Below are positions 1 through 37,591 of a stretch of 37,591 bases of DNA, piece after piece; the first letter of the stretch is position 1; each line of letters opens with the position of its first letter. Both the position numbers and the translations under genes were made by a program. Below the pieces are notes generated by a model. That model made no database searches and was not told the origin of the DNA. It saw only the letters and a list, made by a program, of their open reading frames with translations. The stretch comes from an uncultured Thermomicrobiales bacterium (GTDB taxonomy: Bacteria; Chloroflexota; Chloroflexia; Thermomicrobiales; UBA6265), in NCBI GenBank assembly GCA_902806405.1, contig CADCWL010000056.1, positions 1 through 37,591 of the forward strand. Reading direction: 5' to 3'.

Positions 1-39
1 GAGGTTCGGGCGGGGCGGGGCGGGACGGAGGGGGAGGGC

Positions 40-813
40 GTGTTCGGCCTCGCCCCCGGGCCGCGTCGCGAGCGGATCGCCGAGTACGTTCTCGGGCGGG
101 ACGTGGTCCCGGCGAGAGAGCTGGCGGCGCGCTTCGATGTCAGCCTGATGACGGTCCACCGCGACCTCGACGAACTGGAGCAGCAGGGCGTCCTGCGCAA
201 GGTCCGCGGCGGCGCCACGCCGCAGCCCTCCAGCCTCTTCGAGAGCAACGTCCGCTACCGCCTTTCCGCCGCCCGGCCCGAGAAGGAGGCGCTGGCCCGC
301 TTCGCCCTCCGGCTGATCGAGCCGGGCCAGGCGGTCCTGCTCGACGACGCGACGACGACGCTGGCGCTGGCCCGGCTGCTCCCCGCCCTGGCGCCGGTGA
401 CCGTGATCACCAACTACCTCGCGACGATCCGGGCGCTGCACGAAAAGCGGGGCGTTCGCTTGATCGCCCTCGGCGGCGAGTACCTACCGAGCCACGACTC
501 CTTCACCGGGGTCGTCTGCGAGGCGGCGATCGCCTCGCTCCGGGCGGATCTCTGCTTCATGTCAACCTCCGCGGTGTCCAGCGGCGTCGCCTTTCACCAG
601 GAGCAGGAGATCGTCAAGGTGAAGCGGGCGATGCTGGCGGCGGCGACTCGGCGGGTGCTCCTGGTCGATCACGGCAAACTCGGTCAGACGGCGCTCCACA
701 AACTGGCGCCGCTGGCCGACTTCGACCTGATCGTCGTCGACGCCGGCGCCGACGAGGCCCAGCTGCGGGAACTGCGGGAGTCGAAGGTGCCGTTCGAGGT
801 GGCGCCGCTCTAG
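40..813 (+). CDS. DeoR-family transcriptional regulator
   Basis: A 257-residue repressor-type protein. Residues 8-60 form the DeoR winged helix-turn-helix (ERIAEYV, VSLMTVHRDLDELEQQGVLRKVRGGA), and residues 75-240 form the DeoRC sensor domain, recognisable by LLDDATTTLALA, VITNYLATI, LIALGGEYLP, and VLLVDHGKLGQTAL near the C-terminus. This domain shares its fold with sugar-phosphate isomerases and normally binds a phosphorylated sugar. The GTG start at 40 follows GGAGGGGGAGG at 27-38. The gene lies 124 bases ahead of the HAD, DhaKL and RpiB-like genes on the same strand, so a sugar-phosphate intermediate of that pathway is the likely inducer (inference). Family assignment is firm; target and ligand are not visible. 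Confidence 0.93.
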   Translation: MFGLAPGPRRERIAEYVLGRDVVPARELAARFDVSLMTVHRDLDELEQQGVLRKVRGGATPQPSSLFESNVRYRLSAARPEKEALARFALRLIEPGQAVLLDDATTTLALARLLPALAPVTVITNYLATIRALHEKRGVRLIALGGEYLPSHDSFTGVVCEAAIASLRADLCFMSTSAVSSGVAFHQEQEIVKVKRAMLAAATRRVLLVDHGKLGQTALHKLAPLADFDLIVVDAGADEAQLRELRESKVPFEVAPL

Positions 814-937
814 GTCACGGGGACGCCTCGCGGACACCCCTCGGTACCGGCTGGCGAGCAGCGTCCCGCACGTGGAGTCCGACGTGGAGGCGCGGTCGTT
901 GCTGCGGCCATGGAGGGTGATGAAGGGAGCAGTGGAG

Positions 938-1690
938 ATGGTGAACCGGATCGCGGTCGAGGTCGGCATCTACCACGGGGTGGTCTTCGACCTGGACGGG
1001 GTGCTGGTCGAGTCGGAGCACCTCTGGGAGGAGAATTGGACCACCTACGCCGCCGCGAACGGGTACGGCTGGCTGGCCGACGACACGGCGACGGTGCAGG
1101 GCATGAGCGTGCCGGAGTGGTCCGGCTACATGGCCACGCGGATCGGGCGCGGCACCGCGCCCGAGATCGCTGAGGCGGTGATCGACGGGATGATCCGCGA
1201 CCTCGACGGGGGGCGGGTGGGCTTGCTGCCGGGGGCGGCGGGGATGGTGGCGTCGGCCGCCGAGCGGGTGCCGATCGCCGTCGCCTCGTCCGCCCCGCGG
1301 CGCCTGATCACGGCGGTGCTGGGGGCGACCGGTCTGCTCTCGCATTTCGACGCGACCGTCTCCAGCGAGGAGGTGCCGCGGGGCAAGCCGTCGCCGGACG
1401 TCTACGCCGAGGCGGCGCGCCGACTCGGGCTCGACCCGGTACGCTGCGTCGGGATCGAGGACTCCTCGAACGGCATCCGTAGCGCCGCCGCGGCCGGTCT
1501 GACCGTGGTGGCCATCCCGAACCCGGTCTACCCGCCGCAGCCCGACGCCCTCGCGCGCTGCACGTTGATCGCCGCCTCACCGGACGAGGTCCGCGGATTT
1601 CTGATCGCGCACCTGCCGGAGGCGAGAGGGAGCGTGGGGGCAATGGCGAACGAGGACGGCGACGACGAAGGACGGGGGGAGTCGGCGTGA
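938..1690 (+). CDS. HAD-superfamily sugar phosphatase / beta-phosphoglucomutase-like protein
   Basis: A 250-residue HAD hydrolase, subclass IA with an alpha-helical cap. Motif I is FDLDGVLVES (nucleophile Asp18, acid/base Asp20), motif II is the Ser of VASSAP, motif III is the Lys of GKPSPDVY, and motif IV is GIEDSSNG. The family contains phosphatases and phosphomutases acting on small sugar phosphates. I chose the ATG at 938 because AAGGGAG lies at 923-929 with 8-base spacing; in-frame ATGs at 872 and 920 have poorer spacing. The last four bases overlap the start of the kinase gene (GTGA at 1687-1690), so the two are translationally coupled. The substrate is unknown; the neighbours suggest a C3-C5 ketose phosphate (inference). 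Confidence 0.88.
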   Translation: MVNRIAVEVGIYHGVVFDLDGVLVESEHLWEENWTTYAAANGYGWLADDTATVQGMSVPEWSGYMATRIGRGTAPEIAEAVIDGMIRDLDGGRVGLLPGAAGMVASAAERVPIAVASSAPRRLITAVLGATGLLSHFDATVSSEEVPRGKPSPDVYAEAARRLGLDPVRCVGIEDSSNGIRSAAAAGLTVVAIPNPVYPPQPDALARCTLIAASPDEVRGFLIAHLPEARGSVGAMANEDGDDEGRGESA

Positions 1691-3432
1691 AGCGACTGCT
1701 GAACGAGGCGACGGCGTTTCGGGAGGAGATGGTCGAGGGCTACGTCGCCGCCTACGGGCGCTACGTGCGGCGGGTGCCGGGGGCGTCGGGGATCGCGGCG
1801 GTCGGGGCGCCGACGGCGGGGCGGGTCGGCGTCGTCGTCGGCGGGGGGTCGGGACACTACCCGGCGTTCTATGGGCTGGTCGGGGCGGGGATGGCGAGCG
1901 CCGGGGCGATCGGCGACGTCTTCACCAGCCCCTCCGGCGAGCAGGCGTACCGGGTGGCGAAGGAGGTTGACGGCGGCGCCGGAATCCTCTTCTGCTTCGG
2001 CAACTACGCCGGCGATGTCCTCAACTTCGGAATGGCCGAGACCCGCCTCCGGGCCGAAGGGATCGACGCCCGGACGGTGCTGGTCACCGACGATGTCCTC
2101 TCGGCGCCGCCGGACGAGGCCGAGCGCCGGCGCGGTATCGCCGGTGGCTTCTACGTCTTCAAGACCGCCGGCGCAAGTGCCGCCCGCGGCGACGATCTGG
2201 CCACGGTCGAGGCGCTGACGCGGCGGGCGAATGCCCGCGTCCGGACGGTCGGTGTCGCCTTCGCCGGCTGCACGATCCCCGGGCAGGACGAGCCGCTCTT
2301 CACGGTCGCGCCGGGGATGATGGAGGTCGGCCTCGGTATCCACGGCGAGCCGGGCATCCGCACGCAGGAGCTGCTGCCGGCGCGGGAGATCGCGCGTCTG
2401 CTCGTCGACGCGCTGCTGGCCGACGCCCCGCCGGACGCGGGGAGCCGGGCGGCAGTGCTTGTCAACGGCCTCGGCGGAACCAAGTACGAGGAACTCTTCG
2501 TCCTCTACCGGGGGGTGGCACCGCTGCTGGCCGCCGCCGGGATCGAGCCGTACGAGCCGCAGATCGGCGAGTTCGTGACCGCGCTCGACATGACTGGCTG
2601 CTCCCTCTCCCTCCTCTGGCTCGACGACGACCTCCGGACGCTTCACGACGCCACCGCGGATACGCCGGCCTACACGAGGATCGGCCCGGACGCCGCGTCC
2701 GCCGGATCGCGGCCGGAGAACATCGCCACGACCGGGGCGATTGGCAGCGGCACAGCCTCTTCCGCCGCAACGGCGGCACCCGGTGACGATGGGGGGGCAC
2801 CCGGCCGCGCCGGGGAGCGGGCACGGGCCGCGCTGGCCGGGGCGCTGGCGGCCGTCGCCGCGGCGGAGACGGAGCTGGGCCGGATCGACGCGGCGGCCGG
2901 GGACGGCGACCACGGCCTGGGGATGGTGCGCGGCTTTCGAGCGGCGGTCGCCGGCGTGGACGGCTTCGCGGGGACGGCGCGCCAGAGTCTTGTCCGCGGC
3001 GGCACCGCCTTCCAGGACGCCGCCGGCGGTGCCTCAGGGGCGCTGGTCGGGGGGTGGCTGATCGCCCTCGGCGGGGCGCTGCCGGCGGACGACGCGGCGG
3101 TCGACGCCGCAGCCTGGGGCGCGGCGGTCGACGCGGGGCTGGGCGCGATCCGGCGCCTCGGCGGGGCGGAACCGGGCGACAAGACGATGGTCGACACCCT
3201 GGCCCCCTTCGGCACCGCCCTGGCAGAGGCGGCAGAGGGCGGCGGGGACGCGGCGACGGCCTGGGCGGCGGCGCTACCCGCCGCGGAACGGGGCATGCGA
3301 GCGACCGCCGAGATGGTGAGCAAGCGCGGTCGCGCCTCCCGTTTGGGCGAGCGCAGCCGCGGCCACCAGGACGCGGGGGCGACCTCGATGCTGTACGTGC
3401 TGCGGGCGTTCGGCGAGGCGCTGGCCGACTAG
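1687..3432 (+). CDS. fused DhaK-DhaL ketose kinase, possibly an erythrulose kinase
   Basis: A 581-residue ATP-dependent ketose kinase. The DhaK substrate domain (about 1-330) has GGGSGHYPAF at 52-61 and the His219 (GIHGEPG) that forms a covalent hemiaminal with the substrate carbonyl. A low-complexity linker (about 335-375) leads to the DhaL ATP-binding domain, with Mg-binding Asp residues in DAAAGDGDHG (401-410), GGASGA, GDKTMVDTL and RGHQDAGATSM. With both domains on one chain it should use ATP and not phosphoenolpyruvate. Family knowledge: fused DhaKL proteins next to RpiB homologues include the DerK/LerK erythrulose kinases of mycobacteria. GHYPAF in place of the E. coli GHEPAH agrees with a substrate other than dihydroxyacetone, but that step is inference. 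The GTG start overlaps the HAD stop. Confidence 0.9.
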   Translation: MKRLLNEATAFREEMVEGYVAAYGRYVRRVPGASGIAAVGAPTAGRVGVVVGGGSGHYPAFYGLVGAGMASAGAIGDVFTSPSGEQAYRVAKEVDGGAGILFCFGNYAGDVLNFGMAETRLRAEGIDARTVLVTDDVLSAPPDEAERRRGIAGGFYVFKTAGASAARGDDLATVEALTRRANARVRTVGVAFAGCTIPGQDEPLFTVAPGMMEVGLGIHGEPGIRTQELLPAREIARLLVDALLADAPPDAGSRAAVLVNGLGGTKYEELFVLYRGVAPLLAAAGIEPYEPQIGEFVTALDMTGCSLSLLWLDDDLRTLHDATADTPAYTRIGPDAASAGSRPENIATTGAIGSGTASSAATAAPGDDGGAPGRAGERARAALAGALAAVAAAETELGRIDAAAGDGDHGLGMVRGFRAAVAGVDGFAGTARQSLVRGGTAFQDAAGGASGALVGGWLIALGGALPADDAAVDAAAWGAAVDAGLGAIRRLGGAEPGDKTMVDTLAPFGTALAEAAEGGGDAATAWAAALPAAERGMRATAEMVSKRGRASRLGERSRGHQDAGATSMLYVLRAFGEALAD

Positions 3433-3573
3433 CCGACAGCCCCCGGATGGACAAGGGGCAGGGGGCGGGATCGACGGTCCACGCCCACAGCCGGGCGCCG
3501 TCCCCCCGAGCCTGGCCCTCTCGATGTTTGGAGCGGGGTGCGATATCGAGCGCCTCCTTAGAAAGGAATCGGC

Positions 3574-4077
3574 ATGGCGAACGAACGCTACGTCGTCGCG
3601 ATCGGCGCGGACAACGCCGGCGCCGGGATGAAGAACGAGCTGAAGCGGCGCCTAGAGGAGGACCCACGGGTGGCCGAGGTGCGCGACTTCGGGGTGCCGG
3701 ACCTGGAGGACAACACCGCCTACCCGCACGTCGGGCTGAACGTGGCGGAGGCGGTGGCGCGGGGGGAGGCGACGCGGGGGCTGCTGGTCTGCGGTACCGG
3801 GATCGGGATGGCGATCACTGCCAACAAGGTGCCCGGCATCCGGGCCACCGTCGCCCACGATTCCTACTCTGTGGAGCGCTCGGTCCTCTCCAACGATTGC
3901 CAGGTGCTGACGCTGGGGGCGCGGGTGATCGGACCGGAGCTGGCTGCCCGCCTCGTCGACGAGTGGCTCGGCTACGCGTTCGACCCGTCGTCGGCCTCGG
4001 CGGCGAAGGTGGCGGTGATCAGCGAGTACGAGGAGGCGGGGCGACGCGCGGAGCCGGTCGGCGCCGGCGCCGGGTAG
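3574..4077 (+). CDS. RpiB/LacAB-family sugar-phosphate isomerase, EryI/DerI-like
   Basis: A 167-residue isomerase. Active-site features: Cys73 in VCGTGIGMAITANKVPG and His95 in AHDSYSVERSVLSND. The sequence resembles tetrose-phosphate isomerases of erythritol/threitol pathways (Brucella EryI, mycobacterial DerI/LerI) more than housekeeping RpiB: it has the SN-x-x-Q...GARVIG stretch and an AFDP segment near the C-terminus, and the usual CDHAG near the N-terminus reads ADNAG. EryI-type enzymes convert erythrulose phosphates to erythrose 4-phosphate. The start is set by AGAAAGGA about 7 bases ahead of the ATG. It lies 141 bases after the kinase gene. Ribose-5-phosphate isomerase remains possible. 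Confidence 0.88.
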   Translation: MANERYVVAIGADNAGAGMKNELKRRLEEDPRVAEVRDFGVPDLEDNTAYPHVGLNVAEAVARGEATRGLLVCGTGIGMAITANKVPGIRATVAHDSYSVERSVLSNDCQVLTLGARVIGPELAARLVDEWLGYAFDPSSASAAKVAVISEYEEAGRRAEPVGAGAG

Positions 4078-4146
4078 AGGGATCGGCCCCACGCCGAGCG
4101 GGTCGTGGGCGACGGCGAGCGGGGAAAAGACGGGAGGGGCGGGCCG

Positions 4147-4791
4147 GTGGCCGGATCGGGAGGCGACGGAGCACCGTTGCCGCTACCGCCCGCGGGGGCG
4201 TTGTCCGGGCGCAGCGACGCGGTCAAGCCGGCGGCGCGGCAGTACGGTTGGGTGGTGCGGCTGCTGGCCGGCAGCCGGATTGTGATCGTGGTCGGGGTCC
4301 TCGGCCTCCTTGCCGCGGCAACGACCCTGATCGTCTACGCGGCTTTGGTGGTCGGGCGGACGGTGCTCGACCTGTTCGTCGCGGGCGCGCCGAGCCCGGA
4401 CGGCGCGAAGCGGCTGACGATCGCCTTTGTGGAGCTGACCGACGCCTTTTTGCTCGGGGCGGTCCTCCTGATCGTGGCGCTCGGGCTCTACGAACTGTTC
4501 ATCGACCCGAACCTGCCGGTGCCTCCCTGGCTGCGCGTCTCCGACCTGGACGAACTGAAGGGGAAACTGGTCGGCGTGCTGGTCGTGCTGCTCGGGGTGA
4601 CCTTCCTCCCTTACGTCGTCGACTGGGACGGGCGGGAATCGATCCTGCACATCGGCCTCGCTGTCGCGGCGGTCATCTCCGCCTTCGCCGTTCAGGCGCT
4701 CGTGGGCAAACGGGACGGCGGGGACGACATGGTCCCGCCGCGGGATGAGGCGACGACGCTCGAGGCGGGGACGAGAGGAGGCCGATCGTGA
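4147..4791 (+). CDS. YqhA-family (UPF0114) integral membrane protein
   Basis: A protein of 214 residues from the GTG at 4147, which has GGGAGGGG at 4132-4139; a GTG at 4105 would add 14 residues. There are about four membrane helices: IVIVVGVLGLLAAATTLIVY, FLLGAVLLIVALGLYELF, LVGVLVVLLGVTFLPYVV, and LAVAAVISAFAVQALV. The LYELFIDP and DLDELKGKLVGVLVVLL stretches are typical of YqhA/UPF0114. Function is unknown in the family. The charged N- and C-terminal tails are longer than in E. coli YqhA. It overlaps the next small gene by four bases (GTGA). Confidence 0.85.
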   Translation: MAGSGGDGAPLPLPPAGALSGRSDAVKPAARQYGWVVRLLAGSRIVIVVGVLGLLAAATTLIVYAALVVGRTVLDLFVAGAPSPDGAKRLTIAFVELTDAFLLGAVLLIVALGLYELFIDPNLPVPPWLRVSDLDELKGKLVGVLVVLLGVTFLPYVVDWDGRESILHIGLAVAAVISAFAVQALVGKRDGGDDMVPPRDEATTLEAGTRGGRS

Positions 4792-4961
4792 AGGACGAGG
4801 AACGGGACGACGCAGCCGACCAACCCGAACCGACGCGACCGGCCGCGCCGCTGCCCGGTCGGGCGGCGCGCGGCCCTGAGGAGGGGCCGGCCGGCGACGG
4901 TGGAAGCGGGTTGGCAGCGAGGGACGAGCCGGCGGAGGAGGAGGTCGGGGGCGGCGACTAA
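4788..4961 (+). CDS. small acidic, Pro/Gly/Glu-rich protein coupled to the YqhA-like gene
   Basis: A 57-codon reading frame starting with GTG (VKDEERDDAADQPEPT) and ending EEEVGGGD before TAA. Its start overlaps the stop of the YqhA-like gene as GTGA, and GAGAGGAGG lies at 4773-4781, six bases ahead of the start. The protein is low-complexity, acidic and has no hydrophobic segment, so it is probably disordered and cytoplasmic. I recognise no family. The good ribosome binding site and overlap are the case for it; the biased composition could also arise by chance in GC-rich DNA. Confidence 0.5.
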   Translation: MKDEERDDAADQPEPTRPAAPLPGRAARGPEEGPAGDGGSGLAARDEPAEEEVGGGD

Positions 4962-5019
4962 GAAGGAGAGGGCGCGCTACGCGGAACGCGCACGTTTGGT
5001 GACTATCTTGTCAAGGGGG

Positions 5020-5048
5020 TTGCCAGAAGGTGCTCCTTAGGCTAGGAT
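5020..5048 (+). promoter_or_regulatory. sigma-70-like promoter (TTGCCA-N17-TAGGAT)
   Basis: TTGCCA at 5020-5025 and TAGGAT at 5043-5048 are separated by exactly 17 bases, in a locally AT-richer stretch. The -10 lies within GCTAGGATCG, a 10-mer repeated exactly at the rpsP promoter. It would drive the small gene at 5167 with a leader of about 110 bases. Confidence 0.6.
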
Positions 5049-5166
5049 CGATTTCGGAAGAGAGTCAAGGTCCGGGCCACCCGCCCTACGGTTTGTGCCG
5101 GCCTCGGTCCGGTGGGATGGCCCCAAGAAGCTGTCCCGCCCCGAGCGGAAAGGGGACGAGTCCGCC

Positions 5167-5382
5167 ATGCCGAATGGGACCGGAACGTCGGAGCCGTCGC
5201 TCCGCGTGAGCCGCCTGATCGCCGAGGCGCTGGTCCAGCGCCACGGGCCGCGGCGGATCGTCAAGCGCGCGGCCCACTTCGGGATCTGCCCGGCATTGAC
5301 GCGGGCGATGCTTGCCGCCTGCGGCCAGACCGCCGTCGATCCGCTCACCGCCGCCCGCCGCGACGTCCCGGGACCGGCCTGA
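5167..5382 (+). CDS. small hypothetical protein, basic and helical
   Basis: A 71-residue frame from the ATG at 5167 (MPNGTGTSEPSLRVS...) to TGA at 5380. AAAGGGGA lies about 9 bases before the ATG; an in-frame GTG at 5095 would add 24 residues but has no better site. The core, SRLIAEALVQRHGPRRIVKRAAHFGICPALTRAML (quoted in parts: SRLIAEALVQRHG, RRIVKRAAHFG, ICPALTRAML), looks amphipathic and helical with a basic centre. I recognise no family. A well-formed promoter sits directly upstream, which supports a real monocistronic gene. Confidence 0.55.
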   Translation: MPNGTGTSEPSLRVSRLIAEALVQRHGPRRIVKRAAHFGICPALTRAMLAACGQTAVDPLTAARRDVPGPA

Positions 5383-5503
5383 CTAGGGAGCGCTGCGGGA
5401 TCGCCTTCGGGCACGCGCCGGTGGTTGCACGCGGGGCGCGGACAAGCGCCTCGTCGGCGCACGCGATGGACCGGGGGGATCGGTGTCGTCGCCGTGGCCG
5501 TCG

Positions 5504-5533
5504 TTGACGTCGGCGTCGGGAGCGTGCTAGGAT
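5504..5533 (+). promoter_or_regulatory. promoter of the rpsP-khpA-rimM operon (TTGACG-N18-TAGGAT)
   Basis: TTGACG at 5504-5509 and TAGGAT at 5528-5533 with an 18-base spacer; GCTAGGATCG is identical to the promoter at 5043. Transcription would begin near 5540, leaving a leader of about 120 bases before rpsP. Apart from the two promoters and the small gene, 4962-5661 shows nothing else I can support. Confidence 0.65.
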
Positions 5534-5661
5534 CGCGGGTCTTCACCACGCCTCGCGGCCGATTCGCTGGCGGGTGTGCGCCGCACGTGGGGGCACGCTG
5601 GACCGGACGCGCCCACCGTCGGCGCGCTGCGGCATGATGGGCATACAGGGAGCAACACCGC

Positions 5662-5985
5662 GTGATCAAACTTCGCCTCCGCCGGATGGGCGCCAAGAAG
5701 CGGCCGAGCTACCGCATCGTGGCCGCCGATAGCCGCTCCCCGCGGGATGGGCGGATCATCGAGTCCATTGGCCTCTACGATCCGGTGACCGACCCCGCCA
5801 CGGTCCGGGTCGATGCTGATCGCGCCCGCCACTGGCTGAGCGTCGGCGCCCAGCCGAGCGACACGGTGCGCGACATCTTCCGCCGGGAAGGGCTCATCGG
5901 GGGGCAGGTGACGCCGGGTGTCGATGGCACGCCGGACGCGACGGCCGCCGACCCAAGTTCGGAGGCGGCGTCTCCGATCGCGTAA
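5662..5985 (+). CDS. rpsP: 30S ribosomal protein S16 (bS16)
   Basis: A 107-residue protein beginning [20 protein letters not shown], followed by [19 protein letters not shown], the classic bS16 signature. It assembles early into the 30S body. The body ends near residue 85; an Ala/Ser/Asp-rich tail of about 20 residues ([18 protein letters not shown]) is longer than in E. coli (82 residues). The start is GTG with GGGAGC upstream. It leads the khpA-rimM operon. Confidence 0.97.
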
Positions 5986-6230
5986 TACGGGCGTCCTCGC
6001 CGACAGGTCGTTGACCTCCAGGGCGGACAACAAAGCGCCCCCGTGCTTGGCGGCCGCGAGCGGCACGCGATCGTGCTTCTATGGTCTCCGGTCGGCGAGC
6101 GAGCCGCTCGTCCTCCGTCGGCACCGAGGACGGGGCAAGGCCGATCGGTGATGACCGAGCACTCAGCCGTGGCGAGCCTCGTGGACCAGGGGATGGCACC
6201 GGCAGAATGCTCCACGGGAGAGTCACGCGC

Positions 6231-6572
6231 ATGGTGGACCCAGAACCGGACATCGGGTCGGGGGCGGACGAGGGGTTCGACGACGAAACCATGGGTACCC
6301 CAGGCGCGGGCACCCCGTCCGGGGTCGATCCGTCCGAGCGGCTCCGGGGTCTGATCCTCTACCTGGCGCGATCGCTGGTCGACGCGCCCGACGCGGTCGT
6401 GGTCGAGGCCGATCGCCGCGGGCAGGGGGTCCATCTCACGCTGCGCGTTCCGGAGGAAGAGTTGGGCAAGGTGATCGGCCGCCAAGGGCGGATCGCGCGG
6501 GCGATGCGGACCGCGTTGATGATCGCCGGCTCACGTGACGATGTTCGTGCCAGCCTCGACATCGAGGGGTAG
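6231..6572 (+). CDS. khpA: KH-domain RNA-binding protein KhpA
   Basis: A protein of 113 residues from the ATG at 6231, which has GGGAGAG at 6216-6222. An upstream in-frame ATG at 6081 would give 163 residues but lacks a site and adds unlikely sequence. The KH fold spans about 35-113, with the GxxG loop in GKVIGRQGRIARAMRTAL. The first 33 residues are an acidic extension (DPEPDIGSGADEGFDDE) not found in the usual 75-80 residue KhpA. KhpA proteins bind RNA and often lie between rpsP and rimM, as here. A spacer of 245 bases from rpsP holds no other gene that I can see. Confidence 0.9.
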   Translation: MVDPEPDIGSGADEGFDDETMGTPGAGTPSGVDPSERLRGLILYLARSLVDAPDAVVVEADRRGQGVHLTLRVPEEELGKVIGRQGRIARAMRTALMIAGSRDDVRASLDIEG

Positions 6573-6843
6573 ACGGCGGCCCCGGCGTGTCGGGGCCTCG
6601 GTGCCGGTCGGCACGGGTCAGGTGACACAAGACGCTTCCGCGTCCCCGGTGATGGCCGTGCCCCCCACGGGCACCCTGCCACTCGCCGCTCTCCCCGGTG
6701 GCACTGGAGAAACCCCACCCGGGTCTTCCCCGGAGCAGACCGCAACCGGGCCCGCTGCCTCTCGCCCGACCGCGTCCCGAGGCCACACGCGGACCCCGCG
6801 GCCCGTCCGCGTGCCTGCGCGCCCGAAGCGCCTTGCCGAGACC
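6573..6843 (+). other. structured stretch between khpA and rimM
   Basis: These 271 bases can be read in frame with rimM but their translation is low-complexity Pro/Thr/Arg. They contain the perfect stem-loop GGCCCCG-gcgtgt-CGGGGCC (6579-6598), then a smaller dyad around GTGCCGGTCGGCAC and a third around GGTGATGGCCGTGCC. No run of T follows, so a classical terminator is unlikely. It may be a processing or translation-control leader for rimM, or an N-terminal extension of RimM if a start upstream is used. Confidence 0.4.
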
Positions 6844-7371
6844 ATGGGACCCGACGCGGCCACCCCGCTGGCCGCGGTCCGCCTCGTCGTCGGTACGATC
6901 GTCGGGCCCCACGGCGTCCGCGGCGAGGTGAAGCTGCGGGTCGTCACGGACGATCCGGAGCACCTGGGACACGTCCCCCGCGTGTTTATTGGCGACGAAC
7001 CGCGCCCGCGTCGCCTCCTCGGCGTCCGCTTCCACGGCGGCCAGGCGCTGCTCCGTATCCAGGGGATCACCACGCCGGAGGCCGTCGACGCGCTACGCGG
7101 CCGGCCGGTCCGGATTGCCGGCAGCGACGCCCGCCCCCCGGCGCCGGGCGAGTACTTCCTCTACCAACTGTTGGGGCTGGAGGTCATCGACGAGGAGGGT
7201 ACGGCACTCGGCCGCGTCGCCGACGTGATGGAGACGGGCGCGCACGATGTCCTCGTCGTCGCCCCACCCGACGGCGGCGCCGACATCCTCCTACCGAACC
7301 ATCCCGAGGTCGTCCTCGACGTGCGTCCCGACGAGGGACAGATGGTTGTCCGACCCTTAGTCTACGAGTGA
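6844..7371 (+). CDS. rimM: ribosome maturation factor RimM
   Basis: A protein of 175 residues from the ATG at 6844, the usual family length (about 170-180). The N-terminal RimM domain begins LVVGTIVGPHGVRGEVKLRV, and the C-terminal PRC-barrel is marked by EYFLYQLLGLEVIDEEGTALG, GAHDVLVV, and ILLPNHPEVVLDV near the end. RimM helps assemble the 30S head and binds uS19. The start is not certain: the frame is open back to 6535, and no strong ribosome binding site precedes 6844. In many bacteria trmD follows directly, but here the next reading frame is a DUF2891 remnant. Confidence 0.93.
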   Translation: MGPDAATPLAAVRLVVGTIVGPHGVRGEVKLRVVTDDPEHLGHVPRVFIGDEPRPRRLLGVRFHGGQALLRIQGITTPEAVDALRGRPVRIAGSDARPPAPGEYFLYQLLGLEVIDEEGTALGRVADVMETGAHDVLVVAPPDGGADILLPNHPEVVLDVRPDEGQMVVRPLVYE

Positions 7372-7470
7372 TGCGGGGTGCGGGGGACCCCTGTGCGGCC
7401 AGCAACTCCGTGACCAAAGACCTTCTGATCCAAGCCAATGCTCGGACTCGGTACCGGATTTTCGTAACAA

Positions 7471-7499
7471 TTGTTGGACCAGCACGTCAATGGTATGAA
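7471..7499 (+). promoter_or_regulatory. possible promoter of the DUF2891 remnant (TTGTTG-N17-TATGAA)
   Basis: TTGTTG at 7471-7476 and TATGAA at 7494-7499 lie 17 bases apart in one of the most AT-rich stretches of the window (about 7430-7500), 44 bases ahead of the former start codon at 7543. Confidence 0.35.
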
Positions 7500-7542
7500 T
7501 GTGGATCATGCCCTCCGCAGGACGCGGTATTGGGAGACGAGG

Positions 7543-8593
7543 ATGGCGTTTGATTAGAGCGACCGCACCTCGTTGCTGCAAGAATGGGGCGATAGCTACG
7601 TCCAGGCCGCCCTCAGTGGCATCGTCCGCGAGTATCCTCACCTGCCCCTGTTCGTGGGCACCGGGCCGGATGCCCACCGGACGCACCGGAAACGCCACCC
7701 CGCATTCTTCGGATGTTACGACTGGCACTCCGCCGTCGCGATGCAGTGAGCCACCGTCCGGCTGGTCAAGCGTGTGCCAGCGATCGTTGCCGAGACCGAG
7801 GCCCGCGCCACCCTCGTCGGGCTCCTGACCGATGGGAACATCCGGGCCGAGGCTACGTTCTTCACTGAGCCGGCTCATCGCTCCCTGGAGCGCCCGTACG
7901 GGTGGGGTTGGCTGCTCGCCCTCCACCACGAGCTGGCAACCTGGGACGACCCGGACGCGCGTCGCTGGGCGGCGGCGGTGGCACCGCTGGCCGACCTCCT
8001 CGCCGCCAACCTCCTGTCCTGGCTGCCCCGGCTGACCTACCCGCAGCGGACGGGTGTCCATTCAAACACCGCCTTCGCCCTCTCCCGCGCCCTCGACCAC
8101 GCCGTGCGCCGCGCGGAGGGGGGCGACGGCGCGTTGTTAGCCGGCATCCAGGAGGCGGCAGGTCGTTGGTTCGGGCAGGACGTCGACTACCCTGCCCACT
8201 ACGAGCCCTCGGGCGCCGACTTCCTCTCCCCCGCCCTCGTCGAGGCGGAACTGATGTCGCGCCTCCTCGCTCCGGCCGCCTTCCCGGACTGGTTAGCGCG
8301 ATTTCTGCCCGGACTCGGCGAGGATCGGCCGGCGGGCCTCTTCCGCCTGGTCAACGTTTCCGGCGCAACCGACGGCCAAATCGGCCACCTCCACGGCCTA
8401 AATCTGAGCCGTGCATGGGCCTTCGTCGCGCTGGCGGGCCGCCTGCCCGGCGACGATCCACGGGTCTCGCCGCTGCTTGCCGCGGCGGAGCGCCACGCGA
8501 CGGCGGCGCTGCCGCACGCCGTCGGCGGCGACTAACCCGGTCGAGCGCTGGTTGGCGGCCTACGCCACGCTGCTGCTAAGCGAGGGGGACTAG
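7543..8593 (+). pseudogene. DUF2891-family protein, inactivated by two stops and a frameshift
   Basis: Read through, this gives a nearly full-length DUF2891 protein. Landmarks in order: CYDWHSAV, RPYGWGWLLALHHELATW, RTGVHSNTAFALSRALDHA, WFGQDVDYPAHYEPSGADF, LSPALVEAELMSRLL, and HLHGLNLSRAWAF. The start ATG at 7543 has GGGAGA at 7532-7537. Lesions: TAG at 7555-7557 (codon 5), TGA at 7747-7749 (codon 69) where the family normally has Trp, and one extra base near 8534 that turns TAC CCG GTC into TAA and pushes the last residues (PVERWLAAYATLLLSEGD) into another frame ending at 8593. Three independent lesions make decay more likely than recoding. The function of the family is not established. Confidence 0.85.
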
Positions 8594-8617
8594 CGCTCGC
8601 CGGGGGCTTGTAGGGAG

Positions 8618-8678
8618 CCCGTGGCACCCCGAGCCCCCTCTCCCCTCGCAAAGGAGAGGGGGCTCGGGGTGCCACGGG
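8618..8678. repeat. perfect 26-bp inverted repeat with 9-base loop
   Basis: The left arm at 8618-8643 (begins CCCGTGGCACC, ends CCCTCTCC) is an exact reverse complement of the right arm at 8653-8678, with loop CCTCGCAAA. It sits between the convergent ends of the DUF2891 and methyltransferase remnants. It could act as a two-way terminator, but no T run follows; its CCCTCTCC core also occurs in the hairpin at 12260-12287, so a dispersed palindromic repeat is more likely. Confidence 0.85.
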
Positions 8679-8689
8679 CGCGGCCAGCG

Positions 8690-9438
8690 GCAGAGGGCCG
8701 ACCTCCGCCGCGCCCATTCGATCACGACGTACGGATACCGCGTGACCGACGCGTCCGGAGGTCTGACCTCGATCAGATCCTCGATCCCGAAGTAGGTGCC
8801 GAGCAGCAGCGAGACCCATCCGCCGTGACCAGGGTGGAACCCGACCGCCCATGCCAGTTCATCGACTACCGAGCGGCGCAGCGGGACGAGGTCGCGCCAC
8901 AGGGGGGCGTCGACGGGAGACCTCGGGCGTCGGCGGCGAAGAAGATCTGGCTCGTGCGCTTGAGGAGAAAGTCCAGCCACCTTCCACCCCGCTCGCAGCA
9001 GCCGCGCCGCGTCCGGGATCGAGGTGGACCGGCCACACCAGAGGGAGGTGCCGTGCTCGCCGAACCCGAGTGCCAAGCTCACGGCGGGGCAAGCGTTGCA
9101 CCCGCATCGCCGAGATGGACCGGGAAGGCGAGGCCGAACGCCGCCGGGAGCGCCCTCGCCGTCGCGGGCTGGGCCGGGGCAGCGTCGATCTCGACCGGCT
9201 GCGCTCCCCGCCACGCCAGCCATGCCGAGACCTGGGCGGTGCCGCAGCCAAGCCTAACCGCGTCCCGCCCGCCGCCACTCTCCCGCAGCAGACCGACGTT
9301 CACCTCCAGCGAGTCATAGATGCTAAAGGTTGGCTCCGCCGTCCAACCCTCCCGACCCCGGTCCGCGTGCCGCACCGCCAGGCCGTCCCTTGCGGCGCGG
9401 TTGCGTCGGATGTGCTCGGGCAGCTCCCGCTCGGTCAG
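8690..9438 (-). pseudogene. class I SAM-dependent methyltransferase remnant
   Basis: Reading the minus strand down from 9438 gives ERELPEHIRRNRAARDG, TAEPTFSIYDSLEVNVGLL, then the SAM-binding motif LGCGTAQVSAWLAWRGAQPV and FGLAFPVHLGDA before a stop at 9079. The sequence resumes in another frame: FGEHGTSLWC, SIPDAARLLRAG, FHPGHGGWVSLL, FGIEDLIEVRPP, VTRYPYVVIEWARR. These blocks match a common methyltransferase family in the right order, so at least one frameshift (about 9060-9110) and probably more are present. The former start appears as CTG overlapping the TGA of the SnoaL-like gene (9435-9438), where ATGA would be expected. The 3' end runs into the inverted repeat at 8678. The coordinates are approximate. 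Confidence 0.7.
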
Positions 9439-9878
9439 CGTCCCCCCTGGGTCGCCTCGCCGACATCGGACCGACCTTCCCCTGGGCTTGCTGCCTCGTC
9501 CCCTTCGCCGAGCCCGGCGGCCACCAAGGCCGCAGCCAGGTCGTCGTGGCGCTCGACGCGCGCCACCCGCCCGTGTCGGACCACGAAGCCGGAGGCGACC
9601 GCCACCGGCGGGCTCGCCTCCTCATCGGGGACGGCCCGCCACGTCGCCCGCTGGGCGACCACGACTGCATCGTCTCGACGGAAGATTCTGCCCGGCTCCA
9701 GCCGGATGCCCGAGCGCTCGGCCCATCCCCGCAGCGCCGACACGCCGCGGGCCGGCCCCCGCGGCCCGCCCAACTCGACCTCGTCGTCCGACAGCGCCGC
9801 GAGGTGGTCGATGTCGCCAGCGTTGAGCGCCGCGTGCCAGGCGAGCACGGTCGCGACCGGGTTGTCCATTCGGTCCAT
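9435..9878 (-). CDS. SnoaL-like / NTF2-fold protein
   Basis: A 147-residue protein from the ATG at 9878 (MDRMDNPVATVLAWHAALN), with AAGGAG on the minus strand at 9890-9885, six bases before the start. AGDIDHLAALSDDEVELGGP and GVSALRGWAERSGIRLEPGR followed by VVVAQRATWRAV and FVVRHGRVARVERHDDL fit the cone-shaped NTF2/SnoaL fold. Members include polyketide cyclases, isomerases and many uncharacterised proteins; no catalytic residue identifies the reaction here. The frame is open further upstream, but the strong site fixes the start. It probably formed an operon with the methyltransferase remnant downstream. Confidence 0.75.
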   Translation of the reverse strand: MDRMDNPVATVLAWHAALNAGDIDHLAALSDDEVELGGPRGPARGVSALRGWAERSGIRLEPGRIFRRDDAVVVAQRATWRAVPDEEASPPVAVASGFVVRHGRVARVERHDDLAAALVAAGLGEGDEAASPGEGRSDVGEATQGGR

Positions 9879-10053
9879 CGCGAACTCCTTACCGATCATG
9901 GGGACCGCATCGGGAACGAGCCGGGAACGGTCGGCAGCACGGCGCGGCCGACGCCGAAGGTTACGTCGGGTCGGCCGCCGCGGAGCGCGGTGGCGAGGAA
10001 CGGGAGGCGGACGGGACGCATCGATCCCCCGACGCTTGCAAAACGAACGACAT

Positions 10054-10076
10054 GGGTACACGATCGGTCCGTACCC
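10054..10076. promoter_or_regulatory. possible operator between divergent genes
   Basis: GGGTAC (10054-10059) and GTACCC (10071-10076) form a 6-bp inverted repeat spaced by 11 bases, within the 235-base gap between the SnoaL-like gene (minus) and the metallo-beta-lactamase-fold gene (plus). TTGCAA at 10036-10041 could be a -35 with a poor, 15-base-spaced TACACG. A broken TetR gene lies just downstream, so this may be its former operator (inference). Confidence 0.35.
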
Positions 10077-10113
10077 GATCCGTTCCGCGGGGCCGCCCGC
10101 CAAGGAGACGACC

Positions 10114-10866
10114 GTGCAGACTACCGCTCACGGCGATCACCTCGTCCAACTCACCCGTTTCCCCCGCGTCTTCCCCGTCAACGTCTATCTGGTCCGCGAG
10201 GCGGACGGCCTGACGCTGGTCGACACCGGCGTCCCCGGTGGCGCGCGCGACGTCCTTGCCGCCGCCGCCGACCTCGACGCCCCGATCGTTCGGATCGCGC
10301 TGACCCACGCCCACAGCGACCACGTCGGTGGCCTCGACGGCCTCCGCAAGGCCCTCCCGCAGGTCGAGGTCGCGATCTCTGCCCGCGATGCCCGCTTCCT
10401 GGCGGGCGACAAGAGCATCGACCCGGACGAGCCGCAGGGCAAGCCGCGCGGCGGCTTCCCGAAGACGAAGACCCAGCCGACCCGCCTCCTCCACGTGGGC
10501 GACCGCGTCGGCTCCTTGGAGGTCGTCGCTGCCGCGGGACACACCCCCGGCCAGGTCGCGTTCTTGGATACGCGGGACGGCACGCTGATCGCGGGCGACG
10601 CCTTCCAGACGCGGGCCGGGCTCGCCGTCTCCGGGGTCATCCGCCCCCTCTTTCCCTTCCCCGCCTTCTTCACCTGGGACAAGCCGACCGCACTCCGCAG
10701 CGCCGAGAAGCTGCGCGCCCTGGCGCCGGCCCGCCTCGCCGTCGGCCACGGCCCCGTCCTCACCGCGCCGCTGCCGGAGCTAGACCGCGCCCTCGCCGCC
10801 GCCCGCCGCGCCTTCGGCGAGGTGGGTGCCGAGGAGGCAGACAGAGTCGCCTCAGGAGGGGCTTGA
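10114..10866 (+). CDS. metallo-beta-lactamase-fold hydrolase
   Basis: A protein of 250 residues. The zinc motif HxHxDH is THAHSDH (His65, His67, Asp69, His70); GHTPGQ and GDAF provide the next metal ligands, and VGHGPV gives the last His. FPVNVYLVREADGLTLVDTG is the usual N-terminal strand pair. The family hydrolyses thioesters, lactones, phosphodiesters and other esters; this subgroup is generally annotated as MBL-fold hydrolase without a known substrate. The GTG start has AAGGAG at 10102-10107. Its 3' end overlaps by 41 bases the former start of a TetR-type gene, suggesting that the two were once a regulated pair. Confidence 0.9.
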   Translation: MQTTAHGDHLVQLTRFPRVFPVNVYLVREADGLTLVDTGVPGGARDVLAAAADLDAPIVRIALTHAHSDHVGGLDGLRKALPQVEVAISARDARFLAGDKSIDPDEPQGKPRGGFPKTKTQPTRLLHVGDRVGSLEVVAAAGHTPGQVAFLDTRDGTLIAGDAFQTRAGLAVSGVIRPLFPFPAFFTWDKPTALRSAEKLRALAPARLAVGHGPVLTAPLPELDRALAAARRAFGEVGAEEADRVASGGA

Positions 10867-11401
10867 CCCCCAGCCGGTCGCCCGCGTCGCCGCCCTCGCC
10901 GACGGCGCCGAGCTGGAGGCGGTCCCCCTGGCCTGCCAGGCCGACCGGCTCGGGGTGCGCACCCCGTCGCTCTCCTAACACGTCGCCAACCTAGCCGATC
11001 TCCACCACGAGCTCACCCTCCTAGCCCGCGGCGAACTGACGACGACGCTGGAGCGGGCGGCCGCCGGCAGGTGGGACGACGCGGCCCTCGTCGCCCTAGC
11101 CAATGCTCACCGCGCCTACGCCAGCACTCACCGCGGCCGCTCTGCCGTCACCGTCGATGCCCCCGCCGACGACGACCCGGTGGTCATCGCCGCTAGCGAG
11201 CGGCTGGTCGCGCTCGTCCTCGCCGCACTCGCCACCTACACCCTCGCGGACGGCGATGCCGTCCACGTGGTCTTCGGCCTCCGTTGCCTTGTCCGCGGGT
11301 CCATCACTCTCGACGCCGCCAACGGCTTGGGCATCCCCCTCGATCGCGACGAGAGCTTCCGCCGCTTGCTCGAGACGTTCGCCGCCGGGCTTTGGCGGTA
11401 G
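10826..11401 (+). pseudogene. TetR-family regulator with WHG domain, one nonsense codon
   Basis: From the GTG at 10826 the frame reads VPRRQTESPQEG, then RVAALADGAELEAVPLACQA, DRLGVRTPSLS, a TAA stop at 10976-10978 (codon 51), and continues HVANLADLHHELTLLARGEL to the natural stop at 11401 (191 residues in all). The WHG-type C-terminal domain is recognisable in AHRAYASTHRGRSAVTVDAP, FGLRCLVRGSITLDA, and DESFRRLLETFAAGLWR. The normal family sequence at the stop is SLYNHV, the DNA-recognition helix, so the protein would be cut in its DNA-binding domain. Only this single lesion is evident, so loss is recent or the base is a sequencing error. Confidence 0.8.
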
Positions 11402-11453
11402 GGTGAGTGAGCAGGCCTCCATCGCGGGGATCGCCGTGGGACGATGGCGGTCG

Positions 11454-12141
11454 ATGCCCCGCATTGCCTCGCCCGCGGAGGAGCGCGTCGGCATAACTCC
11501 ACTCGTCACCCAACACCCGGAAACGGTCCGCGCCCGCTGCCGCGCGTACGGCGTCGCCCGGGTGGAGGTCTTCGGCTCGGCGATCACCGACGCCGTTCAT
11601 CCCGCGACGTCCGGCATCGGCGTTATTCTCGAGGACGCGCCCGACGACGCCTTCGGGATCCAGCTGACCCGCTCCGACGATCTGAAGGAGCGGTTGGAGA
11701 CATTGCTGAGCCGTCCCGTCGGTCGCGTCATGGTCGGCGCCATTCGCTATCCGCGCTTCCTCGGGTCCGTCAACGAGACCCGGCACTGCTCTCGGCGACG
11801 TGACATCCTCGGACTGCTGGAAGATATCGACGAAGCAGCCGGACTCGCCGTGGACGACACGGCGGGGATGAGTTCCGCCGCCTGGCAGCGCGACCGGCGA
11901 CCGCCACGAACGGTCGCGCGGAACTTCGAGGTCATCGGCCAGGCAGTAAACCCGCTCGACCATCATTCCCGGGACCGCTCCGCGCAGATCGCCGCCCGCC
12001 GGCAGATCATTGGCCTTCGCAGCGCCCTTGTCCATGGGGCCGATGCCATCGGACGGGCTGGCCGTCCAAGAGCCGTTTCGGGTGGCGCGGGCCGAGATCG
12101 AGCAGGTACTGCGCGAAGGGGAGGAGAACGGGAACCCGTAG
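11454..12141 (+). pseudogene. collapsed MNT nucleotidyltransferase / HEPN (HepT) toxin-antitoxin pair
   Basis: Residues 15-105 from the ATG at 11454 resemble an MNT (MntA-type) antitoxin: VRARCRAYGVARVEVFGSA, LKERLETLLSRPVGRVMVGA, IRYPRFLGSVNETR. The catalytic DxD that should follow GS is now GIG (GS-AITDAVHPATS-GIG). Without a stop the frame runs into a HEPN/HepT-like part: RRDILGLLEDIDEAAGLAV, ARNFEVIGQAVNPL, RRQIIGLRSALVHGADAI. The RNase motif Rx4H (RSALVH) is kept, but the Tyr of Rx4HxY is Ala. A one-base deletion near 11783 appears to have fused the genes: the neighbouring frame there reads LLSAT-stop, a normal MNT ending. Near 12050 the HepT end shifts frame (EPFRVARAEIEQVLREG) to TAG at 12139-12141. 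Confidence 0.75.
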
Positions 12142-12259
12142 CGGTCGGCCGCCCTTTGGCGGAGCCGGTCAGGGAACACGTCTCCGACGCGGCGGGGGGG
12201 TGGAATCGCCACCGCCACTCCGCCCCCGCGATCGCATCCCCGTCCCCGTTTGCAAGCGC

Positions 12260-12287
12260 ACCCCTCTCCCTCGTGAGGGAGAGGGGT
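12260..12287. repeat. perfect 13-bp hairpin, CCCCTCTCCC type
   Basis: ACCCCTCTCCCTC (12260-12272), a GT loop, then the exact reverse complement (12275-12287). It lies in the 170-base gap between the convergent HepT remnant and the FtsX-type permease gene. It may work as a bidirectional terminator; the shared CCCTCTCC core with 8618-8678 suggests a repeat family. Confidence 0.75.
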
Positions 12288-12311
12288 CGGGAGTGAAGGC
12301 GTCGTCCCGCC

Positions 12312-15300
12312 CTACTCGTACCGCAGCGCCTCCGCCGGCGCGATCCGGGCCGCCTGCTGCGACGGCACCCAGGCCATCAGCAGGGAGACAACGACGGTCG
12401 CCAGCAGGATGCCGGAGATCAGCGGCCAGGGGACAAGGAACTCCTCGATCCCGCCGAAGTCGTCGCTGGTGAGGAGGATGCGGGCCAGGGCGACGCCGAG
12501 GAAGGTGCCGGAGGCGATCCCAAGCAGGACGATGAAGCCGGTCTCGATCAGGAACGAGAGGGAGACGAGCGAGCGCTGGTAGCCGAGCGCCCGCAGCACC
12601 CCGATCTGCTGCCGCCGCTCGACCACCGAGCGGAAGGCGATGACGCCGACGGCGGCGACGCCGACGACCAGGCCGAGCCCCATGAAGCCCTGGATCAGGG
12701 AGAGGAACCCGCCGAAGAGGGCCTGCCCCTCCTCCAGTTGGTCTTGGATCGAGACCGCCGCCACGCCCTGGGGGAGGAGGGCGGCCTCGATGTCCTTAGC
12801 GATCTGGTCTGCCTGGTCGGGGTCGTCGCCGGCGACCCAGAACTCGGTCGCGGCAACCTGCGGGAAGATGGGGTCGATCGTCGCCCGCGGCGCGTAGAAG
12901 CCGAAGAGGCTGGTGACTGCCTGATCGATGACGCCGATGATGGTCAGCGGGACCGGCGCGCCGTCGCGGTCCTCGACCTCGACCACGATCGGAGCGAAGG
13001 TCTCGTCGTCGAGCCGGAGTCCCTCGAGCACCAGGCCGTCGGGGTCACCGTTCCCCTCCAACGCCGAGGCGTCGATGATCGCCACGTCCGGTCGGGTCCG
13101 AAGCGCCTCCATGATGGCCGCGTCGTCGGCGTACCCCTCCGCCCGCTGGCCGAAGACGATCTCGGCATGCTCGACGAAGCTCGGATCCATGCCGTTGACG
13201 GGGTAGGGCCTGAACTCGCCCCCTGCCAGGCGGACGCGGGAACTCGCGTCCGGGGTCGTCACCTCGCCGACGGCCGCGAAGCGCCCGGTGTCGACCCCCT
13301 GGGCCGCCAGCGCGCCCTCAAAGTCGTCGATCGGGTTGGCGTCGCTGGCGGTCGCGCGGACGTCCCAGCCGGCGTTCGCCTCGTCACCGAGGAAGAGGGC
13401 CGAGAAGTTGGTGCTCATCGTGGCGATCATCACGAGCGAGAAGACGATCAGGGAAAACATCGCGATCGTCATCCCCGTCCGGCCGCGGGCGGCGCCGGGG
13501 TAGGAGATCGCCGTCCGCACCGCCGGCACCGCCACCCGCGGGAAGAGGTTGACGACGAGGCCGAGCAGGCCGAGCACCAGCAGCACCACGCCGAGGCCGA
13601 GCACGATCTGTCCCGCCAGGCGGAGCACGTCCGCGGTGACGCTGCCCGCCTCGACCAAGCGGAGCGCGTAGCCGGCGGCGAGGGCGACCGCGCCCGCGAT
13701 CAGGGAGCGGGTCGGCGCGGTAAGGGCGCCGAGGAGCGAATCGAGGTTGTTGACGATCACGATCGTGGCCGCCAGCACCATGAAGATGCCGGAGACGAAG
13801 AACATCTCGAAGTTGCCGTTGTACTCGCCGAAGATGCGGGTGAAGAGGTCGTCCGGCATCAGCCAGAAGACGAGCAGGGCGAGGCCGACCGTGGTGAAGA
13901 CGGGCCGGCTTGGCACGCCGAAGAAGCGGAGGACGAGGGCGAGGCCGAAGGGGACCAGGCTGACACCGATCGTGAACCAGGCGAGTTGCTCCGTGTCCCG
14001 GCCGAGGAGGATCAGGCCCGCCCCGGCCACGACGGCCAGGGCACCCCCGAGCAGCGTCCGCTTCTTGCGGGTCGGATTGGTGACGTCGGGGATGTCGCGG
14101 ACGGCAGCGACGACGTTGAGGCGGCTGATCCGCCAGGAGGAGAGGGTGACGGCGAGGAAGGTGATGACGACGCCGAGGCAGAAGGCGACGACCATGCTGC
14201 GGGGGGTGACGCGGGCCTCGATCGGGAAGAAGTCGCCGAAGAGGCCCCGCATCACGGCGGCGATGCCGTAAGTGGCGCCGACGCCGAGCAGGGCGCCGAG
14301 GATCCCGGCGGGTAGGGCGTAGCCGGTCCCCTCGGCGACGAACTGCTGGAAGAGCTGCGAGCGGCGGGCACCGACGGCGCGGGCCATCCCCATCTCCGGC
14401 CGCCGCTCCGCGGCGAGCATCGTGAAGATCAGGACGATCAGGAGGATGCCGGCCGCGATCGAGAAGAGGCCAAGCACGAGGAAGAAGCCGGTGAAGGCGG
14501 TGGCGACGAGGGTCGCTTCGTCCAGATTGTCTTGCTTCACGGCGGCGACGCCGAGTCCCTGGCCTTCGAGCGCCGGCTCCAACTTGTCGATGACGGCGTC
14601 CGTCGCCCCGACGCCCCCACGATCGTCGCCGGCATTTGAGATGGCAACGAAGCTGAGGGTGTCGGTCTGGCCGGTCCGCTCCCGCAGGCGGTCGAGCGGA
14701 ATCACCATCCCGAGCTGGGTCGGATCAAGCTGACCGGCCAGGATCGAGTCGCCCGCGATGGCACCGACGCGGAGATCGAAGGGGGCGTTGTTGTAGGACA
14801 AGGTCAAGGTGTCGCCGACCGCGGCGTCGAGCGCGTCGGCGGTCTTCTCGGCGACGACGACCTCGTCCGTCGCCAAGGCGCCGAGGTCGATCGCCTCGCC
14901 GTCGACGGTCTCCAGGCCGCCGACTTGGCGGAGACGCTCCGGGTCTGCGCCGGCGAGCCAGACCCCTGGCTCGCCCTGACCCTTGGCCGTGTTCTGGGCA
15001 GGCACCTGCTCCAGCAAGTAGGGAAGTACGCCGTCCACGTTCGGGTCGTCGCGGACCGACTCGTCGACGAGGGCGAGGGTCCCGGCAGGGATGGTGCTGT
15101 TGCGCGCGCTCGACGGGTCGACGTCGCCGCCACCGGCGGAGACGACCATCTCATCGACCGGCCCAAGCACGTCGTAGACGCTCTTCGAGAGCGAATAATC
15201 GAAGGTGTCGCCGACGCCGAGCGCGGCGGCCATGATCAGGGTGGAGAGCATCAGCCCGACGACGATCAGCACCGTCTGCGGCGGGCGGCGAGGGATGTTG

Positions 15301-15428
15301 CGGACCCCCAGTTTGAAGATCACCGGCCGCCGGATCGCTACCCAGGCGACGGTCAGCAGGCAGAGGCCGAGCATGACCAGGAGGACGGTCAGGATCGTCG
15401 ACATCTGGATGGTGAAGAGCTCGTTCAC
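12312..15428 (-). CDS. FtsX/MacB-type ABC transporter permease, two FtsX domains
   Basis: A large permease of 1038 residues. The N-terminal half has a membrane helix near 9-30, another near 53-72 (TVLIVVGLMLSTLIMAAAL), an extracytoplasmic MacB_PCD-like domain (about 75-300), then an FtsX domain with ERRPEMGMARAVGARRSQLF. Several further helices lie at about 460-660, followed by a second periplasmic-type domain and a C-terminal FtsX domain (GVIAFRSVVERRQQIGVLRA, LGYQRSL, IARIAPAEALRYE-like end). This duplicated arrangement is typical of MacB/FtsX-type permeases of Gram-positives and Chloroflexota, which move or extract peptides or lipids. The GTG start at 15428 follows AAAGGA. The ATPase gene lies 154 bases upstream in the same direction. 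Confidence 0.92.
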   Translation of the reverse strand: MNELFTIQMSTILTVLLVMLGLCLLTVAWVAIRRPVIFKLGVRNIPRRPPQTVLIVVGLMLSTLIMAAALGVGDTFDYSLSKSVYDVLGPVDEMVVSAGGGDVDPSSARNSTIPAGTLALVDESVRDDPNVDGVLPYLLEQVPAQNTAKGQGEPGVWLAGADPERLRQVGGLETVDGEAIDLGALATDEVVVAEKTADALDAAVGDTLTLSYNNAPFDLRVGAIAGDSILAGQLDPTQLGMVIPLDRLRERTGQTDTLSFVAISNAGDDRGGVGATDAVIDKLEPALEGQGLGVAAVKQDNLDEATLVATAFTGFFLVLGLFSIAAGILLIVLIFTMLAAERRPEMGMARAVGARRSQLFQQFVAEGTGYALPAGILGALLGVGATYGIAAVMRGLFGDFFPIEARVTPRSMVVAFCLGVVITFLAVTLSSWRISRLNVVAAVRDIPDVTNPTRKKRTLLGGALAVVAGAGLILLGRDTEQLAWFTIGVSLVPFGLALVLRFFGVPSRPVFTTVGLALLVFWLMPDDLFTRIFGEYNGNFEMFFVSGIFMVLAATIVIVNNLDSLLGALTAPTRSLIAGAVALAAGYALRLVEAGSVTADVLRLAGQIVLGLGVVLLVLGLLGLVVNLFPRVAVPAVRTAISYPGAARGRTGMTIAMFSLIVFSLVMIATMSTNFSALFLGDEANAGWDVRATASDANPIDDFEGALAAQGVDTGRFAAVGEVTTPDASSRVRLAGGEFRPYPVNGMDPSFVEHAEIVFGQRAEGYADDAAIMEALRTRPDVAIIDASALEGNGDPDGLVLEGLRLDDETFAPIVVEVEDRDGAPVPLTIIGVIDQAVTSLFGFYAPRATIDPIFPQVAATEFWVAGDDPDQADQIAKDIEAALLPQGVAAVSIQDQLEEGQALFGGFLSLIQGFMGLGLVVGVAAVGVIAFRSVVERRQQIGVLRALGYQRSLVSLSFLIETGFIVLLGIASGTFLGVALARILLTSDDFGGIEEFLVPWPLISGILLATVVVSLLMAWVPSQQAARIAPAEALRYE

Positions 15429-15582
15429 GGCGGCGCGTCCTTTCTGGGGGCTGGGATCTGGGGGTCGGGGTCGGGTGTCGAGGGTCGGGCGACTGGGAAA
15501 AGAGAGGCGGGCCGCTGGCCGACGGCGGCGTCGGGACCGCGTCCACCCGGGCCGAATTGGCTCCCCCCCCGACGCCCGCCCT

Positions 15583-16395
15583 CTAATGCACGCCGACCAC
15601 CTGGGTCGAGAGCGTGCCGCCGAGCGTCTGAGCAGCGGCCGGCGTGCCCCGCTCCTCGCCCACGACCTCGCCGTCGCGCATGCGGACGATCCGGTCGCAC
15701 TGGGCGCCGACGCCGGGATCGTGGGTGACCAGGATCAGCGTCAGTCCCTGGCTCCGGTTCAGCTCGCGGAGCAGGTCCATGATCTCGGTCGCCGTCGACG
15801 AGTCGAGGGCGCCGGTCGGCTCGTCGCCCCAGACCAACGCCGGGTTGTTGACGAGCGAGCGGGCGATCGTGACGCGCTGCCGCTGGCCGCCGGAGAGCTC
15901 GGCCGGGCGGTGCTTCGCCCACTCGCCGAGGCCGACCGTCTCCAACGCCGCCGTCGCCTTGACCCTGGCCTCCTTCGGACGAATGCCGGAGACCAGGAGG
16001 GGCAGCTCGACGTTCTCGATCGCGCTCAGGACCGGCAGCAGGTTGTAGACCTGGAAGACGAACCCCATCCGCTTGGCGCGGTAATCGGTCCGCTTCCGGT
16101 CGCCCATCCGGGCCAGATCCTGCCCCTCCAGATAGATCGTGCCGGAATCGACGTCGTCCAGGCCGGAGAGGCAGTTCAGGAGCGTCGTCTTGCCGCAGCC
16201 GGACGGCCCCATCACCGCGACCATCTCGCCGCGGCCGACCGCGAAGTCGACCCCGCGCAGGGCGCGGACCTTGGTGGTGCCGGTGTCGTAGGTTTTGACG
16301 ACTCCCTCGGCGCGGATGATGGCGTCACCACCGGCGACGCTCCCGTTCGCGCGGTGCGTTCCGTTCGTCCCGTTCGATCGGCGAAGGCTGGGCAT
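15583..16395 (-). CDS. LolD/MacB-type ABC transporter ATPase
   Basis: A protein of 270 residues from the ATG at 16395 ([12 protein letters not shown]), preceded on the minus strand by AGGAGGAGC. It has Walker [10 protein letters not shown], the Q-loop in [20 protein letters not shown], signature LSGGQRQRV, Walker [13 protein letters not shown], and the switch [23 protein letters not shown] is typical of the LolD/MacB class. It should power the FtsX-type permease downstream. The 30-residue Ser/Thr/Asn-rich N-terminus is extra. Confidence 0.94.
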
Positions 16396-16495
16396 CGGGT
16401 GCTCCTCCTGGGCGTGTTCGGCCGCCGCGCGACCGGGGGCGTTGGGGGGACATCCGGTGCCCGACCCCGTCTGATTGCCGAGACCTGTGACGACC

Positions 16496-16527
16496 ATGGT
16501 AGCGACGCGCTGTGAAGAGGTTGTGAA
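16496..16527 (-). promoter_or_regulatory. promoter of the ABC exporter with two TTCACA boxes 11 bp apart
   Basis: On the minus strand TTCACA occurs at 16527-16522 and again at 16516-16511, an 11-base period, followed 9 bases later by TACCAT (16501-16496) as a -10. There is no usual -35. This matches the layout of OmpR/PhoB-family activated promoters, where tandem boxes replace the -35. The remainder of 16396-16712 shows no gene. Confidence 0.45.
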
Positions 16528-16712
16528 CTCCCCGTGGCGATGCAATGGACGCCGCCGGACGGACGTCGACGATAGACCCCGACGCAACGTCCGGGTCAAG
16601 GGCACGAGGCAGCGCTGGCTCGGTGCCCCAAGTCTGTCACGGCCCGGCCCGGCCGGCATCCGCCGAATGGCTTAATCGCCCCCCCACGGTCGAACGGCGC
16701 GGACGGGGGCGA

Positions 16713-18743
16713 TCAGGCGGCGCCCGTCAGGACGGGCGGCGACGGGAGGGCGCGGGCGAAGTCGTACTCGTCGACGCCGGCGCCGACGACCATCACCGGG
16801 GCGCCATTCTCCCGACGGAGCGCGACCAGGGCGCCGGCGACCGGCGCGTCGGCCGTAATGTAGCCGGCGACCGCGCCCGCCCCGTTGAGGGTGGGCAGGA
16901 GCTCGGTCCGGAACTCGCCGGCATCCAGGACCAAGGCGCCGTTCGTCAACTCGAGCGAGACCTCGCCCAGCGCCGCGTTGACGTAGTCGCCGACGAAAGG
17001 GGCCACCGCCGCTGGGTCGATCTCGCTGCCGAGGCGGAGGTCGGCGACCGCCTGCTGCCCCTGCTCCAGGTAGAAGTCGACGTTGGCGGCAACCTCCGAC
17101 GCTTGCCCGTAGGCCATCTCCAGCAGGCGCTCGCGGACGGCGACGGTGAAGAGGTTGGCGCCCTGGGCGTTCGCCAGCGTCACGATCCCGAGACCGGCCT
17201 CGGGGAGGAAAGCGAGGTCGGAGGTGAAACCGAAGGTGTTGCCACCGTGCTCGATCAGCGGCGCTCCCTTGTGCTCTCCGACGAGCCAGCCGAGCCCGTA
17301 GCCCGTCTCGGCGTCGACGGCGACCTGCGGCTCCCAGGTGACCGCCAGGTTCTCGGCGGAGACGACGCGGTTTCCGTCCGGCCCAACGCCGCGGTTCAGC
17401 TCCGTGATCGCGTAGCGGGCCATCTCGGCCGCGCTCGACCAGAGGGCGCCGGCCGGGGCGATCGGCGAGAGCGCCGTCTCGGTTTCCAGCGAGAGGGCGT
17501 CGTAGGTCCCCGTCAGGGTGGCGCCGTGGGGGGTGGCGTGGTCGTCGTCGGCGCGGACCGCCTCGAACGAGAAGGTCGAGTCGGTCATCCCGATCGGGTC
17601 GAGGACGCGACCGCGCATCGCCCGCTCGTAAGCGTCGTAGAGGTCGCCCGGCTCGCCGCTGGCGGCGGCGGCGGCGTAGCCACCGGTGGCGACCATCTGA
17701 TTCGAGTACTGGAACGCTTCGCCGAAGGGAGTGAAGAATTCGAAGTCGCGCAGCGAGGCGACGGTGTCCTCCGCGCTCAGATCCTCGGCGTTGAAGAGCC
17801 ACTCGTAGTCGCGGCGCGGCACGCCGGTGCAGGCGCAGAAGAGGTTGCGGACCGTGATCCGGGGCGTCAGCACGGGATCGGCGACGGCGAAGCCGGGCAG
17901 GAGCTCGACCGCCGGCGTGTCCCAGCCGAGCTTCCCCTCGTCGACGAGGGTGGCGGTCATCATCGTCGTCATCGACTTGGTGGTGGAGCCGATCATCATC
18001 AGGGTCTCGGGCGTCACCGGCTCCGCCCGGCCGGCTTCCCGGACGCCGAACCCCTTGCTGTGGACGATCCGACCGTCCTGGACGACCGCGATCGCCGCCC
18101 CCGGCACCTCCGTCCGCGCCAGCAGATCTGCGGCAAAGGCGTCGAACTCCGCGAACTGCTCCGGGGTCAGCGTCGCCGGGCGGACGCCGGCAAGGTCGAC
18201 CTCCACCGCCCCGGTGATGGCGAAGCCGGAGTCGATCTCGCTCAACTGCGAGAGCCGGCGCTGGGCGGTGAGAAGGTCGGCGTCGTAGAGGAGAACGTAG
18301 GCAACGCCGTCCGCGATCTGCGCCACGCCCTGGACAACCCGGCCGCTCGCCTCGCCGCCGTCGTAGGTGACGACCGCCAGGCGCTCGACATTGGCCGGCG
18401 GCGGCGGCTCCTGGACATCGATCGGCTCCCGCGCGAACGCCGGGTCGACCCGGCGCCAGCCCTCGCCGACGGCGGCGACCGGGTCGGTACCCTCCAGCGT
18501 CAGGGCATGGACGACGATCAATCCGTCCGGGTCGGTGAGGACGCCGCGGCCGTCGACCGTCTCCGCCCGCCAGCCGGTTGGGATTGGAACGGTGAAGCGG
18601 CCGGTGGGGTCGGCGTAGACCCCCTCGGTGGTCGCCGCGGCGGCCGGATTGGCGACGGGAGAGGAGTCCTGCGCCGCCGCGGGCAGCGTCGAGCCCCCGA
18701 CAAGGAGCGCCGCCACAACGAAGGCGATGAGACGGTGCACCAT
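16713..18743 (-). CDS. secreted class C beta-lactamase-fold serine hydrolase with extra N-terminal domain
   Basis: A protein of 676 residues from the ATG at 18743, with GGGAAGGGA upstream. Signal peptide about 1-25 (LIAFVVAALLVGGSTLPAAAQ). An N-terminal domain (about 40-180; PTGRFTVPIPTGWRAET) resembles PsbP/DUF1795-like folds. The hydrolase domain (about 195-560) has SxxK as STTK (Ser253, Lys256), YSN (346-348) and HGG (499-501), so the active site is complete. A C-terminal DUF3471-like beta-domain follows (SEIDPAAVAPFVGDYVNAAL). In the usual LLxHxSG segment it reads LFCACTGVP. Such proteins are esterases or peptidases and seldom true beta-lactamases. It lies 318 bases upstream of the exporter and after the M13 protease gene, same strand. 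Confidence 0.92.
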   Translation of the reverse strand: MVHRLIAFVVAALLVGGSTLPAAAQDSSPVANPAAAATTEGVYADPTGRFTVPIPTGWRAETVDGRGVLTDPDGLIVVHALTLEGTDPVAAVGEGWRRVDPAFAREPIDVQEPPPPANVERLAVVTYDGGEASGRVVQGVAQIADGVAYVLLYDADLLTAQRRLSQLSEIDSGFAITGAVEVDLAGVRPATLTPEQFAEFDAFAADLLARTEVPGAAIAVVQDGRIVHSKGFGVREAGRAEPVTPETLMMIGSTTKSMTTMMTATLVDEGKLGWDTPAVELLPGFAVADPVLTPRITVRNLFCACTGVPRRDYEWLFNAEDLSAEDTVASLRDFEFFTPFGEAFQYSNQMVATGGYAAAAASGEPGDLYDAYERAMRGRVLDPIGMTDSTFSFEAVRADDDHATPHGATLTGTYDALSLETETALSPIAPAGALWSSAAEMARYAITELNRGVGPDGNRVVSAENLAVTWEPQVAVDAETGYGLGWLVGEHKGAPLIEHGGNTFGFTSDLAFLPEAGLGIVTLANAQGANLFTVAVRERLLEMAYGQASEVAANVDFYLEQGQQAVADLRLGSEIDPAAVAPFVGDYVNAALGEVSLELTNGALVLDAGEFRTELLPTLNGAGAVAGYITADAPVAGALVALRRENGAPVMVVGAGVDEYDFARALPSPPVLTGAA

Positions 18744-18802
18744 ACCGTGATTCCCTTCCCTAATGGGACGAGGCGAAACCTCGCCGGACTGCGGGACGGA
18801 CA

Positions 18803-18831
18803 GCGCCCCGCCGGGGTAAACGGCGGGGCGC
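18803..18831. repeat. 11-bp perfect stem-loop between the M13 and serine hydrolase genes
   Basis: GCGCCCCGCCG (18803-18813), loop GGGTAAA, and CGGCGGGGCGC (18821-18831). It sits 60 bases before the serine hydrolase start in the leader direction and 114 bases after the M13 stop (minus strand). No T run follows on either side. It may be an intrinsic terminator variant for the protease transcript or a leader structure for the hydrolase. Confidence 0.5.
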
Positions 18832-18944
18832 CGGAAACGATACGGTCCGGGGGGGGTCCCCCCGCCCACCGTCGGCGGGCGCACGGCGTGGAGCGCCTCG
18901 ACGGGGCAGGCCGACGCGGCACTCCCCTCCCTGCTGGGTGGCGC

Positions 18945-21104
18945 CTACCAGACGACGACGCGCTCCTCCGGCGGGAGGTACATCGGGTCGCCGGCCTCGA
19001 TGCCGAACGCGGCGTGGAACTCGTCCATGTTCCGGAGCGGTGTGGTGCCCCGGACCTTCGCCGGCGAGTGGACGTCGACCTGGACCTGGGTTCGCAGCGC
19101 CTCCTCCCGCGTCACCTCATGCCAAACCGTGGCGGCGGCGACGAAGAAGCGCTGCTCCGCGGTCAGGCTCGCGAACGCGGCTGCCTCGGGGGAGGCGACC
19201 GGCGAGGCCGCCGGCGATGCGATCGGCGTGGCGACGGCGTCGACGACCGGTGAGGCGAGCGGCGTCGCCGCGGTCTGCGGGAGCGGCGCGATGCCCGTCG
19301 CGCCGATCGCGTTCATCAGGGCGTCGTGGGCCACCTGGAGGCCGCCGAGGTCGGCGACGTTCTCGCCGACGGTGATCTGGCCATCCACGGTAACGCCCGG
19401 CAGGACCTCGATCCCGTTGTACTGGGCGACGACGCGCTCGTTGAGGGCCTGGAAGGCGGTGGCGTCGGCCTCGCTCCACCAGTTGACAAGGTTGCCGTCG
19501 CCGTCGAACTGGGAGCCGCCGATGTCGAAGCCGTGGGTGATCTCGTGGCCGATGACGTATCCGATGGCGCCGTAGTTGGAGGCAGCGTCGGCCCGGTAGT
19601 CGAAGAACGGCGCCTGCAGGATGCCGGCCGGGAAGACGATCTCGTTGTTCTGGGGGTTGTAGAAGGCGTTGACCGTCTGTGGGGGCAGGGCCCACTCCTC
19701 CTTGTCGACCGGCTTGCCGGCCCTCCCTAGGAAGCGCCGCGTCTCGGCATTGAGGGCGTTCTGGACGGTCGCCGCGTAGGACCCTTCGACCGCGATCGCG
19801 CCATAGGAGCGGAAGCGATCCGGGTAGCCGACCTTGACCCGCATCTTGTCGAGCTTGGCGAGCGCCGTGGCCTTGGTCGCGGGCGTCATCCACGGGTTCG
19901 CCTCGAGCCGGAGGCGGTAGGCGCGGATCAACTCGGCGACGAGGGACTCGATCTGGGCTTTCGCCTCGGGCGGGAAGTAGGCGTCGACGTAGAGTTTGCC
20001 GACCGCCTCGCCGAGGAGGTAGTTGACCCCTTCCAGCGATCGCTCTTCGATTGGCCGCTGCTCCTGGACACCACCAAGGACCGTGCCCCGGAACGAGAAT
20101 GCGGTCGCCTCGATCTCCTCGCTGAGGGTGCGGCTGGCGCCCCAGATCAGCTCCAGCTTGAGGTAGTCCTTGAGGACCTCGATCGGGGTTGCCTCGATGA
20201 TGCCTGGGAGAGCGTCGAGGTAGCGGGTCTCGGTCACGACCAGCGGATCGACCCCTTCCAGGCCGAGGGTCTCCAGGTAGCCGGGCCAGTCCATCAGCGG
20301 GTAGCGCGCCGCCAGGTCGGCGAGCGGGGTCGGGTTGTTGTAGAGCGAGATGTCCTGCCCCTCTTCGCGGGAGAGGGTCGGCTCGGCGAGGCGGCGCTCG
20401 AGATCATAGACGCCCTGCGCCGCCTGCCCCGCGCGGGCCGGATCGTAGCCGAGGTAGCCGAGCAGCTTGGCGCTCGTTTCGATGTAGGCGGCGCGGACCT
20501 CCGCGTTGCCGGGGGCCTCCTCCAGGTAGTAGTCGCGCTCCGGAAGTCCGAGGTAGGGGCCGCCGAGGTATGTAGCGTTGACGGTGCTATCGTCCAGACC
20601 GGCGAAGACCTGGACCGGGAGGAGGCCGTTGACGCCGCGGAAGGTGGCGCCCTCGAGGAATTGGTGGACGCCGGAGAGGTCGCGGATCGCGTCGATCTCG
20701 GCGACGGTCGGCCGGATCGGGTCGACGCCCTGAGCGTTGCGGGTGGTGAGGTCGGTTCCCTGGCGGAACATCTCGACCGCCTTCCACTCGTCGGTGCCGC
20801 CCTGAACGCCGCCCTCGGTCGAGAGCCGCCCCAGGAGATCGAGCAGTTGGGCGGTGGTACGGTCGTTGACTTCGTTGAAGACGCCGTACTGGCCCTCGTC
20901 GGCCGGGATCTGGGTGCGATCGAGCCAACCGCCGTTGGCGAAGCGGTAGAAGTCCGCCGCTGGGTCGACCGTCAGGTCCATATTGGCCGGGTCGATGCCA
21001 TGGATCTCCGGCGCGGCCTGCCGCGCCAAAGTCGGCGCGAACGACGCCAGTGCGACCAGCGCCGCGACCAGTATCGTGAGGGCGGTTGGACGCCTGTGTC
21101 GCAT
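18945..21104 (-). CDS. M13-family (neprilysin/PepO-like) zinc metallopeptidase, secreted
   Basis: A protein of 719 residues from the ATG at 21104, preceded by AAGGAGGAG. Signal peptide about 1-30 (ALTILVAALVALASFAPTLA). The N-terminal M13 domain opens with NMDLTVDPAADFYRFANGGW; the catalytic domain has HEITH (520-524) and the zinc-ligand Glu581 in ENVADLGG (with Asp585). VNAFYNPQNNEIVFPAGILQ is the substrate-site signature, and the chain ends in the usual ...VVVW instead of the eukaryotic CxxW. Residues about 601-646 are an inserted Ala/Ser/Pro/Thr-rich stretch (TAATPLASPV, ATPIASPAASPVASPEA) not normal for the family. Confidence 0.95.
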   Translation of the reverse strand: MRHRRPTALTILVAALVALASFAPTLARQAAPEIHGIDPANMDLTVDPAADFYRFANGGWLDRTQIPADEGQYGVFNEVNDRTTAQLLDLLGRLSTEGGVQGGTDEWKAVEMFRQGTDLTTRNAQGVDPIRPTVAEIDAIRDLSGVHQFLEGATFRGVNGLLPVQVFAGLDDSTVNATYLGGPYLGLPERDYYLEEAPGNAEVRAAYIETSAKLLGYLGYDPARAGQAAQGVYDLERRLAEPTLSREEGQDISLYNNPTPLADLAARYPLMDWPGYLETLGLEGVDPLVVTETRYLDALPGIIEATPIEVLKDYLKLELIWGASRTLSEEIEATAFSFRGTVLGGVQEQRPIEERSLEGVNYLLGEAVGKLYVDAYFPPEAKAQIESLVAELIRAYRLRLEANPWMTPATKATALAKLDKMRVKVGYPDRFRSYGAIAVEGSYAATVQNALNAETRRFLGRAGKPVDKEEWALPPQTVNAFYNPQNNEIVFPAGILQAPFFDYRADAASNYGAIGYVIGHEITHGFDIGGSQFDGDGNLVNWWSEADATAFQALNERVVAQYNGIEVLPGVTVDGQITVGENVADLGGLQVAHDALMNAIGATGIAPLPQTAATPLASPVVDAVATPIASPAASPVASPEAAAFASLTAEQRFFVAAATVWHEVTREEALRTQVQVDVHSPAKVRGTTPLRNMDEFHAAFGIEAGDPMYLPPEERVVVW

Positions 21105-21240
21105 CGTGCTCCTCCTTGCTCGCATCGCCCGTCCGTCGTTTCGGGGCGGCGGTCGAGGCGGTCCCCGGTCTGCGGCGATCGTCGGCGTGGGTGCGGCACG
21201 GCCGTTCCGCCGTGCTCCCCGCGCCGCGTGCGCCCCATCC

Positions 21241-21268
21241 ATCCTAAGCCACCTCATCGCCGGATGAG
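21241..21268 (-). promoter_or_regulatory. possible promoter of the M13 gene with a dyad over the -35
   Basis: TAGGAT on the minus strand (21246-21241) repeats the -10 seen at 5043 and 5528. In place of a clear -35 there is the dyad CTCATC-gccg-GATGAG (21253-21258 / 21263-21268). The leader would be about 130 bases. The rest of 21105-21480 shows no gene I can support. Confidence 0.35.
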
Positions 21269-21479
21269 ACGCCACCCCAACCGAAGGTTTCCGTCGCCAT
21301 CCGTCGCCCGTCGCCCCGCTAGCGGTCCGCGCCGGGGTCTTTGGGGAGGAGTAGAGCCGAACGGACCGCTGACGGCGCGGAGGACGCTGTCGGCACGGAC
21401 GATCTCCCCCCTTAGCCCGGCGCCCGCCAGCCACGGAAACGCCAGGCGGGCGCCCGGCCGGGCCGGTGCCGTTTGAGCC

Positions 21480-23095
21480 GGCGCCGCCGGTGACGCGACC
21501 GGCGGCGCCGTAGCCTCGACCGGCGGCGGTCCCGCCGTCTCCAACCAGGTCCGCCAGAAGGTCCCCGGGGGCGGTCGGCGGCCCGCTCGAAGCCGGCGGG
21601 TTAGCCGTCACCGCGGATCTCATCTCGCCCGCCGAGCAAGCCCGGCGGACCCCGGCGGTAGCCGGTCGGGAAGGACGCCTCCGACGGGAAGAAAGCGTCG
21701 GCCGGCGGGCCGACAACGTGGTCGACGACCTGGTTGCCGGCGCAGGTGACGAACGCCTCGAAGCCCTGGCGGACGTCCCTGCGCTGCGTCTCCCCCGCCT
21801 CCGGCCCAGAGCGATGCTCCCGGAAGGGGGCCGTCGAGAGCTCGGCCATCCCCTTGCCGCTCAAGGCGTGGCGGTTCCGGTTGTGGCCTACCGGGCCGTA
21901 CCACCAAAGGTGGGCAACCTCGTGGGCAACGGTTGCCGTCGTGGCCTCCGTCGTTGGCGTCTCCCCGCCAGCCGTTCGGTCGAAGGCCGGGTCCATGAGG
22001 ACGAACTGCGTCTGCTCCAAGGCGACGCCGCCGAAGCCGGAGAACGGGGTCTCGCCCAGGTCCAGATCGTCGTCGGGGTAGCGCTGAAGCCGGTCGTTGG
22101 AGCGGGTCAGGGCCGCCATCTGGGCCTCTAGCACCGACTCCCCCAGTCGCCTCGTGCCACCGGTTGAAGGAGGAGGTGGCGGTCGTATCGTCGACCTCCC
22201 GCTCGATCGCGTCGAATTCGTCGGCGGCGCGGGCGAAACGGCGGGCGGGGCCGGTGGCGACGCGCGAAACGGTCCCTTCCCCCCGGCGCTCCTCCCCGAC
22301 CTGGCTGCCGGAGGCAAAGAGCGCGAGCGCGCTCGGCGCGGTGACGTCGACGGCGAGAAGGGCGGCGCCCCCCAAGGGTGGGGCGCAAGACGGGCCGAAG
22401 TGGTCGATCGACCGGCCGGTCTCGGTGTCGAAGCCGGATCGGACCGGGGATCGATGCGGGAGGATCAGCGGACCGGTCGTCGTCTCGGAGACGTAGAGGG
22501 GGTTGCCCTCGGCCGCGGTCGGGACAATGCTAATGAAGGCGAAGCGGAGGTCGGTCGTGCCCCCCGACGGCAGCGGCATGGGGAGCGGACCCCGCAGCAC
22601 GCTCCCGCCGAGGGTCGACTTCGGCACCGTAGGGTCGCCGTCGACGATCACGTCGCGGGCCTCAAGGCCACCGGCGTCGGCGGTGCCAGGGGCGGGGTAC
22701 CAAGGGGTGACTTTGGGAAAGGGGCGAAGGGACACCTCCTCCGGCTCCCCGCCGGTGCCGTTCACGAACCGGACCTCCTCGGTCCCCTCGGTGGTCGCCA
22801 CCGTGCCAACGGCGGAAGCACCGGCCACCGCAGGGGTGGACCCCGCAGAGAGGCGGCGGCACCCGGCGTCGCGTCGGGTTCGAGGCGAAGCGTCGCCTCG
22901 AACCGGGAGCTGGCGAGGCGGTCGGCGGTCTCCGCCGCGACCACACCCCGCTCGGCGGGGAGGTTCGGCCGGGTCGGCATCGCCCGCGGCGTGGACGGCC
23001 GCCGGCGGGGCAACCTGGGCAAGGGCGGTCAGCGGCACGCGAAGCAGCGCGGCGTGGACGAGGAGGGCGGCCGACAAGGTACGGCCTCGGGGCAC
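21480..23095 (-). pseudogene. M1-like (gluzincin) metallopeptidase remnant
   Basis: From the GTG at 23095 there is a signal peptide (LSAALLVHAALLRVPLTALA). Part of the mature N-terminus is in another frame (ETADRLASSRFEATLRLEPD), then the first frame resumes: EEVRFVNGTGGEPEEVSLRP, DFDAIEREVDDTTATSSFNR-like sequence. Near 22130 it shifts again to VLEAQMAALTRSNDRL, LDLGETPFSGFGGVALEQTQ, then the zinc site VAHEVAHLWWYGPVGHN and KGMAELST (the expected EGLAEYST-like Glu), ending at TAA 21603-21601. A further fragment in a third frame reads FWRTWLETAGPPP followed by an APPVASPAAP tail (about 21570-21480). At least three frameshifts are needed to rebuild it. The zinc-binding motif is intact. Confidence 0.7.
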
Positions 23096-23175
23096 GGAAT
23101 GCTCCGTCCGCGGATCGTGGCGCCGGCGCCGAGCATCGCCCGTCCACCATACGGCACCCGCTGCCCCAAGGTGTT

Positions 23176-23189
23176 AATGCCATGGTATT
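23176..23189. promoter_or_regulatory. AT-rich near-palindrome in a divergent intergenic region
   Basis: AATGCCATGGTATT is palindromic except for one base pair and lies in an unusually AT-rich patch (23171-23190) between the M1-like remnant (minus) and the methyltransferase operon (plus). A regulator site or -10 region is possible; nothing links it to a particular protein. Confidence 0.3.
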
Positions 23190-23365
23190 GGGCCCCGGAC
23201 GGGCCCGCCCCCCAACCGCATCCTGCCGGCGGGTAGCGCCACATCGCGGGCGGGCTTGCGGCGGCACAGGGCGAGGGCGTATCGTGCCGCGTCCGCGCGG
23301 TTCCGTGCCCGGTGCCAGGTCACGGCGCCCCAGACCGGGACGATCCGCCGAGCGAGAGGCCCGCC

Positions 23366-24169
23366 GTGCCCCCCAAGATCGCCGCCGTCCCCCTTCGCGG
23401 CGCCCCGCTTCGGGCGCTGCTCCGCCCGGCGCCGCGCCGCGACGCCGAGGAACTGCTCGACCGCCCGGGTCACGACGCCGACGAGCTCGCCGCCAACCTG
23501 GCCGACATCCGCCGCGTCAATCTCCTGGGGGGGGGGACGCGGACGACGCTCCGCCACCTGCCTCGGCTTCTTGCCGCCGTGCCGGCCGACCGCCCGGCCA
23601 CGATCCTCGACCTGGCCACCGGCTCCGGTGATATCCCGCTCGCGATCGCGCGGTGGGCGCGGCGGCGCGGACGGCCGCTGCGGATCATCGCCAGCGACGC
23701 CTCGGATGAGATTTTGGCCGTCGCCGGCCGCCACCTCGCCCGCTATCCAGAGATCTCCCTGATCCGCTACGATGCCCGCTTCGTGCCGCTGCCGAACGGG
23801 GGTGTCGATGTCGTCCTCTGCGCCCTCGCCCTCCACCACTTCCCGCCGGCCGATGCGGTCGCCGTGCTACGGGAGATGGACCGACTCGCCCGCGCCGGCT
23901 TCGTCTTGAACGACATCCGGCGGAGCGTCCCCGGCCACCTCGCCGCCCGGCTTTCCGCCCGCCTCGCCACCCGCAACCGCCTCACGCGCCACGACATGCC
24001 CCTCTCCGTCCTCCGCGCCTACACCCCGGCCGAACTGACGGACCTCCTCGAGCAGGCCGGCGTCGCCGGCGCCCTCGTCACCACCCATCCGCTCTTCCGG
24101 ATGGCCGCCGTCCGCGGACCGAGGGCCGGGGGCTTCGGCGCGAGAAAGAACGAGGACGGCGACGCATGA
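23366..24169 (+). CDS. class I SAM-dependent methyltransferase of the ketosynthase cluster
   Basis: A protein of 267 residues from the GTG at 23366 (VPPKIAAVPLRGAPL), with GAGAGG upstream; an in-frame ATG at 23312 would add 18 residues. SAM-binding motif I is ILDLATGSGDIPLAIA, followed by IIASDASDEILAVA and a motif-IV region VDVVLCALALHHFPPADAVA; NDIRRSVPGHLAARL lies in the post-core part. This UbiE-like type methylates carbon or oxygen of quinone- or polyketide-like products in related clusters. It overlaps the FAD oxidoreductase by ATGA at 24166-24169, so the two form an operon. The real substrate is unknown. Confidence 0.9.
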   Translation: MPPKIAAVPLRGAPLRALLRPAPRRDAEELLDRPGHDADELAANLADIRRVNLLGGGTRTTLRHLPRLLAAVPADRPATILDLATGSGDIPLAIARWARRRGRPLRIIASDASDEILAVAGRHLARYPEISLIRYDARFVPLPNGGVDVVLCALALHHFPPADAVAVLREMDRLARAGFVLNDIRRSVPGHLAARLSARLATRNRLTRHDMPLSVLRAYTPAELTDLLEQAGVAGALVTTHPLFRMAAVRGPRAGGFGARKNEDGDA

Positions 24170-25407
24170 GCACCCCCCAACGCCGCCCCTTGCCCGCGAC
24201 CCGGCCCTCGGATTACGAAGCGATCGTCGTCGGCGCCGGTCCGGGGGGGAGCGCGACGGCCGCGTTGCTGGCGGACGCCGGGCACCGCGTGCTGGTGCTC
24301 GACAAGGCCGGCTTTCCTCGACATAAGGCGTGTTCCGAGTACGTCAACCCGGAGGGGGCACGCCTGCTCCGGGATCTCGAGGTGGAGGAGGAGGCGCTGG
24401 CACTGGGGGCGCACCGGATGGCGGCGATGCTGATCCATACCCCCGGCGGCGGCCGCTTCCTGGCCGATTTCGCGGAGGCGGAGGTGGGCCGTGCCGCGCT
24501 GGGCCTCTCCCGCCACAAATTGGATCACCTGCTGCTCCGCCGCGCGACGGCGGCGGGGGCGGAGGTGATGGAGCGCGCCCACGTCCGGGATGTGTTGGTC
24601 GAGCGGGGGAGCGTCGTCGGGGTGGCGGCGACGATCGACGGCGCGCGGGCGGAGCTGCGGGCGCCGCTCGTCGTCGGCGCCGACGGGCACCACTCGGTCG
24701 TCTCCCGCGCCCTCGGGCTCGACGCGGCGCCGCCCTGGCCGCGCAAGACGGGGCTCGTCGCCCACTACCGGGGCGTGACGGGTCTGGACGCCTGGGGTGA
24801 GATGCACGTCGGCCGGCACGGCTACGCAGGACTGGCGCCGTTGGAGGACGGTCTCACCAACGTCGCCTTCGTTGCCGACGCCGCCGTCGTCTCGGGCCGG
24901 GACGGCCCGCTGGAACGATTCTTCGAGGGCGGCCTGGCGCGGCTGCCAGCGGTCGCGACGAAGCTGGCCGGGGCGGAGCGGGTGGGCGGCATCCGTGGCG
25001 TCGGCCCGATGGCGCGGCGGGCACGACGGACGGCCGGCGACGGCTTCCTGCTGGTCGGCGATGCGGCGAGCTTCCTCGATCCCTTCACGGGGGAGGGAAT
25101 CTACGAGGCGCTGCGCGCCGCCCACCTCGCTGCCCCAGTCGCGAGCGCCGCGCTGCGCGCGGGAGACGTCTCCGCCGCAACCCTGACGCCCTACCGCGCC
25201 GCCCGCCGCCGCGCCTTCTTCGCCAAGCGGCAGGTCTGCTGGCTGGTCCAGGGTTTCGTCCACGCCCCCGCCCTGCTCGACTACGCGGCGGCGCGGCTCG
25301 ACCGGCGTCCGGCGCTCGGCCGCACCCTGGCCGGGGTGCTGGGGGACTTCCGCCCCGCTCAGCAGGCACTCTCGCCCGTCTTCCTGGCGCGCCTCCTGCG
25401 GCCGTAA
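24166..25407 (+). CDS. FAD-dependent oxidoreductase, geranylgeranyl reductase/hydroxylase family
   Basis: A protein of 413 residues. The dinucleotide fold is YEAIVVGAGPGGSATAALLA (GxGxxG 23-28) with the ribose-binding acidic residue at VLDK (Asp46). FPRHKACSEYVNPEGARLL is the family motif next to it. The DG motif is VVGADGHHSVVSRALG and the GD motif FLLVGDAASFLDPFTGEG. Related proteins reduce isoprenoid double bonds or hydroxylate aromatic rings. Position after a methyltransferase and before a cyclase-like gene and a ketosynthase fits a tailoring flavoenzyme (inference). It starts on the overlapping ATGA. Confidence 0.92.
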   Translation: MSTPQRRPLPATRPSDYEAIVVGAGPGGSATAALLADAGHRVLVLDKAGFPRHKACSEYVNPEGARLLRDLEVEEEALALGAHRMAAMLIHTPGGGRFLADFAEAEVGRAALGLSRHKLDHLLLRRATAAGAEVMERAHVRDVLVERGSVVGVAATIDGARAELRAPLVVGADGHHSVVSRALGLDAAPPWPRKTGLVAHYRGVTGLDAWGEMHVGRHGYAGLAPLEDGLTNVAFVADAAVVSGRDGPLERFFEGGLARLPAVATKLAGAERVGGIRGVGPMARRARRTAGDGFLLVGDAASFLDPFTGEGIYEALRAAHLAAPVASAALRAGDVSAATLTPYRAARRRAFFAKRQVCWLVQGFVHAPALLDYAAARLDRRPALGRTLAGVLGDFRPAQQALSPVFLARLLRP

Positions 25408-25473
25408 CGACAGAGTCGAGGGTTGGAGGGGGATTGAGGCATCCCCGTCGGGACGAACGACACCCCTTCCCCT

Positions 25474-25549
25474 GTCGTCCCAACCAGGGAGGAATCTCTT
25501 CACCTGGGCGTAGGCATGGGAGACTTTCCGCGTTCTTCGGGATGACGGC
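25474..25549. repeat. degenerate dispersed palindromic repeat
   Basis: GTCGTCCC (25474-25481) pairs with GGGATGAC (25539-25546) with one mismatch, and TCGGGATGACGGC (25537-25549) is identical to the right arm of the element at 31259-31271. Both copies also hold CACCTGG (25501 and 31235). It occupies most of the 242-base gap between the FAD enzyme and SRPBCC genes; no other gene is seen there. Confidence 0.6.
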
Positions 25550-25649
25550 GATGCGGGTCGGTGCTTGCCGGCGCGAGGCGGTTGCCTCCCCTAAGTCGGT
25601 TGTCTGTCTCTCGTCCCTCACCCCCCGACCCCCGACAACGGAGGCTTCC

Positions 25650-26144
25650 ATGCACACCGAGAATACCGTCACCATGCGCGGCGACCTCGACCGGATCGTC
25701 CAGCTTGCCGCCGACGTGGAGGACTGGCCCACGCTCCTCCCGCACTACCGGTGGGTCACGCTGCTCGAAGGCGGCGGCGATCGCAAGGTCGTCGAGATGG
25801 CCGCCCGGCGAGAGCGGATCCCGGTGAAGTGGCGGGCGATCCAGGAGATCCGGCGGGATGGCCCGACACCGGTGATCCTCTACCGCCACATCTGGGGCGT
25901 GACCGAGGGGATGACCGTCGACTGGACCTTCGAGCCGAGCGGCGATGCCGTCGTCGTGCGGATCGGGCACGACTTCCGGCCGCGCTGGCCACTCGGCCCG
26001 CTGCGGCCCCTCGCCGGCCCGATCGCCGAGCGGGTCGTCGGCCCCCACTTCGTCGCCTATATCGCCGGCCAGACGCTGGCGACGATCAAGGCCACGGTGG
26101 AGCGGGAGCGGGCGGCGGCCGGGGTGCCGTCGGCGGTCACGTAG
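25650..26144 (+). CDS. SRPBCC (START-like) aromatase/cyclase-type protein
   Basis: A protein of 164 residues from the ATG at 25650 with GGAGG at 25640-25644. VTMRGDLDRIVQLAADVEDW, PTLLPHYRWVTLLEGGG, and VVRIGHDFRPRWPLGPL follow the polyketide cyclase/dehydrase SRPBCC pattern (hydrophobic pocket, C-terminal long helix VAYIAGQTLATIKATVERER). In type II polyketide clusters such proteins fold and dehydrate poly-beta-keto chains; others are lipid carriers. Its place between a flavoenzyme and a ketosynthase favours a cyclase-like role (inference). Confidence 0.85.
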   Translation: MHTENTVTMRGDLDRIVQLAADVEDWPTLLPHYRWVTLLEGGGDRKVVEMAARRERIPVKWRAIQEIRRDGPTPVILYRHIWGVTEGMTVDWTFEPSGDAVVVRIGHDFRPRWPLGPLRPLAGPIAERVVGPHFVAYIAGQTLATIKATVERERAAAGVPSAVT

Positions 26145-26190
26145 CGTCTTCCCTCGTTATCATTCCGCCGGCACCTGTTGGGGAGGAACG

Positions 26191-26226
26191 ATGACCGTCA
26201 GTTCTCGTTCTCAAGCTGAAGGCTGA
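26191..26226 (+). CDS. possible 11-residue leader peptide before the ketosynthase
   Basis: ATG at 26191 is preceded by GGGGAGGAACG, the best ribosome binding site near the ketosynthase, and encodes MTVSSRSQAEG before TGA at 26224. The ketosynthase ATG follows 6 bases later with a weak site of its own, and its first codons (MTDSSRR) mimic the leader. Reinitiation or a small insertion that displaced the old start would both explain this. Confidence 0.4.
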   Translation: MTVSSRSQAEG

Positions 26227-26232
26227 TAGCTG

Positions 26233-27474
26233 ATGACCGATAGCTCCCGTCGCGTCGCGATCACCGGTATCGGGCCGATCACCCCGATCGGCAACGGGGT
26301 CGACGGGCTCTGGGATGGGGTCCGGCGGGGCGAGTCGGCGGTGCGGCCGATCAGCCGCTTCGACCCCGCCCCCTTCTCCTGCCGGGTCGCCGCCGAGGTG
26401 GAGTTCGAGGCGCTCGACTTCATGGACCCGAAGCGGGCTCACCGCCTCGACCGCTTCTCCCAGATCGGCCTCGCATGCGCCCAGATGGCGCTCGCAGATG
26501 CCCGGCTCTCCCCGGCCCAGGCGGCGGCGGCCGGGATGGGGATCTACACGGGCTCGGCGCTTGGCGGGATCGCCTTCGCCGAGGAGCAGCACGGCGTCTT
26601 CGTCGAGCGCGGCATCCGCGCGATCAGCCCGCTGCTAGCGCTCTCTGTCTTTGGCGGTGCCGCCAGCTCCGCGGTCGCGATCGAGCTGGGGCTGACGGGA
26701 CCCTCCGTCGCCAACGCCAACTCCTGCGCCTCCGGCGCGATCGCCCTGGGCGAGGCGGCCCGCCTGATCCGCGACGGCCGAGCCGAAGTGATGCTCGCCG
26801 GCGGCGTCGAGGCGCCGCTCGCCCCCCTCACCTTCGGCGCCTTCTCCCTGATCAAGGTCCTCTCCGGTCGCAACGACGACCCAGCCACCGCCAGCCGCCC
26901 CTTCGACGCCGACCGCGACGGCTTCGTCATGGCCGAAGGCGGCGCCCTGCTGGTGCTGGAGGAGTACGGCCGGGCCGTCCGCCGCGGTGCCCACGTCTAC
27001 GCCGAACTGGTCGGCTACGCGACGACCAACGATGCCCACCACATGACCGCGCCCCGCCCCGACGCCGCCGAGACAGCCCGGGCGATGACGGGGGCGCTCT
27101 GCGACGCCGGCCTCGCGCCCGAACAGATCGGCTACATCAACGCTCATGCCTCCTCGACCGTCCTCAACGACGGTACCGAGTGTCGCGCCATCCGCCGTGC
27201 CCTCGGCGCCCATGCCGACCGGGTGGCAGTCAGCGGCACCAAGGGGCTCCACGCCCACGCCCTCGGCGCCACCGGTGCGATCGAGGCCGCGATCTGCGCC
27301 CTCGCCCTGGAGCGCGGCCACCTCCCCGGCACCGCCAACCTCCGATCCCAGGACCCCGAGTGCGACCTCGACGTGGTTCCCCCCGGCGGCCGCGACGAGC
27401 GGGTCCCTTACCTGCTGACCAACTCCTTCGGCTTCGGCGGGATCAACGCGAGCCTGGTACTCGGGGCGGCGTAG
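26233..27474 (+). CDS. FabF-like beta-ketoacyl synthase
   Basis: A protein of 413 residues with the full KAS I/II active site: Cys165 (NANSCASGAIALGEA), His305 (YINAHASST), Lys337 and His342 (GTKGLHAHALGATGAIEA). RVAITGIGPITPIGNG and the end NSFGFGGINASLVL are typical. It makes C-C bonds by decarboxylative condensation of malonyl-ACP. Changes at well-conserved places (NAHASS for NAHGTS, SCASG for ACATG) mark it as a specialised synthase rather than the housekeeping FabF, and no acyl carrier protein, FabG or FabZ accompanies it. It is the last gene of the putative pathway MT-FAD-SRPBCC-KS. The start at 26233 is chosen for homology; the site before it is weak. Confidence 0.92.
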   Translation: MTDSSRRVAITGIGPITPIGNGVDGLWDGVRRGESAVRPISRFDPAPFSCRVAAEVEFEALDFMDPKRAHRLDRFSQIGLACAQMALADARLSPAQAAAAGMGIYTGSALGGIAFAEEQHGVFVERGIRAISPLLALSVFGGAASSAVAIELGLTGPSVANANSCASGAIALGEAARLIRDGRAEVMLAGGVEAPLAPLTFGAFSLIKVLSGRNDDPATASRPFDADRDGFVMAEGGALLVLEEYGRAVRRGAHVYAELVGYATTNDAHHMTAPRPDAAETARAMTGALCDAGLAPEQIGYINAHASSTVLNDGTECRAIRRALGAHADRVAVSGTKGLHAHALGATGAIEAAICALALERGHLPGTANLRSQDPECDLDVVPPGGRDERVPYLLTNSFGFGGINASLVLGAA

Positions 27475-27857
27475 CGGGCGATAGGCAGGTGGCGGGAGGC
27501 GTGGGAGACCGAGAGGTATAGCGTCCGACCTCCATCGAAAGAGGTGGTGTTCCCTCGAGTCGGTGCAGGTCAAACAACAGGGTCGGTTGGTTCGCTTCAC
27601 GGCCCGGCACGGGGCCATGGTGGACGGCCGAGCGCCCACCGTGGTTCGCTCCGATACGGCCCACGGCGGTGCGCATCGCGCTCCCCTCGACTGGAGCGGC
27701 AGGGTTATCGACAAGACGCCTCCCTGCCTGACAAGCCGCATGATCGGGTGTCGAAGGAAGGCGTCGCGGATATCAGGGGCAATGGGCCCGCTGATGGGAT
27801 GTTCTTGCAAAGGCCGAAACCGCGAGCGTACCAGCCGCGGTGACGCCCCCCGACAGC
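27475..27857 (+). other. 383-base stretch without a recognisable gene
   Basis: Open frames exist on both strands but none gives a sequence I recognise. There is an imperfect dyad CCATGGTGG...CCCACCGTGG near 27617-27646 and local AT-richer patches (about 27550-27600). It may hold a remnant of a gene or insertion element. Confidence 0.3.
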
Positions 27858-28271
27858 ATGGGAGACAAGGAGCAAGCCGACCAGCGGTTCGGCCGCTTCA
27901 GCCTCCGCCTCCGGGCCGGGACTATCCCTCCGACGCTCCGTCCGCGCTTCGAGAAGGATGCGCTGCTTTTCCTCCTACCCGACGACCCAGAATTCCCCGA
28001 GCAGGAGATATTGGCAGCGGCCGGCTGCGGCCGGCGCGGTCAGAACGTCCATCTTCATCACGTCCGCGTCGCCGACTTATGCGACGTCCGGAGCCGGCGC
28101 CCCATCGGGACGGAGCCCGGTACCCGACGCCCGACCGACGAATCGGAAACCGGCGGGGTCCTGACCAACCAGATCCTCGGGATTCTCGGGGAAGACGGGA
28201 CGTGCCGCGACACCGACGAGCCGCTCCCGATCCCGTGCGACGACGAAGACGATAGGTTCTTCAGATTCTGA
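27858..28271 (+). CDS. hypothetical acidic protein
   Basis: A frame of 137 residues from the ATG at 27858 (MGDKEQADQRFGRFSLRLRA) or 143 from the GTG at 27840; neither has a clear ribosome binding site. The middle, RPRFEKDALLFLLPDDPEFP and EQEILAAAGCGRRGQNVHLH, looks like folded protein; the end is very acidic with an aromatic tail (CDDEDDRFFRF). There are four Cys and several His residues but no zinc pattern that I can name. No family is recognised. Its codon use is less GC3-biased than its neighbours, which may mean foreign origin or a chance frame. Confidence 0.42.
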   Translation: MGDKEQADQRFGRFSLRLRAGTIPPTLRPRFEKDALLFLLPDDPEFPEQEILAAAGCGRRGQNVHLHHVRVADLCDVRSRRPIGTEPGTRRPTDESETGGVLTNQILGILGEDGTCRDTDEPLPIPCDDEDDRFFRF

Positions 28272-28406
28272 GCGTCGCGGCCCGGCCCCGGATCACGCTT
28301 GGTGGCCGCACCCGGCCACCCTTCGTCCGCCGATCCGGCCTCCTCGGATCGGCCGTCGGTGACATTCGCTGTCGCCGGCCGGTGAGATCGCGCGCTGCGG
28401 CGGGAG

Positions 28407-28459
28407 GGTCCGTCCGCCGGACGGACCGCGTTGACGCCGCCGCCCCCCGCTGCTACCGT
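28407..28459 (+). promoter_or_regulatory. palindromic operator and promoter ahead of the fucosidase gene
   Basis: GGTCCGTCCG-C-CGGACGGACC at 28407-28427 is a perfect palindrome with 10-bp arms. Three bases later begins TTGACG (28431-28436), then 17 bases to TACCGT (28454-28459). Transcription would start near 28466, about 70 bases before the GTG at 28537. An operator directly upstream of the -35 suggests control by sugar availability (inference). Confidence 0.55.
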
Positions 28460-28536
28460 GCCCGCCGTTCCCGCGCGCTGACGATGTGGCCCGGCGCGCC
28501 CCCGGCGGCAGGAGGCCGCGAGTTCGGAGGCCCGGC

Positions 28537-29931
28537 GTGGAGACGGACCGCCCCGTAATGCCCGCCGCCGAGGTCGCGCCGGGGCAGCCGCCGCGGACGC
28601 TTCCCGCCTGGTTCGCGGACGCCAAGCTCGGCATCTTCGTCCACTGGGGCCTCTACTCGGTCCCGGCCTGGGCGCCGACGACCGGTCCGCTGACCGAGGT
28701 GGTCGCCAACGAGGGGTGGCAAGCCTGGTTTCGGCGCAACCCCTATGCGGAGTGGTACTGGAACTCCCTGAGTGTGCCGGGCAGCCCGACAGCCGAGCAC
28801 CACCGGACAACCTACGGCGCGGACACGCCCTATGAGGCCTTTGTCCCCCACTTCGACGCCGCGAACGCCGGCTGGGACCCGGCGGCGTGGGCCGCGCTCT
28901 TCCGAGATGTCGGCGCCCGCTACGTCGTCCTGACCACCAAGCACCACGACGGTTTCCGGCTCTGGCCGAGCGCCGACCCGAACCCGGTCAAAGGCCCTTA
29001 CCACGCCGCGCGCGACCTGGTCGGGGACCTGACCGGCGCGGTCCGCGCCGCCGGCCTGCGGATGGGCCTCTACTACTCCGGCGGTCTCGACTGGGCCTTC
29101 CACGCGGCGGTCACCACCGACCTGCCCGCACTCGCCGCCGCCGTCCCCCAGGACCCGGCCTACGTCGCCTACGTCGACCGCCAGTGGCGCGAGTTGATCG
29201 AGCGCTACCGGCCGAGCGTCCTCTGGGCAGACATCGGCCACCCCCGCGCCTTCGACGCGGAGGCGCTCTTCGCCTACTACTACGCCACGGTTTCGGACGG
29301 GGTCGTCAACGACCGCTTCCGGCTCAACCCCGATCTCTCGCCCGCCGCCCACGCCGATTTCCGGACAGCCGAGTACGCGCCCGACCAGCAGCTCTCGCCA
29401 GCGCCGTACGAGGCGACGCGCGGCGTCGGCTTTTCGTTCGGCCACAATCGGAACGAGGGGGACGAGAGCTTCATCTCCGTCCCCGACCTGGTCCGCTTCT
29501 TCGTCGACACGGTCGCCAAGAACGGCAACCTCCTCCTCAACGTCGGACCGACCGCCGCCGGCGAGATCCCGCCCGGCCAGCGGGCACGGCTGGAGGGCCT
29601 CGGCGCCTGGTTGCACCTCAACGGCGAGGCAATCTTTGGGACCCGCCCCTGGCCCGTCGCTGAGGGGACCGCTGCGGACGGCACCCCGCTCCGCTTCACT
29701 CGGACGGACGACGCGCTCTACGTGCTCCTCCTCGATCGACCGGTGAGCGGTGCGTTCGCCCTGCCCGGACTCCGTGCCGCCCCCGGGACGACGGTGCGTC
29801 TCCTCGGCCGGAACGCTCCACTCGCCTGGTCCCAGGTGGGCGAGGCCATCGAGCTGTCGCTTCCCCACGACCTGCCCGACTCCCCGGCCCACGCGCTGGC
29901 CTTCTCCCCCGTCCCGGAGCGAGGCGGCTAG
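28537..29931 (+). CDS. GH29 alpha-L-fucosidase, cytoplasmic
   Basis: A protein of 464 residues. The GTG at 28537 has CGGAGG at 28525-28530; an ATG at 28558 is the alternative. GH29 hallmarks: WFADAKLGIFVHWGLYSVPAW (in parts), YVVLTTKHHDGFRLWPS (135-140 KHHDGF), and the catalytic nucleophile Asp232 in PSVLWADIGHP. GNLLLNVGPTAAGEIP closes the catalytic domain, followed by a small beta-sandwich (DGTPLRFTRTDDALYVLLLD). There is no signal peptide, so it acts on imported fucosides. It releases L-fucose from glycans or glycosides. A sugar ABC transporter starts 157 bases downstream, in the same direction. Confidence 0.93.
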   Translation: METDRPVMPAAEVAPGQPPRTLPAWFADAKLGIFVHWGLYSVPAWAPTTGPLTEVVANEGWQAWFRRNPYAEWYWNSLSVPGSPTAEHHRTTYGADTPYEAFVPHFDAANAGWDPAAWAALFRDVGARYVVLTTKHHDGFRLWPSADPNPVKGPYHAARDLVGDLTGAVRAAGLRMGLYYSGGLDWAFHAAVTTDLPALAAAVPQDPAYVAYVDRQWRELIERYRPSVLWADIGHPRAFDAEALFAYYYATVSDGVVNDRFRLNPDLSPAAHADFRTAEYAPDQQLSPAPYEATRGVGFSFGHNRNEGDESFISVPDLVRFFVDTVAKNGNLLLNVGPTAAGEIPPGQRARLEGLGAWLHLNGEAIFGTRPWPVAEGTAADGTPLRFTRTDDALYVLLLDRPVSGAFALPGLRAAPGTTVRLLGRNAPLAWSQVGEAIELSLPHDLPDSPAHALAFSPVPERGG

Positions 29932-30088
29932 CGCGTGGGCCGGGCGGCGGGCGGAAGGAGGAGCCGACGGGGACGATCACCGGAATCGGCGAGCAGGCAG
30001 GAACAACCGGTACGATGAAGAGCCGGGCGGTGCCGTCCGGCGAAGCGCAGACGACGGCGCGGGGGGAGCCCGGCCGAAAGGAGACCCG

Positions 30089-31117
30089 ATGACGCCGATG
30101 GTTCGGATGCGGCACGCCTGGTCGGCGGTTTCGGTGGTGCTGCTCTTTGCCCTCACCCTTGGTGCGGGCGCGGTCAGGGGCCAGGACGCTTCGCCGGCGG
30201 CGAGCCCGGCCTCCGTCGAGGAGCGGTTGAACCAGTTCGGGCCGGTCGAGGCGAGCGAGGAGTACCGCATTGCCTTCATGCAGCCTTACCCGAACCTGAC
30301 CTTCTGGCAGATCCTGCAGGCCGCACTCGAGGAGCGGGCCGCCGCCGCCGGGGTCGAGGTCGACGTCATCGCCCTCAGCTCGGGCGACGTCTCCGAACAG
30401 GTCTCGCAGATGGAGGACGCCGTTACCCAGGGTTACGACGGCATCATCCTCGGCACTATCGACGCCGCCGGCATCGTGCCGGGGATCGAGGCCGCGAACG
30501 AGGCCGACATCCCGGTCCTGGCGGTGGACACCGCGCCGGCTGGCGGCGAACTGGTCAGCCTGGTCCAGACCGACAACGTCGCCGCCGCCGGGGTCGCCGG
30601 GGCATTCATTGCCGAGCAGATCGACGGCAGCGGCAAGGTCCTCAACCTCCAGGGTGACCTCGCCAACCAGACCGGCCAGGCCCGCAGCGAGGGGGTCGAG
30701 GCGGCGCTCGCCGAGTTCCCCGAGATCGAGGTGATCTCCCAGACGACCAACTGGCAGCAGGACCAGGCGGTCGCCGTCACCGAGAACGTCCTGACCTCCG
30801 ACCCGGAGATCGCGGCGATCTTCGCCGCCAGCGACGATCCCGCCCTCGGCGCCCTCCAGGTGATCGAGGAGGCCGGCCGCGACGACATCGTGCTGGTCGG
30901 CTTCGACGCCAACCCGGAGGCGGTCCAGGCGGTCGCGAGCGGCCGCTTCGCGGGCGAGATTGCCCAGTTCCCGGCGGTGATGGGCGCGGTCGGCGTCGAC
31001 CTCCTGGTTCGCCACCTTAACGGCGAGGAAGTGCCCGAGCTGGTTGACTCCGGCTCGGCCCTGATCACCCAGGAGAACGTCGATCAGTTCCTCGGCGCGG
31101 CGACGCCGGAGGCGTAG
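30089..31117 (+). CDS. sugar ABC transporter substrate-binding protein (RbsB type)
   Basis: A protein of 342 residues with GAAAGGAG at 30076-30083. Signal peptide about 1-31 (VVLLFALTLGAGAVRGQ), then a short Ala/Ser/Pro linker (DASPAASPASVEE). No lipobox Cys is evident. The mature part is a Peripla_BP_4 fold: YRIAFMQPYPNLTFWQILQA, QVSQMEDAVTQGYDGIILGT, VLAVDTAP, and VLVGFDANPEAVQAVASGRF. This class binds monosaccharides such as ribose, xylose, fucose, galactose or autoinducer-2. Being next to an alpha-L-fucosidase makes L-fucose a fair guess (inference). Confidence 0.93.
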   Translation: MTPMVRMRHAWSAVSVVLLFALTLGAGAVRGQDASPAASPASVEERLNQFGPVEASEEYRIAFMQPYPNLTFWQILQAALEERAAAAGVEVDVIALSSGDVSEQVSQMEDAVTQGYDGIILGTIDAAGIVPGIEAANEADIPVLAVDTAPAGGELVSLVQTDNVAAAGVAGAFIAEQIDGSGKVLNLQGDLANQTGQARSEGVEAALAEFPEIEVISQTTNWQQDQAVAVTENVLTSDPEIAAIFAASDDPALGALQVIEEAGRDDIVLVGFDANPEAVQAVASGRFAGEIAQFPAVMGAVGVDLLVRHLNGEEVPELVDSGSALITQENVDQFLGAATPEA

Positions 31118-31193
31118 GGCAGGGGTCGGGGAGATGAGGCGCCGGGGCGAGGGGCTCCCCGAGAGTTCCTGTCACGGCGCCCGCCCCCCGTTC

Positions 31194-31271
31194 GCCGTCA
31201 TCCCGAGGCGCGAGCGACCGCTCCGCAGGGCTCCCACCTGGCAGGGCTGCTTCGGGCGTCGGGATGACGGC
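31194..31271. repeat. 78-bp dispersed palindromic repeat inside the sugar transporter operon
   Basis: GCCGTCATCCCGA (31194-31206) and TCGGGATGACGGC (31259-31271) are a perfect 13-bp inverted repeat around a 52-base centre. The right arm recurs at 25537-25549. It lies in the 258-base gap between the binding-protein and ATPase genes. Confidence 0.75.
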
Positions 31272-31375
31272 AAGCCAGGGCAGGTCGGACCGGCGCTCCG
31301 AGTCCGGCCGCTGGCCGGGCCGGCAGCCTGCCGCCCGTCCCCCATTCCCCAATGCTCCGTCCAGGAGAAACGCGT

Positions 31376-32920
31376 ATGGCGCCGGTCTTGGAGCTGCGCG
31401 GCGTCTCGAAACGGTTCCCCGGGGTGCTGGCGCTCGCTGACGTCGGCTTCGAGCTGCGACGCGGCGAGGTCCACGTCCTCGTCGGGGAGAACGGGGCGGG
31501 CAAGAGCACCCTCGTGAAAATCCTGTCCGGTATCTATCAGCCGGACGCGGGGGAGATCTGGCTTGAGGGCAGTCCTGTAACGTTGCGTGACCCGCACGCC
31601 GCCCAGCGGTTTGGCATCAGCACCGTCCACCAGGAGCTGAATCTCGTCCCCCACCTCGATGTCGGCCGCAACGTCTTCCTCGGCCGGGAACCGATGCGCG
31701 GCGGACTGGTCGACTACCCGGCGCTCTACGCGGCGACGGCCGCCCAACTCGCCGCCCTCGGGGTCGCACTCGACCCGCGGACGCCCGTCCGCCGGCTCGG
31801 CCTGGCGCTCCAGCAGATGGTCGAGATCGCCAAAGCGCTCGTCGCCGAGGCCCGCGTCCTGATCCTCGACGAGCCGACCGCCGCGATCACGGCCGACGAG
31901 GCCGAGCGCCTCTTCGCCGTCGTCGACGGTCTCCGGACACGGGGCGCCGCGGTCGTCTTTATCTCCCACCACCTCGACGACGCGACCCGGATCGGCGACC
32001 GGGCGACGGTGCTGCGCGACGGCCGGCACGTCGCCACCCTGCCGATGGCCGGCACCACCCCGCGCGACCTGATCCGGCTGATGGTCGGTCGCGACCTCAC
32101 CCAACAGTATCCGAAGGAGCCGTGCGTGCCCGGACCGGTCGCGCTCGAGGTCTCGGGGCTGTCGCGGCGAGGCGTGCTGCACGACGTCTCCTTCAACGTG
32201 CGGCGGGGAGAAGTGCTCGGCATCGCCGGCCTCGTCGGCGCCGGGCGCTCGGAGCTGGCACGGGCGGTCTTCGGAATCGACCCGATCGACGCCGGACGGG
32301 TCGCGATCGACGGCACGCCGGTCCGGATCGACGGTCCCCGCGCCGCGATTCGCCACCGCCTGGCACTGCTGCCGGAGGACCGCAAACAGCAAGGGCTGGT
32401 GTTGCCGCTGGCGATCGCCGACAACGTCGCCCTCGCGGCGCCGGACAAGTTGGGGGCGCCGGCCGGTCTCGTCCCGCCGCGCTTCCGGCTGCGGGCGGCG
32501 CGCCGCTTCGTCGACGCGCTGCGCATCCGGACGCCGAGCGCGCGGCAGCGGGTGGTGAACCTCTCCGGCGGCAACCAGCAGAAGGTCGTCCTCGCCAAGT
32601 GGCTGCTGACCGAAGCGGACGTGTTTATCTTCGACGAGCCGACGCGCGGTATCGATGTCGGCGCCAAGGTCGACGTCTACCGCCTGATGAACGAACTGCT
32701 GGTGAAGGGGGCGGCGATCGTGATGATCTCCTCGGAGTTGCCGGAGGTGCTGGGGATGAGCGACCGGATCGCGGTGATGCGGGGAGGCCGGATCGTGGCG
32801 GAGCTGACGCGCGAGGAGGCGACACAGGAGGCGATCATGACCCACGCGGCGGCGCCGGTCGCCCGTCCGGAAGTGGGCGAGGGCGGCGCGCTGGCGGCGG
32901 CCGGCGGGATAACGGCGTGA
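31376..32920 (+). CDS. sugar ABC transporter ATPase, tandem domains (RbsA/MglA type)
   Basis: A protein of 514 residues; the ATG at 31376 follows AGGAG at 31363-31367. First domain: Walker A GENGAGKST, a relaxed signature LGLALQQMVEIAKAL, Walker B VLILDEPTAAIT, switch ISHH. Second domain: degenerate Walker A GLVGAGRSE, signature LSGGNQQKVVLAKWL, Walker B VFIFDEPTRGID, and ISSELPEVLGMSDRI. This pattern is that of the CUT2 monosaccharide transporters. The stop overlaps the permease start (GTGA). Confidence 0.95.
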   Translation: MAPVLELRGVSKRFPGVLALADVGFELRRGEVHVLVGENGAGKSTLVKILSGIYQPDAGEIWLEGSPVTLRDPHAAQRFGISTVHQELNLVPHLDVGRNVFLGREPMRGGLVDYPALYAATAAQLAALGVALDPRTPVRRLGLALQQMVEIAKALVAEARVLILDEPTAAITADEAERLFAVVDGLRTRGAAVVFISHHLDDATRIGDRATVLRDGRHVATLPMAGTTPRDLIRLMVGRDLTQQYPKEPCVPGPVALEVSGLSRRGVLHDVSFNVRRGEVLGIAGLVGAGRSELARAVFGIDPIDAGRVAIDGTPVRIDGPRAAIRHRLALLPEDRKQQGLVLPLAIADNVALAAPDKLGAPAGLVPPRFRLRAARRFVDALRIRTPSARQRVVNLSGGNQQKVVLAKWLLTEADVFIFDEPTRGIDVGAKVDVYRLMNELLVKGAAIVMISSELPEVLGMSDRIAVMRGGRIVAELTREEATQEAIMTHAAAPVARPEVGEGGALAAAGGITA

Positions 32921-33936
32921 ATGCGCCGACGCGATCGGCCGCGGCCGGGGCGCCACCACCGGGCAGCGGGGCCGCGCGCCGCCGCGGGTTGGCCCTCGGC
33001 GCCGCCTCCCAGATCCTCGGGCCCCTCCTCAGCCTGCTCGTCCTTGGCTTTCTGATCTGGACCCAGAACGAGCGATTCCTGTCGAGCGGCAATCTGTTGA
33101 ACGTGCTGCGGCAGGCGTCGTTCACAGCGATCCTTGGGATCGGCATGACCTTCGTCATCCTGACCGGCGGTGTCGACCTCTCGGTCGGCTCGATCGTCGC
33201 CCTCTCCTCGGTCACCGGCGGGCTGCTGATGGTCGAACAGGGGTGGGGGATGTGGCCGGCGGTCGGGGCAATGCTGGCCGTCGGTGCCCTTTGCGGGTTG
33301 GCCAACGGGCTGATCGTAACCCTCGGCCGGATCCCCCCCTTCATCGTCACCCTGGGCACGATGCAGGTCTTCCGAGGGGTCGCCCTAGAGCTGACGAACG
33401 GCAAGGACTTCTTCAACCTGGCCGAAGTTCAGCCGGGCTTCGCGACGTGGGGAAAGGGGGGGCTCGGCCCGATTCCGGCGCCGGTGCTGATCACGGCCGG
33501 CGTCTTCGCGGTCGCCTTCCTGCTGCTGCGCTACACCCGGCTCGGGCTCTACACCTACGCGATCGGCGGCAACGAGCAGGCGACCCGCTTCTCCGGCGTC
33601 CACATCAACCGCTACAAGCTCGCCGTCTACTCGCTGATGGGGCTGACCGCCGGCGTCGCCGGCGTGATGCTCAGCTCCCGACTCGACTCCGCCCAGCCGG
33701 ACGTCGCAGTCGGCGAGGAACTCGACGCGATCGCCGCCGTGATTATCGGCGGCACGAGCCTCTTCGGCGGCGAGGGGACCGTCGTCGGGACGCTAATCGG
33801 CGCGGTCCTGCTGGCGGTGATCCGCAACGGCCTGAATCTGATGCAGATCTCCGCCTTCTACCAGCAGATCGCCATCGGCGGCGTCATCATCGTCGCCGTC
33901 CTGATCGACCGCCTGCGGCGGCGCGGGCCGGGTTAG
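32917..33936 (+). CDS. sugar ABC transporter permease (RbsC type)
   Basis: A protein of 339 residues starting with GTG in the GTGA overlap with the ATPase gene. About eight to ten membrane helices; the CUT2 signature is ILGIGMTFVILTGGVDLSVG, followed by GLIVTLGRIPPFIVTLGTMQ, YAIGGNEQATRFSGVHINRY, and AAVIIGGTSLFGGEGTVVGT. It completes the transporter with the binding protein and ATPase. The first 25 residues are Ala/Pro/Arg-rich and cytoplasmic. Confidence 0.95.
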   Translation: MNAPTRSAAAGAPPPGSGAARRRGLALGAASQILGPLLSLLVLGFLIWTQNERFLSSGNLLNVLRQASFTAILGIGMTFVILTGGVDLSVGSIVALSSVTGGLLMVEQGWGMWPAVGAMLAVGALCGLANGLIVTLGRIPPFIVTLGTMQVFRGVALELTNGKDFFNLAEVQPGFATWGKGGLGPIPAPVLITAGVFAVAFLLLRYTRLGLYTYAIGGNEQATRFSGVHINRYKLAVYSLMGLTAGVAGVMLSSRLDSAQPDVAVGEELDAIAAVIIGGTSLFGGEGTVVGTLIGAVLLAVIRNGLNLMQISAFYQQIAIGGVIIVAVLIDRLRRRGPG

Positions 33937-34284
33937 CAGAGACGGGTGGACGCGGCGGTCGAGCAACGCGCTCGCGGTGATTCGCCGGCCGTCTCCGGCC
34001 GTCGGGGAACGACGAGCGGGGCTTCGCCTCCCTGCCCCCGCCGCCGCGGAGCGAGAACGCTCCGCGGTGGCGCGCTCCCCTTTCGGTCACGCGGTTCCCT
34101 CGCCCCGGCGTCGGCTGGCCAATAATGGGGCCGAACCCGAGCGCGATGGGCGGTAGACCCAATCGAGGGGGGCGCCGACTCGGTCGCTGGAGACCTGCCT
34201 CCGAACCCACCCGTTCCCGTGGCGCGTCGGACGACCGGGCAGCGAAAGGTCGACGCCGGACGGTTGGTCGTCCGCGACCACCGC
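33937..34284. other. 348-base intergenic region after the sugar transporter
   Basis: It separates the convergent permease and TetR genes. Besides the strong stem-loop at 34044-34067, it holds a smaller dyad GGCCGtctCCGGCC near 33988. Open frames on both strands are Arg/Pro-rich and unrecognisable; I see no gene. Confidence 0.45.
34044..34067. terminator. stem-loop, probable bidirectional terminator
   Basis: CCGCGGAGCG (34044-34053), loop AGAA, CGCTCCGCGG (34058-34067): a perfect 10-bp stem with tetraloop. CTCCCCTTT follows about 9 bases later on the plus strand. It lies 107 bases after the permease stop, between convergent genes. The T run is short and distant, so termination is likely but not certain. 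Confidence 0.45.
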
Positions 34285-34836
34285 TCACGGCGCAAGGCCG
34301 TCCAATAGGGCCTGGAGGCCGAAGTCGACCCCGCCGCCGGGCTTCCTCTCGTCGAAAAGGCCAGCCCGCTCCAGCCCCGCGATGCCGTGGAGCAAGCCCC
34401 AGACGGCGACGGCCGCCTCGGCAGCGGTCGCCTCACCCGTCACGCCCCGAAGCAAATCAACCGCGAAGGTCCACAAGTCGGCGTGGGCGGGATGAAACCC
34501 CTCCGCGAAAGCGTGCTTGGCCACGACCGCCCCGTAGAGCGCTGGCCGCATCCGCGCGAAGTCCAGATAGGCCCCGGCGACGGCCCGCACGGCGTCGGTG
34601 CCGTCCCGTCCGCGGGCAGCGTCCTCGAGCGCGGCCAGCAGCAGGCGAGCCCCCTCGTCGGCAACGGCGGCGAGCAGCGCGTCGCGGTCGGCGTAGTAGC
34701 GGTAGAGCGCGTTGGGGGCGAGGCCGAGTGACGCCGCCACGGCCCGCACGGAGAGCCGGTCGGCGCCGTCGCGCTCGAGTTGCCCCCTCGCCTCGTCGAG
34801 GATCGCCGACGCGCTCGTCTTTGCCCGGTATGGCAT
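34285..34836 (-). CDS. TetR-family repressor with WHG-type C-terminal domain
   Basis: A protein of 183 residues from the ATG at 34836 (MPYRAKTSASAILDEARGQL). The helix-turn-helix is RLSVRAVAASLGLAPNALYRYYADRDALLAAV. The ligand domain includes RMRPALYGAVVAKHAFAEGF and AVAVWGLLHGIAGLERAGLF, matching the WHG (TetR_C_33) type. It is divergent from the SDR gene across a 139-base gap containing three copies of a half-site (34847-34914), so it probably represses both itself and the SDR gene. Confidence 0.92.
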   Translation of the reverse strand: MPYRAKTSASAILDEARGQLERDGADRLSVRAVAASLGLAPNALYRYYADRDALLAAVADEGARLLLAALEDAARGRDGTDAVRAVAGAYLDFARMRPALYGAVVAKHAFAEGFHPAHADLWTFAVDLLRGVTGEATAAEAAVAVWGLLHGIAGLERAGLFDERKPGGGVDFGLQALLDGLAP

Positions 34837-34846
34837 GGCGACTAGC

Positions 34847-34914
34847 GTACATCTTGACACCCCGCCGCGCAAGGTGTACGTCGAACACGTTGAGAGTGGC
34901 TAACGCACACCTTG
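34847..34914. promoter_or_regulatory. TetR operator half-sites and promoter of the SDR gene
   Basis: Half-sites: GTACATCTTG (34847-34856), CAAGGTGTAC (34870-34879, inverted; its complement is GTACACCTTG) and GCACACCTTG (34905-34914). The first two make an inverted repeat with 9 of 10 matching bases. TTGACA (34854-34859) and TACGTC (34877-34882), 17 bases apart, form a candidate promoter for the SDR gene that is covered by both half-sites, a layout suited to repression. Confidence 0.6.
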
Positions 34915-34975
34915 GTCAGAGCGCAGGGTCGACCGCTTCGGCGTGACCGCACCCACTACCCGAAAGGCATGAGTC

Positions 34976-35722
34976 ATGCGGCTCACCGATCACTCCGTCC
35001 TTATTACCGGCGGCAGCGCCGGCATCGCCCTCGCCCTCGCCCGAGAACCCCTAGGGCGCGGCAACCGGGACATGGTCTGCGGGCGAGACCCGGAGCGCCT
35101 CGCCGCCGCCCGGGCCGCCCTGCCCGGTCTCCATTTCTTCCCGGCCGACATCTCCCGCGACGAAGACCTGCGCGGGCTCGTCGCCGTAGCAGAGGCGGAG
35201 ATGGGGGGTCTCTCCGTGCTGGTGAACAACGCCGGCGTGCAACGCCCGCACAACTTCCTCGCCGACGACCCGGAGACGGTGCTGCTCGACGCGCACCGGA
35301 AGATCGCGACCAACTTGATCGGTTTGATTACGCTCACCGCGTTCGCGCTGCCGCTGCTGCGACGGTGGCCGGAGGCGGCGGTGCTCAACATCTCGTCGGG
35401 ACTCGCGCTCGTCCCAAAGCGGAGCGCCCCCGTCTACTGCGCGACGAAGGCGGCAGTCCACGCCTTCTCGACGGCATTGCGGTACCAGACGGAGCGGGAC
35501 GCCCCCAACGTCTCCGTGTTGGAAGCGATCCTTCCCATCGTCGATACCGAGATGACGCGCGGTCGCGGGAATCGCAAGACCTCGCCGGAGCGGGTCGCGA
35601 CCGAGATCGCGCGCGGGATGGCGGCCGGCCGCGGGGAAATCCACGTCGGGCTCGTCAAGGTCCTCGTCCCTCTGAATCGAGCCGCACCATCCCTTGCCGC
35701 CCGCATCATGCGCGACGGTTGA
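34976..35722 (+). CDS. short-chain dehydrogenase/reductase, DltE-like
   Basis: A protein of 248 residues. The cofactor motif is TGGSAGIA, where the third Gly of TGxxxGIG is Ala. NNAG (VLVNNAGVQRP) and the catalytic Ser, Tyr and Lys (NISSGLALVP, then VYCATKAAVHAF) are present. It resembles the DltE/YkvO-like group of classical SDRs of unknown substrate. The ATG at 34976 has GAAAGG at 34962-34967. It is controlled presumably by the divergent TetR repressor. Substrates of such TetR/SDR pairs are usually small aldehydes or ketones (weak inference). Confidence 0.9.
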   Translation: MRLTDHSVLITGGSAGIALALAREPLGRGNRDMVCGRDPERLAAARAALPGLHFFPADISRDEDLRGLVAVAEAEMGGLSVLVNNAGVQRPHNFLADDPETVLLDAHRKIATNLIGLITLTAFALPLLRRWPEAAVLNISSGLALVPKRSAPVYCATKAAVHAFSTALRYQTERDAPNVSVLEAILPIVDTEMTRGRGNRKTSPERVATEIARGMAAGRGEIHVGLVKVLVPLNRAAPSLAARIMRDG

Positions 35723-36000
35723 GGCGGGTCCACCAGGCGAGATCGCCGCCGAGCGTGGCTCCGGGCTCCACCCACCGCGCGGGCCACGCGATGGCCGTGT
35801 CCGTCCGTGAACAGCGGACCGCCGTCCGTCGAACCCGTTTCATAATTGCGCGCTTGCCGCCCTTCGCCGTCGATGGGGGCGCCATCAGCGCTGGGCGGAT
35901 GCGGTGTCGCTTGTCTCCCCCGATCTGTACGGAGATCCTCACCTCAAGCAGGAGACGGCCCGCCGCCTCCAGGCCGCGTTTCGTCCATCAGGAGGGAGCG

Positions 36001-37168
36001 GTGGTCGTCGCGGGCGAGGTGGACCAGGTTCTGATCGGTGGGGTCGAGGCCGGGGCCGTGCCGGGCGTCTTCGCGCTGGCGGCGGACGGGGGCGTCTTCC
36101 ACGCGGGCGCCTTCGGCGTGCGCGACGTCGACATCGCCGCACCGATTGGCCTGGACACGATGGTGTCGATCGCGTTCATGACCAGGGCGGTCACGTCCGT
36201 GGCGGCGATGCAGCTCGTCGAGCGGGGGCGGATCGGGCTCGACGAGCCGCCGGGCGCGCACCTGCCGGAGTTGGCCGCGGTGCAGGTCCTCAACGGGTTC
36301 GACGCCACAGGCGCGCCCAGCCTGCGGCCACCGTGCCGCTCGCCGACGCACACGTCCGGATTCGCCTACGCCTGGTCGGACGGCCGCCTGCTCTGCCGGC
36401 ACGTGTCCACCGACACGCCGACCGTCGAGGACGGCAAGAGGGCCGGCCTGCTCGTGCCGTTGGTCGCCGACCCGGGGGAGCGCTGGGCGTACAGCATCGC
36501 CATCGATTGGGCAGGCCAGCTCGTCAAACGCCTGAGCGGCCGCTCGCTCGAGGACTACCCCCGCGAGCACCTCCTCGGCCCTCTCGGGATGCACGACACG
36601 GGGTTCATCCTCCGGCCGAACCAGCTGCGGCGTCTCGGCGCGCTGCACCGGCGCCGCCCCGACGGCTCGCTCCTGGTCGTCCCCTCCGAGCAGCCGGCGA
36701 ACCCCGGTTTCTTCGAGGGCGGCGGTGGCCCCTACTCGCCCGGGCCGGACTACCTACGGTACCCGCGCGTGCCGCTGGGCGGCGGGCAGCTCGACGGCGC
36801 CCGCGTGCTGCGCACGGAGACGGTGGCTGAGACGGGGACCAACCAAACCGGTGATTTCCCAGCCGGCGTGGTCACGGCCGCCGACCCAGACGGGTGGCGC
36901 ACGGTGGTGGACTTCGACTACCGCCCCGGTTTGGCCAAGGGGTGGGGGCTCGCGGCGCTGCTCAACCTGGAGCAGGTGCCGACCGGCCGGGCGGCCGCCG
37001 GCTGGTCGTGAGGGGGAGCGTACAACACCGCCTTCTGGCTCGACCCCGCGCGGCGGGCGCCGGGCAGCGGGTGTGTGCATGACCCAGATCCGGCCGTTCC
37101 CCGACGCCGGCGCCTTTGGCCTCTTCGAGGCGTCCGAGTGCACGGTCTATGCGGGGCGCAACGGCTAG
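36001..37168 (+). pseudogene. class C beta-lactamase-fold serine hydrolase remnant
   Basis: The GTG at 36001 has AGGAGG at 35990-35995. The frame shows VEAGAVPGVFALAADGGVFH, TMVSIAFMTRAVTSVAAMQL, LVERGRIGLDEPPGAHLPEL, SPTHTSGFAYAWSDGRLL, and GKRAGLLVPLVADPGERWAY. The catalytic SxxK (normally SMTK) is now FMTR, so both Ser and Lys are lost. The frame is stopped by TGA at 37009-37011 (GWS-stop-GGAYNTAFWLDPARR), where relatives have Trp. A frameshift near 37065 puts the C-terminus (MTQIRPFPDAGAFGLFEASE) into another frame ending at 37168. The gap 35723-36000 upstream has no gene that I recognise. Confidence 0.8.
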
Positions 37169-37186
37169 AGACCGTGACCAATCTGA

Positions 37187-37591
37187 TGCACCGGCCCTCC
37201 GCGGAACAAGTGCCACGTGGCGGAGGGGCCAGCATTCGCCGGACCCAGAGGACGAGGACTGCGAAGTCCACAGACGCCTGAATCGAGGGAGCCGTACGGT
37301 CCCCCGGTGGCGCAGCCGACGGAAGCCCTTGAGCCAGCCAAGCATTCGCTCGACCACGTAACGCTTCCGCTGCAGCCCGGGGTTCACGGCGTACAGCTCA
37401 CCGACGGCCTGCTCGGTCGGGATGCAGGACCGCGCTGGGATGAGCGGCCGGAACCCGCGCTCCGCTTCGAGGCGGCGGCAACGCAGGCCGTCGTAGCCCG
37501 CGTCAGTCAGGAGTGTCGGCTCGGGGGTCTTCGCCGCGTCGGGCAGGATCTCCTTCGGGATCGACAGCGATTCGTAGCTGTTGGCCCCGGG
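37187..37591 (-). mobile_element. IS5-like transposase, partial and frameshifted
   Basis: The minus strand reading in from the window edge gives ANSYESLSIPKEIL, LLTDAGYDGLRCRRLEAERG, FRPLIPARSC, and RYVVERMLGWLKGFRRLRHR, the C-terminal part of an IS4/IS5-superfamily DDE transposase, including the last catalytic Glu (VVERMLGWLKGFRRL). A one-base change in the C run at 37301-37305 shifts the frame: the proper end (DRTAPSIQASVDFAVLVLWV, RRML) continues in the next frame. The 5' part and the outer inverted repeat are beyond the window, so the true ends are unknown. The inner end is an estimate. Confidence 0.75.

Follow-up and report, generated by a model that had tools for sequence, protein, structure and literature searches.

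The locus examined here lies on the forward strand of a 37,591-nucleotide stretch of DNA (hereafter the window, meaning the whole of that stretch). It carries what is left of an MNT antitoxin gene, followed by what is left of a HepT toxin gene, downstream of a TetR-family gene. The features are as follows:

10868 to 11401, plus strand: upstream TetR-family gene; TetR_C_33 match of 67.4 bits for the part past its stop
11493 to 11783, plus strand: remnant of an MNT (MntA-like) antitoxin gene, recognised by homology to relatives (beginning at 11502) and by PADLOC model PDC-S09
11784 to 11803, plus strand: junction, aligned by eye with ten other copies; the overlap between the MNT end and the HepT ATG is destroyed
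11790 to 12050, plus strand: main part of the HepT toxin remnant, frame 3, recognised by homology to relatives and by Pfam; Rx4H kept, Tyr replaced by Ala
12064 to 12141, plus strand: C-terminal HepT remnant, frame 1, recognised by homology to the HepT of genome G022; ends with TAG at 12139-12141

MNT homology occupies frame 3 from 11502 to 11783, the best relative (G004:C459; 56%, E 3.5e-26) belonging to the same family as the window. PADLOC model PDC-S09 scores this half at 48.6 bits; an NTP_transf match in Pfam is absent. In Shewanella oneidensis, MntA uses a GSx10DxD motif to add three AMPs onto the Tyr of HepT, and changing its DxD to ExE abolishes the modification (PMC7641770). The window reads GIG at the place of the DxD present in all 19 chosen relatives, confirming the change to GxG noticed in the first-pass annotation. 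The GSx10 spacing given there is that of the published motif; the subfamily of the window has GSx11. The conserved Asp in PVDLVM, whose place suggests that it corresponds to D71 of S. oneidensis MntA, the third of the metal-binding Asp residues, is also replaced by Gly. The usual start position is ATA (11493), with a GGAGGAG stretch 5' of it. Among the 19 relatives, that position is occupied by ATG, GTG or TTG in 13, and another three carry an ATG one or two codons before it. In the window an ATG in the same frame persists at 11454, which is 13 codons 5' of the ATA. Conservation was scored by leave-one-out among 20 MNTs, the 19 relatives having been picked by hand, for similarity and completeness, from 41 rows outside the window's genome. 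Of the 16 columns with at least 90% conservation, the window MNT departs from 7 (each relative, 0-4 of 16-20), and of the 32 columns at the 80% level it departs from 13 (relatives, 0-11 of 32-38). With a mean pN/pS of 0.604 it also ranks first among the 20, closely followed by G012_300b (0.595), at pS values near saturation. Judged from these alignments, relaxed constraint is established for the window MNT.

HepT homology also lies in frame 3, from 11790 to 12050, with the best relative (G022:C274; 46%, E 2.9e-18) again in the window's family; the identification of the locus as an MNT/HepT pair is thus upheld for both halves. The Pfam HepT-like profile gives 23.2 bits on this half, just under its cut-off of 23.5, and 23.8 bits in the genome search. 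Most relatives read RNxLxHGY where the window reads RSALVHGA, so that R and H are present and the Tyr has become Ala, as first noted. Past 12050 the homology leaves frame 3. The HepT C-terminus, VQEPFRVARAEIEQVLREGEE, is found in frame 1 at 12064-12126, where it matches G022 HepT at 57% over 21 amino acids (E 0.004 when the whole window is searched, 3.1e-7 for a stretch of 120 bases); the reading frame therefore shifts a second time between 12050 and 12064. In the column test (12 of 26 rows, hand-picked in the same manner), HepT breaks 4 of 12 columns at 90% and 9 of 22 at 80%, as compared with 0-6 of 12-16 and 1-9 of 22-26 in relatives. Its pN/pS of 0.704 falls within their range of 0.535-0.735. 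HepT being no outlier in either measure, its decay is argued from the frameshift, the missing start codon and the replaced Tyr.

In most of the aligned relatives, MNT ends with LYAA and a stop, and the HepT ATG lies within those last codons in another frame. That ATG is absent from the window. Measured from the NETR codons to TGACATCC, the window sequence falls one base short of that of relative G011. This net loss after 11783 brings the MNT and HepT halves into one frame, in agreement with the one-base deletion that had been proposed near this position. The description of the locus as a fusion of the two genes holds for the joining of frames and fails for HepT as a whole, because the second frameshift puts the toxin's C-terminus out of frame. 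The fused frame runs on into unrelated sequence and ends at 12296; position 12141, taken earlier as the end, is the frame-1 stop. While MNT and HepT homology exceeds chance, the openness of the fused frame does not, since the window has a GC content of 70-74% (in 3-kb steps) and holds 87 ORFs of at least 150 amino acids in 37.6 kb; the same count led us to discard the open frame as a sign of function. An antisense gene over the site was also considered and rejected, the 304-amino-acid ORF found there having no Pfam match at E 0.001.

A TAA in the reading frame, at 10976-10978, interrupts the TetR gene as well. The upstream gene for a protein of metallo-beta-lactamase (MBL) fold is an open frame (105 bits), as is the 1038-amino-acid FtsX/MacB-type permease frame downstream on the opposite strand. 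Another genome of the comparison (G018:C180, L083) has the same MBL-TetR order with an open TetR; the stretch covered there contains neither an MNT nor a HepT match. At E 0.01 the pair is found in none of the 13 neighbour-gene loci compared (L083, L084, L086-L096). The 11 permease loci among them extend mostly for no more than a few hundred bases beyond the gene, and the informative ones are the two TetR loci, which extend about 1.3 and 1.5 kb beyond TetR.

The window's genome is represented by a 4.6-Mb assembly of 266 contigs, in which a PF01934 search finds three HepT places. Both of those outside the window are damaged. On contig C39 (L107/L001, G000:C39, about 484-1100), MNT is split over two frames and its DxD reads DxG; the accompanying HepT keeps Rx4H, has Cys in place of Tyr and carries CTG at the position of the relatives' ATG. 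On contig C147 (L002/L108, G000:C147, about 6778-7059), one TGA and one TAA interrupt the HepT match, in which R and H are replaced (CNRFIRGY); the adjoining MNT keeps DVD. With all three detected MNT-HepT pairs damaged, the host apparently no longer needs such a system.

Sister copies were compared at the level of the family, the window's genus being represented by the window's own genome alone. The family's relatives are two overlapping genes, and two-gene homologues with normal residues exist among them; the first-pass annotation had named such homologues in sister strains as proof of simple decay. The counts that follow are of distinct aligned strings with the window's loci left out, among which near-duplicates may occur and copies that do not align are missing. 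DxD is kept in 70 of 71 MNT contexts, the exception being the broken C39 copy from the same genome; R, H and Y are all kept in 66 of 71 HepT contexts, the five exceptions coming from G018 (one), G004 (two), G007 (one) and C39. HepT is frameshifted in G006, and in G011 the HepT match stops after 22 residues. Together with the five exceptions, these two cases indicate that damaged pairs are not rare in the family. Two other loci combine an MNT that keeps DxD with an altered HepT. The first (L056; G004:C459, 588-2717) has three MNT matches in a run and at least two HepT matches, and one MNT with DxD adjoins a HepT that is missing the active-site His and the Tyr (RNVRVEGP). In the other (L006; G018:C88, 1191-1830), a DxD MNT adjoins a HepT whose active-site His is Arg (RNVLVRAY).

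A search for fused proteins sharing the GxG and the missing Tyr, suggested at the outset, gave no further example among the candidates scored, up to 20 per genome in the class set and up to 8 per genome in the phylum set. Among the matches listed for 158 genomes of the class (42 with a match), a stop-free match over both halves occurs only in the window; among those listed for 400 genomes of the phylum (58 with a match), there is no other gap-free fused GxG protein. Two other rows listed in the phylum set, G325 and G179, span both halves free of stops. The first, G325:C143, was left out of the fusion count because its junction contains unread bases. A conserved fused MNT-HEPN family was accordingly rejected, the same residues being absent in fused form from the matches listed for both sets. 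NCBIfam, PHROGs and, at E 0.01, sequence searches of the PDB gave no match. In the plasmid collection the single hit was to a plasmid of Rubrobacter tropicus, which carries the pair as two genes (32%).

The locus is very probably a former overlapping two-gene MNT-HepT operon (MntA-HepT, type VII) that has lost its function and decays neutrally in a GC-rich genome. Decay is supported by normal two-gene homologues in the same family and by seven separate lesions in the window copy. Both genes show homology to intact relatives, two frameshifts are present, and constraint is clearly lost in MNT. The TetR stop, the damage in the genome's other two detected pairs and, among the matches listed, the lack of any relative with a fused GxG protein point in the same direction. 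Of what makes up a working type VII module, the window has neither GSx10DxD nor Rx4HxY nor two adjacent intact genes; the order, MNT first, is kept. The course of events may be pictured as follows. When HepT ceased to be made or to fold, nothing would have kept MNT active, and GC-leaning changes could have become fixed at its catalytic codons. The changed conserved codons are GC-richer in the window than in its relatives (sum +6.89 over 13 MNT sites and +9.47 over 9 HepT sites), and GGC in place of GAC or GAT at both Asp codons would be consistent with GC-ward drift. S. oneidensis HepT with its Tyr replaced is still toxic and less well neutralised (PMC7641770). A working HepT without the Tyr, next to a dead MNT, would be expected to harm its host, and the silencing or misfolding of HepT therefore probably preceded the MNT losses or accompanied them. 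The fused frame would then be a by-product of the first frameshift, and a functional product is not expected from the locus. Some observations point the other way: HepT does not stand out among its relatives, Rx4H is retained, the ATG at 11454 could start the frame, and G012_300b has a pN/pS close to the window's in a comparison where pS nears saturation. The earlier suggestion of coordinated decay is sound as regards decay; "coordinated" overstates the case, as both losses may be neutral.

The first-pass annotation had also offered an unusual fused variant acting through binding alone. Here a dead MNT half would cap the HEPN half joined to it, making the Asp pair and the Tyr dispensable. Such a protein could draw on the single stop-free frame that holds both halves, on the retained Rx4H, on the natural MNT-HepT fusion known in the phylum (G179) and on the occasional fusion to MNT of the HEPN family of HepT reported by Anantharaman et al. 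in 2013 (PMC3710099). It is nevertheless very unlikely. The frame-3 product lacks the HepT C-terminus, both usual start codons are gone and conserved MNT columns are broken; no relative found, among the matches listed, shares GxG together with fusion. The precedents do not help it either, G179 having both motifs intact and HEPN domains fused to MNT being described as typically devoid of the RNase residues (PMC3710099), the reverse of the window. In the window copy and in the C39 copy alike, catalytic Asp of MNT and the Tyr target of HepT have been lost and Rx4H has been kept. Writer and target residues might on this account have been lost jointly under selection, the Rx4H protein being controlled in some other way, in the window by the attached dead MNT cap; we regard this, too, as highly improbable.

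That a sound gene pair was spoiled by assembly or sequencing error is extremely unlikely. The number of contigs in the assembly and the small-indel nature of two lesions would suit such an origin. Error as the whole cause was rejected in view of at least five substitutions at conserved codons (the two Asp of DxD, the third Asp, the Tyr and the MNT start), and the neighbouring permease and MBL-fold genes are open. The decayed operon remains the preferred reading, and the locus is an ordinary decayed pair of an already known toxin-antitoxin kind. It also carries a caution: GC-rich DNA keeps long frames open by chance, and a frameshifted dead pair can mimic a new fused protein.

Comparison with known systems places the locus as follows. 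Like the type VII MntA-HepT pair of S. oneidensis (SO_3165/SO_3166; PMC7641770), it has MNT upstream of HepT, and the GS and Rx4H positions are recognisable; it differs in having GxG for DxD, Ala for the AMPylated Tyr, lost starts and two frameshifts. The G179 fusion (L105, G179:C1:2560384-2560872) likewise has MNT first and both domains in one open frame. Unlike the window, this 243-amino-acid protein retains GSx10DVD and RNRIIHGY and lies above the Pfam cut-off in both domains (HepT-like, 97.6 bits; NTP_transf_2, 55 bits). The domesticated MNT-HEPN fusions also join the two domains; they typically lack RNase residues and are interpreted as nucleotidyltransferases (PMC3710099), whereas in the window it is the transferase residues that are lost and Rx4H that stays. 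The C39 pair resembles the window in its MNT frameshift, the replacement of a DxD Asp by Gly, the loss of the HepT Tyr and ATG, and the retention of Rx4H. It differs from the window in having DxG rather than GxG, Cys in place of Tyr, a HepT C-terminus that is still in frame, and genes that are unfused.
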